64,000 nt of DNA from Planctomycetota bacterium (GTDB lineage Bacteria; Planctomycetota; Planctomycetia; Pirellulales; Pirellulaceae): assembly GCA_016872725.1 (NCBI GenBank), contig VGZC01000029.1, forward strand, positions 1 through 64,000. Reading direction: 5' to 3'. Shown here one piece after another: positions 1 through 64,000 of the stretch. A program made the translations under genes and the position numbers. Position 1 is the stretch's first letter. Every line of letters begins with the position of its first letter. The notes under the pieces are model-generated. The model had not been told where the DNA came from, made no database searches, and saw nothing but the letters and a program-made list of their open reading frames with translations.

Positions 1-224
1 CACGAGCACGGGCACGGGCACGGGCACGGGCACGGGCACGAGCACGAGCAGGAGCACGAGTACGAGTACGAGTACGAGCACGAGTACGAGTACGAGTACG
101 AGTACGAGCACGAGCACGAGTACGAGTACGAGCACGAGTACGAGTACGAGCACGAGTACGAGTACGAGCACGAGTACGAGTACGAGCACGGGCACGAGTA
201 CGGGCACGAGCACGAGCACGGGCA
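1..224. repeat. Hexanucleotide tandem repeat array (left edge)
   Basis: About 37 units of a 6-bp repeat, variants CACGAG, TACGAG and CACGGG, continuing past the left window edge. From about 121 to 190 the units form a higher-order 18-bp pattern (TACGAGTACGAGCACGAG). Because the unit is 6 bp and contains no stop in any phase, all six frames stay open across it (His-Glu/Tyr-Glu, Thr-Ser or Arg-Ala/Val on plus; Leu-Val on minus). One plus frame leaves the array and stops at TGA 259-261, so the array could be the end of a coding region that starts outside the window. That cannot be decided here. Confidence 0.9.
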
Positions 225-230
225 GGACGA

Positions 231-732
231 TTCGAGTTCCAATCGCCGAACAGCGTGGTGAACCCGAGCGGCAGGTCGGGCGGATTCTGAAATCAAACGT
301 CTTTGGCCGCCGCCGGGTTACCGCGGATCGTTCGGTGGGAGGGGGGGAGGCAGCAATACGTCTTCGCTACCCCAATCCCTGTGGCGTAAGCTGCCAGCTT
401 GCGATCCCAAAAGGTCGCTCGGGTGACCGGGCAGTCCGACACGCGTTCCCAGTCGCGAAGCGACGGTCCCATCAAAGTCCGGGGCAAGCCGACGCGAGTT
501 TTTGCAACGCAGGGGCGCCGCCGCGGGTGGATGCCCGCGATACGTTGGGAAGCCGCGACGCGGCGACCCTATTGGAATCCGCACCGCACGTGACGCATGG
601 ATGTCGCTCTTTGCCGGCCCGTTGCGTGACGCCCAACGCGCCCCAAGTTCTTGCCCGCCCGGCGATTTCCGCGGAAAACGGCACGTTGCGGGTGGGTACC
701 ACGTGCCAAGGCGCTCGCGATCATCAACGCAG
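231..732. other. Intergenic stretch, no recognisable gene
   Basis: Between the hexamer array and the tRNA there are several overlapping open frames on both strands, but none has a recognisable domain, a plausible ribosome binding site or consistent composition. I see no gene here. Confidence 0.5.
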
Positions 733-814
733 CGGAGGGCACGGGACTCGAACCCGCAACCCCATAAGGGGCGCCTGATTTCGAATCAGGTTCCTAGCCA
801 TTCGGATACCCTCC
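733..814 (-). tRNA. tRNA-Ser (anticodon CGA)
   Basis: Read on the minus strand, the acceptor arm GGAGGGT pairs with GCCCTCC. The anticodon stem is CCTGA/TCAGG around the loop TTCGAAA, giving anticodon CGA, which reads the serine codon UCG. A T arm with GGTTCGAGTCC and a long class-II variable arm (a CCCC/GGGG stem) are present, as expected for tRNA-Ser. The discriminator base is G. The 3' CCA is not encoded, so it must be added by the CCA-adding enzyme. Length is 82 nt. Confidence 0.95.
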
Positions 815-954
815 GGGCGATTGTATCGTAACCCGCATCCCGGCACGTCGACAAGGTGACCCGGTCCGCATTCCCCCGCTCTTGCCCCGTTTCGCCAAGT
901 CCGGCTACAACAGGTGACTCGCCCCTCGCACCCCGATCCCGCGGAGGTCCTTGC

Positions 955-1995
955 GTGAACTGCGCCCATGCCCTGCTCGCCTTGACCTGCACTCTGATCG
1001 CGGCGGGCTTGCTCGCCCACACCGGGGCCTCATACCGCGCGGGAACGAGGCCGATTGTCATCGCGCATCGCGGTGCGAGCGGGTATTTGCCCGAGCACAC
1101 GAACGTATCCGCCGCCGTCGCGTTCTCGATGGGCGCGGACTTCATCGAGCCCGACGTTGTGCTCTCCAAGGATGGAACGGCCGTCGTCCTCCACGATATC
1201 CATCTCGATACGGTCACCAACGTCAAGGACCTTTTTCCCGATCGATCCAGGTCCGATGGACGTTTTTACGCCCTCGACTTCACGCTTGACGAAATCAAAC
1301 GCCTGCGCGTGTCGGAACGGATCGACGTGCGAACGGGAAAACGCGTCTATCCGCATCGATTTCCGAGCGACAAGGCCGACCTGCGCGTTCCGACGCTCGC
1401 CGAGTTGATCGAGCTCATCCAAGGCCTCAATCACTCGATGCACCGATCGATCGGGATCTATGCCGAGATCAAACAGCCGGCATGGCACCGCGAACAAGGC
1501 ACCGACATCGCCAAAGTCGTGCTGTCGGTCCTCTCGCGCTATGGATACCGGGACCGCAATTCGCCTTGCTTCGTCCAGTGTTTTGACGCGGCCGAATTGA
1601 AACGGATCCGAACCGAACTCAAGTCGGATCTGCGCATGATCCAGCTCCTCGGGGACGATGCGTGGAAGAACGAATCGGGTGTGGTCGACGAGTCGAAGAT
1701 GAAGGCGGAGCTCGCCGCGGTCGCGGAATACGCTCAGGGGATCGGTCCCGATCTCCGATCGCTGGTCCGCGTCAACACCGAGGGAGTCGCCGTCCCGAAC
1801 AGCGCGGTCGGCGAGGCCCATCGTCTGGGTCTGCTTGTCCACGCCTACACGTTCCGCCGCGACGCGCTTCCCGAATTCACACCGACCTATGAGGAACTCG
1901 TTCGGCTTTACGTCCAGGTCATCGGCATCGACGGCCTCTTCACCGATTTTACCGACACGACGGTCGAACTGATCGACAAGTTCGCGCCGCCATGA
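955..1995 (+). CDS. glpQ: Glycerophosphodiester phosphodiesterase, periplasmic GlpQ type
   Basis: Hydrolyses glycerophosphodiesters to glycerol-3-phosphate plus an alcohol, probably outside the inner membrane. I choose GTG 955 because GGAGG lies 7 nt upstream and the next residues form a signal peptide (VNCAHALLALTCTLIAAGLL); an earlier GTG at 856 lacks this. The GDPD motif HRGASGYLPEHT starts at H38, followed by metal-site residues E65 and D67 in IEPDV and the second catalytic His at H80 (VLHD). The FPDRSRSDGRFYALDFTLDE region matches secreted GlpQ rather than the short cytoplasmic UgpQ type. At 346 residues it is full length. It converges with the next gene, 45 nt away. Confidence 0.92.
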   Translation: MNCAHALLALTCTLIAAGLLAHTGASYRAGTRPIVIAHRGASGYLPEHTNVSAAVAFSMGADFIEPDVVLSKDGTAVVLHDIHLDTVTNVKDLFPDRSRSDGRFYALDFTLDEIKRLRVSERIDVRTGKRVYPHRFPSDKADLRVPTLAELIELIQGLNHSMHRSIGIYAEIKQPAWHREQGTDIAKVVLSVLSRYGYRDRNSPCFVQCFDAAELKRIRTELKSDLRMIQLLGDDAWKNESGVVDESKMKAELAAVAEYAQGIGPDLRSLVRVNTEGVAVPNSAVGEAHRLGLLVHAYTFRRDALPEFTPTYEELVRLYVQVIGIDGLFTDFTDTTVELIDKFAPP

Positions 1996-2040
1996 GGAGC
2001 CAACGGCGACCCGGTGCGACGGCATCGAGTGCCGAACGGG

Positions 2041-3219
2041 TCAAAATTTCTTGAACGGATCGTCGCTTGCCGGCTTTTCCTTTGCGGGCGGCGCGCCGAA
2101 CGGATCGTCGCTTGCCGGCTTTTCCTTTGCGGGCGGCGCGCCGAACGGATCGTCGCTTGCCGGCTTTTCCTTTGCGGGCGGCGCGCCGAACGGATCGTTA
2201 CCGCTTGGCTTCGCGCCGGCCGGTGGTCCGCCGAACGGATCGTTGCCGGCAGGCGCGGCACCCGGACCTCGACCGGGAACACCCGGGATGCCCCCGGGAA
2301 TCGACGGAGTCGGAACCGAACCCTTGATCGCGCGGAAGAGTCCGCCGAGCGCGCCTTTCTTGGCGCCGGACGGTTTGGCGTCCGCGGGGGCGGCGGGTTG
2401 CGATGGCGTGGGCCGCGTGTCGCCGGGCGCGGGGTTCGTTCCGGCGGCCGCGCCCGACGGGGTCGCGGGAGCGGCCGGTGTCGCGCCGGCGGGCGCGAAC
2501 GGGTCATCGGCGGGTTTCGGCGCAGTCGTCGCGGCGGGCGGAGTCGCCTCGGGTTGGCTCGCCGGCGCGGGAGTGCCCGGCGCGGGAGTGCCCGGCGCGG
2601 GAGTGCTCTCGGGCGACCCGGCGGGCGGGTCCTTGGGTGGCTCGGGCGAGCCGGCGGGAGCGGCGGGGCCGGTGAACGGATCGTTGACTTCCCTGGTCGC
2701 GGCCGACGCGGGGACGGTCGGCTGCTGCGATCCGATCGGGGCGAGCAACACGCGCTGTTCGTCCTTCAAAAACTCTTCGTACTTGGCGCGAGCCCGCTTC
2801 GCCGCCAGCTCGCGCGCGGCGATCCGCGCGGCGTCACGGTGTTTTTCGAGTTGGATGCGGATTTCGCCTTGAACGCGTTGCAGCGACCGGGCGACGTCGT
2901 AGTGCCGATCGAGGTCGGCGGCTTCGAGGGCCGCGCCGCGCTTCATGTCGGCGTCGGCTTCTTCCGGTCGCCCGGACCGAGCGAATGTCAGGCCCCGGAA
3001 ATAGAAGCACCGGGGATCCCGCGCGCCTTTCTCGATCGCGCGTGTGAGCAGCGCGTGGGCCTCATCCCATTTGCCGCTGTAATACGCGTGAACACCGCGT
3101 CCATACCATTCCGAGATGATCGCGTCCTCGTCCTGGGCCGAAACGGGGTGACTCGACGCCACCCATCCCAGAACGAGGATTCCCGCCAGAATCACCGCAT
3201 GGCTCACGGACTTCACCAT
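2041..3219 (-). CDS. Secreted TPR protein with C-terminal DPFG repeats
   Basis: 392 residues, function unknown. The start at ATG 3219 is preferred over an in-frame codon 18 residues earlier because it begins a good signal peptide (VKSVSHAVILAGILVLGWV, cleavage near VSAQD) and has a G-rich site upstream. Residues about 35-110 form TPR-like helices (YYSGKWDEAHALLTRAIEKG). A charged helical segment follows, then a long Pro/Ala/Gly-rich low-complexity tail. The last roughly 60 residues repeat DDPFGAPPAKEKPAS. Similar TPR plus low-complexity secreted proteins are common in Planctomycetota. It is presumably an envelope protein, but no substrate or partner is evident. Confidence 0.8.
   Translation of the reverse strand: MVKSVSHAVILAGILVLGWVASSHPVSAQDEDAIISEWYGRGVHAYYSGKWDEAHALLTRAIEKGARDPRCFYFRGLTFARSGRPEEADADMKRGAALEAADLDRHYDVARSLQRVQGEIRIQLEKHRDAARIAARELAAKRARAKYEEFLKDEQRVLLAPIGSQQPTVPASAATREVNDPFTGPAAPAGSPEPPKDPPAGSPESTPAPGTPAPGTPAPASQPEATPPAATTAPKPADDPFAPAGATPAAPATPSGAAAGTNPAPGDTRPTPSQPAAPADAKPSGAKKGALGGLFRAIKGSVPTPSIPGGIPGVPGRGPGAAPAGNDPFGGPPAGAKPSGNDPFGAPPAKEKPASDDPFGAPPAKEKPASDDPFGAPPAKEKPASDDPFKKF
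2053..2187 (-). repeat. Three identical 45-bp tandem repeats in coding sequence
   Basis: Units begin at 2053, 2098 and 2143 and are identical at the DNA level, encoding the 15-residue DPFGAPPAKEKPASD unit. A fourth and fifth, diverged copy start at 2188 and 2233. Identity at silent positions indicates recent expansion or gene conversion. A separate 15-bp repeat (GTPAP units) lies near 2571-2615 in the same gene. Confidence 0.9.
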
Positions 3220-3402
3220 GGTCGACACCCCCAATGCATGGTTCGCGGTATGGAGCGCGGAACGCCGGCCCACGAATCACCCGATCGCGATAGCATAACC
3301 TCCACGAGACCTCTATCCTAGTTTCCCGGGACGGTTGCCGCAAGAAATCGATCCGCGCCGGACCCCTCGAACGGGACCGAACGAAGACGGGACGCATCGG
3401 TC

Positions 3403-4464
3403 ATGGACCTGCCGCGCTACGATCCGAGCCGAACGTACGAATGGAATTACGGCCGTGCCATCGCGCCGCCCGACGTCGAAATCGGGCCCGTACCAGGCCC
3501 TTGGTCTTTTCTGGGGCTTCCCGTCGACTCGCCGCTAGGCATCGCCGCCGGCCCGCTGCTGAACGGCGCGTGGTGTCTCTACTACGCCGCGCTGGGGTTC
3601 GACGTCGTGACGTACAAGACGGTTCGCGGCCGGGCACGGCCCTGTTACGACCTTCCCAATCTGGTGCCCGTCACGTGCGGCATGTTGCGTGGGGACGAGC
3701 CTTGGGTCGCCGTTTCGGCCGAGATGCGTGGGACGTGGGCCGTGTCGTTCGGAATGCCGTCGCGTTCACCGGAGGAATGGCGTCGGGACGTCGAATGGAC
3801 CCGAAGCCGTCTTCGTCCGGGACAGCGGTTATCGGTATCGGTCGTGGGCACGTTGGCTCAGGACTGGACGCTCGACGATCTCGCGTCGGACTACGCGATG
3901 TGCGCTCGGTGGGCCAAGGAGAGCGGAGCGGACTGCGTCGAAGCGAATTTCTCGTGTCCGAATGTGGCGACGCGGGACGGTCAATTGTATCAGCATCCGG
4001 CCGACGCGGCGGTCGTCGCCGCGTCGATCCGCGAAGCGATCGGCCGTACGCCGCTCGTGCTCAAGATCGGGTATTTGCCGGACGCCGACATCGCCGAGGC
4101 GTTCTTGGACGCGGTCGAGCCGTTTGTGAACGGGCTGGCGATGACGAACAGCATCGCGACGGCCGTGCGCGCCGAGGACGGCTCGTACTTGTACGGGGGT
4201 CAGCGACGGGGGATTTGCGGAGCGGCGACCTTTGACGTATCCATGGAACAGACGCGCCGCATGCGCGCGGTGATCGACCGGCGTCGTTCGTCCGTACAAC
4301 TGATCGGAGTCGGCGGCGCCGATTCGCTCGACCGCGTGCTCGCCTACCTCGACGGCGGCGCGTCCGCCGTCCATTTGGCGACCGCGCCGATGGTGCGGCC
4401 CGATATGGGAATCCGCATTCGGTCCGCGTGGCGCCGTTCGCCGCCGAATGGGCCGCCGAGTTGA
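3403..4464 (+). CDS. Dihydroorotate dehydrogenase-like flavoprotein
   Basis: 353 residues with a DHOD-type TIM barrel. An FMN-binding start (SPLGIAAGPLLNG), a YKTVRG segment, the NFSCPNV motif typical of DHOD and dihydropyrimidine dehydrogenase barrels, LVLKIGY, a TNS motif and the C-terminal IGVGGADS phosphate-binding loop are all visible. DHOD oxidises dihydroorotate to orotate in UMP synthesis. This protein is divergent (for example GQRRGICGAATFD), so it may be a paralogue acting on another dihydro-substrate. No pyrimidine gene is adjacent. The stop lies 14 nt before the next start, so the two genes are probably co-transcribed. Confidence 0.75.
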   Translation: MDLPRYDPSRTYEWNYGRAIAPPDVEIGPVPGPWSFLGLPVDSPLGIAAGPLLNGAWCLYYAALGFDVVTYKTVRGRARPCYDLPNLVPVTCGMLRGDEPWVAVSAEMRGTWAVSFGMPSRSPEEWRRDVEWTRSRLRPGQRLSVSVVGTLAQDWTLDDLASDYAMCARWAKESGADCVEANFSCPNVATRDGQLYQHPADAAVVAASIREAIGRTPLVLKIGYLPDADIAEAFLDAVEPFVNGLAMTNSIATAVRAEDGSYLYGGQRRGICGAATFDVSMEQTRRMRAVIDRRRSSVQLIGVGGADSLDRVLAYLDGGASAVHLATAPMVRPDMGIRIRSAWRRSPPNGPPS

Positions 4465-4478
4465 AGGAGAGCCTTGCG

Positions 4479-4778
4479 ATGCCGTTCTACGTTTACGAAG
4501 TCGTGTGTGAGGATGGTTCCGGCGGCGAACGGTTCGAGGTCGAGCAGCGCATCGCGGAACCGCCTCTGACGATGCATCCCGAGTCGGGATCGCCCGTGCG
4601 GCGCGTTTTCTTGGCGCCGCACATCGGAGCGGGCAAGTGGAGCGAGCGCACGATGAACCGCAACATGGCCGACGACCGTAAACTCGAGAAGCTCGGCTTC
4701 ACGAAATACGTCAAGACCGGAAACGGATACGAGAAAGTGGTCGGTCAGGGCCCAAAACAGATCCAGAAACCCGATTAA
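4479..4778 (+). CDS. FmdB-like small regulatory protein lacking zinc cysteines
   Basis: 99 residues. I chose ATG 4479 because GAAGGAG precedes it and MPFYVYEVVCEDG matches the start of FmdB zinc-ribbon proteins (MPxYxYxCxxCG). The following RFEVEQRIAEPPLTMHPESGSPVRRVF also follows the family pattern, but the CxxC pairs are gone: the second position of the first knuckle is Gly/Ser, and the second knuckle reads HPES instead of CPxC. Zinc binding is therefore not expected. The C-terminal half is basic and ends QKPD. It lies 14 nt after the DHOD-like gene. Its role is unknown. Confidence 0.75.
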   Translation: MPFYVYEVVCEDGSGGERFEVEQRIAEPPLTMHPESGSPVRRVFLAPHIGAGKWSERTMNRNMADDRKLEKLGFTKYVKTGNGYEKVVGQGPKQIQKPD

Positions 4779-4809
4779 GCGAACATCGACTCAAGTTCCT
4801 CGATTCAAC

Positions 4810-4839
4810 TTGACGAAATTGAGCCAGACTTGGTTCAAT
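4810..4839 (+). promoter_or_regulatory. Weak candidate sigma-70-type promoter
   Basis: TTGACG at 4810-4815 and TTCAAT at 4834-4839, 18 nt apart, in a relatively AT-rich patch about 185 nt before the histone-like gene. This is pattern matching only. Confidence 0.25.
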
Positions 4840-5022
4840 GTGGATGATTGGGAGGAACGTAGGGATCGCGCGGGTTGTCACGCTTCGATGGGAGCGCTCG
4901 CCCACACGATCCGCATCGCATCCGATCCCAATCGCACGGAACCGGCGACTCGTTCCTGTCGGGCGTTCCAGGACGCGAGGCCGCGAATGACAACCGATCG
5001 CCCATTGCCGAGGAGCCACAGG

Positions 5023-5313
5023 ATGGCAGCTACGAAGAAGGCCGCGACGAAGTCCACGAAGACCGCCAAGGCGAACGCGGGCCGGGCGGCCACGAGCGCG
5101 GGTGCGGCGAAACGATCACCCAAGAAGACGTCGCGGACAACCGTGGCCCGTAAGACGGCGGCCAACCCGGCCGGAGCGGCCGGGCGGACGACCGCGGCGC
5201 GCGGCACCACGACCCGCCGTGCGACAACCCGGACCTCGACGCCTTCTCCCAAAGCGCGGCCCGCGTCCCGGACCGCGAGGAAGTCGGCCGCCCCGACCCC
5301 CGTTCAGGGCTGA
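5023..5313 (+). CDS. Histone H1-like Lys/Ala/Thr-rich DNA-binding protein
   Basis: 96 residues, very basic and low in complexity, made of Ala-Lys/Thr/Arg/Pro segments (MAATKKAATKSTKTAKANAG) without hydrophobic core residues. This is the composition of eukaryotic H1 tails and of bacterial H1-like nucleoid proteins. It probably binds DNA non-specifically and is disordered. ATG 5023 is preceded by GAGGAG. An open frame extends upstream to 4810 but has unrelated composition, so I exclude it. Expression context: it stands alone, with the helicase gene about 300 nt downstream. Confidence 0.75.
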   Translation: MAATKKAATKSTKTAKANAGRAATSAGAAKRSPKKTSRTTVARKTAANPAGAAGRTTAARGTTTRRATTRTSTPSPKARPASRTARKSAAPTPVQG

Positions 5314-5619
5314 ATTCGGGCCTGACCCCCGACTCGACCCACCGGTCGGTTCGGACGACTACAACGAGAAAGGCCGGGCGGTCGCCGGACTTGCCCGGCC
5401 TAATCCGCGCGCTGGGGGAACGTCGTCCTCCATTCCGCGATCGATTTGCCCCGCGTGCCCTATCGTGGTACAGTATCCTCGAACAAGTGCCATACCCCAA
5501 GGACGAACGTCCTTATTTTGGATCTTTTTGCCAAGGCGACGCCGGTTGGAAACTCGACATGTCCTGATCCCGGGGCGGTTCTCCGGCGGTGCGGCCCATC
5601 GTGGAAGCAGGCCGATCTT
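5314..5619. other. Leader region before the DEAD-box helicase
   Basis: No separate gene is seen. The helicase frame is open back to TTG 5446, but those extra 58 codons show no family similarity and look like untranslated leader. The region could hold a long 5' UTR. Confidence 0.4.
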
Positions 5620-6897
5620 TTGAACGCGCATCGTCATTCCGAGCCGAATTCGACCACCACTCCGAGCACCGGTTTTCGCGATCTGGAAGTCTCGGAAATC
5701 ATGTTGGCCGCCCTCGATCGGGCGAACTATTTCGAGCCGACGCCCGTGCAGGCGGGCCTGATCCCCGTCGCCTTGACGGGTAAGGACGTGCTTGGTCAGG
5801 CGAGAACGGGGACCGGAAAAACGGCCTCGTTCCTCATTCCGATCCTGGAACAGCTCAAACCCGTTCGCCGCATGTTGGGTCCCCAGGCGATGATTCTCAC
5901 GCCGACCCGCGAGCTGGCCGTGCAGGTGACCGAGGAGCTCAAGCGTCTCGCGCACGGTCGGACCCTTCGAGGCATCACGCTCTACGGCGGCAAGCCGCTG
6001 CGATCCCAAATCGAAGGGCTGCGCCGTGGCGTCGACATCGTGGTCGGGACTCCCGGCCGCATCCTCGACCACATGGGCCGCCGCTCGCTTTGCCTCGATC
6101 ATCTCCACTGTATTGTGCTGGACGAGGCCGACCGGATGCTCGACATCGGTTTCCGACCGGACATCGAGCGGATCCTGCGCGCCTGCCCGAAGGACCGGCA
6201 GACGCTCTTGCTCAGCGCGACCGTTCCTTCGGCCATCGAGCGGCTGGCCGAACGGTACATGCGCGATCCGGTCAAGATGAACTTCTCGACGGGCGACATC
6301 GGCTCCGAGACGATCGAACAGCATTACTTCACGGTCGACGCGAACCGCAAGCTCGAACTGCTCATCCGGCTCATCGAACGCGAATCGCCTCGGCAGGCGA
6401 TCGTCTTTTGCCGGACTCGGAAACGAACCGACGTCCTCTATCATCAGCTCAGCCGCCGCTTCGACGACGTGGCGTGCATCCATGGCGACATGGAGCAGCG
6501 TCAGCGGGACCGGGTCATGAAGGGTTTTCGAGCGGGAACGGTCACGATCCTCGTCGCCACCGACATTGTCGGGCGCGGGATCGATGTCACGAACATTTCG
6601 CACATCATCAATTTCGACGTGCCCCAATTCTGCGACGACTACGTCCATCGCGTCGGCCGCACGGGCCGCATGGGGCGCGAGGGTGTCGCCTTCACGTTCG
6701 TGACGCCGATCGAGGGCCATGAGCTGGCGAAGATCGAGGAACGCATCAATCGTCGGTTGCTTCGCGACGCGATCGAAGACTTCGAGGCGACGTCGATGCC
6801 GATGCACGCGGGAAACCACAGCGGCGGTTCGGCGCCGCCCGCGCCTCCCGACAGCCTGAAACGCCGGCCCCCCAAACGCTATCGCCGGGCCCTCTGA
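5620..6897 (+). CDS. DEAD-box ATP-dependent RNA helicase
   Basis: Unwinds RNA duplexes using ATP; in bacteria this family acts in ribosome assembly, mRNA decay and cold adaptation. With TTG 5620 as residue 1, the ordered motifs are: Q motif (F-E-P-T-P-V-Q), motif I ARTGTGKT at 61-68, Ia PTRELA, GG, TPGR, motif II DEAD at 168-171, motif III SAT, then the C-terminal domain with VFCRTRKR, VATDIVGRGID and HRVGRTGRMG. The tail is short and basic (KRRPPKRYRRAL). There is no ATG near the expected start; TTG 5620 is the closest plausible codon, TTG 5446 the longest option. Confidence 0.9.
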   Translation: MNAHRHSEPNSTTTPSTGFRDLEVSEIMLAALDRANYFEPTPVQAGLIPVALTGKDVLGQARTGTGKTASFLIPILEQLKPVRRMLGPQAMILTPTRELAVQVTEELKRLAHGRTLRGITLYGGKPLRSQIEGLRRGVDIVVGTPGRILDHMGRRSLCLDHLHCIVLDEADRMLDIGFRPDIERILRACPKDRQTLLLSATVPSAIERLAERYMRDPVKMNFSTGDIGSETIEQHYFTVDANRKLELLIRLIERESPRQAIVFCRTRKRTDVLYHQLSRRFDDVACIHGDMEQRQRDRVMKGFRAGTVTILVATDIVGRGIDVTNISHIINFDVPQFCDDYVHRVGRTGRMGREGVAFTFVTPIEGHELAKIEERINRRLLRDAIEDFEATSMPMHAGNHSGGSAPPAPPDSLKRRPPKRYRRAL

Positions 6898-7095
6898 CAG
6901 GCCGCGACTTCAACGCGGGGTCGCGCCGCGTTGCCCAACTAGGGAATGGGATGCCCGTCGGAATCGACGTGGCCGATGTCCGGGAATCCGCTCGCCTTCA
7001 CTTGGCCTTCGACCTTCGCCCGGTCCGCCGCTCAATCTCACCGGGAACTCGGATCTCGGCGACGCTTCCGTCCCGGCTTCCTCTTTCCTCGTCGG

Positions 7096-7181
7096 ATTCG
7101 TGTTATTCGTGCCATTCGTGGTCGACTTGCGTCCGGCGAAGCGCGTAGGAACCAACCACGAATGACACGAATCATGCGAAT
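7096..7181. repeat. Imperfect long inverted repeat of ACGAAT-type motifs
   Basis: A 27-nt arm at 7096-7122 (ATTCGTG-type trimers) is the reverse complement, with about 4 mismatches, of 7155-7181 (ACCACGAATGACACGAAT...). The loop is 32 nt. Each arm itself is three imperfect copies of CACGAAT. It lies in the 314-nt space between the helicase and the minus-strand DHS-like gene, where it could terminate both, although there is no T-tract. Confidence 0.75.
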
Positions 7182-7211
7182 GAAGTAGGTAATCTCGACG
7201 CTTCGCCGCGA

Positions 7212-8294
7212 TCAGGACCGGTCCAGATCCTCGAAGACGCCTTTGATCAAGAGAGGCAACACAACCGTCGCGTCCGCGTGCACCTCGGCGAACCGACCAC
7301 CCTCCGATATGGGAACGAACTTGCCCCAGCTCACTCCCTCCGAATAGGTGCAGCCCGACAATCCACCCCAATGCACGGGTTCGGGACACAGCCGCACGCC
7401 GTAACGGAATCGAGGCGCATCGAGCCGCGTGCCGAGCCGATGGTTCGTGATGTCGTAGTACGGGGCAACCTGCTGCGCCCAGTTCCGCGGCACGCCGCCG
7501 CCGATCGTGAAAATGCCCATGCGAGGCGATCGTCCGACAAGCCGAGCGTACTCCTGCAGGTCATGGAACGGGTTGTAGGGGGGCACCGCCTCAAACACGT
7601 CGTCCGATTTCATGGCGTCGATCGGCTCCGCGCCGCCGCCCAACGCGAGCGACATGGCCCACGTCGAGACATCCAAACCCATCTCGCTGTCGGTAAACGC
7701 CGGAATGAACACCGGCACGCCCCGCTCGTAGGCGCTCCGCAATATGCCGGGACCCTCGTTCCTTTCGCTCAGCCGACGGCCGATCGCGCGGCATAGGCGG
7801 GCCGACGACCAAACCCCCGATTCGGGCGTCTCCGATTGAAGGACCGAACGCACAAGACGCTCGACGTCGTTCAGATTCGCCTCCATTTCGAGCGTATCGT
7901 AGATCCGGTTGTAGCCGAGCTCGAACAGCTTCGGGTCCGAGACCGATGGGTCGTGCCGGTAATGCGTCAGGCCGATCGACTCCGTCAGGCCGTGGGCGAT
8001 GAGCGCCCCGGTCGCGACGATCGCGCCGACCGCCCCCCGATCGACCAGATCGCAGAAGATACGCCCCTGTTTCGCCACCGTCATCGCGCCCGATATGGTC
8101 AGCACGACAAGGCAATCCGGATCCCGAATCATTCCCAGCAGAATGTCGCGGGCTTCCCCAAGCTGCCGGCCCGAAAAGGCCGTCCGCGACATGGCGTCCA
8201 ACAGCTCCGAGAACGAATGGACGCGCGATAGGTCGAGGCTTTCGAGCGGCTGAAGGCCGTCATGGCGGCCGTCGTGCAGGGATTCACGTTCCAT
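7212..8294 (-). CDS. Deoxyhypusine synthase-family protein (polyamine enzyme?)
   Basis: 360 residues of the deoxyhypusine/homospermidine synthase fold, which binds NAD and moves an aminobutyl group from spermidine. Visible family signatures are LTISGAMTVAKQG, VATGALIAHGL, VPVFIPAFTDSEMG, the GGG loop (FTIGGGVPRNWAQQ) and a C-terminal SYSEG-like CTYSEGVSWGKF with HADATVVLPLL. The catalytic Lys of true DHS (in GGGVxKH) is Arg here (R270), so classical chemistry is doubtful. ATG 8294 gives the usual length; a GTG at 8318 is an alternative. Bacteria normally lack hypusine, so a role in polyamine-related metabolism is inferred. Confidence 0.8.
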   Translation of the reverse strand: MERESLHDGRHDGLQPLESLDLSRVHSFSELLDAMSRTAFSGRQLGEARDILLGMIRDPDCLVVLTISGAMTVAKQGRIFCDLVDRGAVGAIVATGALIAHGLTESIGLTHYRHDPSVSDPKLFELGYNRIYDTLEMEANLNDVERLVRSVLQSETPESGVWSSARLCRAIGRRLSERNEGPGILRSAYERGVPVFIPAFTDSEMGLDVSTWAMSLALGGGAEPIDAMKSDDVFEAVPPYNPFHDLQEYARLVGRSPRMGIFTIGGGVPRNWAQQVAPYYDITNHRLGTRLDAPRFRYGVRLCPEPVHWGGLSGCTYSEGVSWGKFVPISEGGRFAEVHADATVVLPLLIKGVFEDLDRS

Positions 8295-8488
8295 AACGGC
8301 GGGTTCTCGGTGCGGCACGGCATGTTCCGATGGGCACTCGGAGTTTAGCCGTCCGCAAGCAAAGCCGTCCACCCGGCATCCGCCACGCCCACCCCAATCT
8401 CCCCCGGAGTTCCGGCCCTTGACGCGGTTACCGCCTGAAGAATCGCTCCATCCTGACCGATCCCTATTTATTAGGCAATCGCCCATTG

Positions 8489-8517
8489 TTGACTTTGATT
8501 ACCAAAATAGTATGGTA
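8489..8517 (+). promoter_or_regulatory. Candidate cys operon promoter with overlapping dyad operator
   Basis: TTGACT (8489-8494) and TATGGT (8511-8516), spacer 16 nt, in an unusually AT-rich patch 90 nt before cysH. An inverted repeat TACCA-N8-TGGTA (8500-8504 / 8513-8517) covers the spacer and the -10. It is well placed for repression by the Rrf2 protein encoded in the operon. Confidence 0.5.
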
Positions 8518-8606
8518 TCCGGAGCGAAGGTGGGTGTCCTGTACGTGCTGTACGTGGTGCGTGCTGCACGTGTCCGGTACACGCCCTGGAACGGGTGGAA
8601 TGGAAT

Positions 8607-9440
8607 ATGTGCCAGCCTGCGACAAAGCGGTCCTATCCGGTCCCTGACGATCGAGGTCCCGAGGGAAGCCGGCTCTCCGTCGTACGGCCGCCGGTGGTTG
8701 ACGATTGCGAGGGGACGGCGCCACTGGAACCGACGGAAGGTCTATTCGCGGAGCTTTCCGGGGCGTCCGCGCGACTGGAGGGGAGCTCACCCGAGGCCAT
8801 TTTGCGGTGGACCGTCGACCGGTTCGCTCCGCGGTTCACCATGGCGACGGCGTTCGGGCCCGAGGGAATGGTGCTCATTCACATGCTTGCCGAAGTCGGC
8901 CCGCGCACTCCGATTTTCAACCTTGATACGGGCTATCAGTTTTCGGAAACGCTGGCGATGGTCGACCGTGTCCGCGCGAGGTACGGCATCGAGGTTGCCT
9001 TCGTGCGTCCGCCAACGACGGTCGAGGAATACGAGGCGGCGCATGGAGGCCCCGTGTATCGGGCTCGGCCCGATCAATGCTGTTGGGACCGCAAGGTCAG
9101 CGTCCTGCACGAAGGCGTGCGGGGCATGCACGCGTGGGCGAGCGCCATCCGGCGGGACCAGAGTTCGGATCGTGCGAGGGCTGCGATCGCGCATTGGGAC
9201 GCCAAGTTTCGGCTCGTCAAGGTCAGCCCGTTGGCGAACTGGACGAAGACGGACGTCTGGCAGTACATTACGCGGAACGACATCCCGTACAATCCGCTGC
9301 ACGATCAGGGCTACGCCAGTATCGGGTGCCGACCGTGCACGCGGGCGATCCTGTATGGCGAGGACGAGCGGGCTGGTCGGTGGAGCGGTTCTCAGAAGAC
9401 CGAATGCGGTCTCCATACGCTCGACGCGCCTTCAAAGTGA
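8607..9440 (+). CDS. cysH: Adenylyl-sulfate (APS) reductase, [4Fe-4S] type
   Basis: Reduces APS to sulfite and AMP with thioredoxin in the cytoplasm. 277 residues from ATG 8607 (GGTGG 8 nt upstream; GTG 8595 is possible). It has the PAPS-reductase fold with FTMATAFGPEGMV and FNLDTGYQF. Cys pairs C158-C159 (QCCWDRK) and C241-x2-C244 (GCRPC) are the Fe-S ligands that mark APS rather than PAPS specificity. The C-terminal KTECGLH holds the catalytic Cys C267. Ten nucleotides separate it from the Rrf2 gene, and it is the first gene of the sulfate-assimilation cluster. Confidence 0.93.
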   Translation: MCQPATKRSYPVPDDRGPEGSRLSVVRPPVVDDCEGTAPLEPTEGLFAELSGASARLEGSSPEAILRWTVDRFAPRFTMATAFGPEGMVLIHMLAEVGPRTPIFNLDTGYQFSETLAMVDRVRARYGIEVAFVRPPTTVEEYEAAHGGPVYRARPDQCCWDRKVSVLHEGVRGMHAWASAIRRDQSSDRARAAIAHWDAKFRLVKVSPLANWTKTDVWQYITRNDIPYNPLHDQGYASIGCRPCTRAILYGEDERAGRWSGSQKTECGLHTLDAPSK

Positions 9441-9450
9441 TCCAAACGAC

Positions 9451-9870
9451 GTGATTCGATCGGCGAAGACGGACTACGCGTGCTTGGCGATGCTGGAGCT
9501 GGCCAACCGGTTTGGGGCGGGCGAGCCGGTGCGCGTGCGAACCATCGCGGACCGGCACCGGATTCCCGCGCGATTCCTCGTCCAGATTCTGCTGCAGCTC
9601 AAGGGCGCGGGTCTCGTGGCGAGCACACGGGGCGCGTCGGGCGGCTATGAACTGTCGCGGGCTCCCCGCGACATCACGCTCGCGGAGATCCTCGACGTGG
9701 TGAGCGGGCGCGGATCGGGGGGAAACGTGCCCGAATCGCCCTGGTCGCTCGCCCTCGCGTCGGTATGGTCCGAGGTTGCCGCGGCCGAACATCGGGCCCT
9801 CGAATCCGTCACGCTCGCCGATCTGCTGAAGCGGGCCGAGCACACGGTCCAGCACATGTACCACATCTAG
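9451..9870 (+). CDS. Rrf2-family transcriptional regulator of the cys cluster
   Basis: 139 residues from GTG 9451. The N-terminal winged helix is typical of Rrf2 (AKTDYACLAMLELANRFG, VRTIADRHRIPARFLVQILL, LVASTRGASGGYELSR). The family includes CymR (cysteine metabolism), IscR and NsrR. The three C-terminal Cys that ligate Fe-S clusters in IscR/NsrR are absent, since the only Cys is in the first helix, so cluster sensing is unlikely and a CymR-like mode is more probable. It sits between cysH and cysD on the same strand, which suggests autoregulation of this operon (inference). Confidence 0.88.
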   Translation: MIRSAKTDYACLAMLELANRFGAGEPVRVRTIADRHRIPARFLVQILLQLKGAGLVASTRGASGGYELSRAPRDITLAEILDVVSGRGSGGNVPESPWSLALASVWSEVAAAEHRALESVTLADLLKRAEHTVQHMYHI

Positions 9871-9973
9871 ACGCCGCGCGGCGCGCTCCAATCGCCAAGA
9901 GATCGCCTGAAATCCCCCGAACGTTTCTCGGTTGTCTTCCGCTCGAACCCGATCGCACGGACGAGGATTGTCG

Positions 9974-10882
9974 ATGTCCGGTTATTCGCTCACACACCTG
10001 AAACAGCTTGAAGCGGAGAGCATCCACATCATCCGCGAGGTGGTCTCCGAGTTCAAGAATCCGGTGATGCTCTATTCGATCGGGAAGGATTCGTCGGTCA
10101 TGGTCCAACTGGCCCTCAAGGCCTTCCATCCGGCGAGACCTCCCTTTCCGCTGATGCACGTCGACACGACGTGGAAGTTCCATGACATGATCCGGTTCCG
10201 CGAGGAATACGCGAGGAAGGAGCTGGGCCTCGACGTGCTGACGTACGTGAATGAGGAGGGGCGGCGGCTGGGAATCGATCCGTTCGAGAACAGCGGCAAG
10301 CACACGACCGTGATGAAGACCGAGGCGCTCAAGCAGGCGCTCGAACAGTACGGATTCGACGCGGCGTTCGGCGGCGCGCGGAGGGACGAGGAGAAATCGC
10401 GCGCGAAGGAACGCGTCTACTCGTTCCGCGACCGGCACCACCGCTGGGACCCAAAGAACCAGCGTCCCGAACTGTGGAATCTCTATAACGGCCGGGTCAA
10501 CAAGGGCGAAAGCATTCGCGTATTTCCGCTGTCGAACTGGACGGAATTGGACGTCTGGCAGTACATCCATCTCGAAAAGATCCCGATCGTGCCGCTCTAT
10601 TTCGCCGCGGAGCGCCCGGTCGTGCTGCGGGACGGCGTGCGGATCCTCGTCGACGACGAGCGGCTCAAGTTGCGTTCCGGAGAAAAACCCGAGATGCGGT
10701 CGGTTCGTTTCCGGACGCTCGGCTGCTATCCGCTCACCGGCGCCGTCGATTCCCGCGCCGCGACGTTGCCCGAGATCATCCAGGAGATGCTTTTGACCAA
10801 GACGTCCGAGCGGCAGGGCCGCGTGATCGATAACGACGAGGAGGGGAGCATGGAAGACAAGAAGAAGGAAGGCTATTTTTGA
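9974..10882 (+). CDS. cysD: Sulfate adenylyltransferase subunit 2
   Basis: Catalytic subunit of ATP sulfurylase, forming APS from sulfate and ATP together with the CysN GTPase. 302 residues from ATG 9974 ([20 protein letters not shown]). The PP-loop motif [17 protein letters not shown], the MHVDTTWKF segment, [33 protein letters not shown] and the C-terminal [13 protein letters not shown] are standard. It is full length, with all motifs intact. It is followed after 111 nt by cysNC. Confidence 0.95.
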
Positions 10883-10993
10883 TCCCGATCCCGGCGATCT
10901 TCCCTTCCTTGTCGTTCCGGCTCCGCGTTCCTCGCGTTCCCGTTCCGCCCGATTCGCCCGATTTCCGATCCCCTTCCCGAAAGCGATCCTCGC

Positions 10994-12934
10994 ATGTCCC
11001 ATACGTCCGATCTGATCGCGACCGACATCGACGAATACCTCGCGCGGCATGAACGCAAGGAGCTCTTGCGGTTCATCACGTGCGGATCGGTCGACGACGG
11101 AAAGAGCACGCTGATCGGCCGCCTGCTCTATGACTCCAAGATGATCTACGAGGATCATCTGAAGAAGCTGGAGCAGGATTCGGTCAAGCACGGGACGACG
11201 GGCGGCCGGTTCGATCCGGCGTTGCTGACCGACGGGCTTCGCGAGGAGCGCGAGCAGGGGATCACCATCGACGTCGCGTACCGGTACTTTTCGACGGCGG
11301 CGCGCAAGTTCATCATCGCGGACACGCCGGGCCACGAGCAGTACACGCGGAACATGGCGACGGGCGCTTCGACGGCCGATCTGGCGATCATTCTGATCGA
11401 CGCGCGGCACGGCGTGCTCACCCAAACCCGCCGCCACTCGTTCATCGTGTCGCTGCTCGGCATCAAGCATGTCCTCGTCGCGATCAACAAGATGGATCTG
11501 GTCGACTATCGCGAGGACGTATTCGACGCGATCCGCGCGGAGTGCATGGATTTCGCGACGCGGCTCGATGTGCCCGACCTGCATTTCATTCCGATCGCCG
11601 CGTTGCACGGCGACAACGTGGTCGACCGTTCCGCGAACATGGCGTGGTACCAGGGCCCGACGCTCATGGGGTTCCTCGAGACGGTCTACATCGGTTCCGA
11701 CCGGAACCTCGAGGACCTCCGGTTTCCCGTGCAATACGTGAACCGGCCGAATCTGGATTTCCGGGGATACTGCGGCACGATCGCGTCGGGGATCTTGCGC
11801 AAGGGCGAGACGATCATGGCTCTGCCGTCGCGCAAGACGACGCGGATCAGGAGCATCGTGACGTTCGACGGCGAGCGGGACGAGGCGTTCGCGCCGCAGG
11901 CGGTCACGGTCACGCTCGACGACGAAATCGACGTGAGTCGCGGCGACATGCTCGTTCGGCCGGGCAACGTCCCGAGGATTTCCGACCAATTCGAGTCGAT
12001 CGTGATTTGGATGGCCGAGTCCCCGATGGTGCCGGGGCGCCAGTATGTTTTCAAGCACACGACAAGGACGGTGACCGGCACGGCCAGCGCGATCCGGTAC
12101 CGTGTCGACGTCAACACGCTGCATCGCCAGGACGCGCCCGCGCTCGGGCTCAACGAAATCGGACGCTGCCGGATCAGCGTGAACCAACCGATCGCCTACG
12201 ACGGATATCGGCGCAATCGGGGGACCGGCGCGTTCATCATCATCGATCGGATCACCAACGGGACGGTCGGCGCCGGCATGATCCTCGATCGCGCGACCGA
12301 GCAGGAGGGGCGGCCCGCGTGGGACGAGGAGCCGCGCGGCGATGAAACGCCGTCGATCGCGAACCGGGTGGCGGCCGACGAGCGCGCGGGACGCTACGCG
12401 CAGCGCCCCGCGACCATCCTGTTGACCGGGCTGACCGGCGCGGGCAAGTCGACGATCGCCTACGCGCTCGAACGACGGCTCTTCGACGCCGGGCGGACCT
12501 GCGCGGTCGTCTGCGGAAAGAGCCTGCGCCGCGGACTCAGCAAAGACCTGGGGTACTCGTCGTCCGAGCGGTCCGAGAATCTGCGGCGTGGAGCCGAGAT
12601 CGCCCGCATGCTCAACGATGCCGGGCTCATCTGCATCGCGGCGTTCGTGGCTCCCGAGGACGACGTGCGCGGCAAGGCGCGGACCGCGATCGGCGAGGAC
12701 CGATTCCTGTTGGTCCACGTCGACGCGCCGATCGAGACCTGCCGCGAACGCGATGAGGCCGGTCTGTACCGGCGGGCCGATGAGGGGCTCATCGCCCATT
12801 TCCCCGGCGTGTCCGCTCCGTACGAACGGCCCGCGAACGCCGACATGGTGCTGGACACCGATCGGATGCCGGTCGAGGAGTGCGTCGATCGCCTGATCCG
12901 GCTGCTTGTGGAACGGGGTTTCTTCGCGGAATGA
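10994..12934 (+). CDS. cysNC: Bifunctional sulfate adenylyltransferase subunit 1 / APS kinase-like
   Basis: 646 residues. Residues about 20-440 are the EF-Tu-like CysN GTPase that drives APS synthesis: GSVDDGKST (31-39), DTPGHEQY from D110, NKMD (165-168), then two beta-barrel domains. Residues about 470-646 are a CysC domain with P-loop GLTGAGKST (479-487), [18 protein letters not shown] and FPGVSAPYE. The usual APS-kinase motif (L)DGDNxR after the P-loop is replaced by VVCGKSLR (C507-R512), so kinase activity is uncertain. Because the reductase in this operon uses APS directly, PAPS formation may not be essential for assimilation here. Confidence 0.93.
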
Positions 12935-12988
12935 ACGTCGGCGGCGCGGTCGGGTTCCCGTCCGCTGGGCGTCGAGGAGGCGATCGGA

Positions 12989-13924
12989 GTGCCGCGCGAC
13001 ACACGCATGGACGGGCCGGCGCCCGATCGACTTTGGGATTTGCTCCGAGCGGCGACGCGCCGCGCGCGGGACTCGGGCGCGCTGGTCACATCCCGGACGC
13101 GTGAGGACGTGGTCGCGGCCGACGGCTTCGAATGCCTGATCCGCGTGCTCGCCGGGCTCGGACGCAAGCCGCCTCACGCCGCGCCCGGCTTGTCCGCGCC
13201 GAACCCGTTCCTGCCCTATGAGCCGGCGATGTTCGTCGCCGAGCTCGGCCCGCGCCACGTGTGTTTGCTGAACAAGTTCCATATCGTCGACCACCACGCG
13301 CTGATCGTGACGCGCGCGTTCGAGCATCAGGAGTCGCTGTTGACGCTCGCCGACTTCGAGGCGTGGTACGCGTGCGTCGAGGCGTTTCCGAGTCTCGCGT
13401 TTTACAACGGAGGAAGGGTGGCGGGAGCGAGCCAGCCGCACAAGCACATGCAGGTGATTCCGCTCCCGATTTCCGCGGCCCATCCCCAGGCGACGCTCGC
13501 CCGATTCCTCGCCGAATCCTCGACGCGGGACGACGCGCCCCGTCGGCTGGATTCCCTTCCCTACGCGCACGCCTTCGCGACGCTGACCCACGCCGGCCGC
13601 GAATCGCGGCCCATCGGGCGGGCGGCGTGGAACGCGTACGAGGGCATGATCGACGAATTCGCCCTGAAAGGAAGCGGCTCGGAGCGAGCCGCCGCGCCGT
13701 ACAATCTGCTCGCCACGCGCGACTGGATCCTCGTCGTGCCTCGGCGCGCCGAGCGTTTTGAAGGGATCTCGATGAACGCGCTCGCGTTCCTCGGCGCGTT
13801 CCTCGCCAAGGACGACTCGGAACGGCGGCGCATCGGAGACGGCGGACCGATCGCCGTATGGCGCGAGGTGGCTTTTCCGAACGACCGGTACGTCCCTGGC
13901 GTTCGCGTCCCGGGCAATCCATAA
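12989..13924 (+). CDS. ATP adenylyltransferase / Ap4A phosphorylase-like
   Basis: 311 residues. GTG 12989 has GAGGAGG 8 nt upstream. The Apa1/Apa2 architecture is visible: NPFLPYEPAMFVAELGPRHVCLLNKF, DHHALIVTR, FYNGGRVAGASQPHKHMQVIPL with the HKH catalytic triad element at H151-H153, and the C-terminal YNLLATRDWILVVPR. The family phosphorolyses Ap4A and, in yeast, also shows ADP-sulfurylase activity on APS. It starts 54 nt after cysNC on the same strand. Its position suggests a role in clearing Ap4A or APS made by the sulfurylase (inference). Confidence 0.85.
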   Translation: MPRDTRMDGPAPDRLWDLLRAATRRARDSGALVTSRTREDVVAADGFECLIRVLAGLGRKPPHAAPGLSAPNPFLPYEPAMFVAELGPRHVCLLNKFHIVDHHALIVTRAFEHQESLLTLADFEAWYACVEAFPSLAFYNGGRVAGASQPHKHMQVIPLPISAAHPQATLARFLAESSTRDDAPRRLDSLPYAHAFATLTHAGRESRPIGRAAWNAYEGMIDEFALKGSGSERAAAPYNLLATRDWILVVPRRAERFEGISMNALAFLGAFLAKDDSERRRIGDGGPIAVWREVAFPNDRYVPGVRVPGNP

Positions 13925-13976
13925 TCGTGCCGGTCGTCGTTTTCCCGCCCGAATCCCGCCCCCGGAGTCCACTCGG

Positions 13977-15881
13977 ATGATGAACCGAATCGTCCGCGCC
14001 GCCGTCGTTGGGTTGCTCATTCCGGTGGCATTCGCCGCGCGGGTCCCGTCGCGCGCGGAGGAATCCGTTCAGCCCCAACCGCGCGAGCGGTTCGCGAAAT
14101 CGGAACACCGCATTCGGATGCGGGACGGCGCCCATCTTTTCACGATCGTCTACGCGCCGCGCGACGCGTCACCCGACAAGACCTATCCGATCCTCATGTT
14201 GCGGACCTGCTACTCGATCGGACCCTACGGCCCCGACGCGTATCGCGGAGACCTCGGGCCGAGCCGCGAGCTGGAATCGGACGGGTACATCTTCGTGTAT
14301 CAGGACGTGCGGGGTTGTTATCAATCGGAAGGCACGTTCGTCAACATGACGCCGCACCGTCCCGGCAAGGACGAGCCGAACGAAACGGACGAGAGTTCCG
14401 ACACGTACGATACGATCGAGTGGTTGGTCCGGAACGTGCCGCACCACAATGGGCGCGTCGGCCAATGGGGCATTTCGTATCCGGGTTTCTACGCGGCGGC
14501 GGGCATGATCGACGCGCACCCGGCGCTCAAGGCCGTGTCGCCTCAAGCGCCGATCGCCGATTGGTGGTACGACGACTTCCACCACCACGGCGCGTTCTTC
14601 CTGCCGCACGCATTCAATTTCCTGGCGTGGTTCGGCCACGTTCGACCGGAACCCACAACGCAAGGTCCGCCCCGCTTCGACCACCCGACGCGGGACGGAT
14701 ACCGGTTCTTCCTGGAAATGGGATCGCTCGCCAACGCGAATCCGCGATACCTGAACGACCGGATTCCGTTTTGGAACGCATTCGCGGAGCACCCCAACTA
14801 CGATGCGTTCTGGCAAGCGCGGAATCTGCTGCCCCACCTGCGCCGCGTCGCGCCCGCGGTGATGATTGTCGGAGGGTGGTTCGACGCCGAGGATCTCTAC
14901 GGTCCGCTCCGGATCTACCGGGAAGTCGAGCGGAACAACGCGGACGTGCGCAATTCGATCGTGATGGGGCCCTGGTCCCACGGCGGTTGGTCGCACGGGA
15001 AAGGCGACCATCTGGGAAACGTCGATTTCGAAAGCGCGACCTCGGAATTCTATCGGGAGCAAATCGAGTACCCGTTCTTCCACGAACACCTGAAAGGGGA
15101 CGGTCGCCCCGAGCTCCCCGAGGCGTTCGTCTTTGAAACGGGCGGGAACCGGTGGCGCCGATTCGATGCGTGGCCACCGGCCGCCGCGACGCAACGCGCG
15201 TTGTTTTTCCGCGAGGGACAATCGCTCCAACAAGCCGCTCCAGGTTCGGACGAGCAGGGTGCCGATACGTTCGTGAGCGATCCGAATCGGCCGGTCCCGT
15301 TCACCGAACGGATTGATCCGGGGATGGTGATCGAGTACATGACGGACGATCAGCGTTTCGCGGCCCGGCGGCCCGATGTGGCGGTGTACGCGACGGAGCC
15401 GCTCGCCGAGGATCTCGTGCTCGCCGGGCCTGTCGTCGCCGAGCTCGAAGTCGCCACATCGCAGGCCGACTCCGACTGGATCGTGAAGCTGATCGACGTC
15501 TTTCCCGGCGACGCGAAGAACTCGTCGTTCACCCAGCCCGGGCGCGCGATGTCGGACTACCAGATGCTTGTCCGGAGCGACGTCATGCGCGGGCGATTCC
15601 GCGACGATCCTTCCCGGCCAACACCGTTCAGGCCGGGTGAGGTCGCGAAAGTCCGAGTGCCCCTGCAGGACGTGCTGCATCGATTCCGCGCGGGGCATCG
15701 GTTGATGGTCCAAGTGCAATGCACGTGGTTTCCGCTCGTCGATCGCAACCCCCAGAAATGGGTCGACAACATCTATCGCGCCGCGGACGCCGATTTCACT
15801 CCCGCGACCCAGCGCATTGAACGGTCCGCCGCGCATCCCTCGCGAATCGAATTCTCCGTGCTCGATGGGCGAACGGAATGA
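13977..15881 (+). CDS. CocE/NonD-family serine hydrolase, secreted
   Basis: 634 residues, an X-Pro dipeptidyl-peptidase (S15)/cocaine-esterase type alpha/beta hydrolase. The signal peptide (IVRAAVVGLLIPVAFAARV) ends near residue 25. The hydrolase domain has YVFQDVRG-type YQDVRGCYQSEG and the nucleophile elbow GQWGISYPG with S167. A helical cap follows, then IVGGWFDAEDLYGPL with the acid and SHGGWSHG with the likely His. Residues about 430-634 are the galactose-binding-like C-terminal domain (FASSEP-type AVYATEPLAEDLVLAG). Substrate is unknown; a secreted peptidase or esterase (for example acylase) is plausible. Upstream distance to the Apa2-like gene is 52 nt. Confidence 0.88.
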   Translation: MMNRIVRAAVVGLLIPVAFAARVPSRAEESVQPQPRERFAKSEHRIRMRDGAHLFTIVYAPRDASPDKTYPILMLRTCYSIGPYGPDAYRGDLGPSRELESDGYIFVYQDVRGCYQSEGTFVNMTPHRPGKDEPNETDESSDTYDTIEWLVRNVPHHNGRVGQWGISYPGFYAAAGMIDAHPALKAVSPQAPIADWWYDDFHHHGAFFLPHAFNFLAWFGHVRPEPTTQGPPRFDHPTRDGYRFFLEMGSLANANPRYLNDRIPFWNAFAEHPNYDAFWQARNLLPHLRRVAPAVMIVGGWFDAEDLYGPLRIYREVERNNADVRNSIVMGPWSHGGWSHGKGDHLGNVDFESATSEFYREQIEYPFFHEHLKGDGRPELPEAFVFETGGNRWRRFDAWPPAAATQRALFFREGQSLQQAAPGSDEQGADTFVSDPNRPVPFTERIDPGMVIEYMTDDQRFAARRPDVAVYATEPLAEDLVLAGPVVAELEVATSQADSDWIVKLIDVFPGDAKNSSFTQPGRAMSDYQMLVRSDVMRGRFRDDPSRPTPFRPGEVAKVRVPLQDVLHRFRAGHRLMVQVQCTWFPLVDRNPQKWVDNIYRAADADFTPATQRIERSAAHPSRIEFSVLDGRTE

Positions 15882-15915
15882 ACCGGGCCGAGTCCCTTCC
15901 ATAGGTGGAGACGCC

Positions 15916-18900
15916 ATGATCACACCGTCGCGCATTTGGCGCGCGCTCGCCGCGTCGAGTGCCCTCGCGTGTTGCCTTGCATGGGCCGGTCGGGCCGCGG
16001 CCGTGCAGGAAAGCCCGTTCCACGCGCATGTCCGGCCGACCGAACCGCTCACGCCCGAACTCGAACGCGATTCGTTCGACGTTCCCGACGGGTTTCGCGT
16101 CGATCTGGTCGCGGCGGAGCCCGACATCTTCAAGCCGATGAATCTCGCGTTCGACACGCGCGGACGGCTCTGGGTCACCGTGAGTCAGGAGTACCCGTTC
16201 GCCGCTCCCGCCGATCGGCCCGGCCGTGACGCCGTGAAGATCCTCGAAGACCGCGACGGGGACGGGCGCGCCGACCGCGTCACGACGTTCGCCGACGGTT
16301 TGAACATCCCGATCGGCGTCTATCCGTGCCGGGGAGGGGCCATCGTCCACAGCATCCCCAATATCTGGTTCCTCGAAGACACCGACGGCGACGATGTGGC
16401 CGATCGGCGCACCGTCCTTTACGGACCGATGGGTTATGAACGCGACACGCACGGCATGAACAACGCGTTCCGCCGCGGATATGACGGATGGCTGTACGCG
16501 TGCCACGGATTCAGCAACGAGACGCGCGTGCGCGGCGCCGACGGGCACGAGGTCCACATGGTGTCGGGCAACACGTATCGCATGCGGCTCGACGGCCGGC
16601 GGATCGAACAGTTCACATCGGGACAGGTGAATCCGTTCGGAATGGCGATCGACGCGCGTTTCGATCTGTTCACCGCCGATTGTCATTCGAAGCCGATCTA
16701 TCAGTTGATCCGCGACGGATCGTACCCGAGTTTCGGCAAGCCGCACGACGGACTCGGATTCGTTCCTCCGATGATGGACCACTTGCACGGCTCGACGGCG
16801 ATCGGCGGCGTCGCCGCCTATTCGGCCGATCGATTCCCCGAGCCATTTCGCGACAATCTGTTCTGCGGCAACGTGATGACGAGCCGCGTCAACCGAAACA
16901 CGCTCATCGGATACGGCTCGACCTGGAAATGCCGCGAGGAAGACGATTTCGTGAAGACGAGCGATCCCTGGTTTCGTCCGGTCGACATTCGGCTCGGCCC
17001 GGACGGAGCCCTCTATATCGCCGACTTCTACAACCGCATCATCGGGCACTACGAGGTGCCGCTCGAACATCCCGGCCGGGACCGGACCCGCGGTCGGATT
17101 TGGCGTGTGACCTACGCGCCCGAGGGTGATGCCGAGCCGCGCGGGCCGTTCGACCTTTCGAGCGCCGAAACAAGCCGGCTCATCGAATGGCTGGGCGACG
17201 GCAATCTCGCGCGCCGCCTCCTCGCGCTCGACGAACTCACCGATCGAGTCGGTCCGTCGGCCGAATCCGATCTTCGGCGCGCCGCGGACGGGCCCGCGTC
17301 GCCGTCCGTGCGTTCGAATGCGATGTGGGCGTTGCATCGACTCGGGTTGCTCGACGAGGACCATGCGAGGCGACTTCTTGGCGACGCCGATCCGTTCGTG
17401 CGGCTCCATGCGATGAAGGAGGCCGGCGAGCGGGGACCGTGGTCGGAGGAGTTCGCCGCGCGCGTGCGGGCCGGACTGGCGGACGGCGACCCGTTCGTGC
17501 GGCGAGCGGCCGCCGACGCGATCGGAAGGCATCCCGAATCGCGGGCCGCGACCGACCTGCTCGATACGCTCGGCCGGATCGATTCGGCCGATGTCCTGTT
17601 GCGGCAGAACGTGCGCATCGCGCTGCGCAACCAGCTTCGCGGGTCGGGCGGGTTGAGCGAAATTGCGTCGCGCGTCGAGGATCCCGCGTCGGAGCGCGAG
17701 CTCGCGCACGTCGCGCTGGGGTTGTCCGACGATTCGGTCGCCGGATTCCTGCTGCGCGCGCTGCCCCGTCACAACCTGTCCCCGGAGGACGCGGCGGAGT
17801 GGATTCGGCACGCGGCGCGGTGCGCGGGCCCGAACGACATCGAGCCGCTGATCGCGGCGGCCCGGGAACGCGGAGGGGCGACCATCGAGGGGCGAACGAC
17901 GCTCATCGACGGCATCCGGCGGGGAGCCGCGGCGCGCGACGGAAAGCTGCCCGAGTCGCTTGTCGGATGGGCCCGCGAATTGGCCGGCGATATGATCCGC
18001 ACGGTCGAACCCGATCCGCTCGACGGTTGGACGCACCATGCGATCGCCTCGGCCCCGCGCTCCGACGATCCGTGGGTCATGCAGGATCGCCCGTCGGCGG
18101 ACGGAGTTTCGGCGCGGTTCGTCTGCAGTTTGCCTCGAGGCGAAACGCGGACCGGTCGCCTGCGGTCGCCGCCGTTCGCGGCGCCCGCGAAACTCGCGTT
18201 CTTCGTCGCGGGGCACAGCGGGCTTCCCAACCGTCCGCTCACCGACAAGAACCTCGTTCGGTTGTGCGACGCGTCGACCGGCGAGCCGATTCGGACGACT
18301 CCCCCGCCCCGCAACGATGTCGCGCGGCGTGTCGAGTGGGATCTGTCGGACTGCGTGGATCGGCAAGTCCGTCTGGAGATTGTCGACGGTGACGACGCGA
18401 ACGCCTACGCGTGGCTGGCGCTGGGCCGGATCGAACCCGACGTCATCCGCCTGCCTCGGATGGGTTCGAGCGAACGGGCCGATCGATTCCGCGGGGCCGC
18501 GGCCGTGATCCGCGATTTCCGACTGGCGGAATTCGAGCCGACGCTGCGGGAATGGCTCGCGCGCGATCCGATCGAGGCCTCGGTCGCGTCGGCGATCGCC
18601 GAGGGCCTTCTCGCGCTGCGCCCCCAGCCGGGTTTTGAACTCCTGACACTCGCGCTCGCCGACCCCGATACGCCCGCTCCGCTCGCCGCGTCCGCGCGGG
18701 CGCTGCTCGTATCGCGCGACCCGCGCGCGTTTCCCGAGCTCGCGGGCGAACTGATGCGGGCGGCGCCCGCGCGTTCCCAGCAGCGCCTGGCGCTCGCGCT
18801 CGCCGTCACGCCCGATGGACTCGGTCTCCTGATCGATCTGATCGCGCAGGGAAAGGCGTCGCCGCGGATGATCCAGGGCGCGGCGGTGATCGACCGGATT

Positions 18901-19434
18901 CGGGCGATTGGAGGCGACGCGATCGCGGCTCGGGCCGCCGAGCTGACGGCGGGGCTCGCGCCGCCCCGCGAGACGATCGCCGCGCTCATCGAGGAAAAAC
19001 GCCGGGCCCATGCGGAGTCCGCGCCCGACGCGGAACGGGGCGCCGCGGTTTTCACCAAGTCATGCGCCGTATGCCATCAGATCGGCGGAAAGGGACAGGT
19101 GGTCGGCCCCCAACTCGACGGCATCGGCAACCGAGGACTCGAACGGATCCTCGAGGATGTCCTCGATCCGAACCGAAACGTCGACGGCGCGTTCCGAACC
19201 AGTACGTTGCAGCTCGCCGACGGACGCGTCGTCACGGGCCTTGTCCGCGGTGAACGGGACCGGCAGGTGATCCTCGCCGACGACAAGGGCCGGGAATTCA
19301 CGGTCGCGAGGGATGCGATCGAAAAGGAAACGAAAGCGACCGTTTCGCTGATGCCCGAGAACCTCACGGCCGACTGGTCCGACGCCGACTTCCACGACCT
19401 GATCGCGTACCTGCTGACGCATCGTTCGGAATGA
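15916..19434 (+). CDS. PVC-type membrane-bound dehydrogenase with C-terminal cytochrome c domain
   Basis: 1,172 residues from ATG 15916 (GGTGGAG upstream; signal peptide ending near RAAAVQE). Residues about 40-410 are a glucose/sorbosone-dehydrogenase-like beta-propeller (VPDGFRVDLVAAEPDIFKP, NIPIGVYPC, QVNPFGMAID, RLGPDGALYIADFYN). The middle carries HEAT-like helical repeats (LDELTDRVG, RLLGDADPFVRLHAMKEAGE). A discoidin-like segment and more helices follow. The C-terminal heme site CAVCH is C1050-C1053-H1054, with a Met region (SLMPENLTADW) downstream. Such fusions are a hallmark of Planctomycetota and probably oxidise carbohydrate-like substrates in the periplasm, passing electrons to c-type heme. 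Substrate unknown. Confidence 0.93.
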   Translation: MITPSRIWRALAASSALACCLAWAGRAAAVQESPFHAHVRPTEPLTPELERDSFDVPDGFRVDLVAAEPDIFKPMNLAFDTRGRLWVTVSQEYPFAAPADRPGRDAVKILEDRDGDGRADRVTTFADGLNIPIGVYPCRGGAIVHSIPNIWFLEDTDGDDVADRRTVLYGPMGYERDTHGMNNAFRRGYDGWLYACHGFSNETRVRGADGHEVHMVSGNTYRMRLDGRRIEQFTSGQVNPFGMAIDARFDLFTADCHSKPIYQLIRDGSYPSFGKPHDGLGFVPPMMDHLHGSTAIGGVAAYSADRFPEPFRDNLFCGNVMTSRVNRNTLIGYGSTWKCREEDDFVKTSDPWFRPVDIRLGPDGALYIADFYNRIIGHYEVPLEHPGRDRTRGRIWRVTYAPEGDAEPRGPFDLSSAETSRLIEWLGDGNLARRLLALDELTDRVGPSAESDLRRAADGPASPSVRSNAMWALHRLGLLDEDHARRLLGDADPFVRLHAMKEAGERGPWSEEFAARVRAGLADGDPFVRRAAADAIGRHPESRAATDLLDTLGRIDSADVLLRQNVRIALRNQLRGSGGLSEIASRVEDPASERELAHVALGLSDDSVAGFLLRALPRHNLSPEDAAEWIRHAARCAGPNDIEPLIAAARERGGATIEGRTTLIDGIRRGAAARDGKLPESLVGWARELAGDMIRTVEPDPLDGWTHHAIASAPRSDDPWVMQDRPSADGVSARFVCSLPRGETRTGRLRSPPFAAPAKLAFFVAGHSGLPNRPLTDKNLVRLCDASTGEPIRTTPPPRNDVARRVEWDLSDCVDRQVRLEIVDGDDANAYAWLALGRIEPDVIRLPRMGSSERADRFRGAAAVIRDFRLAEFEPTLREWLARDPIEASVASAIAEGLLALRPQPGFELLTLALADPDTPAPLAASARALLVSRDPRAFPELAGELMRAAPARSQQRLALALAVTPDGLGLLIDLIAQGKASPRMIQGAAVIDRIRAIGGDAIAARAAELTAGLAPPRETIAALIEEKRRAHAESAPDAERGAAVFTKSCAVCHQIGGKGQVVGPQLDGIGNRGLERILEDVLDPNRNVDGAFRTSTLQLADGRVVTGLVRGERDRQVILADDKGREFTVARDAIEKETKATVSLMPENLTADWSDADFHDLIAYLLTHRSE

Positions 19435-19484
19435 AGTGACGAAAATATGTCACTCGTCGAGGTCCGCGGCGCGGACGGGGAGCC

Positions 19485-20657
19485 TCAACGCCAATCCAAT
19501 CCCTCGTGCAGCGTGTTGAGGTTTTCGCAGCCGTCCCGGGTGACCAGCACCATGTCCTCGACGCGGACTCCGCCGATCGCCCGGCAATAGAGGCCGGGTT
19601 CGATCGTGAGGCAGTCGCCCGCGACGAGCGGCGGGCCGCCGCGGTCGAGCAGGGGTGGTTCATGCACTTCGAGCCCGACCCCGTGGCCCGTGCCGTGGGT
19701 CATGCCGCAATAGCGCGCGTCGGCGCGTTCGGGCGGCAATCCCATGGCGTATCCCGATTCGCGGATGCTCGCCGATGTCGCCGCGTGGACCTGTTCGCCC
19801 GTCGCGCCGGGTCGAGTCGCGGCCGTCGCCGCCGCTTTGGCCCGCACAACGGCCGCGTGCATGCGCCGAACATCGTCCGAGGGCGTTCCGTGCACAACCG
19901 TCCGCGTGCAATCGCCGTAATACCGCGTTTCGCGGCATCGCGGAAAAATGTCGATGAGGATCGGCTCGTCCGTCCGCAGTTCGCCCGACCCGTAGTCGTG
20001 GCAGTCGGCGCCTTGCGGTCCGCCCGCGACGATGCTCGTCGGATTCTGATACCGGCGTTCCATCAACCAGACGTCGATCATGGCTCGGATCCGATCGGAC
20101 GTCAGGGGCGCGCCTTCGTGCACCAACACTCCGTCGTGGCGCGGTTGAGCTCGGGCGATCGTCCCGCACGCCATCCGCATCGCGCCTTCGGTCATGCGCT
20201 GCGCCGCCCGCAGCCATTCCGATTCCTGTTCGTCCTTCGAACGCCGTTCCAGCACTCCCAGGTCGAGGTCGCAGGTGAGGCCGATTCCGGCCGCCTGGAC
20301 GAAATGCGCGTAGATCTGGGGGAGCGACCGGTCGCACGTGACGTCCGCGACGCCGCCTCGAATCAGGCATTCGGCGGCGGCCTGGGCCGTGGCCGTCTCG
20401 CGGTCGCCGGAGAGCCCCGACGCGGGCGCGAAGTCGGCCGGACACGCGATCCGGTCGGCGCGGGCCGATCGTCGAGCCCGATCCATCTCGATATCCCGCA
20501 GGATCACGATCCGTTCGCGCCGGCCGTCCGGCCAGGCGAGATCGACGACCGCCGTGGGGTCCCCGACGAGGAATCGGATCTTGTGGTAAACGGCACTGTT
20601 CACGGAAGGAGCGCCGGCCATCAGCACGGCGGTGGGGCGCGTCGTCGAGGATGCCAT
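19485..20657 (-). CDS. M24-family metallopeptidase (Xaa-Pro aminopeptidase-like)
   Basis: 390 residues with a pita-bread peptidase fold. The metal ligands are in place: the two Asp in PILIDIFPRCRETRYYGDCTRTV, the His in THGTGHGVGLEVHEPP, and the Glu in TIEPGLY and RVEDMVLV. The N-terminal domain of about 160 residues is divergent creatinase-like. It should remove N-terminal residues from X-Pro peptides in the cytoplasm. I start at ATG 20657 (MASSTTRPTAV); the ribosome binding site there is weak, and an earlier in-frame codon at 20696 exists. Divergent from the patatin gene, converging with the dehydrogenase gene. Confidence 0.87.
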   Translation of the reverse strand: MASSTTRPTAVLMAGAPSVNSAVYHKIRFLVGDPTAVVDLAWPDGRRERIVILRDIEMDRARRSARADRIACPADFAPASGLSGDRETATAQAAAECLIRGGVADVTCDRSLPQIYAHFVQAAGIGLTCDLDLGVLERRSKDEQESEWLRAAQRMTEGAMRMACGTIARAQPRHDGVLVHEGAPLTSDRIRAMIDVWLMERRYQNPTSIVAGGPQGADCHDYGSGELRTDEPILIDIFPRCRETRYYGDCTRTVVHGTPSDDVRRMHAAVVRAKAAATAATRPGATGEQVHAATSASIRESGYAMGLPPERADARYCGMTHGTGHGVGLEVHEPPLLDRGGPPLVAGDCLTIEPGLYCRAIGGVRVEDMVLVTRDGCENLNTLHEGLDWR

Positions 20658-20783
20658 GTCGGTTCGTCTTGTTCGGATGGCTCGAAACGGGAACAATAGG
20701 CTCGTTTGTTGTAGGGGCCGGTCCGCGACGAATCAAGGGCGGACGGTGCCCGCCTCCGAACGGAATTGGGGTTGGAGTCGGTC

Positions 20784-23069
20784 ATGGCGCGCGTTCTCGC
20801 GGTGGTACTCCCGATCATCGAAATCGCCGCCGCCGCGATGGTCGGGCTCGCGCTGTCGATGACCGCGTGGTCGCCGAATTCACGGCACGTCTTGAATGTG
20901 CTGGGAGTCTCCTTCGCGGTCGTCGCCATGGCGGCGACCTTCTCCGGCGCGAGGGGTATCGTCCGCCGGCTCCACGATGCGTGGTTTGAAAACGAAATGG
21001 TCGAATCGGTGCGCTATTTCTTCCTGATGCGCTACCACTTCCTCTGCGCCGCGCTCATGATCGTGTTTCCGGCGCTCGCCGTCCAGCGATTCCGCCGGCT
21101 GCTCGAACCGATGTTCGACGTGCGGCCATTGGACATGCTCTTCGTCAGTTGGATGGCCCTGCTCAATGCGTGGGCCATCATGGTGGGCGTGCAACTGACC
21201 TCGCGATACGGTCCGCACCGGTTCGGAGGCGGCGGCGTCGTATTGCGCGAGGCGTGGCGGAAGCTGGGGATCCGCCTGAAGGTCCCGTTGTTCGGCGTCC
21301 TTGCCGTTCCGATGATCGCGACCTGTTTGTGGAAGATGGAGCGTTGGGGGAGCGGCGCGGCGGCGGCGACCGGCGGCGCGGCGCTCGCCTTCCTGACGCT
21401 CGGATTCACGACCTGGCAGCGCGAATCGCTCGTTCCGCCGCAAGTCGCGCCTTCCCGATTGCTGCTCAACGGGAATTGGTTCCGCCGCACGAAGTCGGAC
21501 GAGTCGGAAGAGACCGACGCGGAATCGGGCGACGCGGGTCTCGTTCTCCCCGCCCTGCTCCGGTTTCTTGGGCCCGGGTACTACGACGTCGAGCGCGCCC
21601 GATCCCGGCCCGGCCATTTGCTCGCCGCGTCGCTGCTCGCCGCGGTCGCCGTGACCTACGGCCTGATCGGTTTCACGTTCCGCCCTCGGGGCGGATGGAA
21701 CGACTGGTTCCCGCCGCTTGGATACGCGCTGATCATCTTCCTATTGGGCGCGTGGGGATTGCCGGCGGCGGCGTTCTTCTTCGATCGATGGCGCGTTCCC
21801 GTCCTGGGCGCGCTGTTGTCCACGATCGTCGTCCTCTATTCGCTTTCCAATACCGATCACTATTATCCGACGAAACCGGCCGACGCCGATCTCGTCGCGC
21901 GGGCCGTGTCCTTGACGCCGCAGGAGGCTTTTGACGCCTGGCACGCGGCCCGGCCGGGCCATGGCGATCGGATGACGGTCGTCGTGCTCAGCGGCGGCGG
22001 CATCTCCGCGGCCGCGTGGGCCGCCGAGGTTCTGACGGGACTCGAATCGGCGATCGGACGTCCGTTCACGGAATCGCTCCACGCGCTCAGTTCAGCGTCC
22101 GGCGGTTCGGTCGGCGCGATGTACTACCTGGACGGGTTCGGGCCGCGGTCCCCTCGACCGGCCGACGAGCTCGAACGGATCCGCTCGGCCGCGAGGCGAT
22201 CCAGCCTCGCCGCGCTCGCTTGGGGCGTCGCGTACCCCGACGCGTGGCGATTCGTCGCGCCGCCGATCATGCGGCTCTTTCCCGACCTGGACCGCGGGTG
22301 GGCCTTGCAGGAGGCGTGGCGCGGCCAACTCGCGCGGCCCGGCGAGTCGCTCTTCTCGATCCGCGCGCGCATCGCGCGCGGCGAGATGCCGGTTCCCCTG
22401 TTCGACGCGACGATGGTTGATGCGGGGAAGCAGTTCGTCATGTGCCCGGCCGACATCCACCGCGCGGGAGGCCACCATTTCCGCCCGAGTCTCGGTTTCC
22501 TTCGCGAATTCGACGGCCGCGATCTCGATCTCGTCACGGCCGCACGGCTCTCGGCGACGTTTCCGTGGGTCTCTCCCATTCCACGGGCGTCCCGCGCGTC
22601 GGGCGGACCCGACTGGCACATCGCGGACGGCGCGTATTTCGACAACTACGGCGTCGTGTCGATGGTTGAGTGGCTCAACGTTGTCCTTCCGAGACTGCGC
22701 GAACGCGCGGCGCGGCCCCGCGTCCTGATCATCCGCGTCAGTATCCGCGATGTCGCGCTCGACGCGCGAACCGGTTCCAGCGACAAGCCGGGCTGGACGT
22801 ACACGCTGTACGGCCCCGTCATCACGCTGCTCAGCACGAGCTCGACCAGCCAGCTCGCCCGCAACGAGCAGTTGCTCGAACTGATCTCCGACCGGTGGAC
22901 GAGCCGCGATGAAATCGACTTCGAGATCGTCCATTTCGCGCTCAACACCGAGGTCCCCCTTTCGTGGCAGCTCACGGCCGACGCAATCGCCCAGATCCAA
23001 TCGCGGTGGGAAACGGAACGGGCCGAAGGGGCCGAATTCCGCCGAGTCCAGGAGTTCTTCCGCCCGTGA
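20784..23069 (+). CDS. Patatin-like phospholipase with polytopic membrane N-terminus
   Basis: 761 residues from ATG 20784 (TTGGAG upstream; TTG 20766 also open). The first roughly 370 residues contain about eight to nine hydrophobic segments (for example VLAVVLPIIEIAAAAMVGLA, AWAIMVGVQL, LLAASLLAAVAVTYGLIGF) with a charged loop between. The patatin domain follows: oxyanion loop SGGGIS (403-407), nucleophile S439 in SSASGGS and the dyad Asp D615 in DGAYFDN. It should hydrolyse acyl ester bonds of lipids at the membrane's cytoplasmic face. The C-terminus is soluble. Membrane-anchored patatins of this size are uncommon; a role in lipid remodelling is inferred only. Confidence 0.88.
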   Translation: MARVLAVVLPIIEIAAAAMVGLALSMTAWSPNSRHVLNVLGVSFAVVAMAATFSGARGIVRRLHDAWFENEMVESVRYFFLMRYHFLCAALMIVFPALAVQRFRRLLEPMFDVRPLDMLFVSWMALLNAWAIMVGVQLTSRYGPHRFGGGGVVLREAWRKLGIRLKVPLFGVLAVPMIATCLWKMERWGSGAAAATGGAALAFLTLGFTTWQRESLVPPQVAPSRLLLNGNWFRRTKSDESEETDAESGDAGLVLPALLRFLGPGYYDVERARSRPGHLLAASLLAAVAVTYGLIGFTFRPRGGWNDWFPPLGYALIIFLLGAWGLPAAAFFFDRWRVPVLGALLSTIVVLYSLSNTDHYYPTKPADADLVARAVSLTPQEAFDAWHAARPGHGDRMTVVVLSGGGISAAAWAAEVLTGLESAIGRPFTESLHALSSASGGSVGAMYYLDGFGPRSPRPADELERIRSAARRSSLAALAWGVAYPDAWRFVAPPIMRLFPDLDRGWALQEAWRGQLARPGESLFSIRARIARGEMPVPLFDATMVDAGKQFVMCPADIHRAGGHHFRPSLGFLREFDGRDLDLVTAARLSATFPWVSPIPRASRASGGPDWHIADGAYFDNYGVVSMVEWLNVVLPRLRERAARPRVLIIRVSIRDVALDARTGSSDKPGWTYTLYGPVITLLSTSSTSQLARNEQLLELISDRWTSRDEIDFEIVHFALNTEVPLSWQLTADAIAQIQSRWETERAEGAEFRRVQEFFRP

Positions 23070-23175
23070 CGCGCGGGCCGCGGAAGGAAGCGAATACGGA
23101 AGGCGCGCGTCGCGTCCCAACCGACGGCCCCCATGGATGCCGTGAATCCCGGGATCCTCGAAATCGGCGGCCCGT

Positions 23176-23838
23176 TCATTCGACGGCGGCGACGAGCAGT
23201 TTCTCGGCGGCCGCGATCGCGATGGGGGACTCCCGCCCGTTGAAGGCGACCATCAACACGCCCGCCTCGGGCCATCGGGCCGTCACGCGGACGGCCGTCG
23301 CGAGTGACAGACCTATGTCACTCAGATAACGCAGGAACTCGGAGGACTGGTCGAGGACGCGGACGAGGCGCTGGGGAGCGCCGAGCTCGCAGCGCGCGAG
23401 GGGCAGACCGTCGAGCGGGGCGAGGCTGCCGTCCGCCTTCGGAATCGGATCGCCGTGCGGGTCGATCGCCGGAAAGCCAAGGAACCGATCGATTCGATCG
23501 ACGAGCAGATCGCTGACCGAATGCTCCATGTGCTCCGCCTCGTCGTGCACTTCGTCCCACGAGAGCTCCAGGGTCGTCGCGAGAAACAGCTCGATCAAGC
23601 GGTGCCGTCGCAGCACGCGGAGCGCGAGAAGCCGGCCCGCCTCGGTCAGCCCCGCGCCTTCGTACGGCGCGTAGACGGCGAGCCCGGCGTCGGCGAGCGT
23701 CTTGAGCATGCTCGTCACGGTCCCCGGCGCGACTCCGAGTCTATCGGCGAGCTCTCCCGTCGTCGCTCGGCCTTTGTCGCATCGGGCGCAGATCTGGTAG
23801 ACGGCCTTGATGTAGTTTTCGATGGTGAGCGACGTCAC
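23176..23838 (-). CDS. DtxR/MntR-family metal-dependent regulator
   Basis: 220 residues from GTG 23838. The N-terminal winged helix matches the family (LTIENYIKAVYQI, TTGELADRLGVAPGTVTSMLKTLADAGL, YEGAGLTEAGRLLALRVLRRHRLIE). The dimerisation and metal domain contains WDEVHDEAEHMEHSVSD, which carries the usual Glu/His ligands, and HGDPIPKADG. The last 75 residues form an SH3/FeoA-like domain (LDQSSEFLRYLSDIGLSL). It should bind Mn2+ or Fe2+ and repress metal uptake. No transporter is adjacent. The upstream region is shared with mch in the opposite direction. Confidence 0.9.
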   Translation of the reverse strand: MTSLTIENYIKAVYQICARCDKGRATTGELADRLGVAPGTVTSMLKTLADAGLAVYAPYEGAGLTEAGRLLALRVLRRHRLIELFLATTLELSWDEVHDEAEHMEHSVSDLLVDRIDRFLGFPAIDPHGDPIPKADGSLAPLDGLPLARCELGAPQRLVRVLDQSSEFLRYLSDIGLSLATAVRVTARWPEAGVLMVAFNGRESPIAIAAAEKLLVAAVE

Positions 23839-23990
23839 GGCGGCGGTTCCCCGTTCGAGTCCGCGTTTCCGCACTATTGTACCGGCCCCTCGGATTTCCG
23901 CGATCACCGAACGTGATAAGATGGCGGCGCGGGCGCGCCGAGTCGGCCGCCGCACGATGGGGCGAATCCGGAATCCAATCGAGTCGTTCG

Positions 23991-24995
23991 ATGCAAGTCA
24001 ACGCGCGGGCATGGCGACTCTGGGAACAGATGGAGGAACGGCGCGGCGATCTGCGGATCGAAGCGCGGGTCTGCGCGTCCGGGGCGCGGATCCTGGATTG
24101 CGGCGTCGACGCCGCGGGCGGGTTCGAGGCCGGACGGCGCGCGGCCGAGATTTGTCTCGGCGGACTCGCGGAGGTCGACATCGCGCCGGGGCCGGACGGC
24201 CCGTGGTCGGGACCGGTGGTCGCCGTGAGAACCGATCGCCCTGTCGAAGCGTGTCTCGGCGCCCAGTACGCGGGTTGGCGGATTTCAAGCGGCGCGTATT
24301 TCGCCATGGGGTCCGGTCCGATGCGGGCCGCCTACGGGCGCGAGGCCCTTTATGATCTCGAATCGGTCCCGCTGCGCGATGCGTCGACGCATGCCGTGGG
24401 GTTCCTCGAAGCATCGTCGCTGCCGCCTCCCGATGTCTGCGCGTCGATCGCCGGGAAATGCGGCGTGACGCCCGATCGTCTGGCCCTCTTGGTCGCAAGG
24501 ACGGCGAGCCCGGTGGGATCGATCCAGATCGCCGCGCGCGCCGTCGAAACGGCCTTGCATAAGCTCCACGAACTCCGTTTCGATGTGGGCCGGATCCGCG
24601 GCGCGTTCGGGACCGCGCCGATCCCGCCCGTCGCGGCCGACGACATGGCGGCGATCGGTCGCGCCAACGACGCCGTGCTCTACGGCGGCGACGTGACGCT
24701 TTGGGTCGAATCCGACGACCCGTCGCTGATCGACGTCGGACCGCGGGCGCCGAGCCTTTCCTCCCGCGACTTCGGGCGACCGTTCCTCGACGTCTTTCGG
24801 GATTACCACTACGATTTCTATCGGGTCGATCCGTTGCTCTTCAGCCCGGCTCGGATCACGTTCTGCAACCTCTCCACCGGCGCCGTCCACCGTTTCGGAG
24901 AAACTCGAACCGATATCCTGGCCCGGTCGTTCCTCGATGGCCCCGCGTCGCGGGCGAGGAACATCGAGGCCGAGCCCCTTGGATCGGGCGAGTAG
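23991..24995 (+). CDS. mch: Methenyltetrahydromethanopterin cyclohydrolase
   Basis: 334 residues. Catalyses methenyl-H4MPT + H2O to 5-formyl-H4MPT, a step of the archaeal-type C1 pathway that methylotrophs and Planctomycetota also carry for formaldehyde oxidation. Family features are VNARAWRLWEQM at the start, ARILDCGVDAAGGFEAGR, EACLGAQYAGWRI, YFAMGSGPMRA, LVARTASPVGSIQIAARAVE and the GTAPIPPVAADD loop. Start at ATG 23991; the open frame upstream (from 23877) has no family similarity. The next gene, mnmA, starts 11 nt after its stop. No other H4MPT-pathway gene is in the window. Confidence 0.93.
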   Translation: MQVNARAWRLWEQMEERRGDLRIEARVCASGARILDCGVDAAGGFEAGRRAAEICLGGLAEVDIAPGPDGPWSGPVVAVRTDRPVEACLGAQYAGWRISSGAYFAMGSGPMRAAYGREALYDLESVPLRDASTHAVGFLEASSLPPPDVCASIAGKCGVTPDRLALLVARTASPVGSIQIAARAVETALHKLHELRFDVGRIRGAFGTAPIPPVAADDMAAIGRANDAVLYGGDVTLWVESDDPSLIDVGPRAPSLSSRDFGRPFLDVFRDYHYDFYRVDPLLFSPARITFCNLSTGAVHRFGETRTDILARSFLDGPASRARNIEAEPLGSGE

Positions 24996-25006
24996 GTTGA
25001 TCCCGC

Positions 25007-26119
25007 ATGGTCCGTGTCGTCCTGGCAATGTCGGGTGGCGTCGACAGCAGCGTGGCCGCGTGGCTCTTGCGGTCCCAAGGCCACGACGTCGTGGGGCTCT
25101 TCATGCGGCACGGCGACGCGCGCTATGCGGCGTGTTCCGCCGGGACGGGAGCCCGCGGCACGATGCCGATCGAAGGCGGACCGGGTTCGCGGCGGCAAGG
25201 TTGCTGCGGCGTTCGAGACGCCGACGACGCGCGCCGCGTCGCCGAACAACTCGACATCCCGTTCTACGCGATCGACATGCGGGCGGACTTCGGCCCGATC
25301 ATGGACTATTTCGCGGACGAGTATCTCGCCGCGCGAACGCCCAACCCGTGCATCGTCTGCAACCAGCGACTGAAATTCGGAAAACTGTTCGAATACGCGG
25401 CGGCCGTGGGCGCGACGCACGTCGCGACGGGCCATCACGCGCGGCGCGGCGAGCGGTCCGACGGGCGCCCCACGCTCCTTCGAGGCCTCGATCCGACGAA
25501 GGACCAATCGTACGCGCTGTTCGGAATCGGCCGAGACCGGCTCCAACACATCCTGCTGCCGGTCGGGGAATACGCCAAGGACGAGATCCGCGCGATGGCC
25601 GCGCGGGCCGGACTTCGCACGGCCGATAAGGAGGACAGCCAGGAAATCTGTTTCGTGGCGCCGGGCGAGCACGCCGCGTTCGTCCGCGCGCGGCGCGGCG
25701 CGGGCCGGAGGTCGGGGGATGTCGTCACGGTCGACGGCCGCGTTGTCGGCACGCATGAGGGGATCGAGCAATTCACCATCGGCCAACGTCGCGGACTGGG
25801 CATTGCCATGGGGGAGCCCTTCTTCGTCGTTCGCATCGAGGCGGACACCCACCGCGTCGTCCTCGGACGCCGGTCGGACCTGGCGAGGACCGAACTGACG
25901 GCCGACCGCTGCAATTGGCTCGAAACGCCGGCCGGGAACCCGTTCGAGGCGGACGTGAAGATCCGATACAATGCCCGTCCGGCGACCGCCGTCGCCGAAC
26001 GGCTGCCGGGCGGCAGGCTGCGCGTGACGTTTCGCGAACCCGTCCACGGGGTCGCGCCGGGCCAGGCGGTTGTCTGTTATCGATCCGACCAGGTGCTCGG
26101 CGGCGGCTGGATCGAGTAG
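25007..26119 (+). CDS. mnmA: tRNA-specific 2-thiouridylase
   Basis: 370 residues. Puts sulfur on the wobble U34 of tRNAs for Lys, Glu and Gln, using ATP and a persulfide relay. PP-loop SGGVDSSV (9-16), catalytic Cys C115 in NPCIVCN, second Cys C215 in SQEICFV, the FTIGQRRGLG core and the C-terminal beta-barrel (CNWLETPAGNPFEADVKIRY) are all present. An insert around residues 44-67 rich in Gly/Ser contains a CC pair, as seen in other members with an extended loop. The gene is complete. It starts 11 nt after mch and is probably co-transcribed with it. Confidence 0.95.
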   Translation: MVRVVLAMSGGVDSSVAAWLLRSQGHDVVGLFMRHGDARYAACSAGTGARGTMPIEGGPGSRRQGCCGVRDADDARRVAEQLDIPFYAIDMRADFGPIMDYFADEYLAARTPNPCIVCNQRLKFGKLFEYAAAVGATHVATGHHARRGERSDGRPTLLRGLDPTKDQSYALFGIGRDRLQHILLPVGEYAKDEIRAMAARAGLRTADKEDSQEICFVAPGEHAAFVRARRGAGRRSGDVVTVDGRVVGTHEGIEQFTIGQRRGLGIAMGEPFFVVRIEADTHRVVLGRRSDLARTELTADRCNWLETPAGNPFEADVKIRYNARPATAVAERLPGGRLRVTFREPVHGVAPGQAVVCYRSDQVLGGGWIE

Positions 26120-26173
26120 CTGCCCCGACCCGCGCGGGAGCCCTGTTCCCATCGCGGGAGGGCGCGCGGTATC

Positions 26174-27232
26174 ATGGTCGCCGCGGGAGACAAGACGTTC
26201 GTCGGCATCCTGAACCCGGGATCGATCGCCATGACGCTCGAAGGCATTCTGCTCGCTCAAACCCGGAACTCATTCTTGCATTGGGTGATCGGCGGAAGCG
26301 TATTGATCGGCGCATTCATTTTCCTGTTCGCGGGCGTGTTCTTCATCAAGTACGGCGCGATCTGGTTCCGTGCGTGGATGGTGCGGGCGGACGTCAGCAT
26401 GGGCAGCCTGATCGGGATGTATTTCCGGCAGGTGAATCCAAACGTGATTGTCGAGGCGAAGGTCATGGCGACCGGCGCGCTGCTCGACATCAGCCGCCGA
26501 TCGGGGATCAGCACGGCTCGACTCGACGCCCATTTCCTCGCGGGCGGAAATGTCGCAAACGTCATCCAGGCGCTCATCGCGGCCCACCGCGCGGGCATCG
26601 ATCTCGATTTCGACCGCGCGGCGGCGATCGATCTCGCCGGCCGCGACGTGCTCGACGCCGTGCGGACGAGTGTGTCACCCCGCGTCATCGATTGCCCCGA
26701 CCCTCGGCGCTCCGGCAAAACGACGCTCAGCGCGATCGCCAAGAACGGCGTCGAGCTGCGCGTCCGAGCCCGCGTCACCGTTCGCACCAACCTCGAACAG
26801 TTGATCGGCGGCGCGACGGAGGAAACGGTCATCGCGCGGGTCGGCGAGGGCATCATCACGGCGATCGGATCGGCCGACACGCACCTTCTCGTCCTTGAAA
26901 ACCCCGACCGTATTTCCAAGGCCGTGCTCCAACGCGGACTCGATGCCCACACCGCGTTCGAGATCGTCTCGATCGATATCGCCGACGTGGACGTCGGCGA
27001 AAACATCGGAGCTCGATTGCAGGCCGATCAGGCCGAGGCCGACACGCGCGTCGCACGGGCCCGCGCCGAACAGCGGCGCGCGGAGGCGATCGCGGCCGAG
27101 CAGGAAATGAAGGCGCGCGTTTCGGAGAATCGAGCGAGGCTGGTGCTTGCCGAGGCCGAAGTGCCGATGGCGATGGCCGAGGCTTTCCGCGCCGGAAGGC
27201 TCAATGCCGTCGGCGACAACAAGCCGCGCTAA
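26174..27232 (+). CDS. floA: Flotillin-like protein FloA
   Basis: 352 residues. Membrane scaffold of bacterial lipid-raft-like domains. One transmembrane segment ([20 protein letters not shown], about residues 39-60) precedes the SPFH domain ([70 protein letters not shown]) and an Ala/Glu/Arg-rich coiled coil ([20 protein letters not shown]) that drives oligomerisation. ATG 26174 has GGGAGGG upstream, though M20 (26231) would give the usual shorter N-terminus. The stop codon TAA is the first of a 13-bp tandem array, which continues the 3' end. Confidence 0.92.
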
Positions 27233-27328
27233 TGGGCGCCGCTAATGGGCGCCGCTAATGGGCGCCGCTAATGGGCGCCGCTAATGGGCGCCGCTAATGG
27301 GCGCCGCTAATGGGCGCCGCTAATGGGC
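27228..27328. repeat. 13-bp tandem repeat (7 full units plus partial) spanning two stop codons
   Basis: Unit GCTAATGGGCGCC, seven perfect copies from 27228 then a 10-nt partial copy ending at 27328. The first copy contains the floA TAA stop, and the partial last copy overlaps the end of the convergent SUMF1-type gene (stop at 27320-27322). Each unit holds the palindrome GGCGCC and a TAA. Since 13 is 1 mod 3, TAA occurs in all three plus frames. Confidence 0.95.
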
Positions 27329-28192
27329 ATTGGGTCGGCGTTCCGTGTCGAGGACACATCGCAGGCCGACGGCGTCGTCGCGCAGGTCCCGGTCCACGCC
27401 GCCTCGGAAAGCGATCGGAACCGGTTCACCGGTCTCCGCACGGTGCGGGAACCGACCCGAACGGGTCGACGATCGAAGCGACTCGGCGGGATCCTTCCAA
27501 CTTCCCCCTCGGATCACGCGCCGCGCCGGATCGCCATGCTCCATCCACGCGTCACCGTTCGCCGGGGCCCCGTCGTAGGTATCGTGCGCGGCGTCGAGGC
27601 ACCATTCCCAGAGGTAGCCGTGCATGTCGTGGAAACCCCACGCGTTGGGCCGTTTCGCGCCGACCGGCGGATCGTTGCCCGACGCGTTTCCCGTGAACCA
27701 GCCGTAATCGCCCAGTTTCGAAGGGTCGTCGCCAAACGAATACGCGGTCGTCGTGCCCGCCCGAGCGCAGTATTCCCATTCGGCTTCACTGGGCAATCGA
27801 ATGACCTGATCCGCTTGGAGGATCTTCTCCCGGCGCATCAGCTCGGTCGCCTTGCGGCAAAAGGCCAACGCCTCGTCGTGACTCACCTGTTCCACCGAGT
27901 TCCTCGCTCCTTTCCATCGCGACGGATTCGATCCCATGACCGCCTGCCAAAGATCCTGAGGCACCTCGTACTTGGCCATCCGAAACGGACGGTCCATGGT
28001 GACGTCGCGAGCGGGTTGTTCGTCCGATTGGTTTCCGCCCATCCGGAACACGGCGGGAAAAGGGCCTTCACCCGGAGTCATCGGGATGAACTCCGAATGG
28101 AACACGAGCAGGATCGCCCGGAGATCGGCGGCGTTCGGCCGGTCGGACGGCTGGGACAACACGGCGACGGCGACGAGAGCGGTTGGCAACAT
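27320..28192 (-). CDS. SUMF1/formylglycine-generating-enzyme-fold protein, no catalytic Cys
   Basis: 290 residues from ATG 28192, a secretion-like N-terminus (LPTALVAVAVL) then an FGE-sulfatase fold: FRMGGNQSDEQPARDVTMDR, YEVPQDLWQAVMG, RLPSEAEWEYCARAGT, GLYDMHG-type GFHDMHGYLWEWCLD, and RVIRGGSWKDP. True formylglycine enzymes use two active-site Cys in the RGGSF...C...YR region; here this stretch (ESLRSSTRSGRFPHR) has none, so sulfatase activation is not expected. The fold is widely reused in Planctomycetota. The start lies 7 nt after the agmatine deiminase stop, suggesting an operon. The C-terminal residues come from the tandem repeat. Confidence 0.85.
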   Translation of the reverse strand: MLPTALVAVAVLSQPSDRPNAADLRAILLVFHSEFIPMTPGEGPFPAVFRMGGNQSDEQPARDVTMDRPFRMAKYEVPQDLWQAVMGSNPSRWKGARNSVEQVSHDEALAFCRKATELMRREKILQADQVIRLPSEAEWEYCARAGTTTAYSFGDDPSKLGDYGWFTGNASGNDPPVGAKRPNAWGFHDMHGYLWEWCLDAAHDTYDGAPANGDAWMEHGDPARRVIRGGSWKDPAESLRSSTRSGRFPHRAETGEPVPIAFRGGVDRDLRDDAVGLRCVLDTERRPNAH

Positions 28193-28199
28193 GGGTCCC

Positions 28200-29228
28200 T
28201 CATGCGGGTTGTTGTTGCGAAAGGCAGTGCAGCGCGCCAAGTCCCCAAACGAGATCGAGGCACGGGAAACCGATGACACGCCGGTCGGGGAAGAGGTCGG
28301 CGAGAATCCCGGCCGCGCGTGCGTCGGCCCGATCGTCGAATTCCGGGACGAGCACGCCTCCGTTGACGATCGCGAAGTTGCAATAGCCGGCGGGGAGTCG
28401 GCGCCCGTCATGAAAACGCGGTTGGGGAATCGGCAAGGGCACGATGTCGAAAACGCGGCCGTTCGCGTCGCGCGCGGCGCGCAGTTCGGCGGCGAGTCGG
28501 GCGAGCGTCGCGTGGTTTTCGTCGTCCTTCCCGCATGACGCGACGACAATCGTCCGCTCGCCGACGAACCGAGCGAGTTGATCGACATGTCCGTCCGTAT
28601 CGTCGCCCGCGAAATCGCCGCCGGAGAGCCAGACAACATGCCGCGCGCAGGCGAACGCGCGGAGCCGTTCCTCGATTTCGGATTCCGTCATCGCGGGATT
28701 TCGGCCCGGATGGAGCAGGCACGAACGGGTCGTGAGCACGGTTCCGTTCCCGTTCCCGTCGACGGCTCCGCCTTCCAAAACCATTTCGGGACGGAATACG
28801 CGCGTCCCGAGCCGTTCGGCGATGCGCGACGGCACTCGATCGTCGTCGTCGAACGGAGGGTATTTCCCGCCCCACGCGTTGTACCCCCAATCGACGAGCG
28901 CTGCCGGAACCGCATGGCCAGGATCGCCTTTCAGGAACATCGGACCATGATCGCGGCACCACGCGTCATTCGTCGGAATGTCGTACCATTCGACGCCGGA
29001 AATTGGACCGACGAGCCTTCGCGCCGCATGGGCGATCGGGCCTTCGGCGGCGAGCAGGCGAACGGGTTCGAACTGCGCGAATCGCCGAACCAGTCGGGCG
29101 AAGATCGGAGGAATGCGATCGAACGTGCCGGGCCACGTGTTGGGGTTGTGGGGCCAGGCGAGCCAGGTCGCGGCGTGCGGTTCCCATTCCGCCGGCCAGC
29201 GATAGCCGGTTCGCGCGGGCGTATCCAT
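28200..29228 (-). CDS. aguA: Agmatine deiminase
   Basis: 342 residues, peptidyl-arginine-deiminase fold. Converts agmatine to N-carbamoylputrescine plus ammonia, a route from arginine to putrescine. Visible signatures: YRWPAEWEPHAATWLAWPHN, the NDAWCRDHGPMFL motif, LEGGAVDGNGNGT, GDDTDGHVDQLARF and the catalytic Cys C335 in GALHCLSQQQPA at the very C-terminus. All catalytic motifs are intact and length is normal. It precedes the SUMF1-type gene by 7 nt. No carbamoylputrescine amidase is in the window. Confidence 0.92.
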   Translation of the reverse strand: MDTPARTGYRWPAEWEPHAATWLAWPHNPNTWPGTFDRIPPIFARLVRRFAQFEPVRLLAAEGPIAHAARRLVGPISGVEWYDIPTNDAWCRDHGPMFLKGDPGHAVPAALVDWGYNAWGGKYPPFDDDDRVPSRIAERLGTRVFRPEMVLEGGAVDGNGNGTVLTTRSCLLHPGRNPAMTESEIEERLRAFACARHVVWLSGGDFAGDDTDGHVDQLARFVGERTIVVASCGKDDENHATLARLAAELRAARDANGRVFDIVPLPIPQPRFHDGRRLPAGYCNFAIVNGGVLVPEFDDRADARAAGILADLFPDRRVIGFPCLDLVWGLGALHCLSQQQPA

Positions 29229-29459
29229 CCGTTGTATCCCAACAGGTCCCGATTCCCGGCGATCGCGTGGCGCTCCGATCGCGGTCGGGCGCCCGGCGCC
29301 GATGGCGGGCAGTGTACCATGCCGGGGCTCCCATTGCCGCGACCGGCTGAATCGCGAGAATACGGACCATGCGGCGATCGCGGTCCCGGCGCCGGTCGGA
29401 CGACAGGAGGGGGACTCGATGACGGCCGCCCGAATGGATACCGATCAGGAGGCGTCCGG

Positions 29460-30602
29460 ATGGCTCATGCGTCAACCGGTTCGCTGCGCCGGATGTTGGT
29501 GCGCGAACCACTCTATTGGTTGTTGCTGGCGATTCCGGTCGCCGTCGGCCTTCGGTTCTCGGGCATGCGGGAGAGCCTCTGGTTGTTCGTGATGTCGGGG
29601 ATCGCCATCGTTCCGCTGGCGGGTTTGATGGGACGGGCGACGGAGAATCTCGCCGTCACGCTCGGCGAAGGTCTTGGCGGACTCCTCAATGCGACATTCG
29701 GCAACGCCGCGGAACTGATCATCGCCTTGATGGCCTTGCGCGCGGGACCCGCGATGTACCCGCTCGTCAAAGCCTCGCTGACCGGATCGATCATCGGCAA
29801 TATCCTGCTCGTGCTCGGCCTTTCCATCTTCGCGGGCGGCCTGTTCCATCGGCGGCAGACGTTCAATCGGGTCGCGGCGGGCATGGGCGCCACACTCCTC
29901 GCGCTCGCCGCGACGGGACTCCTCGTTCCATCCCTGTACGTCTTCGCGGCGGAACGGAGCTCGGGCGATTCGGCCGTCGTGGAACGGATCAGTGAGGAAA
30001 TCGCCGTGGTGATGGTGATCGCCTATCTGCTGAGTCTCGTCTTTTCGCTTGTGACGCACCAGCATCTTTTCGCCGGGGAGCGCGATGAGGAGGCGACGTA
30101 CCACGAGCCGGAATGGAAACGACGCAAGGCGGTCGGCGTGCTTCTTGGCGCCACGATCGGAGTGGCCGTGATGAGCGAGTTCCTGGTCGGATCGATCGAG
30201 CACGCGTGCGAGGTTGTCGGAATGAACCCCGTATTTGTCGGCGTGATTGTCGTCGCGATCGTCGGCAACGCCGCCGAGCATTCCACGGCCGTGCTCGTCG
30301 CGATGAAGGACAAGATGGACCTCGCGGTCAACATCGCGGTCGGGAGCGGCATTCAGATCGCCCTGTTCGTCGCTCCGGCCCTGGTCGGCGCGAGCATGCT
30401 GATGGGCCACCCGCACCCGCTCGACCTGCACTTCTCGTTGATGGAGGTCGTCGCCGTCGTCCTTTCCGTTCTCGTGCTGGCGATGGTCGCGAACGACGGC
30501 GAATGCCACTGGATGGAGGGCGTCCTGATGCTCGCCGTCTACATCGTGCTCGCACTGGCCTTCTATCACCTGCCGCCCGTCGCACGCCTCTCCGAGGCGT
30601 GA
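29460..30602 (+). CDS. Calcium/proton antiporter (CAX family)
   Basis: 380 residues from ATG 29460 with AGGAGG 7 nt upstream. Integral inner-membrane protein with about ten or eleven transmembrane helices that exports Ca2+ in exchange for H+. The two [12 protein letters not shown] are clear: [20 protein letters not shown] and [20 protein letters not shown], both with the conserved GNAAE acidic motif. An acidic loop ([19 protein letters not shown]) separates the halves. The last codons form a hairpin that is repeated downstream. Diverges from agmatine deiminase. Confidence 0.9.
30584..30600 (+). terminator. Hairpin at the antiporter stop codon
   Basis: ACGCCTC-TCC-GAGGCGT, a 7-bp perfect stem with a 3-nt loop that ends inside the TGA stop (30600-30602). 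No T-tract follows. It looks like the parent of the hairpins repeated three times just downstream. Confidence 0.5.
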
Positions 30603-30789
30603 TGCGCCGGAAAGAGGTCTTGGACTGGGGGACTCGCCTCGGAGAGGCGAGCGACGAAGGCGTGATGCGCCGGAAAGAGGTCTTGGGGTGGGGGACTCGC
30701 CTCGGAGAGGCGAGCGACGAAGGCGTGATGCGCCGGAAAGAGGTCTTGGACTGGGGGACTCGCCTCGGAGAGGCGAGCGACGAAGGCGC
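30601..30789. repeat. Three 63-bp tandem repeats with internal hairpins
   Basis: Units start at 30601, 30664 and 30727 and differ at only a few positions (GGACTGG versus GGGGTGG). Each contains CTCGCCTC-GGA-GAGGCGAG (30633-30651, 30696-30714, 30759-30777), an 8-bp perfect stem with a 3-nt loop. The array fills the gap between the convergent antiporter and metallophosphoesterase genes and may end transcription from both. As 63 is a multiple of 3, one plus frame reads a 21-residue repeat ([20 protein letters not shown]), but nothing suggests it is translated. Confidence 0.93.
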
Positions 30790-30790
30790 C

Positions 30791-32422
30791 CTAGGGCGAT
30801 GCTTGGGCGGCCGTCGATGGCTCGACGATCCGCACGACCCGTTTGGCTTCGAACGTCCGATCGTGCATGTCGACCGTTCGAACGCGGATCGTGTGGATTC
30901 CGGGCGCGAGATCCGACGGCAGCGTCTGCTTCCAAAGGTGCGTGGAGATTCCCGGCTTTGCCGCCGAACGCCATGTGGGGACCTTCGTCGCCAACAGGGC
31001 CGCCTCGTCGTCGAACAACTTCTGATAGTGCGGATCGGCTTCCGCCGTCTTCTCCATCGCGAGCCACGCTCCGTCGTCGACCCTCATTTCAACCTTGGAT
31101 CGGACCGAGCCGTTGAATACGTTGGCGTACACGTTCGTCGCCGACGATTCCGAAACGGAAAGATCGCTCGGCGCGTGGATTCGGATCTGATAATCGGCGC
31201 CGCGGCCCGCCGCGCGATAGTCCAGCTCGTAACGCGTCCCGTCGAACGAGAGGATCGTGTAGCCGTTCGGGCCTCCGTCGGACATCGTGGTGTGCGGAAT
31301 GCCCCGATCGTCCGGCGCGCCGCCCCACCAACTGCCCGAGACGGTCACGTTCACGATATGGTGGTGCGGCTTCTTCCCCTTCCAGCCATCGTCGTCCGCG
31401 ATGAAATGGTGCTCGTGCGTATGCGTGTGGCCTGAAATCGAAATGCAGAAAGGCCGCTGTTCGATGAGTCGATAGAGTTCCTGCCGATCCCCGACATTGA
31501 CCAACGGAATGTGCATCATGAGGACGACAAGCTGGTCGTTGGGGATCCCGGCGAGGTCGTTGCGGATGAACGTCATCTGATCGCCGCCCAACCCGCCCCG
31601 GTATGTGGCCTTCTTGCCGTCGCCCGGGACATGCCATTCGATGTCGTCGAGCACGAGAAAATGGACGGGACCGTGGTCGAACGAATAATACGACGGCCCG
31701 AAAATCCGTTCGAACGTCTCGTCGCTCGTTCGGTCGTCGACCGCGTCCTGATTCGTATCGTGGTTGCCGATGACGTTGTACCAGGGAATGCCGATCAGCG
31801 CCACGGTCTTGGTGAGCGCATCGAAGACGGTCAGGTCATCGAAGACGATGTCGCCGAGCGTGACGCCGAACGCGGCATCGATGCCGATCAACTCGTGCAC
31901 CACGTCTTGCGCGATGAAGTGGACTTCCTTCTGATCGCGGGGCTGCGGATCGCCGAACAGCACCATGCGGAACGCGTCCGGTTCGCGGCTCGGATACAGC
32001 GGGAAATCGATCGAGGCGGGAAGCGGACCGGTCGGCGCGACTCCCGCGAATCTCTGGGGCGGCGATCCGTTCGGCTTATGGATGTAGTGGAATCGCGGAA
32101 GACGCTCGTTGGACAGGGGCGTCCGATGGTCTCGGGGCTTGATCACGAAAAGGATGTCGTCGTCGTCGACCGGTATTCGGTATCGGCCGTCGGCGCCGGT
32201 CGAGACCACGTCCCGTCCGTTGGATACGCGAACGCCGGGGAGCGGCCTTTCACCCTCGTCGAATCGCTCGTTGTTGTTCGCGTCAACGAACACGACTCCC
32301 GTCGCCGTTGCCGACGGCGCGGAATCCAGCGCGACGGCGCGCGGAACACGTTCCGACACCAGAACCGCCAGGACGAATGCCGCGAGGATTCGAAGGGTTG
32401 GGAACCCGTTCGCAACCAACAT
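30791..32422 (-). CDS. Secreted calcineurin-like metallophosphoesterase
   Basis: 543 residues from ATG 32422 (GGGAG upstream; signal peptide TLRILAAFVLAVLVSERV). Residues about 45-125 are a SdrD B-like/carboxypeptidase-regulatory beta domain (GVVFVDANNNERFDEGERPL). The metallophosphoesterase domain follows with MVLFGDPQPRD, GVTLGDIVFDD, NVIGNHDTN, VLMMHIPL and SGHTHTHEH, covering the dimetal motifs (the first Asp-x-His is modified to Asp-x-Gln). The C-terminal region after about residue 390 is a third beta-rich domain typical of the MPE C-terminal family. It presumably acts on phosphoesters outside the cytoplasm; substrate unknown. Confidence 0.88.
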   Translation of the reverse strand: MLVANGFPTLRILAAFVLAVLVSERVPRAVALDSAPSATATGVVFVDANNNERFDEGERPLPGVRVSNGRDVVSTGADGRYRIPVDDDDILFVIKPRDHRTPLSNERLPRFHYIHKPNGSPPQRFAGVAPTGPLPASIDFPLYPSREPDAFRMVLFGDPQPRDQKEVHFIAQDVVHELIGIDAAFGVTLGDIVFDDLTVFDALTKTVALIGIPWYNVIGNHDTNQDAVDDRTSDETFERIFGPSYYSFDHGPVHFLVLDDIEWHVPGDGKKATYRGGLGGDQMTFIRNDLAGIPNDQLVVLMMHIPLVNVGDRQELYRLIEQRPFCISISGHTHTHEHHFIADDDGWKGKKPHHHIVNVTVSGSWWGGAPDDRGIPHTTMSDGGPNGYTILSFDGTRYELDYRAAGRGADYQIRIHAPSDLSVSESSATNVYANVFNGSVRSKVEMRVDDGAWLAMEKTAEADPHYQKLFDDEAALLATKVPTWRSAAKPGISTHLWKQTLPSDLAPGIHTIRVRTVDMHDRTFEAKRVVRIVEPSTAAQASP

Positions 32423-32530
32423 GATGGACTCCCGTCGCTCGATTGGGGATCTGCGCAAACCGCGGAATCGCGGACGGCATCGCGGCATTGTCGCCGCAAG
32501 GCGGGTCGAGTTCCAGGTGGTGGTCGGAGT

Positions 32531-34999
32531 TCAGCCGCGCGGCGCGCCGGATTCGGCCGGCGTCGACGACGCCATGTGGTCGCGGATGAGCTGGACGAGC
32601 CGCGCGGCATCGATCGGTTTCGGAGCGAAGCCCGAGCAGCCGCACGCGAGACATCGGCGCTCGTCGCCGTCCATCGCGTGCGCGGTCAGCGCGATGATCG
32701 GGCGGACAAAGCCCGCGTCACGAAGACGGGCCGTCGCGGTGTAACCGTCGACGATCGGCATCTGCATGTCCATGAGGATCACGTCGGGTACCGGTTCGGA
32801 GATCGCGGCGCCGATCGCGTCGCGCCCGTTGTCCACAAGGGTCACCGTCGCGCCCGCCTTCCCGAGAACGAACGAGAGCAGTCGCTGGTTGTCCGGGCCG
32901 TCCTCGGCGAGCAGGACGCGGAGTCCTTCGAGCGGCCGATCGGCCTTCGAGTCGGTGGGTCGCGGGGCGCGTCCGACGGGGATCGCGGTCACGCCCTCGT
33001 TCGAGAGTGTTCGAGCCCGATCGGCGTTGAACGGGAGGTCGAGCGTGAAGACCGATCCGACGGAGGGACGCGATCGGACTCGGAGATCTCCGCCGAGCAA
33101 ACGGGCGAGTGTCGCCGAGATGCGAAGGCCCAATCCCGTACCGCCGTATTTGCGGGTCGTCGATGTGTCGGCCTGGGTGAACGCGTCGAAGACCCGTTCG
33201 CACTGCGATTCGGTCATTCCGATCCCCGTATCGGCCACCTCGATTCGAAGCACGGGACGGTCGGACGGCTTGGCGATCGCCGAGCGAACGAGGATCGAAC
33301 CGCAATCCGTGAACTTGATCGCGTTTCCGACCAGATTCGTCAGGATCTGACAGAGACGGACGGGATCGGAATTCAATAGGCATCCGGACGGCGTCTCGTC
33401 GACCCCGTTCAATTCGAGGCCCTTGCCGACCGCTCGAGGCCGCATCAGTCGGACGACCTCGTCGACGATTTGCGACGGGGACACGGCCAGCCGCTCGATC
33501 GACATCTTTCCCGCTTCGATCTTGGAGAGGTCCAGGATATCGTTGAGGATCGAAAGCAGGTGTTCGCCGTTGCGCCGTATCGTCTGGACGGCCTCCGCGC
33601 GCTCGGCGGGGGCGGACAGGCCGCGGTCGGGATCACCGAGCAAGTCGGCGAATCCGAGGATGGCCGTCATCGGCGTGCGGATCTCGTGGCTCATGTTGGC
33701 TAGGAATCGGCTTTTCGCCGCGTTCGCGACCTCGGCCTTCTCCGCCAGTTCATTGGCGCGGGCCGTCTGGCTCATCAGGTCGGCGATGAGGAACTCGGTG
33801 CGGTCGAGCGCCTCGCGGAGCCGGAACTCGTTCTGTTTCATGTCGTGGATATCGACATGCTGGCCGAGCATGCGCAGCGGCGCGCCGTCGGAAGCCCGCT
33901 CGACCACCTTTCCCGAACTTCGGACCCAACGGTACGATCCGTCGGCGCACCGGAGACGGAACTCGACGTCGAACGGTTCATCCGATTCATGCGATCGGCG
34001 AACGGCCGCGCCCATCGACTCGCGATCGTCAGGATGCAACCGGCCGTCGAAGTAGCTTGCCGGTACGATCCGCTCCAGCGCGGGCTCGCCGATCATCGAA
34101 TGAAAGAGACCGTTCGTGTAGACGGTGTTATCGAGGATGTTCCAGTCCCAAAGACCGGCCTTCGCCGAGTCGACGGCCAGCCGCATGCGTTCCTCGATCT
34201 CGATTTGTTCGGAGATGTCGCGGACGACGGCGACGAAACGGCCCTGGTCTCCGAGCTCCAACGCGAATTGAAGGGATACCTCGACTTGCCGTTCGCGTCC
34301 GGAGCGATGGACGTGCGTCGTCCGGAACCGATGGGAACGGAGCGACCCGTTTCTCAGCGGAACGAGGATCGCGCGGAACGACTCCTCGGTGAACGACGCC
34401 TTGAGATCCAGGGGCGTCATGCCGAGCAGTTCGTCGGGCGCGTAGCCGACTTGTCGAGCGGCACCCACGTTCACGTACACGAAGCGGAGCGAATCGGGCT
34501 CGAAGACGAAGACGCAGTCGGTCGCCGCGTCGAGCGCCGTGGTGACTTCCGCCAGTTTCCGCTCTCGCAGCACCGTGTGCGTGACGTCGATCTGCAGGGT
34601 CACATACTCCTCGATCCCGCCGGAATCGTCGAGTACGGGCACAATGGCGCTGTCGACCCAGTACCGCGCGCCGTCCTTCGCTCGATTGCAGATCGTTCCC
34701 CGCCATGTCATTCCGCGTTGGATCGTCGCGAACATCGACTCGAAGAAGGACGGCGGGTGGTGGCCCGAGTTGACGATCCGGAAATTCGCGCCGAGCAGTT
34801 CCTCGCGGGAGTATTTGGAAAGTTCGCAGAGCTTGTCGTTGACGTGCGTGATCCGCCCGGACGGGTCGGTGGTGGCGACGATGCCGGCGGCATCGATGGC
34901 CTGCTCGCGCACGCGGGCACGCCGGAACGCCTCAACTTCCGCCTTCCGTGCGGTTCCGATGGGGTCCGATTCGGACCGGGGCGATGGGTTCTCGGACAT
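32531..34999 (-). CDS. PAS-PAS-PAS hybrid sensor histidine kinase / response regulator
   Basis: 822 residues with no signal peptide or clear membrane segment, so a cytoplasmic sensor. Three PAS domains: about 30-145 (ATTDPSGRITHVNDKLCELS), 155-265, and 275-390 (a PAS_3 fold with PAC-like RWVRSSGKV). Then HisKA with H438 in MSHEIRTP, HATPase_c with N, G1 (VADTGIGM) and G2 (TGLGLRIS) boxes, and a C-terminal receiver with phospho-acceptor D744 (LMDMQMP). The stimulus is unknown; no partner output protein is adjacent. It ends 108 nt upstream of the metallophosphoesterase start on the same strand. Confidence 0.92.
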   Translation of the reverse strand: MSENPSPRSESDPIGTARKAEVEAFRRARVREQAIDAAGIVATTDPSGRITHVNDKLCELSKYSREELLGANFRIVNSGHHPPSFFESMFATIQRGMTWRGTICNRAKDGARYWVDSAIVPVLDDSGGIEEYVTLQIDVTHTVLRERKLAEVTTALDAATDCVFVFEPDSLRFVYVNVGAARQVGYAPDELLGMTPLDLKASFTEESFRAILVPLRNGSLRSHRFRTTHVHRSGRERQVEVSLQFALELGDQGRFVAVVRDISEQIEIEERMRLAVDSAKAGLWDWNILDNTVYTNGLFHSMIGEPALERIVPASYFDGRLHPDDRESMGAAVRRSHESDEPFDVEFRLRCADGSYRWVRSSGKVVERASDGAPLRMLGQHVDIHDMKQNEFRLREALDRTEFLIADLMSQTARANELAEKAEVANAAKSRFLANMSHEIRTPMTAILGFADLLGDPDRGLSAPAERAEAVQTIRRNGEHLLSILNDILDLSKIEAGKMSIERLAVSPSQIVDEVVRLMRPRAVGKGLELNGVDETPSGCLLNSDPVRLCQILTNLVGNAIKFTDCGSILVRSAIAKPSDRPVLRIEVADTGIGMTESQCERVFDAFTQADTSTTRKYGGTGLGLRISATLARLLGGDLRVRSRPSVGSVFTLDLPFNADRARTLSNEGVTAIPVGRAPRPTDSKADRPLEGLRVLLAEDGPDNQRLLSFVLGKAGATVTLVDNGRDAIGAAISEPVPDVILMDMQMPIVDGYTATARLRDAGFVRPIIALTAHAMDGDERRCLACGCSGFAPKPIDAARLVQLIRDHMASSTPAESGAPRG

Positions 35000-35104
35000 G
35001 CGGCGGCTCGCGTCGGTTCAGGGATCCCGCGCGCTTCGGGTCGGGACGCCGACGCCGGGACGATGAAGCATAGTTCACGACAGGCCCCCGTGCGCTGGAA
35101 TTCC

Positions 35105-35362
35105 TCAATTGACGGCCGAGGTCCCCTTTCGAGTATGCGCGACCCGTGAACGGTTACCTGACCCGAAACCACGTCGCCTTCGGAACTCCCTCGATGCGAA
35201 TGACCAACCTGGTGGAGTTCGTTCCCGTTCCAGTTCCTCGATCCGTCGCAGGGCCGCCAAGAGCCGCCGATTCAATGAACCAATCACCGACAGAAGGTGC
35301 TCGGCGTCAAGCCGGCCTTGCCGAATCTCCTCCCGCAGATTGTCCAGTGACTTCTCATCCAT
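35105..35362 (-). pseudogene. IS66-type transposase N-terminal fragment
   Basis: 85 codons from ATG 35362. The first 45 residues (MDEKSLDNLREEIRQGRLDA... ending RRIEELERE) form the N-terminal coiled coil common to IS66-family transposases. The reading frame then degrades into basic low-complexity sequence (RREFRRRRGF) and stops. The catalytic domain is absent. This is a remnant next to another IS fragment on the opposite strand. Confidence 0.55.
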
Positions 35363-35407
35363 GCCCCACTTGATAACCGACCCGTCGATTTCCACCAACG
35401 CCCGTTC

Positions 35408-35692
35408 TTGTGGAATGGACAGCTGCGTCGGGAAGTGCTGGACCATTTCCTGATCTTCGGCCAACGGCACTTGGATTACCTGACCCAAACTCCTATTCCC
35501 TTCTATCACAACCGACGCCCGCATCAATCCAAGGAAAACCAAGTCTTGGTGCCGTCTCCCAAGCCACGGCGAGGCAAACGCAAATCGGCCAGCAAAGCTC
35601 CCGCACCGACAACCGCGATTTCGCCGCCCGACGCCCAATGCGAACGCCAACTCGGCGGGCTGCTGAAGCACTACTACCGCAAGGCCGCGTAG
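35408..35692 (+). pseudogene. Integrase-core transposase C-terminal fragment
   Basis: About 95 codons matching the C-terminus of rve-type transposases: DHFLIFGQRHLDYLTQ, YHNRRPHQSKEN and the closing ERQLGGLLKHYYRKAA. The DDE catalytic core is missing upstream, where the minus-strand IS66 fragment begins instead, so the element was truncated by rearrangement. No terminal inverted repeats or target duplication are visible. Confidence 0.7.
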
Positions 35693-35845
35693 GTTAGGGA
35701 AAAGGGCCGCACGGGCGATGGCATGCGTTCCCGTCGGGCGTATACTGACGACTTGAGCGATCCGACCGCGCTCGCGCGGTGCGGCCGTCGCGCCGCGCGA
35801 GTCGCCGAGCGGCGCGGAGGGGTATTGTTGGGGAGTCGACGTCGC

Positions 35846-37015
35846 ATGGTAAGGCCTGGTCCGCTCGTTGCCGCCCTGTCGCTCGCCCTGCTGCCCTGCG
35901 CCGCGCGCGGTCAACCGATGCCGAGCGGCGATCGCGAGGCCGAATGCCGACAGTGGGTCGAACGGTTGGGCAGCCCGTCTTACACCGAACGCGAAACGGC
36001 CGCCAAGCGGATCGCCGACCTCGGTGTCGATGCCGTCCCCATCCTCAGCGAATCGATGAACCACAAGGATCTGGAGATCCGATTGCGAGTGCGCGAACTG
36101 CTCGATCGGGCGACGCGATCCGACCTGGAACGCAGGCTCGCCGCGTTCGTCGCCGACGACGATCCCGATCCCGAGATCCCGTTTCCCGGTTGGAAGCCGT
36201 TTCAGGCGGTGCTCGGACACGACCAACATGCGAGGCAGCTCTTTGTCGAGATGCTCCGGTTGGAATCGGAATTGCTCGGATCGTTCGAGCGTTCGGCCGA
36301 GGAGCGCGCGGCGCTCTTGTCCAATCGGGCTCAGTTCCTTCAGTCGCTGGCGTCGAATGCGGTCCAGGGCCCCGCGTTCGTCCATCCCGCGTCCGTCGGC
36401 GCGCTGCTGCTCGTCGGCGCGGAAACGCCGAACGCGGGCGGGGTCGTGAGCAGCCGGTTGTACATCATGCTGATCAACGGACAGTACAAACCGGTTTTGT
36501 TGAGCGGATCGCGCGGAACACTGCTCAAGAAACTGCTCGAACGCTGGGTCACCGCGCGCGTGGATACGGCCCAGGACGATTTTGGATTGCAGCTCGCGCT
36601 CGCCTACGACCTCGATGCGACGGCGCTCGTCGCCGCGCGCCGCCTGCTCGACGCGCCCGCCGGATCGACCCGAGGCATTCCGCACGCCGCCATCGCCGTC
36701 GGACGGTTCGGAAACCGGGCGGACGACTTCGAGCGGTTGCGCCGGCACGTGGGAAACAAGTCGGTTTGCCATACGTGGAGCAATCCGCAGCTCAAGAAGG
36801 ACGGCGTCATCGAGATCCAGATCCGCGATGTCGTGCTCGTGATCCTCTTGCGACTGACGGAACAGGATCCCAAACCGTACGGATTCGATCTCCTTCAGGC
36901 AAACCCCGCGACGCTGTACCACATCTATACGTTCGGGTTCCTCGACAACGAACCCCGCGAAGCGGCGCACGCGAAATGGGAAGCCTGGTGCCGCGCGTCC
37001 GGAATCCCGGAATAG
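35846..37015 (+). CDS. Secreted HEAT-repeat-like protein of unknown function
   Basis: 389 residues from ATG 35846 (GGGAG upstream; signal peptide LVAALSLALLPCAARGQ). The N-terminus has a short HEAT-like helical pair (WVERLGSPSYTERETAAKRI, AVPILSESMNHKDLEIRLRV), a pattern common in Planctomycetota. The rest is helical with no recognised domain (LASNAVQGPAFVHPASVGAL, LYIMLINGQYKPV). Only 6 nt separate its stop from the S41 protease gene, so the two probably form an operon and may act together outside the inner membrane. I do not recognise a catalytic motif. Confidence 0.75.
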   Translation: MVRPGPLVAALSLALLPCAARGQPMPSGDREAECRQWVERLGSPSYTERETAAKRIADLGVDAVPILSESMNHKDLEIRLRVRELLDRATRSDLERRLAAFVADDDPDPEIPFPGWKPFQAVLGHDQHARQLFVEMLRLESELLGSFERSAEERAALLSNRAQFLQSLASNAVQGPAFVHPASVGALLLVGAETPNAGGVVSSRLYIMLINGQYKPVLLSGSRGTLLKKLLERWVTARVDTAQDDFGLQLALAYDLDATALVAARRLLDAPAGSTRGIPHAAIAVGRFGNRADDFERLRRHVGNKSVCHTWSNPQLKKDGVIEIQIRDVVLVILLRLTEQDPKPYGFDLLQANPATLYHIYTFGFLDNEPREAAHAKWEAWCRASGIPE

Positions 37016-37021
37016 ACGCCG

Positions 37022-38356
37022 ATGTCGCCACGCAACACGACCATTCTCGTGATGACCGCATCCCTCTCGTGCCTTTGCTACGCGAGGGTCGCGCACCATC
37101 GGTACGCGGGATGGGTCGCCGAGGCGATCGGCGTCGTTTCCCGCCATGCGCTCGCCGACGTCGACGAACGGCGGCTCTACGAGGACTCGATGTCCGGGAT
37201 GATGAAGAGCCTCGACCTGTACTCGTCGTACATTCCTCCCGACGCGTTTCAGCCGTTCCAGGAGAGTCTGGATCAGGAATTCGGCGGCGTCGGAGTCGTC
37301 CTCGATGCCAAACCGGACGGCGAACCGCTCATCGTGCAAAGCCCCGTCGCCGGAACGCCCGCGTATCGCGCGGGGATGCTCGCGGGCGATCGGATTCTGG
37401 CAATCGACGGAACGCCGACACCGGATCTCAAACGCCACGAGGCCGCCGGCCTCATGCGGGGAAAGCCCGGAACGTCCGTGCGGCTCCTCGTGCTCCATAC
37501 CGGCGCCGATCGGCCGGTCGAACTGGTGATCGAGCGCGCGATCATCGAAGTCCCCTCGGTGCTCGGCGACACGCGCGGCCCGGACGGTGCCTGGCGTTAC
37601 GTTCTCGAACCATACCCCGATATCGGCTACCTCCGGATCGTGACCTTCGGCGAAAAGACGGTCGAGGAGTTGCGATCGGCGCTCGCGACCCTACCGGAAC
37701 GGCCGCGCGGCTTGATCCTCGACTTGCGGAACAACACGGGCGGACTACTCACCGCCGCCGTCGAGATCTGCGATCTGTTTCTGGATCAAGGCGTGATCGT
37801 GACGACGCGCGGCCGCCGGAGCGAGATCCGCCGCCAGTATGACGCGACACCCGGCGTCTCGGTCGACTCGGATATTCCCGTGATCGTGCTCGCAAACCGG
37901 TATTCGGCGAGCGCGAGTGAGATCGTGGCCGCGTGCCTCCAGGACCATCGCCGCGCCCGGGTCGTCGGTGAACGCACGTGGGGAAAGGGCACCGTGCAAA
38001 ACGTCTATCCCATGGAGGGCGGGCGGAGCGCGGTCAAGTTGACCGTGGCCAGCTATTGGCGGCCGAGCAATGAGAACATCGATCGGCGGGAGGGCGTTGG
38101 AGACGACGCAGCGTGGGGAGTCCGCCCCGACTCGGATTGCCAGGTCGTACTGACGGACGCGCAGTTCACGGCCGTCCACGAGGCCCGAGCGCGCCGGGAT
38201 GTTCTCGGCTCGCCGGCGGCCCCGTCGACCGATCCCGTCGCGACCGCGCGATCCGATGCGTCCGCCGACGCGCCGCCGCCGCTGAGCGAATCCGGACCTC
38301 CGCCTCCGGAAACGGACCTGCAGTTGGAACGGGCCGTCAAGCTATTGGGTCGATGA
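37022..38356 (+). CDS. S41 (CtpA/Tsp-type) carboxyl-terminal processing protease
   Basis: 444 residues. Periplasmic serine protease that trims or degrades proteins from the C-terminus. N-terminal signal/anchor (TILVMTASLSCLCYARV), a helical region (MMKSLDLYSSYIPPDAFQPF), a PDZ domain at about 85-170 (GGVGVVLDAKP, GMLAGDRILAIDG), and the S41 domain with YLRIVTFG and ILDLRNNTGGLL. The catalytic Ser lies in SASASE (295-300) and the general-base Lys is K322 in GERTWGKGTVQ. An Ala/Pro/Asp-rich tail follows after about residue 390. Downstream of the HEAT-like gene, converging with the next HEAT protein gene. Confidence 0.93.
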   Translation: MSPRNTTILVMTASLSCLCYARVAHHRYAGWVAEAIGVVSRHALADVDERRLYEDSMSGMMKSLDLYSSYIPPDAFQPFQESLDQEFGGVGVVLDAKPDGEPLIVQSPVAGTPAYRAGMLAGDRILAIDGTPTPDLKRHEAAGLMRGKPGTSVRLLVLHTGADRPVELVIERAIIEVPSVLGDTRGPDGAWRYVLEPYPDIGYLRIVTFGEKTVEELRSALATLPERPRGLILDLRNNTGGLLTAAVEICDLFLDQGVIVTTRGRRSEIRRQYDATPGVSVDSDIPVIVLANRYSASASEIVAACLQDHRRARVVGERTWGKGTVQNVYPMEGGRSAVKLTVASYWRPSNENIDRREGVGDDAAWGVRPDSDCQVVLTDAQFTAVHEARARRDVLGSPAAPSTDPVATARSDASADAPPPLSESGPPPPETDLQLERAVKLLGR

Positions 38357-38435
38357 CATCCGGTGTCGTCACCGGGTCCCGCGAACCGCCGAACGACCGA
38401 GGACGATCGTTCCACGTCCGCTCCCTCCGTTGGAT

Positions 38436-39713
38436 TCAGCGGTCGCGGCGCAGGTCCACGACGACGGGCGCGCGCATCTGCTCGTACCAGTTCCGCCACG
38501 CCTGCTTGTTGAATCCGTGATTGACGCCCGAATGGATGGCGATCAGCGCGTCGCGAACCGTGGCGTTCGACACATCGCGCGTCACGGCCTTGGGTCCGCC
38601 GCTGCCGAACGACAACCCGCCGCCGCCGCTGTTGGGATCGTTGGTGAACGTCGGATTCAGATTCCCGCCTCCGCCGCCGACGGCTTCCTTATGCCGCGTG
38701 ACGAGCGCGTTGATCAGCGGGACTGTGGCCTGTTCGGCCTTCAGCCTTCCCAGACCGGCCGCCGCGAGATTGAGGAGCGTATTCTGTTCGGTTGGCGTCG
38801 TTCCCTCGCTGAACTTCACGACCACGCCGATCAGCAACTGCGCGGCCAACTTGTCGTCGCGCGCGACGAGCTGGTCCAAGGCCTTGTCGCGCACGAGCGG
38901 ATCGGGGTCGGCGAGCGCGCGTTCGGTCAGCGCCGACGATACGGCGGCGCCCGGCATCTTGCCCAGGACGTCGACATACATCTTGCGCAGCTCGGCCGGC
39001 TCCTTCTTGTCGCGGAGCAGTTCGATGAGCGGCGTCGCGGCCGCCGGATCCTCGATGGCGCGAATCGCCGCGATCCCGTCCGCCGCGCGTTCCGCGTTCT
39101 TGACGATCCACTGCCTCCACATGCGGATCTGCTTCGTCCACTGGATCTCCGCGTCCTTGCGTTCGGACTCGGCTTTCTCCAACGCGACTTCCTGGGGGAG
39201 CCGCCACTTGCCTCCGGACTTGACAAACCCCCGTTCGCGATGCCAGACGTCGAGCTTCACCCAGGCGCCGTCGAGCCGGACGTAGCCGAGCTGCCTTCGG
39301 GCCGTCTCGTTTTCGGGATCGAGTTTCACGACCTGTTCGAGGTGAAAAACGCGTTGCGATTCGAGCTTCCGGTTCGCGCATTCGGCGGCGATGGCGAGTT
39401 GGCCCGACACGTCGTCCGCGAATGCGCCGCGATGCTCGTCGTACCAAAGCGCATCCGCGCTTTTCGACACCTTGCCCGACACCTGATTTGCGGCGAGCGT
39501 GACGGTGCCGGACTTGGTGCGGAACACGTAGGTCTTTCGAGGTGATTCATCCGGGTTGAGCAGGTCTCCCTCGATTTTGCCTCCGTTGAACAGTTGATAG
39601 ACGTCGGCGGATGCGAACGAGGGCCGGGTCGCGAGCAGCAAGCCCGCCACGACGAACCGCGTGATTTGGAGAACGGGACCCGAGCCCCACCGCATTCGAC
39701 GGCCGTCCATCAT
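38436..39713 (-). CDS. Secreted HEAT-repeat protein of unknown function
   Basis: 425 residues from ATG 39713 (the adjacent ATG 39710 or 39695 are alternatives). The signal peptide is ITRFVVAGLLLATRPSFASA. The N-terminal segment (VYQLFNGGKIEGDLLN, TYVFRTKSGTVTLAANQV) resembles a small beta domain seen in Planctomycetota secreted proteins. A helical stretch (RRQLGYVRLDGAWVKLDVW) precedes HEAT-like repeats (AATPLIELLRDKKEPAELRK, LADPDPLVRDKALDQLVAR). A Gly/Asn-rich linker (EAVGGGGGNLNP) leads into a final helical domain. A scaffolding role is likely; nothing catalytic is visible. Confidence 0.8.
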   Translation of the reverse strand: MMDGRRMRWGSGPVLQITRFVVAGLLLATRPSFASADVYQLFNGGKIEGDLLNPDESPRKTYVFRTKSGTVTLAANQVSGKVSKSADALWYDEHRGAFADDVSGQLAIAAECANRKLESQRVFHLEQVVKLDPENETARRQLGYVRLDGAWVKLDVWHRERGFVKSGGKWRLPQEVALEKAESERKDAEIQWTKQIRMWRQWIVKNAERAADGIAAIRAIEDPAAATPLIELLRDKKEPAELRKMYVDVLGKMPGAAVSSALTERALADPDPLVRDKALDQLVARDDKLAAQLLIGVVVKFSEGTTPTEQNTLLNLAAAGLGRLKAEQATVPLINALVTRHKEAVGGGGGNLNPTFTNDPNSGGGGLSFGSGGPKAVTRDVSNATVRDALIAIHSGVNHGFNKQAWRNWYEQMRAPVVVDLRRDR

Positions 39714-39903
39714 GGCTTCAGTATACGAGGTCGTCACCGCCGTCCGCAAATCATTTCATCCCAGGGTCCATGGGCCGATCGAGGCCGTTCGAGGAGCGGC
39801 CTTTCCGCTTTTCACGACAGTTTGAGCCGTCAAAATGACGACGGATAGGTAAGGAACGGGCGACGGTAACGGATGCGGGGCCCATGACGGTTGAGGCGGT
39901 CGA

Positions 39904-40248
39904 ATGGACGTGGTCGGCAAACCATACCGGAAACCGGCCGGTTCCCGGGCGGTCGGACGACGGGCTGGTCCCTTGGCGACGTCTTGGGCTCGATTTGCCG
40001 TCGCAACGGTCGTGCTGTTCGCGCTGGGAACCCGGCCGAATTCGGCCCGTGGTCAAACCGCCCCGTATCTCGTGATCCGCGCTCCGCAACCGGTCGTGGA
40101 CCGCGGTCCCTCCGTCGCCGCGCGGCCGAGGGGAATCCCCGTTTACAAGCAGGCGTATGCCTACGGCTGGTTCGGCGCCGAGCCCCGCCGCCAAGTCTCC
40201 ACCCATCACGGATACCGGCAGCAGTACCTTTTGCGCGGGGCCGAGTGA
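39904..40248 (+). CDS. Small secreted protein with AYGWFG motif
   Basis: 114 residues. A basic N-terminus is followed by one hydrophobic segment (FAVATVVLFALGT), probably a signal peptide ending near SARGQ. The mature part is about 60 residues, with YKQAYAYGWFGAEPRRQVS and HHGYRQQY. I have a recollection of this AYGWFG...HHGY signature in other Planctomycetota small envelope proteins, which is why I keep it, but function is unknown. The ribosome binding site before ATG 39904 is weak. Confidence 0.6.
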   Translation: MDVVGKPYRKPAGSRAVGRRAGPLATSWARFAVATVVLFALGTRPNSARGQTAPYLVIRAPQPVVDRGPSVAARPRGIPVYKQAYAYGWFGAEPRRQVSTHHGYRQQYLLRGAE

Positions 40249-40566
40249 CGGGCGCCGGGCCGGGGCCGACTCGGCATGGGCGGCGGGCGTTTGGAATCGC
40301 CGCCGCCCGAAACCGAGCCGACGGTGACGGCGAACGGCCGCGCGCGCCGTCCGCCCGCGGAGGCTCTATCTTGCTTGTGGCGGATAGCGTCCGACGCGTG
40401 CCGAACCACCCGATCGCCGCTGGGAATTCCCTCTCGGACTCGATGCGTCGCCGCGATTGGAAACGGACGCGATCCGCCGCTATACTCGGAGTCCAAATCG
40501 GCCCGCTCGCCGCGCGGTCGTGACGACCGATATGGGGCGATGCACCCAACACCGCGAGGACATCCA
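40249..40566. other. Intergenic region before the activase gene
   Basis: 318 nt, GC-rich. The activase reading frame is open through it, but its translation has no family similarity before MIAPSVNTALG. GAGGA just before ATG 40567 is the ribosome binding site. No promoter stands out. Confidence 0.4.
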
Positions 40567-43500
40567 ATGATCGCCCCTTCCGTGAATACGGCGCTGGGCC
40601 TTTGTATCGGCGCGTCGACCATCAAGGTGGTGACGCTGCGGAGCGAGGGCGAGGCATGGGAGCTGACGCATCGCCAGGTTCAGCCCCACAACTGCGATCT
40701 GCGTTCGCGCCTTTCCACAACGCTCGACGCCTTCGCTCCGAGCGCGTACGACTTCGTCTGCGCGACGGGGCGCCATCATCGGCAACTGGTCAATCTGCCG
40801 GCGGTGACGGAGCCGGAGGCGATCGAGGAAGCTCTGCGGTTGGTTCTGTCGCGCGGCGCGCCGCGCCGCGCGGCCCGAGCGGTGCTCAGCCTGGGAAGCG
40901 AGAACTTCATCGTCTACGAACTCAACGCGTCGGGCGGCATCGCCGGGATCCGCACGGGCAACAAGTGCGGCTCGGGAACGGGCGAGTTCTTCCTTCAGCA
41001 GATCGGCCGGATGAATCTCTCGGTCGACGAGGCGGGTTCGCTCGCGCGCGCGGCCGAACCGTTTTCGGTATGCGGCCGGTGCAGCGTGTTTTGCAAGAGC
41101 GACTGCACGCACGCGCTCAATAAGGGCATTCCGGCGGACCGGGTCGCCGCCGGACTCGGCAATATGATCGCGGACAAGGCGATCGAGATCCTCGGCACCC
41201 TTCCGCGCCGCGACATCATGGTCGTGGGTGGCGTGACGAACAACGAGGCCGTCATGGAACGGCTCCGGGGCCAGATCGATTCGATGTGGATCCCGGAGGA
41301 GGCCGACGTATTCGAGGCGTTCGGCGCGGCGGCCTGCGCGCTGCGGCTCCGCGGCCGTTCGTCCGGCGCGGTGCGGCTGAGCGATCGGCGATCTTCGTTC
41401 GGCGCGCTTCCGCCGCTCGCCGAAGCCGATTCGCTCGTGACGTTCCGCGCGCAGGAATCCGACGTCGCGCGGGACGGAGACGACGCCGTTTTGGGGCTGG
41501 ATGTCGGATCGACGACGACCAAAGCCGTGCTGTTGCGGACTTCGGACCGGCGCATGCTGGCGTCCGTCTATCTCCGCACCAACGGCAACCCAATCCACGC
41601 GTCGCGCGAGTGCTACCGAGCGATCGAGGAGCGGATCGGGGACGCGCGCGTCGCGATCGCGGCGCTCGGCGTCACCGGTTCCGGGCGCCACATCGCGGGC
41701 CTGCATGCCCAGACGCGGGGCGTGATCAACGAGATCATCGCGCACGCGACGGCGGCCGCGCATTTCGATCCCGACGTCGATACGATCTTCGAAATCGGCG
41801 GGCAGGACGCGAAATACACCTATCTGGTGAACGGCGTGCCGTGCGATTACGCGATGAACGAGGCCTGTTCGGCCGGAACGGGCTCGTTCCTGGAGGAGGC
41901 CGCGCGCGAGAGCCTGAGGATCGACTACCGCGAAATCCAGGAGATCGCGATGCGGGCCGCCGCGCCGCCCAATTTCAATGACCAGTGCGCCGCCTTCATC
42001 AGCTCGGACATCAAGAACGCCTCGCATGAAGTGAGCCGCGAGGACATCGTCGCGGGCCTCGTGTATTCGATCTGCATGAACTACGCCAATCGCGTGAAGG
42101 GATCGCGCAAGGTCGGCGGACGGATCTTCATGCAGGGCGGCGTCTGCTACAACCGGGCCGTGCCGCTCGCGATGGCGGGCCTCTTGCGAAAACCGATCAT
42201 CGTTCCCCCCGATCCCGGGCTCATGGGCGCTTTCGGCGTCGCGCTCGAAGCCCTCCAACGGCTCGAACTGGGATTGCTCGAACCGTCCGCGTTCGACCTG
42301 CGGGAATTGGCCGAACGCGACGTGGCGTACGGCAAGACGTTCGCGTGCCGGGGAACGTCCGAACAATGCGATCGGGGCTGCGAAATCAGCGTCATCAAAC
42401 TCGACGGCAAGAACTATCCCTTTGGCGGCGCCTGCAACAAGTACTCGAACGTCGCCCAGGATCGCCGTATCGATCCCCAACCGTTCGATTTCGTCGCGAA
42501 ACGCCAGGCGGCCTTGTACGCGGCCCCGCCGTCCGAGGGTCGGCCCGGCGCGCGGTCGATCGGCATGAGCCGCTCGTTCACGGTCAATCTGCTCTATCCG
42601 CTCTACATCGAGTTCTTCTCATCGCTCGGACTTCGCGTCGTCCTTCCCGACGCGATCGATCCGGAAGGCCTCGGTCGCGTCAACGCGGCCTTCTGCTATC
42701 CGGCGGTCCTCGCGCACGGCATGTTCGCCGACATCGCCAAACAGAAGGCCGACTTCCTGTTCCTTCCGCACGTGCATGAATTGCACGTTTCCAACGGCCA
42801 CGTCCAACCGCCGGGCCACCAATGCACGTGCATCACGGGGCTCGCCGAAGCCTATTACCTGAAGAGCGCGTTTCCGGAGGAGAAGTCGAGGATCGTGTCG
42901 CCGCACTTCAACTTCGCGGCCGGGTGGGACGCGGCGAAACCGGATTTCGTGCGGCTCGCCGTCGATCTGGGGTTCACCGCGGCCGAGGGCGACGAGGCGT
43001 TTCGCTCGGCGATGCGGAAGCAGAACGCGTTTTTCGAATACCGGCGCGAGCTCGGCCGCGCCGCGCTCGAGGAACTCGCCGCCGATCCAAAACAGATCGG
43101 CATCGTCCTGTTCGGCAGGCCGTACAACGCGTTCGCCGAGGAAGCGAACATGGGCATTCCCCGGAAATTCGCGTCGCGCGGCGTCCGGATCATTCCGTTC
43201 GACAGTCTTCCGTTGCAAAACCTGCCGACGCCGGACCGCATGACGTGGGCCCTCGGCCAGGATCTGCTCCGCGCGGCCGCGTTCATCAAGGAACATCCGC
43301 AACTCTACGGCGCGTTCATCACCAACTTCAGTTGCGGCCCCGATTCGTTCCTCGTCGGCCAGTTCCGCGAGATGATGCGGACCAAGCCCTCGTTGACGCT
43401 CGAAATCGACAGCCATACGGCCGATGCCGGGATCAATACGCGGATCGAAGCGTTCCTCGACATCATCGAGCGGTATCGGCGGATGGGCATTTCGGACGGC

Positions 43501-44835
43501 CGATCGGAACCGTTCCGCCCGGCGGGGGTCGTGAATCGCGGAGGCAAGACCTTCTATCGCGACAGCGACGGCGAGGAAATGTCGCTCCACGACCGGCGCG
43601 TGAAGGTCGTCTTTCCGTCGATGGGCCGGACGCTCGTCGAAGCGGGCAGCGCCGTGTTCCGCGGACTGGGCATCCGCTCGGCCGTCGTGGCCCATCCGAG
43701 CCCCAAAACGCTTATGGCGGGACGAGCCCATACCTGCTGCAAGGAATGCCTGCCGTTGATCCTTTCCGTCGGATCGCTTGTCGAATACCTCGAGACGATC
43801 CGCGAACCGGACGAGCGGCTTCTCTATTTCATGCCGACGTCGAACGGCAATTGCCGTTTCTCGCAGTACTCGGTCTTCTTCGACCGGTTCATCGCGCAGA
43901 AGCGCTTGTCGAACGTCGCCGTCTATACGCTCACGTCGGAGAACGGATACAGCGGATTGGGGCCCGGCGCGGCGGGAAAACTGCTGAGCGCGATGATCGT
44001 CGCCGACGCGATGGACGACATCCGCAACGCGATCCATGTTCTGGCGGCGGACCGCGAGCCGGCGCTCGAGGAATTCGCGCGCGTGTGGAACGACATCCTC
44101 GGTTGCCTCGAACGGGGAAGCCGAGGACTCGACGCCTGTCTCCGCCGCGCCGCGTCGCGGCTCGCCGCCATCCCACGCCGCGCCGACATCGATTCGGTCA
44201 AACACGTTCTGCTCGCCGGCGAGATCTACGTCCGCAAGGACGAGTTCTCTTCGCAGCGCGTCGTCGAGGCGCTCGCCGAACGCGACATTGTGGTCCAGCG
44301 CGCTCCGATGCTCGAGTGGATTCAATACGTCGATTACTGGGTCCATCACGTCGAACGACGGCGATTGAGACTGTCGGATCGGTTCGAAATGAAGTTGCGC
44401 GACTTCCACATGCGGCGCATGGAGCGGCGCATCAAACAGACCCTCGCGCGAAGCGGTTTTTATCGCTGCGAAGTCGGCGACATCGAGGAGATCCTCGAGG
44501 CGGGCGAGACGTTCATCGATAAGTCGTTCGGCGGCGAGACGATCCTCGTCGTGGGCCGCTTCCTAAAGGACATCTTGACCCATTTCCATGGAATAATCTC
44601 GATCGGGCCGTTCGCCTGCCTGCCGGCGCGGATCATCGAATCGGTGCTGACGCCCGAGGCGAAACGCCTGGGGTGGGCCGATCCCGACGGCCGCACGCGC
44701 GGAACAAACAACCTGCCGTTCCTGTCGATCGAGAGCGACGGAAATCCGTTCCCGCAGACCATCGAGGCCCAGCTCGAAGCGTTCTGCCTCCAGGTTCGGC
44801 GCACGCCCGATCGGGTCGGCGGAACCCGCGTGTGA
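40567..44835 (+). CDS. Giant fused acyl-CoA dehydratase activase-like protein
   Basis: 1,422 residues. Residues about 10-270 and 305-600 are two BadF/BcrA-type ASKHA ATPase domains (GLCIGASTIKVVTL, NKCGSGTGEFFLQQIGRM; then GLDVGSTTTKAVLL, EIGGQDAKYTYLV, SAGTGSFLEEAARE). The first carries C169-x2-C172-x3-C176-x3-C180, probably Fe-S ligands. After about 690 it becomes a DUF2229 plus 2-hydroxyglutaryl-CoA-dehydratase-like part (LFGRPYNAFAEEANMGIPRK, MPTSNGNCRFSQYSVFFDRF). In known systems separate activases inject an electron into a dehydratase using ATP; here both are on one chain. Substrate unknown. The PlsC-like gene starts 37 nt downstream. Confidence 0.88.
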   Translation: MIAPSVNTALGLCIGASTIKVVTLRSEGEAWELTHRQVQPHNCDLRSRLSTTLDAFAPSAYDFVCATGRHHRQLVNLPAVTEPEAIEEALRLVLSRGAPRRAARAVLSLGSENFIVYELNASGGIAGIRTGNKCGSGTGEFFLQQIGRMNLSVDEAGSLARAAEPFSVCGRCSVFCKSDCTHALNKGIPADRVAAGLGNMIADKAIEILGTLPRRDIMVVGGVTNNEAVMERLRGQIDSMWIPEEADVFEAFGAAACALRLRGRSSGAVRLSDRRSSFGALPPLAEADSLVTFRAQESDVARDGDDAVLGLDVGSTTTKAVLLRTSDRRMLASVYLRTNGNPIHASRECYRAIEERIGDARVAIAALGVTGSGRHIAGLHAQTRGVINEIIAHATAAAHFDPDVDTIFEIGGQDAKYTYLVNGVPCDYAMNEACSAGTGSFLEEAARESLRIDYREIQEIAMRAAAPPNFNDQCAAFISSDIKNASHEVSREDIVAGLVYSICMNYANRVKGSRKVGGRIFMQGGVCYNRAVPLAMAGLLRKPIIVPPDPGLMGAFGVALEALQRLELGLLEPSAFDLRELAERDVAYGKTFACRGTSEQCDRGCEISVIKLDGKNYPFGGACNKYSNVAQDRRIDPQPFDFVAKRQAALYAAPPSEGRPGARSIGMSRSFTVNLLYPLYIEFFSSLGLRVVLPDAIDPEGLGRVNAAFCYPAVLAHGMFADIAKQKADFLFLPHVHELHVSNGHVQPPGHQCTCITGLAEAYYLKSAFPEEKSRIVSPHFNFAAGWDAAKPDFVRLAVDLGFTAAEGDEAFRSAMRKQNAFFEYRRELGRAALEELAADPKQIGIVLFGRPYNAFAEEANMGIPRKFASRGVRIIPFDSLPLQNLPTPDRMTWALGQDLLRAAAFIKEHPQLYGAFITNFSCGPDSFLVGQFREMMRTKPSLTLEIDSHTADAGINTRIEAFLDIIERYRRMGISDGRSEPFRPAGVVNRGGKTFYRDSDGEEMSLHDRRVKVVFPSMGRTLVEAGSAVFRGLGIRSAVVAHPSPKTLMAGRAHTCCKECLPLILSVGSLVEYLETIREPDERLLYFMPTSNGNCRFSQYSVFFDRFIAQKRLSNVAVYTLTSENGYSGLGPGAAGKLLSAMIVADAMDDIRNAIHVLAADREPALEEFARVWNDILGCLERGSRGLDACLRRAASRLAAIPRRADIDSVKHVLLAGEIYVRKDEFSSQRVVEALAERDIVVQRAPMLEWIQYVDYWVHHVERRRLRLSDRFEMKLRDFHMRRMERRIKQTLARSGFYRCEVGDIEEILEAGETFIDKSFGGETILVVGRFLKDILTHFHGIISIGPFACLPARIIESVLTPEAKRLGWADPDGRTRGTNNLPFLSIESDGNPFPQTIEAQLEAFCLQVRRTPDRVGGTRV

Positions 44836-44872
44836 AGGCGATGCATCGGGCCCGAACAACCCGGGTGCCACC

Positions 44873-46099
44873 ATGCAACCGATCATCATCGAAAAGCCGT
44901 ACCGGTTCCAGCCTCCCATGCGGAGCACGCGTTGGTCGCGCCTCTGCAAGAAGCTCAATCTGCACCGGCTCTATCTGCGGCGTTACGAGGGCATCGTCGA
45001 CTTTGAAATGCGGGGCGCCGAGCGGTTGCGCGCGTCGCTCGCCGAGGGACACGGCATCATCCTCGTGCCGAACCACTCGCGCAACGCCGACCCCATTGTC
45101 ATCGGCGATTTGGCGCGGACCGTGCGGTGCGACTTGTTTTTCATGGCGAGCTGGCACCTATATCACCAGAGCGCCTTCCTGCGATGGGCCATCCACCGGC
45201 TGGGCGCGTTCAGCGTGAATCGCGAGACGGCCGACCGGCAGGCGGTCGATTTCGCGACCGAGGTGGTCGCGAACGCCGAACGACCGCTTGTCATCTTCCC
45301 CGAAGGCGCCATGACGCGGACCAACGACCATCTCCACGCCCTGCTGGAAGGTATCGAAGTGATCGCGCGCGTCGCCGCTCGACGACGCCAAAAGGTCCAT
45401 CCGGGCGGCAAGGTCGTCGTACATCCCGTGGCCATCAAGTACCGGTTCGGCGGCGACGTCGCCGCCGCCGTCGATCCGGTCCTGACCAAAATCGAGGCCC
45501 GTTTCGCATGGCCCGCCCAACGCCATCTGCCGCTCGTCGAGCGGATCACGCGATGCGCCGACGCCGTCCTGTGCCTGAGGGAGATCCAGTACGCCGGGAA
45601 ACCGGGGACCGGAACGGTCGGCGAGCGGCAGCAGGCGCTGATCGAACGGCTGCTCGGTCCGCTCGAAGTCGAATGGCTTGGCGCCGCGGGGTCGGGCGCC
45701 GTCGTGCCCCGCGTGAAGGAACTGCGGCTCAAGATCGTCCCCGATCTCGCGGAAGGCCGAGCCGATCCGAAGGAACGCGCGCGTAGGTGGCGGCATCTCG
45801 CCGATATCTACCTCGCGCAGCAGATCTCCTGTTATCCCGAATCGTACCTCGAATCGCTGCCCTCGATCGATCGCGCGATCGAAACCGTCGAGCGGATCGA
45901 AGACGACCTCACCGACCACACGCGCGTGCATCGCCCATGGACGGCCGTCGTTCAAGTGGGAAATCCGATCGCCGTCGCGACCGATCGAGGCGCTCCAGGG
46001 ACGACACTGCTTTCCCAAGTCGAACAGGCGCTGCGCGGCACGATGGCCGAGTTGGCGGCCGAGTCGCCCTTGTGTCGGCCCGGCCCCGCCCCGCCGTGA
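44873..46099 (+). CDS. PlsC-like lysophospholipid acyltransferase
   Basis: 408 residues. The N-terminal half has the 1-acyl-glycerol-3-phosphate acyltransferase motifs: HX4D at H68-D73 (VPNHSRNAD), FFMASWHLY, GAFSVNRET and IFPEGAMTRTND. It should esterify an acyl chain onto a glycerolipid at the cytoplasmic membrane face. The C-terminal roughly 200 residues (VKELRLKIVPDLAEGRADPK, DIYLAQQISCYPESYLESLP) are an extension not seen in classical PlsC. It follows the activase gene by 37 nt and is probably co-transcribed, hinting that both deal with acyl-CoA. It converges with the next gene, 3 nt away. Confidence 0.85.
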   Translation: MQPIIIEKPYRFQPPMRSTRWSRLCKKLNLHRLYLRRYEGIVDFEMRGAERLRASLAEGHGIILVPNHSRNADPIVIGDLARTVRCDLFFMASWHLYHQSAFLRWAIHRLGAFSVNRETADRQAVDFATEVVANAERPLVIFPEGAMTRTNDHLHALLEGIEVIARVAARRRQKVHPGGKVVVHPVAIKYRFGGDVAAAVDPVLTKIEARFAWPAQRHLPLVERITRCADAVLCLREIQYAGKPGTGTVGERQQALIERLLGPLEVEWLGAAGSGAVVPRVKELRLKIVPDLAEGRADPKERARRWRHLADIYLAQQISCYPESYLESLPSIDRAIETVERIEDDLTDHTRVHRPWTAVVQVGNPIAVATDRGAPGTTLLSQVEQALRGTMAELAAESPLCRPGPAPP

Positions 46100-46102
46100 T
46101 CG

Positions 46103-47278
46103 CTACCGAACCAGCAGCTCCTCGACGACCCGCGCCATGGCGATCGTCTTCGCGCCGATCATCGGATCGAACAGGAAGTGGTCGTATCCGAGATCGGCGA
46201 GCACCGGCGCGCCGTCGACCCATTGGTCGCGGATCAGCAGCGTCCCGTCGTGGGGACCGTACCGGTCGATCAAATGGTCGTAGTTGCCCTCCCGAGGCAC
46301 GATCTGGCTGGAAAAGGGAACGGCCGAGTAATTGAGAATCAGGACGTGCGGCGGAAACGCGAGCGAGGCGTAGGCCGATGTCCGAGCCGCCGTCCGCATG
46401 CTAGCGAGCCCCGCGCCGTTGTCGCCGTATCCGATCCAGAGCATGAGGCGGGTCCAGCATCCTCGCTTCCATCCCAGCAGTTCATCGGCGAGCGGCGTGC
46501 CCCGCAACCCGCCGTTCACGTTGACCCAGGCGAGCACATGCCGGGACGCTTCCCAAGGCAAGAGCCGCCCCAGGGCGAGAGCCGTTTCCGCGCTCCCTTT
46601 GCTCACACTGACCACGATGACCCGCTTTCCCGCCTGCCCCAATTCCACGATCCGCCGTGCGACGCGTTCCGCGTTCGGCTCGACCGGCCCGCGGTCGTCG
46701 GTCCGCAACAGCTCGGTGCGATAGCCGTACTGTTCCAGATGGCGGCGCGGCACGTCGAGCGCCGCGTCGTACGATCGATCATGCCAGTACCAACCTGGCA
46801 CGACGAGAAACACGGCGCCCGATTTGAGCGGCGACGGAGCGTCGGGATGGACCATTCCGGACGTGACCAACCCGAGGTGGTTCGCATACACCTGAGCCAA
46901 CCGGGAGTTCTGGGGATCACACGTGAGACGATCCAGCATCACGATCGTCGCCATGTCGCGCGAATAGCGGGCCGTGATCCGCTCAAGGCCTCCGCGATCC
47001 GGCAGCGAAGGACCGACTTGCTCGTCGAGTGCGGCGAGTTCGGCGGGAAGGGACCGGGTTGACGCGTCCTCGGACGACTCGCCTTCAATCGCGTATTCGG
47101 CCCATTCCGAATCGACCCGCGCATTGACAAGCCGCCCCGCGACGTAGCCGTGCGCGTGCAGGGGCGTACCTCGGCGTGCCGTTCCGCAGCCGATCAACGC
47201 GAGCGAAGCCAAGGCGGTCGCCAGGCCGCCCAGCCATCGCCATTCGATTGCCGTCCGCTTTCTGTCGCTCATCGCCAT
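46103..47278 (-). CDS. Lipoprotein alpha/beta-hydrolase-like protein
   Basis: 391 residues from ATG 47278 (ATG 47272 is an alternative). The N-terminus ends in a lipobox-like LALIGCGTARR, so the protein is probably lipid-anchored in the envelope. The central region has VFLVVPGWYWHDRSYDAALD (oxyanion region), RVIVVSVSKGSAETALALG with a nucleophile-like Ser in SVSKGS rather than GxSxG, and LNYSAVPFSSQIVPREGNYD. Late DGTLLIRDQWVDG and YDHFLFDP fit an Asp/His end. Family assignment is by fold only; substrate unknown. It ends 3 nt from the acyltransferase stop in a tail-to-tail arrangement. Confidence 0.7.
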   Translation of the reverse strand: MAMSDRKRTAIEWRWLGGLATALASLALIGCGTARRGTPLHAHGYVAGRLVNARVDSEWAEYAIEGESSEDASTRSLPAELAALDEQVGPSLPDRGGLERITARYSRDMATIVMLDRLTCDPQNSRLAQVYANHLGLVTSGMVHPDAPSPLKSGAVFLVVPGWYWHDRSYDAALDVPRRHLEQYGYRTELLRTDDRGPVEPNAERVARRIVELGQAGKRVIVVSVSKGSAETALALGRLLPWEASRHVLAWVNVNGGLRGTPLADELLGWKRGCWTRLMLWIGYGDNGAGLASMRTAARTSAYASLAFPPHVLILNYSAVPFSSQIVPREGNYDHLIDRYGPHDGTLLIRDQWVDGAPVLADLGYDHFLFDPMIGAKTIAMARVVEELLVR

Positions 47279-47375
47279 CCGGTATCCAAGGCGATTCCCC
47301 GCGCGCGGCGATCCCACGTCGCGCCGATCGGCGCGCGAGGAACCCGCGGGCCGCGAAGCATACCGGCAATCCGTT

Positions 47376-49331
47376 TCACCGAACAGAAAGACCCGGAAAA
47401 CTGGGCAAGATGGAGCGGGCCGATTGTTTGAGTTCGGCCTTGCGGGCGTACATGGCGGCGTCGGCCCGTCGGACCACATCGGACGGGTGTTGGTCGGATG
47501 CGTCGGAGGCCGCGAATCCGACGGCGACGCCGACATGGACGCGCGCCGAGCCGACGTCGATTGGGTCATGCAGGGCGTTTTCCAGGTCGCTCCGCAATCG
47601 AACGAGCGTCTCGGGCGGAAAGGGACCTTCGAGCACCACCGCGAACTCGTCGCCGCCCAGACGGGCGAGCGGCGTGTCCTTGCGCAGGACCGACCGAAAT
47701 CGGCCCGCGGCGACCTTGAGCAGGCTATCGCCCGCATCGTGGCCGTGGATGTCGTTCACCTCCTTGAATCCGTTCATGTCCATGAACAAGACGGCATAGG
47801 CGTCTTGTCGCGACGCGGCCAGTCGCTCCAGGCACTCCTCGAATCCGGCCCGATTGAGCGCGCCGGTAAGCGGGTCGGTGATGAGCCGTCGATGGAGGGC
47901 GGCGCGTTCTTCGACCATCGTCGTGACGTCGGTGAAGACGGCGAGCGGCAAATGGTCATGGGGCCATTCGACGTCCCAGACGTGGAGTTCCGGAGTTTCC
48001 CAGGTAATGCGCGAAGCGCGTTGGCCGAGTTGCGGCATGCAGGCACGGGCGAGCGGCCCCGCGTGGCGTTCGCAGCGGTCTTCCGCGATACCGAACGCGG
48101 CGCGCGCCGACATGTTGACCCGCTTGACGCCTCCGACGGCGTTGAAGAGCACGACGGGGCCGGGACGTTCGGCCTTGATTCGCCACAGCAAGACTTCCTC
48201 GGGACTCATGTTGCCCGCGAAGAGGCCTGACAGGAGTTCGGCGAGACCCAGGCGGAACACGATCGCCGAATAGAGTCCGATCATGGCGAGGATCAAGTCG
48301 GTGGTCGGCTCGGTGCGCAGGCCGAACCGGATCGCGCCGATCAGGGATCCCGCGAGTATGACCGCCGCGAACAGACCGAACCGCCAGATGGCCGATTTCA
48401 CATGGTGGGACCGAATGCCGATGCGGAATCCCACCCCGATACCGGCCAATCCCATGACCGTGGCCAGAAGATCGGCCCATCGCGATCGGTTCGCGTAGTT
48501 CGTCCGTTGCGAATGCGCGCCCATCGCGATCAGCGTCGCGCGATCGACGCCGCCGACAACCGGAAGATTCGCGCGGGACTTGTTGACGGCCCGATCGAGG
48601 GCGATGACAATCCGCCGATCGGCGAACGTCTTGGGGTCGATTTCGCCGCGGGTGAGTTGTCCGAGCGAAAACGTCGGAAACGACGAGGCATCGACCCGCA
48701 GATCGAACGGAATCCGCGCGGGGCGCGATGCGCCGGTGGCGAGCCAAAGCGCGGGGTTGCCGAGCGCCGAGTTCGCCGGTTGCATCAGGCCTCGGTAACG
48801 GCCGTCCGGATCGGCGACAAGCCGCAAGTCGACGAGCGTCGCGGACTCCATGAGCGACGGAGGCGGATGCCAGACGGGGTCCGGATCGCACCCGATGGCG
48901 ATCCGATCCTTGCCGAGTCGGCCGAACGCCGCGCGGAGCGCGGATTCCTCGTCGGGCAGCAGATCCTGTCCGAACGGATAGTCGATCAGAACGCGCACCG
49001 CGCCCGAGTCGGCCAGCGTTTCGATGGCGTGGGCGAGCGCGTGCCGACTCAGCCGGTCCCTCCCCAGGTCCAGCAGGTCCCGCGTCGTAATCACCACGCG
49101 GACTATTTCCGCGGAAGCGGGCATCCGTTGTTGGACGAGCAGGAGGTCGGACCAGACCGTATCAATGCGTTGAACGGGTCCGGCCGCCCAGAAAATCCAC
49201 CCGGCGAACAGCGAGAATGTCAGCGCGCGGAATCGTCGGGGGACCGCGTGAACGATCCGAGGCGAGACGCGCAGGGCGACGCGCAGACCCGCACGCATGC
49301 CGTCGATCATGCCGCGTTCGACCGAGCCCAT
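47376..49331 (-). CDS. CHASE2-type sensor diguanylate cyclase (GGDEF)
   Basis: 651 residues. A first membrane helix (LTFSLFAGWIFWAAG), a periplasmic CHASE2-like sensor at about 55-270 (ADSGAVRVLIDYPFG, PDGRYRGLMQPANS), then three hydrophobic helices around 280-375, a PAS-like segment at about 390-490 (NAVGGVKRVNMSARAAFG), and a C-terminal GGDEF domain. The signature GGDEF at 559-563 is intact, so it should make cyclic di-GMP. The inhibitory RxxD site nine residues before it reads RKDT, so product inhibition may be lost. It lies 65 nt downstream of the Flp pilin gene, same strand. Confidence 0.92.
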   Translation of the reverse strand: MGSVERGMIDGMRAGLRVALRVSPRIVHAVPRRFRALTFSLFAGWIFWAAGPVQRIDTVWSDLLLVQQRMPASAEIVRVVITTRDLLDLGRDRLSRHALAHAIETLADSGAVRVLIDYPFGQDLLPDEESALRAAFGRLGKDRIAIGCDPDPVWHPPPSLMESATLVDLRLVADPDGRYRGLMQPANSALGNPALWLATGASRPARIPFDLRVDASSFPTFSLGQLTRGEIDPKTFADRRIVIALDRAVNKSRANLPVVGGVDRATLIAMGAHSQRTNYANRSRWADLLATVMGLAGIGVGFRIGIRSHHVKSAIWRFGLFAAVILAGSLIGAIRFGLRTEPTTDLILAMIGLYSAIVFRLGLAELLSGLFAGNMSPEEVLLWRIKAERPGPVVLFNAVGGVKRVNMSARAAFGIAEDRCERHAGPLARACMPQLGQRASRITWETPELHVWDVEWPHDHLPLAVFTDVTTMVEERAALHRRLITDPLTGALNRAGFEECLERLAASRQDAYAVLFMDMNGFKEVNDIHGHDAGDSLLKVAAGRFRSVLRKDTPLARLGGDEFAVVLEGPFPPETLVRLRSDLENALHDPIDVGSARVHVGVAVGFAASDASDQHPSDVVRRADAAMYARKAELKQSARSILPSFPGLSVR

Positions 49332-49396
49332 GGTCCTTCTTCACGTGACGATTGCGAAACGGAAACGGGTGAGCGCCGTGACGGAGGCTTCGAGCC

Positions 49397-49630
49397 CTAG
49401 GGGTCCAGGAGTTCGGGAGCGGGAGCGATTCCCTCGAAAACGGCCCGCATTGCCTGCCGGACGTTTTGGCCGACCGCCGTGACGGCCGTGACGAGCGTGG
49501 CCGCGACCAGAGCGAGAACAACCGCGTGCTCGACCGACGTCGCGCCGAGGCGTTTCCTCGATGTGCGACGTCCGGTTTTCGGTCGAGGCGAGGATCGAGC
49601 CTTCGGCGAGGGGGAGTCGGCGTTCGCCAT
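49397..49630 (-). CDS. Flp-type (type IVb) pilin
   Basis: 77 residues from ATG 49630. The leader is long and basic (SSPRPKTGRRTSRKRLG), followed by the type IVb prepilin cleavage signature G-ATSVEHAVVLALVAATL with the conserved Glu at position +5, and a single hydrophobic helix ending VTAVTAVGQNV. Flp pilins build Tad-type adhesive pili. No tad assembly gene is present in the window, so the machinery must be elsewhere. It is encoded just upstream of the diguanylate cyclase, consistent with regulation of attachment by c-di-GMP (inference). Confidence 0.85.
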   Translation of the reverse strand: MANADSPSPKARSSPRPKTGRRTSRKRLGATSVEHAVVLALVAATLVTAVTAVGQNVRQAMRAVFEGIAPAPELLDP

Positions 49631-50516
49631 GAACCAACCATCCAACATCCAGGGCGTTCCGGATCGAACAAACCGCATATCGAATGGGGGAGGTCGGAAG
49701 CCGCGAACGGGCCGCGTTCGGGACTTGTGCGTCACCGCCGATCGGGTCCGGAGTCCCCCCCTTGGGAAAGCCTAGCCCACGGTGCGCGGCCGGATGCGAT
49801 TATCGAGTCTTTGAGTCAGGATTGCGCGGAAGTCGAATGGCCCTGGAGCGAAAAGCACCCCAGGAACGGGCACCCCACGAACGGGCACCCCAGGAACGGG
49901 TTCACCCAAGTCGACTCCCCGTTCTTGCCCGATCGACTCAACCGCGCCATTCGGCATGATCGGATCGCCCGCACGCCCGCGGCTCATCATGCGAACTCGG
50001 GAAACCCACCTCAACGCAGCCCGCGTTCTCGTGGTTCTTGCCGCCGGCAACACCGTCATGACGGTCGCAAATAGGGCTGCGCCGCCCCATTTTCCGGCCG
50101 CGAACCGGGTCGAGGCATTGGCGAACGCTTTGCCGCCCTTGCGGCGCGGGTCGTGGCTTCAACGAGGTTCTCCGAAATTCCGAATATTGTCCAACGAGAT
50201 TCCCCGAGAAGAGATGAGCGGACTCGGCCTGCTCATCGTCGTTTTGCTCGGATGGTCGATGATCGGTTCCCGCAAGGCAGGCGCGTATGACTTCAACTCC
50301 AGCCATTGGACCCACACGCGTCGGGACACATCGCTCGGACGCGTTCGCCGAGGTCCGCGCCGACCTTACACGCGGGGCCGATGACCTCGTCTTCCTTGTG
50401 AACCTGGATCTTGCGACTGCGGAATCGCCTGATACGATGTGACGAGACGTCCATCAGCGCGTCATGGAAAACACGGTTTCGAACGTTTTCCGCTCAAAAC
50501 GCGGAGTGAACGGGCC
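49631..50516. other. Long intergenic region, no confident gene
   Basis: 886 nt between the pilin and the GH5-like gene. Open frames on both strands of 90-200 codons overlap heavily and none has a domain I recognise; one (49956-50384, plus) has a hydrophobic segment LGLLIVVLLGWSMIGS, which could be a small membrane protein but lacks a good start site. The region contains a short tandem repeat described separately. It may include regulatory RNA or decayed sequence. Confidence 0.45.
49856..49900. repeat. Three 15-bp tandem repeats
   Basis: CACCCCAGGAACGGG at 49856-49870, 49871-49885 (one substitution) and 49886-49900. It lies in the pilin-GH5 intergenic region and is not in a recognised gene. 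Confidence 0.9.
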
Positions 50517-51617
50517 ATGAAGGCGATCGTGCCGCTCGTGATCCTGCCGCTCGCCGCGCGGCTTGCCGCGGCCTCCGACATGGAATGGGTCCGAGTCTCC
50601 GACGACCGCAAGGCGTTCGTCCTGTCCGAGTCGGGACGTCCGTTCATCCCGTGGGGTTTCAATTACGATCACGAAGGCGATGGACGACTCATCGAGGACT
50701 TCTGGCACGACCAATGGTCGACCGTCGAGTCGGCCTTCGAGGAGATGAAGGGACTCAAGGCCAACGTCGTTCGAATCCATCTCCAGTTCGGCGCGTTCAT
50801 GGAAAGCCCGACCCGGCCGCGCCAATCCTCGCTCGATCGACTCGCCCGGCTCGTCACGCTCGCCGAAACAACGCGGCTCTATCTCGATCTCACGGGGCTT
50901 GGCTGTTATCACAAGGCGGATGTGCCGCCGTGGTACGACCGCCTGACCGAACGGGACCGTTGGCTCGCCCAGGCCGTGTTCTGGGAAGCGGTCGCCAAGA
51001 CGTGCGCCGACAGCCCGGCCGTGTTTTGCTACGACTTGATGAACGAACCGGTGGTCGCCGGCGGCGACTCGAAGCGCGACGATTGGCTTGGGCCGGCCTT
51101 CGCCGACAAGCATTACGTGCAGTTCATCACGGTCGACCGCGCGGGACGCGAACGGCCCGAGATCGCCCGTTCCTGGACCCGACTGCTCGTCGCGGCCATC
51201 CGAAAACAGGACGCTCGGCATCTCGTCACCGTTGGCCTGGTGTCTTGGAGCCTGGATCGGCCCGGGCTCACTTCCGGGTTCGTCCCCGAGTCGATCGCCG
51301 AGAATCTCGATTTCATCGCGGTCCATCTCTATCCCGAAAAAGGAAAAGGGGACGAGGCGATCGAAACGCTTCGGGGTTTCGCGGCGGCGGGCAAGCCGGT
51401 CGTGATCGAGGAGTTCTTTCCGCTCAAGTGCAATGCCGAGGAGCTCGGCCGGTTCATCGACCGATCCTGCGCGCATGCCGCCGGCTGGATCGGCTTCTAC
51501 TGGGGCAAGACGGCCGACGAGATGCGGCCCCCGAAGACCATCCACGACGCGATCACGCTGAGCTGGCTCGACCTGTTTCAGCACTGGACGCCGCGGATAC
51601 TCGACGCGACGCCATGA
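50517..51617 (+). CDS. Secreted GH5-like glycoside hydrolase
   Basis: 366 residues from ATG 50517 (GGAG upstream; signal peptide AIVPLVILPLAARLAAAS). A TIM-barrel cellulase/mannanase-like fold: FIPWGFNYDHEG, LKANVVRIHLQFGAF, YLDLTGLGCYHK, then the acid/base E177 in DLMNEPVV and the nucleophile candidate E298/E299 in PVVIEEFFP. YWGKTADEM near the end fits the Trp loop seen in this clan. It probably acts on a beta-linked polysaccharide outside the cytoplasm; specificity is unknown. No CBM, transporter or regulator adjoins it. Confidence 0.85.
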   Translation: MKAIVPLVILPLAARLAAASDMEWVRVSDDRKAFVLSESGRPFIPWGFNYDHEGDGRLIEDFWHDQWSTVESAFEEMKGLKANVVRIHLQFGAFMESPTRPRQSSLDRLARLVTLAETTRLYLDLTGLGCYHKADVPPWYDRLTERDRWLAQAVFWEAVAKTCADSPAVFCYDLMNEPVVAGGDSKRDDWLGPAFADKHYVQFITVDRAGRERPEIARSWTRLLVAAIRKQDARHLVTVGLVSWSLDRPGLTSGFVPESIAENLDFIAVHLYPEKGKGDEAIETLRGFAAAGKPVVIEEFFPLKCNAEELGRFIDRSCAHAAGWIGFYWGKTADEMRPPKTIHDAITLSWLDLFQHWTPRILDATP

Positions 51618-51890
51618 CACGCGGCGGTCGAGGGCGAACCGCTGGGCCGGGTTGAACCCGCGGCGACGCGGAACGCGATCGGAAGTCCCTGGTGTCCCGG
51701 AGTCCTTGTCCGATCGAGTCGATTGAACGGGTTGCGATCGGTTCGTCGGCACGACCGGCTCAAGCGGAACGCCTTGCGCAACGCGAAGCTCGGCAAACAG
51801 GTTCCAGTCGGCCGATATCGATTGCCGATGGGAACCCGAGCCGACCCAGTCCGCTCCGCGACGCTTTCCCGCAGCAAAAGGGGCTCGTGA

Positions 51891-52442
51891 GTGAATTCAA
51901 CGCTCGGAATCGTCGTCCCCGTCCGGAACGCCGAAGCCACGCTCCGCGCGCAAATCCAGGAATTGCTCGATATTCTCCCCGATGTCGCGTCCCATTTCCG
52001 GGTGGTCATCGTCGACGACGCATCGTCCGATTCGACCGATGAGATCGCGCATGAACTGGCGACGACCTATCCGCAAGTCGACGCCGTCCGCCACGACCCA
52101 TCGCTCGGCCGATCCGCCGCGGAAACGGGCATCAACCGGATCGGCGCCGATCTTGTGTACGTGCAGGACCAGGGCCGACCGTTCCGGATCGCCGATTTGA
52201 ACGCGGCCGTGGCGTACCGTGGCGAACCGATACCGACTCCCGTTCCGATGGATTCGCATCTGATGCGCCGGCTCATCGCTTGGGGCCGCGCGCTCGAACG
52301 GACCGAGGCGTCGCCCGGTGGTGCGTCCGCGTCGCGTGCCGGTTCGCCGGTTTCCTCGCCCGAAACGCCGTCCCGCGTCGTGCGCCGATCACGCTCGGCG
52401 GCGAGCCACAGCGCCGACCCGGCTCCACTTCCATCCGGCTGA
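51891..52442 (+). CDS. Family 2 glycosyltransferase, C-terminus disrupted
   Basis: 183 residues from GTG 51891 (AAGGGG upstream). The N-terminal 120 residues are a GT2 domain: LGIVVPVRNAEATLR and the nucleotide-sugar site VVIVDDASSDSTDE with D42-D43. The domain is short, and a DxD-type second motif is not obvious. After residue about 145 (MDSHLMRRLIAWGRALER) the composition changes to Ser/Pro/Arg-rich sequence that is antisense to an IstA remnant on the minus strand. The original 3' end was therefore replaced by IS sequence. Whether the product still works is unclear. Confidence 0.7.
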   Translation: MNSTLGIVVPVRNAEATLRAQIQELLDILPDVASHFRVVIVDDASSDSTDEIAHELATTYPQVDAVRHDPSLGRSAAETGINRIGADLVYVQDQGRPFRIADLNAAVAYRGEPIPTPVPMDSHLMRRLIAWGRALERTEASPGGASASRAGSPVSSPETPSRVVRRSRSAASHSADPAPLPSG

Positions 52443-52600
52443 CGGGCCACTCCGTACGCTCGATCCGATTCCGAACGCAGCGCCGAATCGAACTGTACTT
52501 GCCCGTGAGCGGTGCTCCGCGCACAGTTCTTGATTGATCCGCTGGGCTGTCAGTCCCTGGTCGACCTTCTCTTGGATGGTCTTCCGATAGGCGTCGCGAA
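52418..52600 (-). pseudogene. IS21 transposase IstA fragment
   Basis: On the minus strand two frames together spell IstA N-terminal motifs: AYRKTIQEKVDQGLTAQRIN, then after a frameshift near 52505 GKYSSIRRCVRN and RMEVEPG. These match the helix-turn-helix and pre-catalytic region of IstA. The DDE core and istB are missing. It overlaps the last 25 nt of the GT2 gene. Confidence 0.6.
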
Positions 52601-52646
52601 GGCTCCGCGATGCGGCGGCGCCGACCGGGGAATCCGGGACGCCGCA

Positions 52647-52786
52647 TTCGATAACCCACCGAAATGATGGCGTCGAGGTGATGGAAGTCGATTTCCCGGC
52701 GGACGTCCCGGTTGCCCTCGCGTTGAACTCTTAGGATTCTTCGATGAGTTGCCTCCCGGCCCAGTTCGCCCGAGTCGCAAATCTCT
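52647..52786 (-). pseudogene. RhuM-family protein fragment
   Basis: A single minus frame encodes ICDSGELGREATHRRILRV followed by REGNRDVRREIDFHHLDAII and SVGYR, which matches the core of RhuM-family proteins (xxGELxxEAT, VQTEG, LDxIISVGYRV). Everything downstream of SVGYR is lost at the junction with the IstA fragment, and the N-terminus is missing. Confidence 0.65.
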
Positions 52787-52824
52787 CTTGGTTTTGAAGA
52801 TCCGCACGGCGTTGGCCTTCAGTT

Positions 52825-52869
52825 GGCGGTGTTCCGCAGCCGGTGGGCCTCGTCGATGACCACGAGGTT
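52825..52869 (-). pseudogene. Helicase motif II fragment (HsdR/SNF2-like)
   Basis: Fifteen codons NLVVIDEAHRLRNTA, the DEAH-box motif II context of SF2 helicases such as type I restriction HsdR. A stop follows at once. Fused upstream of the RhuM fragment, it is a scrap of a larger gene. Confidence 0.4.
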
Positions 52870-52921
52870 TCAGGCGGGTCTCGCAGTCGGAACGGCCGTC
52901 ACGGGTGGACAGCGCGAGCGG

Positions 52922-54136
52922 TCAGGCGGTGAGATCGTCGAGCGCTCGGGCGGCGAGCAAGACATGCAGTGCGGTGCCGATCGGAAGCGCCCGCTCGTCC
53001 ACTTGGAACTTCGGATGATGGACGGAGTGGACCGCGCCGGATTCGGCGCTGTGGATGCCCAGGGCGAGGAAGCAGCCGGGAACCCGGTCGGTGTAAAACG
53101 CAAAATCCTCGCCGCCCATTACGGGCGGAATCTCCGCGACGTTCGGCTCACCAACCAGCGACTCGGCGACCTGCCGCGCCGCGTGCCAGCTCTCGGATTC
53201 GTTCACCACGGCGGGATAATCCGTATCGATGCCCGCGAATTCGGCTTGGCATCGATGCGCGGCGGCGACCGACGACGCGATCTCGCGGACGCGTTGCTGG
53301 AGGTAGTGGAGCCCCGCGCTGCTGAGCGATCGGAGCGTGCCTCGCAGGGTGACCGATTCAGGTATCACGTTGCAGGCGTCGCCGCCATGGACGGCCGTGA
53401 CGCTCACCACGCCCGACGCGAGCGGATCGATTTCGCGGGCGATGATCGACTGCAGGCTGGTGACCACGTGCGACGCGGCGAGAACGGGATCGACGGCGTA
53501 GTGCGGCATGGCCGCGTGTCCGCCCTTGCCGGCCACGGTGATCCTGAAGAAACCGGTCGCGGCCATGAACGTGCCGGCGCGGCCGCCGACGGTGCCGGTC
53601 GGCAGCATGGGCCACACATGCATTCCGAAAATCCGCCCGACGTCGGGATCGCGGAGCACGCCTTCCTCGCACATCCGCAATCCGCCGGCTCCGCCTTCCT
53701 CGGCCGGTTGGAACAGCAGCTTCACCGTCCCGCGCAGCGACGATTCGCGTTCCTTGAGCAGTCTTGCCGCGCCGAGCAGCATGGCGGCGTGCGCGTCGTG
53801 GCCGCACGCGTGCATCTTGCCGCGGTTCCGGCTGCGGAACGGCACGTCGGCGTCCTCGGTGATCGGCAGCCCATCGATATCGGCGCGCAGCGCGACGCAC
53901 GGTTCACCCCGCCCCACCCACGCGCAAATCCCCGTCGTCGCGACCGGATGCCGGTAGGCGATACCAAGCTCGTCGAGTCGGCTGCGGATGATCTCGCTCG
54001 TTTCGAATTCCTGGTACATCAGCTCGGGGCATTGGTGCAACGCGCGGCGCGCGTCGGTGATCCACGGCGCGGCGCGTTGCGATTCGGCCAGAATGCGTTT
54101 GGCGTCGAACGACGCACGGGATGTGGAATCCACCAT
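52922..54136 (-). CDS. M20-family amidohydrolase (N-acyl-amino-acid/hippurate hydrolase type)
   Basis: 404 residues. Zinc or manganese-dependent hydrolase of N-acyl amino acids. Metal and catalytic motifs: KMHACGHDAHAAM (Cys and His ligands and Asp), FQPAEEGGAGG with the Glu pair, GMHVWP, the dimerisation domain (GKGGHAAMPHYAVDPVL), GDACNVIPESVTLRGTLRSL and GGEDFAFYTDRVPG. Family length is normal and all ligands are present. It is the last gene of a seven-gene minus-strand run, 48 nt after the giant TPR gene, and may or may not share its function. Confidence 0.9.
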   Translation of the reverse strand: MVDSTSRASFDAKRILAESQRAAPWITDARRALHQCPELMYQEFETSEIIRSRLDELGIAYRHPVATTGICAWVGRGEPCVALRADIDGLPITEDADVPFRSRNRGKMHACGHDAHAAMLLGAARLLKERESSLRGTVKLLFQPAEEGGAGGLRMCEEGVLRDPDVGRIFGMHVWPMLPTGTVGGRAGTFMAATGFFRITVAGKGGHAAMPHYAVDPVLAASHVVTSLQSIIAREIDPLASGVVSVTAVHGGDACNVIPESVTLRGTLRSLSSAGLHYLQQRVREIASSVAAAHRCQAEFAGIDTDYPAVVNESESWHAARQVAESLVGEPNVAEIPPVMGGEDFAFYTDRVPGCFLALGIHSAESGAVHSVHHPKFQVDERALPIGTALHVLLAARALDDLTA

Positions 54137-54184
54137 CGCGATATTCCTGAATGCGTTTCCGCGGCGGCCGAGCGGCGCGGCGAG

Positions 54185-56698
54185 TCACCGTTTCTCTTCG
54201 GCCGGAATCGAATCGAGCAACGATCGTACCGCGCGATCCCATTGCGTGCCACGATCGGGAGGCTGCGTCAGCAGAACATGCCGCAGGACCTTCGCCGCCT
54301 CGTCTTTTTGTCCGAGTTCCACCAAAGCGCGGGCGACTCCGCACTTCGATTCATACCACGCGTCCGAGCGGGGTCGCGTGAACCGGGCGACATGCCTCCA
54401 TCGTTCGAGCGAGGCCGGCCAGCCGACGCGATCGGCTTCCGATTCGATCACGCGCGCGTATTCAAGCTGGATCGACGCGTCGCTCGGGAATTCGGCCGCC
54501 AGCCGCGCGTAGGCGTCGAGCGCCTCGGAGCCGCGCTCGGCGCGTCGCAGCGCGACGGCGCGGAGCCGATCGAGTTCGCGTTGGTCGGCCGCGTCGGTCG
54601 CCTCGCCTCGCAACGTGTCGATCGATTCGAGCTGGAGCACGGCGAGCGATCTTTGCCCGGCGGGCGGCAGACGAGCGGCGTGGGCTTCGAGATCGCGCAG
54701 CAGCGCGAACCGTTTCGCGAACGACCTGTTCGCGACCCTCGCCGCGCGCGCCGCCTCGACCGCGTCCGCGTGCCGTTCGGGCTGGAGCGCGAGGGCGATG
54801 ACCAGCAGACTCCGCGCTTCGGCGACGCGAGGATCCTCGGCGGGAACCGATTCGAGCACGCGCCGCAATCGGGCTTCCGATTCCTGAACGCGCCGCGGGG
54901 CGAAGTCGAGCAACAGGCGGGCAACCGCCAGATCGACGGGTACGGGCGTTTCCGAGCCCGCTTGCCATGCTTGCCAGAACGCGAGCATCGCGTCGACGTC
55001 GGCGGGCGCCGCGTCTTGGCCGGCATCGGCCAGTTTACCGGCCCAAGCCCGCGCCGCGCCCGCGACCGCCTCCGTGAACATCGCGGACTCGACGGAAACC
55101 TCGCCGTAGCGCGCCAACGCGGCATCCCATTCCTTTTCGTGCGTCCGGAGATTCGCGAGCCAGACGCGAACCCGGTCCGATTCACCGCCTCGGGGCCATT
55201 GGGCGAGGTGTTCGTCGAGCAGTTCGCGATACGCGCCGATCCGCGCGGGATCGGTCCGCGCGAGTCGGACGGCGAGCGTAATGGACTCGAAGTGCGCGGA
55301 CGGGGCCTGCGCGTGGGAACGCATGGCGAGCGCCAGCTCGCGCCAGCGGCGCAGCGCGTCGTCGAGGTTCCCGGTCTTTTCGGCGAGCCGCGCTCCGCGC
55401 GATCGGCAAAGGAACGCGTCATCCGCCGCGCCCGCCTTGGCGGCGGCGGCCGCCGCCGCGTCGTACGCGGCCAGCGATTCGGCCCATTGGTTCCTCAGGT
55501 AGAGATCGTCGGCTCGGCGGCGGAGGATCTCGACGTCCGCGACACTTCGGCCCTCACCCGCCGACCGCAACACGAGTTGTTCGGCGCGGCGGCCCCAATA
55601 CGCCCCATGACGGCGTTCGATCGCCTTCATCGATTCGATCGCCCGGTCGCGTTCGGGCCCGCCGCGCGGCGACGCGTCGGGGCCGCCCGCCGGATCGGGT
55701 TGCCACAAACGCACGAGGACTTCGAGCCGCGCCAGATCGAGGTCGGGCCAGCGCCCCGGCGGAGGTTCGGGGTCGGCAAGCGCCTTGGCCCGATCGAGAT
55801 CGCGTTCGGCGAGCGCCAACCGCATCTGTTCCGCCAACAGGTCGGCCCTTAGCTGGACGGGCACGTCCGCATCGGACCAGGCCGCCTGTACGCGCCGCGC
55901 TTCGGGGATGTCGCCGAGCAACCTTCGGCAGATCGACTGCTCGATTCGGATGCGCCACGCGAGCGGATCGTCGGGGGGAAGTTGACCGAGGGCGTCGGCG
56001 AGCGGTTCGAGCGCGGCGGTCAGCGCGGCGATGCGGTCCTCGCCGTCCCGGTAACACAAGGCCCGGTTCCGAAGGGCCTCGGCGCGGTGGATGCGGAGCT
56101 GGTTGCGAAGGGCGAACAGATCATCGCGGACCAGACCTCCGTCGGAACGGGTCGCCGGCGCCGTCGGGATCTCCTTTTCCAAGCGTGTTTCGAGTTCCTC
56201 GAATGCCCGCACGGCGGCCCGGATCGCGGTGAGCGCGTCGGCGACGCGCGGATCGGGCGCGTCGCGCGCGACCTCCGCCTCTTCGCGCGCGACACGGCCC
56301 TCGGCCAAGAATGCGATCGCGTCCTGAGCGGGGACGAGGACCGCGTCGGGCACCGCGTCGGGCCGCTCGGCGTACCGAGCGGCCGTTTGATGGGCCCGTT
56401 CCCACCACAAAGGGCGTTCGGCGGCCGCCGCGAACATCGCCCGCTCGGCGTGGACCCGAATCAGCTCCGATGTCCATTTCGCGCGTTGGGGTCCCGAGAT
56501 CGACGATGGGGCGAGCCGTTCGTCACAGAGCGAGGCGGCGAGCGCGTGGAGCCGTCTTGCACGCAGTCCCTCCAGGAACGCGTCGTCGCGCGCGGCCTGG
56601 CCGAACGCGATTCCAACGGTCGCGACGAGCCGGACGGCGAGCGCGGCGAGCGCCGTTCGAATGGCGAAACAGGTCCGAATCGGAAACGGACGGACCAT
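54185..56698 (-). CDS. Large secreted TPR/alpha-solenoid protein of the VWA-ExbBD operon
   Basis: 837 residues. Signal peptide at residues 14-34 (TALAALAVRLVATVGIAFGQ). The rest is almost wholly helical, with TPR-like units throughout (AYDAAAAAAAKAGAADDAFL, RRWRELALAMRSHAQAP, ALDAYARLAAEFPSDASIQL, ALVELGQKDEAAKVLRHV). No catalytic motif is seen. ATG 56698 is 3 nt after the exbD stop, so it is translationally coupled to the motor genes. A periplasmic scaffold or substrate-binding platform for the ExbBD machine is the natural guess, but unproven. Confidence 0.8.
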   Translation of the reverse strand: MVRPFPIRTCFAIRTALAALAVRLVATVGIAFGQAARDDAFLEGLRARRLHALAASLCDERLAPSSISGPQRAKWTSELIRVHAERAMFAAAAERPLWWERAHQTAARYAERPDAVPDAVLVPAQDAIAFLAEGRVAREEAEVARDAPDPRVADALTAIRAAVRAFEELETRLEKEIPTAPATRSDGGLVRDDLFALRNQLRIHRAEALRNRALCYRDGEDRIAALTAALEPLADALGQLPPDDPLAWRIRIEQSICRRLLGDIPEARRVQAAWSDADVPVQLRADLLAEQMRLALAERDLDRAKALADPEPPPGRWPDLDLARLEVLVRLWQPDPAGGPDASPRGGPERDRAIESMKAIERRHGAYWGRRAEQLVLRSAGEGRSVADVEILRRRADDLYLRNQWAESLAAYDAAAAAAAKAGAADDAFLCRSRGARLAEKTGNLDDALRRWRELALAMRSHAQAPSAHFESITLAVRLARTDPARIGAYRELLDEHLAQWPRGGESDRVRVWLANLRTHEKEWDAALARYGEVSVESAMFTEAVAGAARAWAGKLADAGQDAAPADVDAMLAFWQAWQAGSETPVPVDLAVARLLLDFAPRRVQESEARLRRVLESVPAEDPRVAEARSLLVIALALQPERHADAVEAARAARVANRSFAKRFALLRDLEAHAARLPPAGQRSLAVLQLESIDTLRGEATDAADQRELDRLRAVALRRAERGSEALDAYARLAAEFPSDASIQLEYARVIESEADRVGWPASLERWRHVARFTRPRSDAWYESKCGVARALVELGQKDEAAKVLRHVLLTQPPDRGTQWDRAVRSLLDSIPAEEKR

Positions 56699-56701
56699 GC
56701 G

Positions 56702-57169
56702 TCATGGTTCTCCGTCTTCCAGCGGCGTCGCGAACGCGACGCGGAACTGATGGAGCCGCGCCGCGTCGTACGCGTCGATGGCCGCGCCGAGCGGCACGTC
56801 GGGATCGGGATGCACGATCACCGGCGCGACCCGGCCGACGGAGGCGAGTTGGCCGAGGAACGCGCGCAGCGCCGCGAGCGATTCAACGGGCGTCTCGTTG
56901 ACCTCCCACGTCAACGCGTCCCGCGTTCCGCGAATGCGGATCACCACCTCGTCGAAATCCTCTTCCGGCGGCGGAGCCTCCGACATCGCGCCCGGAGCCG
57001 AACCCCGCGACACGCTCACCGAACTCGGCAGCGTATGCTCGACGATCCGAAAGCTCGACGTCCAGAGGAAGAAGATAATGAGCTGGAACACGACATCGAT
57101 CATCGGCGTCATGGCGACGTCGTTCCCGGTTTCGCGCCGGGATCCGGAATGGATCGTCGCGCGGCGCAT
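56702..57169 (-). CDS. ExbD/TolR-family protein (second copy)
   Basis: 155 residues from ATG 57169, which overlaps the previous stop as TGATG. One N-terminal transmembrane helix with the key Asp (MTPMIDVVFQLIIFFLWTSS), then a periplasmic domain (EVVIRIRGTRDALTWEVNET, LASVGRVAPVIVHPDPDVPL). The Asp in the helix is the proton-path residue of the ExbD/TolR/MotB family. It differs from the first copy in its linker, which is rich in Pro and Glu (EAPPPEEDFDE), suggesting a heterodimeric pair. Confidence 0.9.
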   Translation of the reverse strand: MRRATIHSGSRRETGNDVAMTPMIDVVFQLIIFFLWTSSFRIVEHTLPSSVSVSRGSAPGAMSEAPPPEEDFDEVVIRIRGTRDALTWEVNETPVESLAALRAFLGQLASVGRVAPVIVHPDPDVPLGAAIDAYDAARLHQFRVAFATPLEDGEP

Positions 57170-57591
57170 CAGCGGGCGTCCTTCGAGCGGAAAACGGAAT
57201 AGACCACGTTCGACACACCCTCGCGATAACAGGCGAGCAGGATCGGTTCGACGAATCGGAAGGACGTATCCCGGTCGGCGCGGATGCGCAGTTCGAATTC
57301 CCCTTTTTCGGATCGCCACGCGCGGAGCCGCTCCCGGATCTGTTCGGCCGGAATCACGCGGCCCGCGACGAGCAGCGCGCCGTCGGCGCGGACGTTGATC
57401 ACCGATCGCGACGCGTCCTCATCGGCGAGCGTTCCGCTGTCCGCGATCGGGAGCGGAAGTTCCATGCGGGCTTCCTGCTTCACGAGGTGGCTCGAGACCA
57501 GAAAGAAGATGATGAGCTGGAACACGACGTCGATCATCGGCGTCATGTTGAAGGCGAGCGAAACGTGCCGGTCCCGCGTCGGAATGCGCAT
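57169..57591 (-). CDS. ExbD/TolR-family protein (first copy)
   Basis: 140 residues. The N-terminal helix LAFNMTPMIDVVFQLIIFFL contains the conserved Asp. The periplasmic domain ends FRFVEPILLACYREGVSNVV and resembles TolR. It forms the ion channel with ExbB. It starts 10 nt after the exbB stop and overlaps the second exbD by one base, so three motor subunits are made in a coupled way. Confidence 0.92.
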   Translation of the reverse strand: MRIPTRDRHVSLAFNMTPMIDVVFQLIIFFLVSSHLVKQEARMELPLPIADSGTLADEDASRSVINVRADGALLVAGRVIPAEQIRERLRAWRSEKGEFELRIRADRDTSFRFVEPILLACYREGVSNVVYSVFRSKDAR

Positions 57592-57601
57592 CGTCGGCCT
57601 T

Positions 57602-58459
57602 TCACTTCGGAGGCGCCGGCGGCGGACCCCCGCCGTAACGCGACGCGTGCTTCAGCGGCCCGAGCGCATGCTGCGCCTGATACGCGGCCTCGGCCGCCAT
57701 CTCGTCGACCCGATTGCGCAGGATGGCGAACGCGCCGAGCGACGGGATGGCGATGATCAGCCCCACGACGGTCGTCACGAGCGCCTGATAGATGCCTTCC
57801 GCGAGTTCCGCGGCGCCGGCGGAACCCTGCGTTCTCGCGACCTGTTCGAACGCCATGATCATCCCGGTGACCGTTCCGAGCAGTCCGAGCATCGGTGCGA
57901 TGCCGCCGATCACCGATAGATATTCGACACGGCGGAACAACCGCGCGGATTGTTCGGCGAGCGCGTCCTCGAGTCCCTTTTCGACGGCCGACCAACCGCC
58001 GTCCGCTTCCCCGATCCCGTACAGCAGCACGAACGACAGGAGGCTCGGCCGCTCACGGCATTTCGCGTCGGCTTGGGCGAGCTGTCCGGCCGCGACCAGC
58101 GCCCGCGTCTCGTCGGCCAATCCGTCGGGTACGAGTTCCTTGCGGCGCAGCGTCAGGAACTGCTCGAAGACAAGGTAGGCGGCGGTGAGCGAGACGCCGA
58201 TGAGCGCGATCATGATCACGACGCCGATCGGGCCGCCGGAGAAGAGGATTTCGAAGAACCCTTGCGGCGGCCTCGGCGCGGGCGCGGCGGCGTCCTCGGT
58301 CGGTTGTCCGGCCGCGAGCGAGGTCGCGAGGAGGACGAGCATCGGTCCGAGGGCGGCCGCGCGGGGCGCGAGCGTCGCCCGCGCGGGGCGGGAATCGCCG
58401 CCGCGCCGACCGGTCCGTCCGTTGCCGCCGCGCTCCCGGCGTGATGCCGACCTGTTCAT
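57602..58459 (-). CDS. MotA/TolQ/ExbB-family proton channel protein
   Basis: 285 residues from ATG 58459, which overlaps the preceding stop by 4 nt (ATGA). A long basic, Gly/Arg-rich N-terminus leads to a hydrophobic segment that could be a signal (ALGPMLVLLATSLAAGQ). Three transmembrane helices follow: GVVIMIALIGVSLTAAYLVF, VIGGIAPMLGLLGTVTGMIM and ALVTTVVGLIIAIPSLGAFA, as in ExbB/TolQ. The GLLGTVTGM element is the family signature. It should use the proton motive force to drive the ExbD pair. Confidence 0.93.
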   Translation of the reverse strand: MNRSASRRERGGNGRTGRRGGDSRPARATLAPRAAALGPMLVLLATSLAAGQPTEDAAAPAPRPPQGFFEILFSGGPIGVVIMIALIGVSLTAAYLVFEQFLTLRRKELVPDGLADETRALVAAGQLAQADAKCRERPSLLSFVLLYGIGEADGGWSAVEKGLEDALAEQSARLFRRVEYLSVIGGIAPMLGLLGTVTGMIMAFEQVARTQGSAGAAELAEGIYQALVTTVVGLIIAIPSLGAFAILRNRVDEMAAEAAYQAQHALGPLKHASRYGGGPPPAPPK

Positions 58460-59598
58460 GGTTCTCCGCCTTGCTTCAAGCGTTCGAGTTCCTGGAGCCG
58501 TGTCCGCGCGGGCGCGGCCGGCGCCGTTTCGGGATAGTCGGCGGAAAGCTCGCCATACAAGATCGATGCCTCGTCCGTACGCGATTCCTTGTCGAGCAGT
58601 CGGGCGGCCGCCCAAAGCGACTCGGCGGCCAGCACGCGTTCCCCCGGGAAGTGGATCGGCACGCGCAGCAAGGCGAGCGCCGCTTTGTCCACTTGGGCGT
58701 GCCGCGCGAGGGCCGATCCGAGCACGAAATAGGGACCGGCCCGCAAGTCCGCTTCGATCCGTTCGATTCCCTCGGCCCACCGCTCGAGTCCGCCGAGCGT
58801 CGACGTGGCGACTTCGGTTCGCCAGAGTTGCGCGGCGGCGAGCCGCGCGACGCGCGGATCGGCGGCGGCGTCGAGTTTCACGAGCGCGTCGCGCGCCGCG
58901 CCGCTCGAAGGCGACGCGAGGAGGTGGCTCGCTCCGACAAGCCGCATCGCGTCGCGCGGATGGTCGAGCCATTGGGCGGCTTTCGATTCGATCGCGCCGC
59001 GGGGCGGTTCCGACGACCACGCGAGCGGAATCACGGAGAAGTAGTGCGTGTCGGGGTCGCTTTCGAGCAGCGCGGCGAAGAGGTCGCCGGCGAGCTCATT
59101 CCGGCCGGACTGACGATAACATGTCACTAACGCGGCGAGGATTCCGCGGCGGACCCAGGTCCGCGGCTCCTCGTCCGCGGCCTTCCTCCACATGGCGATC
59201 GCCTCGTCGATGCGGCCCTCGGCCTGGAGTTTCCGCGCGAGGACCTGCGATTCGACCCAAACCGACTCGACGCCGACGACCCGTTCCGTCGGAATCCGTT
59301 CCTCGCGGCCCGACGCGCGGACCAGGATCAGCTCGCGGCCGGTGAAATCGCGGATTTCGCCCGTCATCCGCCGCGTGCCGCGGCCCGACGCGCCCGCCAC
59401 GACGACCGTGTCCTCGGCGAGCAGACCGGGCCTTCCGCCCGCGATGCCGATCGACGACAGGCTCGCCAGGACAAGAACGCCACTCGGGATAAGCCGCCGC
59501 GCGCGGCGCGCCGACGGCCCACGGCCGGCGCGCGCCGGCCCCCGCCGCGCCGTCCCGCCGCCGCTTGACCGGGCTCCGCTCCATGCATCGCGCCGCAT
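58456..59598 (-). CDS. TPR/HEAT-like protein of the VWA-ExbBD operon
   Basis: 380 residues. An Arg-rich start precedes a hydrophobic segment (LIPSGVLVLASLSSIGIAGG), so it is exported or anchored. A short beta-like segment (RRMTGEIRDFTGRELILVRA) resembles domains seen before HEAT/TPR arrays in Planctomycetota. Helical repeats follow (LQAEGRIDEAIAMWRKAADE, LAGDLFAALLESDPDTHYFS). The stop overlaps the exbB start by 4 nt, and the VWA gene ends 52 nt upstream. It may be a periplasmic adaptor of the machine (inference). Confidence 0.8.
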   Translation of the reverse strand: MRRDAWSGARSSGGGTARRGPARAGRGPSARRARRLIPSGVLVLASLSSIGIAGGRPGLLAEDTVVVAGASGRGTRRMTGEIRDFTGRELILVRASGREERIPTERVVGVESVWVESQVLARKLQAEGRIDEAIAMWRKAADEEPRTWVRRGILAALVTCYRQSGRNELAGDLFAALLESDPDTHYFSVIPLAWSSEPPRGAIESKAAQWLDHPRDAMRLVGASHLLASPSSGAARDALVKLDAAADPRVARLAAAQLWRTEVATSTLGGLERWAEGIERIEADLRAGPYFVLGSALARHAQVDKAALALLRVPIHFPGERVLAAESLWAAARLLDKESRTDEASILYGELSADYPETAPAAPARTRLQELERLKQGGEP

Positions 59599-59650
59599 CG
59601 GCCCGCCATCCTTCGGGTAACCGCCTCGCCCGCGTCCGATCCGCGCCGGA

Positions 59651-60676
59651 TTACGGAGGCAGTCGAGTCACGTCGACATAAACATACTGTCCGCCGTTCT
59701 GCTCCGCCAACCGGGTCAGGAACGACGGTCGACCGTTCGGAGGTCCGCCTCCGAACTCGATGGAGTGGACCGTCGTTCCCGCGCGCTCCGCCTGCCGCCG
59801 AAAGGACGCGAGTTGCCGCGGCGCGAGGGGGTTTTCGGAACCGTCGGTCAAGAAGAAGATGACATCGGGTTTCATGGCGACGGCGAGCTGGAGGGCCTCC
59901 CAATGCCCGGTCCCCCCGAGCGCGGTCATGCCTTCGACGAATTGGCGGGCGAGTCGCCGGCCCTGATCGTCGGCGAAAAGGAGTCGAGGCGCCTTGGGCG
60001 CGTCCGGATTGAAGACGCTCGGACGCTCGTTGTAGAAAACGATCTGGAATTGGTGGACGGCGCCGAGTTGGTCGAGGCTCGCGAGCAGTTGCTGTTTGGC
60101 CGCTCGAAGGGGGCGCCCTCCAAACCCGTCCATGCTCGCCGACCGATCAAAAACATAGACGAAGCGGGTGCCCGTCGCGCCGGCTCCGAAAATCGATGTG
60201 GTCGCCTGTCCTCCGACCGATCGCGACGGCTTTCCCGATGACGTCATCGAGTCGGCTCCGGGCAATCCGGGCGAGCTTCCCGGCGCGGGACCGGCCGTCT
60301 GGGGGTCGGGCAGCGCGGGTGTCCCTTGGCCCGGTCCGCCTGCCGCGTCGGGAGCCGGCAGCGGATCGGCCGTTTGAGCGGCTTGAGCGGCTTGTCGCGC
60401 CGAGTCCGCGGCGTCGGATTCGGAGGCGATAAGGTAGTCGCGGGCGGCGCGGCGTACGTCGACGACCGCGACCGCGGCTCGGCGGTCGGGTTCGTTCCCC
60501 GGCAATCCGCGTGGCGGCGCGTTTCGCCATGCGATGCCCGCGAAAATCAAGACGGCCGCGTGCAACAGGGCTGAACCCAACCACGCGGGCACGCGGGGTC
60601 GGGCCGTGTCGAATACGGGCGGATCGGCCCGCTCCGCGGCGGGATCCCTCTGCGTCGTGGTCCGGGTCCGGGACAC
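59651..60676 (-). CDS. Membrane-anchored VWA-domain protein
   Basis: 341 residues from GTG 60676 (GGGAG upstream). A short cytoplasmic basic N-terminus, one transmembrane helix (WLGSALLHAAVLIFAGIAW), a Pro/Ala/Gly-rich linker of about 100 residues like that of TonB, and a C-terminal von Willebrand A domain with the MIDAS signature DRSASM and a second VFFLTDGSENP element. VWA domains bind partner proteins through a metal ion. It leads the operon with ExbB and two ExbD, so it probably is the energised output or receptor in place of TonB/TolA (inference). Confidence 0.85.
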   Translation of the reverse strand: MSRTRTTTQRDPAAERADPPVFDTARPRVPAWLGSALLHAAVLIFAGIAWRNAPPRGLPGNEPDRRAAVAVVDVRRAARDYLIASESDAADSARQAAQAAQTADPLPAPDAAGGPGQGTPALPDPQTAGPAPGSSPGLPGADSMTSSGKPSRSVGGQATTSIFGAGATGTRFVYVFDRSASMDGFGGRPLRAAKQQLLASLDQLGAVHQFQIVFYNERPSVFNPDAPKAPRLLFADDQGRRLARQFVEGMTALGGTGHWEALQLAVAMKPDVIFFLTDGSENPLAPRQLASFRRQAERAGTTVHSIEFGGGPPNGRPSFLTRLAEQNGGQYVYVDVTRLPP

Positions 60677-60900
60677 TCGGCGACTCCCATCGAAACGGGG
60701 AGCCGGGCGTCCTTCGGTCGGCTCCCCGCCTCTATCGTAGCAGGTGAACGGCGGATGCGGAAATCGCGTCGAGTAACGATATGGCGCGGCGGCATGCCAG
60801 GGGGTCGCCTGTCGAGTTCCAAGATCATCGCAACGACGCGTCCCTTCGGTGTCCGCCGCGAAATCCACCGCCATTCGCGAACGAATTCCCCGGCACGCCC

Positions 60901-60930
60901 TTGACATGCGGCGGCGTGGAACGTTCTGTT
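60901..60930 (+). promoter_or_regulatory. Candidate promoter for def-fmt
   Basis: Perfect TTGACA at 60901-60906, then 18 nt, then a weak TCTGTT (60925-60930), about 60 nt before the deformylase start. The -35 is convincing, the -10 is not. Confidence 0.4.
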
Positions 60931-60991
60931 CGTAACCGTCCACGATTCGGTTTATTTTGCGGAAGGAAGCACGAAGTTGGAGGCGAGCCCC

Positions 60992-61570
60992 TTGCGGATC
61001 ATCCGATATCCCCACCCCACGCTGCGACACGTTTCGAAGACGATTCGGCGCGTCGACGCCGAGTTGACGACGATTGTCGAGCGGATGTTCGACCTGATGT
61101 ACGAGGCTCAGGGGATCGGACTCGCCGCCAATCAAGTTGACCTTCCGCTCCGGTTCTTTGTCGTCAATTTGGCGGGAAAGCCGGGTGAAGGCGAGGAGCG
61201 GGTTTTCTTGAATCCCGTCATCACGCGCCCCAAGGGAAGCGAGGAATCGGAGGAGGGCTGTCTGAGTCTTCCGGGGATGTACGGCGACGTCACGCGGCCA
61301 AAGCAAGTTCGCATCCATGCGTACGACGTGTCGGGCAACGTGATCCAGGAGGACGCCTCGGGGATGCTCGCGCGCGTGCTCCAGCACGAACTCGACCATC
61401 TCGACGGCGTGTTGTTCTTCGACCGCATGGACGAGATGAAGCGGCTGAAATTCACCGATGCGCTCGAACAGCTCGAATCGGAATTCGCCGAGGCCGTCGC
61501 GTCGGGGGAGCTGACATCGGTCGCGGAAATGGCCGCGCGGCGCTCGGAATGGGAACGGACCTATTGCTGA
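60992..61570 (+). CDS. def: Peptide deformylase
   Basis: 192 residues. Removes the formyl group from nascent protein N-termini. I choose TTG 60992 since GGAGG ends 8 nt upstream and it gives the usual start (RIIRYPHPTLRHVSK); TTG 60977 is 5 codons earlier with a weaker site. The three family motifs are present: GIGLAANQV (41-49), EEGCLSLP with the metal ligand C90, and QHELDHLDG with H132 and H136 (catalytic E133). The next gene, fmt, adds the formyl group, so both ends of the formylation cycle are adjacent. Confidence 0.94.
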   Translation: MRIIRYPHPTLRHVSKTIRRVDAELTTIVERMFDLMYEAQGIGLAANQVDLPLRFFVVNLAGKPGEGEERVFLNPVITRPKGSEESEEGCLSLPGMYGDVTRPKQVRIHAYDVSGNVIQEDASGMLARVLQHELDHLDGVLFFDRMDEMKRLKFTDALEQLESEFAEAVASGELTSVAEMAARRSEWERTYC

Positions 61571-61575
61571 CGCGG

Positions 61576-61615
61576 CGGCCTTGTACGGCCTTGGACGGCC
61601 TTGTACGGCTTGGGA
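61576..61615. repeat. Four 10-bp tandem repeats between def and fmt
   Basis: CGGCCTTGTA-type units at 61576-61585, 61586-61595, 61596-61605 and 61606-61615; units 1 and 3 are identical, unit 2 differs at one base and unit 4 at a few. It lies in the 97-nt space between def and fmt. Confidence 0.9.
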
Positions 61616-61667
61616 CGATAAGAAGACGTCCGGCCCAGGAACGGATACTCGGCGCGGAGGCGATGCC

Positions 61668-62624
61668 ATGCGCATGGTCATGATGGGGACGGGGCCGTTC
61701 GGCGTTCCCACGTTCAAAGCGTTGCTCGCGTCGTGCCATACGGTGGAGGCGTTGATCACGCAGCCGGCTCGCCCGGCGAAAGGGCGGCGCGACGCCGCGT
61801 CCAGCCCGATGCGCGCGGCGGCGGTCGCGGCGCACGTTCCGGTCCACGACCCGGAGCGCGTGAATGATCCCGAGTGCGTCGCCCTGCTGCAGCGCCTGGC
61901 TCCCGACCTGTTGGTCGTGTGTGACTACGGCCAGATCCTTCGTCCCGATGTCTTGGCAACGGCCAGACTCGGCGCGATCAACCTCCACGGGTCCCTATTG
62001 CCGCGATACCGCGGCGCGGCGCCCGTGCAATGGGCGATCTGCCATGGCGAGGAAACCACGGGCGTGACCGTGTTTCGCATCACGGCGGGTCTGGATTCCG
62101 GTCCGATCCTGACGGAGCGGAGCGCGCGGATCGAAGCGGACGACGACGCGCCGCGGCTCGAAGCGCGGCTCGCCGAACTCGGCGCGGGCGCCGTGCTCGA
62201 CGCGATCGACGGGCTCGCCGCGTGGGACGGCCGATCGCCGCTGGGAACCCCCCAAGATCCCGCGCTCGCGACCCGTGCCCCCCGTTTTCAGCGCGAGGAT
62301 GGCCGCATCGATTGGCGACGGCCCGCCCGCGCGATCCGCGATCGCGTGCGCGGATTGACGCCGTGGCCCGGCAGCTTCACGTTCTGGCATGGGGGGATCG
62401 GCGAGCCGGTTCGGTTGTTGATCCAGCGAGTCGGATTGCCCGAGGGGCCGAGCGACGGGGAGGCCGGGCGCGTCGTGCGGGTCGAACGCGATCGGTGCTG
62501 GGTCGGCGCCGGCGACGGCCGGGCCGTCGCCCTCGAACGCCTGCAGGCGGCGGGAAAGTCGAGCATGGATGTGGCCGATTTCCTCCGCGGCCATCCCGTC
62601 CGCGTCGGCGACCGCATGGAATAG
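61668..62624 (+). CDS. fmt: Methionyl-tRNA formyltransferase
   Basis: 318 residues from ATG 61668 (GGAGG 8 nt upstream). Transfers a formyl group from 10-formyl-THF to initiator Met-tRNA. The N-terminal Rossmann domain has MMGTGPFGVPTFKALL, the active-site motif HGSLLPRYRGAAPVQWAI, and GEETTGVTVFRIT. The C-terminal domain has IDWRRPARAIRDRVRGLTPW, which contacts tRNA. It is full length with no anomalies. Confidence 0.94.
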   Translation: MRMVMMGTGPFGVPTFKALLASCHTVEALITQPARPAKGRRDAASSPMRAAAVAAHVPVHDPERVNDPECVALLQRLAPDLLVVCDYGQILRPDVLATARLGAINLHGSLLPRYRGAAPVQWAICHGEETTGVTVFRITAGLDSGPILTERSARIEADDDAPRLEARLAELGAGAVLDAIDGLAAWDGRSPLGTPQDPALATRAPRFQREDGRIDWRRPARAIRDRVRGLTPWPGSFTFWHGGIGEPVRLLIQRVGLPEGPSDGEAGRVVRVERDRCWVGAGDGRAVALERLQAAGKSSMDVADFLRGHPVRVGDRME

Positions 62625-62680
62625 GCCGCGCGTTCCCGGCCGATCCCGCGTCTTGTGGACACCAATGGTGGGAGTCCATA

Positions 62681-63328
62681 ATGAACGCGATGTGGCCTGA
62701 AACGGAGAAGACCGACGAGCTGCTCGATGTCGCGCGGGGCGGGGACCCGGACGCCGTGAATCGGCTCCTGGAGCGGCATCGCGACGCCGTCCACAGGCTC
62801 ATCCAAATGCGGCTCGACCAACGCATCCGACGCCGGATCGACGTCAGCGACGTCGTGCAGGACGTGATGATGGAGGCGAATCGCCGGCTGAAGGACTACC
62901 TGGCCAATCCCGCGCTCTCGTTCCGCGTGTGGATCCGGCAGATCGCGAAGGACCGCGTCATCGACGCGCATCGCCGCCATCGGGGTTCGGCGAAGCGGAG
63001 CATCGACCGCGAGCAAGTCGCGGTTCAGCCCGCGGACATGGACCGTTCCACAATGGAGTTGATGGCCCAGATCCGGGACACCGAGCCGACGCCGGCCGCC
63101 GAGGCGGCTCAGCGCGAGATGCTCAAGGTCGTCGAGTCGGCCATCGGATCGCTGGACGATCTGGACGCCGAAGTGATCCTCATGCGTCATTATGAGCGCT
63201 TGTCGAATCAGGAGATCGCGCGGGCATTACAGTTGTCGGAACCGGCGGCGAGCATGCGGTATCTGCGCGCGGTCCGGCGACTGCGTCAATTGCTTGAAGG
63301 CCCCGATTCGGCGGCGTCGGCCCGATGA
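62681..63328 (+). CDS. ECF-type sigma-70 family sigma factor
   Basis: 215 residues from ATG 62681 (GGGAG upstream). Region 2 is ARGGDPDAVNRLLERHRDAV through DVSDVVQDVMMEANRRLKDY, which binds core polymerase and the -10 element. Region 4 (SNQEIARALQLSEPAASMRY) is the -35 recognition helix-turn-helix. A linker with a basic cluster (RRHRGSAKRSIDREQ) lies between. The Ser/Thr kinase gene begins 93 nt downstream, an arrangement characteristic of Planctomycetota in which the sigma factor may be controlled by the kinase rather than by an anti-sigma factor. Confidence 0.93.
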   Translation: MNAMWPETEKTDELLDVARGGDPDAVNRLLERHRDAVHRLIQMRLDQRIRRRIDVSDVVQDVMMEANRRLKDYLANPALSFRVWIRQIAKDRVIDAHRRHRGSAKRSIDREQVAVQPADMDRSTMELMAQIRDTEPTPAAEAAQREMLKVVESAIGSLDDLDAEVILMRHYERLSNQEIARALQLSEPAASMRYLRAVRRLRQLLEGPDSAASAR

Positions 63329-63421
63329 GCGGCGCGTTTCGGGCGACACGCCGACTCCATCCGATCGATGAAAGCGACATGCGCGTTCCCGATTCCAGAC
63401 GCCCCTTCCGCGACGATCTCC

Positions 63422-64000
63422 ATGCATGAGGCATCCCACGATGAACGGCTGGCTCGGCTCGTCACCGAGCTGGCCGACCGCATCCAGCGCGGCGCGGTCG
63501 TCGATTTGGAGTCGACGTGCCGGGAGCACGCGGAATTCGCGGACGATCTGCGGGAATTGTGGGGCGCCGTCCTGATGGCGGACGCGGCGGCCGCCGGATC
63601 GACGACCCGTTCGGCGCCTCCCGAATCGATGCTCGAGGACGACACGCTCGGGCTGCCGTGCCGGTTCGGCGATTTTGAGTTGATCGAGGAGCTGGGCCGA
63701 GGCGGCATGGGAGTCGTCTATCGGGCGCGGCAGATCAGTCTGCGGCGCGAGGTCGCGGTCAAGATGATCCTGCGGGGACAGCTCGCGTCGCCCCAGGATC
63801 GCGAGCGGTTTCGCGCCGAGGCGGAAGCGGCCGCGAGGCTCGATCATCCGTCGATCGTGCCGGTCTACGAGGTCGGCCGATCGGAGGGCCGCCCCTATTT
63901 CAGCATGAAACTGATCAACGGCCAGACCCTCGCGCAGCGGCTCGCCGACGGACCCCTTCCCCCCCGACAGGCCGCGCGCATCCTCGCGAACGTCGCGCGC
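63422..64000 (+). CDS. Serine/threonine protein kinase, truncated by window edge
   Basis: At least 193 residues, continuing past the right edge. From ATG 63422 (an in-frame ATG at 63368 would add 18 residues; neither has a good ribosome binding site), an N-terminal helical segment (DERLARLVTELADRIQRG), then the Hanks-type kinase start: GRGGMGVVYRARQ at 92-104 and the ATP-binding Lys K114 in AVKMI. HPSIVPVYEVG and FSMKLI follow, so the fragment covers the N-lobe and the start of the C-lobe. The catalytic loop and the domain after the kinase lie outside the window. Confidence 0.92.
   Translation, partial: MHEASHDERLARLVTELADRIQRGAVVDLESTCREHAEFADDLRELWGAVLMADAAAAGSTTRSAPPESMLEDDTLGLPCRFGDFELIEELGRGGMGVVYRARQISLRREVAVKMILRGQLASPQDRERFRAEAEAAARLDHPSIVPVYEVGRSEGRPYFSMKLINGQTLAQRLADGPLPPRQAARILANVAR

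Follow-up and report, generated by a model that had tools for sequence, protein, structure and literature searches.

A VWA-domain protein encoded beside ExbB/ExbD-like motor genes in a planctomycete: a probable force-transducing arm of a published class

The SHLS motor-binding motif of TonB includes Ser16 and His20, its most structurally conserved pair, which contact Ser34 and Trp38 of ExbB; Leu and the last Ser of the motif are less conserved in TonB, too (PMC12215075). On the ExbB side, the TonB-linked network consists of Ser34, Trp38, and Pro190 in the E. coli ExbB numbering (PMC12215075), and the D-box strand of TonB comprises residues 46 to 49, located 26 to 29 residues past His20 (PMC10907165, PMC12215075). 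A class of vWA force transducers, found in Planctomycetes among others, has been proposed in section 8 of the paper by Williams-Jones et al. 2025 (Mol Biol Evol, PMC12204202). These proteins are described there as combining a helix, a motor box, a linker, and a vWA domain and as being encoded in a TPR/tolQ/tolR/tolR neighborhood; SHLS is present in “many” of them, the contact made by the motor-binding His is seen in AF3 models, and, according to that paper, phenotypes had not been reported for them. The words “MIDAS” and “metal” do not occur in the main text of that paper, and its section 8 makes no mention of detached VWA genes. Two later papers (PMC12905483 and PMC12842022) carry its title in their reference lists only, and a 2026 review of gliding (PMC13104615), in the text available, names von Willebrand only for CglB. 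The terms Willebrand, TolQ, biopolymer, Tol-Pal, and TonB are absent from the main texts of two studies of planctomycete and verrucomicrobial essential genes (PMC10632474 and PMC12283558). A search by titles and abstract openings, with most subscription journals and preprints outside its scope, found no experiments on these VWA proteins.

The window analyzed here is a stretch of 64,000 nucleotides from a planctomycete genome. Its relevant features, all encoded on the minus strand, are as follows.

59651..60676, minus strand: VWA protein (proposed force-transducing arm), 341 aa, GTG start
60524..60586, minus strand: N-terminal transmembrane helix, residues 31-51 (AlphaFold2; Ser35 and His39 invariant in 41/41 aligned homologues)
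60560..60574, minus strand: Ser35-x3-His39, first half of the SHLS motor-binding motif (conservation; motif definition from PMC12215075)
60455..60478, minus strand: strand-like box, residues ~67-74, near the position of the TonB D-box/motor box (pattern matches)
60209..60523, minus strand: disordered Ala/Pro/Gly linker, residues 52-156, ~105 residues (low pLDDT, composition)
59672..60208, minus strand: VWA domain, residues 157-335 (AlphaFold2, Foldseek, profile search)
60134..60148, minus strand: MIDAS DRSAS, residues 177-181 (conservation)
59909-59911, minus strand: MIDAS Thr256
59843-59845, minus strand: MIDAS Asp278
58456..59598, minus strand: TPR protein 1 (TPR1), 380 aa (TPR_19, E 2.5e-6)
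57602..58459, minus strand: ExbB/TolQ-like motor subunit (PF01618, E 2.4e-26)
57169..57591, minus strand: ExbD/TolR-like subunit 1 (ExbD1; PF02472, E 5.8e-19)
56702..57169, minus strand: ExbD/TolR-like subunit 2 (ExbD2; PF02472, E 2.2e-14)
54185..56698, minus strand: TPR-like protein 2 (TPR2), 837 aa (TPR_14, sub-threshold E 0.0037; conserved position)

The general layout is that of the published class: a His in the transmembrane helix, a linker of ~100 residues, a vWA domain at the end, and genes for a TPR protein, a TolQ-like protein, and a pair of TolR-like proteins next door. The window locus differs from it (PMC12204202) in that the VWA gene comes first in the operon, whereas those in the paper are often downstream, in the second TPR-like gene that closes the operon, and in the missing Leu and last Ser of SHLS. 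With TonB, the VWA protein shares the helix with S-x3-H, the strand-like box after it, the Pro-containing linker, and the ExbB/ExbD motor, but it ends in a VWA domain, and no TonB_C domain was found in it. The helix, box, linker, and motor are likewise shared with TolA, along with a TPR neighbor, TPR1, that shows weak similarity to the YbgF/CpoB model (TIGR02795, E 1.2e-5, under the cut-off of that model); in contrast to TolA, Pfam detects no TolA C-terminal domain. Indeed, neither of these C-terminal domains was matched by the VWA protein at E ≤ 1 or by 41 members of its family at E ≤ 0.01, and their presence in the VWA protein was accordingly rejected. The VWA region also matches TIGR03788 (marine sortase-target VWA) at E 3.5e-12, a match limited to the VWA region that scores 45.5 bits against a cut-off of 551.65. 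The preliminary description of this DNA regarded an arm of this kind on an ExbBD motor as something new. This was not sustained: the class, its gene neighborhood, and the His contact are already described in PMC12204202, and the window protein is a well-supported member of a class in print since 2025, not a new kind.

The GTG start of the VWA gene is a choice, as the reading frame stays open far upstream; in homologues that have the helix inside the match, the alignment begins at approximately residues 2 to 38 of the 341-aa protein. The AlphaFold2 model, built with 41 homologues, has a helix at residues 31 to 51, low confidence at approximately residues 52 to 156, and a VWA fold at residues 157 to 335. 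In composition, residues 52 to 158 (107 residues) include 23 Ala, 16 Pro, and 13 Gly, and the length of the linker is 98 to 128 residues across 76 VWA proteins (from the best 80 of at least 419 relatives, plus the window). The order of N-terminal helix, Pro/Ala/Gly spacer, and C-terminal globular VWA domain, as well as the coordinates given in the preliminary description, is thus borne out by the open reading frame, the model, and the composition. At E ≤ 0.001, the VWA protein has matches in 59 of 60 related genomes, with the best E-value in each being 1.4e-29 or lower, so the protein is not a chance open reading frame.

All six genes of the run lie on the minus strand in the order VWA, TPR1, ExbB-like, ExbD1, ExbD2, and TPR2. 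Stop and start codons overlap at the TPR1-ExbB junction (ATGA) and at the ExbD1-ExbD2 junction (TGATG), an arrangement that would suit a co-translated operon. An ExbB/ExbD motor such as the preliminary description had proposed for the arm is encoded in the same run, by one ExbB-like and two ExbD-like genes. Both motor subunits retain their characteristic residues (all column counts exclude matches of <140 bits): Ser87, Thr193, Thr227, and Pro236 of ExbB (numbering of P0002), with the two Thr residues being both pore Thr, are each conserved in 28/28 aligned sequences, and the membrane Asp is kept in both ExbDs, as Asp21 of ExbD1 (26/26) and Asp52 of ExbD2 (24/24; numbering of P0004). At the position of the TonB-contacting Trp, the window ExbB has Ala and the family is variable, whereas Ser87 and Pro236 are conserved throughout. 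The N-termini of both TPR1 and TPR2 resemble signal peptides, as judged by eye.

A scan of public genome contigs returned at least 419 relatives of the VWA protein, of which the best 80 were kept as named loci; these lean towards close relatives, since they are the best of at least 419, and several of them represent the same contigs as L031 to L070. By their titles, 76 of these best 80 of at least 419 loci come from planctomycetes, three are labeled only as “bacterium,” and one as Nealsonbacteria. A phylum-wide tally gave a match at E ≤ 1e-20 in 109 of 294 genomes, a number that cannot serve as the distribution of the arm because true arms are mixed there with matches to the VWA domain only.

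The pair Ser35 and His39 was conserved well beyond the 41 aligned homologues. Ser and His are both present in 77 of 81 rows (the best 80 of at least 419 relatives plus the window), the remaining four rows having gaps at these positions. Among 237 other conserved N-terminal hydrophobic segments from the same loci, S-x3-H was found in only two; by nearly the same measure, scored over a slightly wider stretch, it was found in 72 of 73 VWA proteins (from the best 80 of at least 419 relatives). This background consisted of stop-to-stop open reading frames of ≥150 aa that had relatives in at least two other loci and a hydrophobic segment within the first 120 residues, and it takes in some mechanical open frames; a His anywhere within the hydrophobic segment occurred in 33 of the 237. 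A chance origin of S-x3-H was rejected, given that the background is only 2/237. The preliminary description had suggested that the helix might carry a TonB/TolA-like SHLS/H motif, and this held for the first half of it: Ser35 and His39 are found in 77/77 aligned N-termini, but the Leu and the last Ser are replaced in the window protein by A46 and W50, respectively. Across 76 VWA proteins (from the best 80 of at least 419 relatives, plus the window), Leu at +7 occurs in 55 and Ser at +11 in just one. The putative docking half of SHLS is thus present in the VWA protein, and the remaining half is absent. S-x3-H is also present, as judged by eye, in the N-terminal hydrophobic segment of the TonB that the window genome encodes.

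Five of the 80 named loci (the best of at least 419) had no S-x3-H within the first 200 residues. In L124, the VWA gene is cut by the contig end; in L155, S-x3-H lies further in; and L177 looks frameshifted, because the matching helix sits in an overlapping frame. The remaining two, L131 and L167, code for close VWA relatives with N-termini that look like signal peptides (by eye), no S-x3-H, and no motor nearby. These genes (L131:8647-9570 and L167:1299-2096) apparently encode exported forms of the same VWA domain.

Downstream of the helix, a short hydrophobic box of strand-like character was recognized by a strict five-residue pattern in 67 of 77 VWA proteins and by a relaxed four-residue pattern, set after the misses of the strict one had been seen, in 76 of 77; the relaxed pattern matched only 5 of 77 when applied to a control segment further along the linker (all from the best 80 of at least 419 relatives, plus the window). 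Its spacing is nearly constant: the box starts 27 to 28 residues past the His in 58 of the 67 strict matches and in 48 of the 76 relaxed ones; in the window protein, it begins 29 residues after the His. The box does not match the exact D-box pattern as published in PMC10907165, and the AlphaFold2 monomer has no strand there.

The globular end is a VWA domain by several measures. Blocks with a mean pLDDT of ≥95 run from residue 161 to residue 340, and the best Foldseek matches are the VWA domains of ITIH4, ITIH1, a Catenulispora VWA protein, CaV alpha2delta, and CLCA1. A profile search of PDB sequences retrieved ITIH4 (E 2e-15) in an alignment that includes the MIDAS. In Pfam, the window protein matches VWA_2 only, at a sub-threshold E of 0.003; the same family is matched at E ≤ 0.01 by 37 of the 41 family members, and the only match outside the VWA families is an unrelated one in a single member. 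The metal ligands of the MIDAS in the VWA family are the DxSxS motif, a Thr, and an Asp. An intact DRSAS MIDAS had been noted in the preliminary description; it is indeed found at residues 177 to 181 and is completed by Thr256 and Asp278. In 81 rows (the best 80 of at least 419 relatives plus the window), S179, S181, and D278 are each conserved in all 81, D177 in 80 (with one X), and T256 in 80 (with one Ser); L170 has unreadable residues, one of them in the MIDAS. Against a mean column identity of 37% in the 41-row alignment, the MIDAS is near-invariant, suggesting selection on the metal site.

Gene order could be followed at 61 loci that had at least 4.5 kb of downstream sequence (among the best 80 of at least 419). 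In 44 of these 61, the 7 kb after the VWA gene contain ExbB and ExbD genes on the same strand; VWA, ExbB, ExbD1, ExbD2, and a TPR gene occur together in 43, and all six genes stand in the order of the window in 32. A TPR gene without a nearby motor is found beside the VWA gene in 8 of the 61, and 9 have neither motor nor TPR, with 7 of these 9 retaining S-x3-H.

Fifteen loci do not have ExbB and ExbD together, of which 13, each representing a genome, form the detached set; left out were L036, with an adjacent ExbB but no ExbD found, and L068, a second copy in the window genome. Sixteen genomes, including three with the VWA gene adjoining the motor (G000, G021, and G032), were compared with the window's ExbB. 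In 8 of the 13 genomes of the detached set, where the motor does not adjoin the best VWA gene, an ExbB of the same subfamily (52 to 62% identical) is encoded elsewhere; therefore, arm and motor often share a genome without being neighbors. These 8 ExbB genes have ExbD beside them in 5 cases, TPR1 in 3, and TPR2 in 2. Because the genes can lie apart in one genome, the link between arm and motor is not merely one of shared operon position. In 5 of the 16 genomes (G015, G037, G040, G046, and G049), the VWA protein is present and no ExbB exceeds 40% identity to that of the window; their VWA proteins still have S-x3-H. Four of the five have VWA followed by TPR1 and TPR2, which in three form one open frame. 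Some lineages thus retain the arm and the TPRs without the motor subfamily of the window. In G037, a distantly related ExbB with ExbDs is encoded on the opposite strand, within a few kb of the VWA gene. The window genome itself has a second VWA gene on contig C17 (5507-6565; L068 and L089), with S-x3-H and no motor in the stretch read; its product may share a motor encoded elsewhere.

VWA genes followed by TPR genes with no neighboring motor are seen at L045, L046, and L064 and at L129, L130, and L171. At the first three, TPR1 and TPR2 are in one open frame of ~1160 to 1300 codons, and the respective genomes (G046, G049, and G040) encode no close ExbB of the window subfamily.

The VWA protein can be interpreted as the periplasmic arm of an envelope machine that is powered by protons and resembles TonB/TolA systems, a reading to which a probability of roughly 0.7 can be assigned; the membrane-anchored arm very probably attaches to the ExbB/ExbD motor as TonB does. 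In favor of this reading are the helix Ser and His with their low background, the absence of this pair from the motor-less L131 and L167, the box, the intact motor residues, the complete MIDAS, the gene cluster, the same-subfamily ExbB in 8 of the 13 genomes with a detached VWA gene, and the AF3-based proposal of the class in PMC12204202. Counting against it are the lack of the SHLS Leu and last Ser in the window protein, the variable Trp position of ExbB, the mismatch of the box with the published D-box pattern and the missing strand in the monomer, the 5 genomes with no ExbB of this subfamily, and the 9 of 61 loci (among the best 80 of at least 419) with neither motor nor TPR. The VWA protein could instead be bound to the motor by the same helix in a regulatory or adaptor role, such as that of a cap or of a TPR-cargo receptor, and transmit no force. 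Such a role would fit the 8 of 61 loci (among the best 80 of at least 419) that keep TPR genes beside VWA and have no motor nearby, but the protein keeps the whole layout of TonB, with S-x3-H, the box, a linker of 98 to 128 residues, and a globular end, which makes this alternative improbable. A further comparison is offered by the Bat-type VWA/TPR assembly. Were the VWA protein part of an assembly of this type, anchored in the inner membrane, the motor genes would be operon neighbors that make no physical contact with it. The 8 VWA-TPR loci without a neighboring motor and the 9 VWA loci without either (of 61, among the best 80 of at least 419) are what such an assembly would lead one to expect. 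Yet a mere anchor leaves the invariant helix Ser and His unexplained against a background of 2/237, the Pfam scan of the 41 members at E ≤ 0.01 yielded, beyond VWA families, only that one unrelated match, and the ExbB subfamily is kept elsewhere in 8 of the 13 genomes with a detached VWA gene, so that a Bat-type assembly is quite improbable.

The second vWA class of PMC12204202, the TPH-vWA proteins, places a vWA domain on a trans-pore helix, similar to those of ExbD and MotB, inside the ExbB pentamer. The general context is the same, with vWA encoded beside a TolQ-like gene and a TolQ-like motor in both cases. In that class (PMC12204202), however, the helix has an Asp and there are no ExbD neighbors, whereas the window protein has no Asp in its helix at residues 31 to 51 and is encoded with two adjoining ExbDs that have the membrane Asp. 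The assignment of the window protein to the trans-pore class was rejected on these grounds; the chance that its helix is of that kind is very slight.

Under the preferred reading of the VWA protein as a periplasmic arm, the predicted topology, the conservation of the motif, box, and MIDAS, the gene cluster, and the co-occurrence of the motor subfamily can be put together into a scheme in which complex formation, stoichiometry, force, metal, and partner would be as follows. The motor would be built from five copies of ExbB and one of each of the two ExbDs (56702-57591). Ser35 and His39 would dock the VWA helix onto the outer face of ExbB, and the periplasmic domains of ExbD would capture the strand-like box that follows it. 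Proton flow past the ExbD Asp and the ExbB Thr would pull on the linker, and the VWA domain at its far end would grip a partner by a metal-dependent (MIDAS) contact. The likeliest partners would be the co-encoded TPR proteins or something bound by these at the cell wall or outer membrane. Given the near-complete conservation of all five MIDAS ligands, the grip of the arm may be metal-dependent. A more specific and rather doubtful proposal is that the MIDAS works as a metal- and ligand-gated clutch, gripping only when the metal site meets an acidic residue of the partner, after which the motor pulls. If true, this force transducer would grip in the manner of integrins, by MIDAS chemistry, in contrast to the strand addition of TonB and TolA. 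These data provide independent, quantified support for the published class of putative proton-driven force transducers and add two facts that make it testable, namely the conservation of the MIDAS ligands and the separability of arm and motor genes within one genome.

The window genome has nine matches to the MotA/TolQ/ExbB family and a single match to TonB_C; it perhaps has more motors than known arms. Divergently from the operon, on the plus strand of the window, lie genes that, judging by eye from their translations, read like a peptide deformylase (60977-61570) and a methionyl-tRNA formyltransferase (61581-62624). A 1009-codon open frame on the plus strand (52823-55852), antisense to TPR2 and a neighboring hydrolase-like gene, is probably a high-GC artefact.
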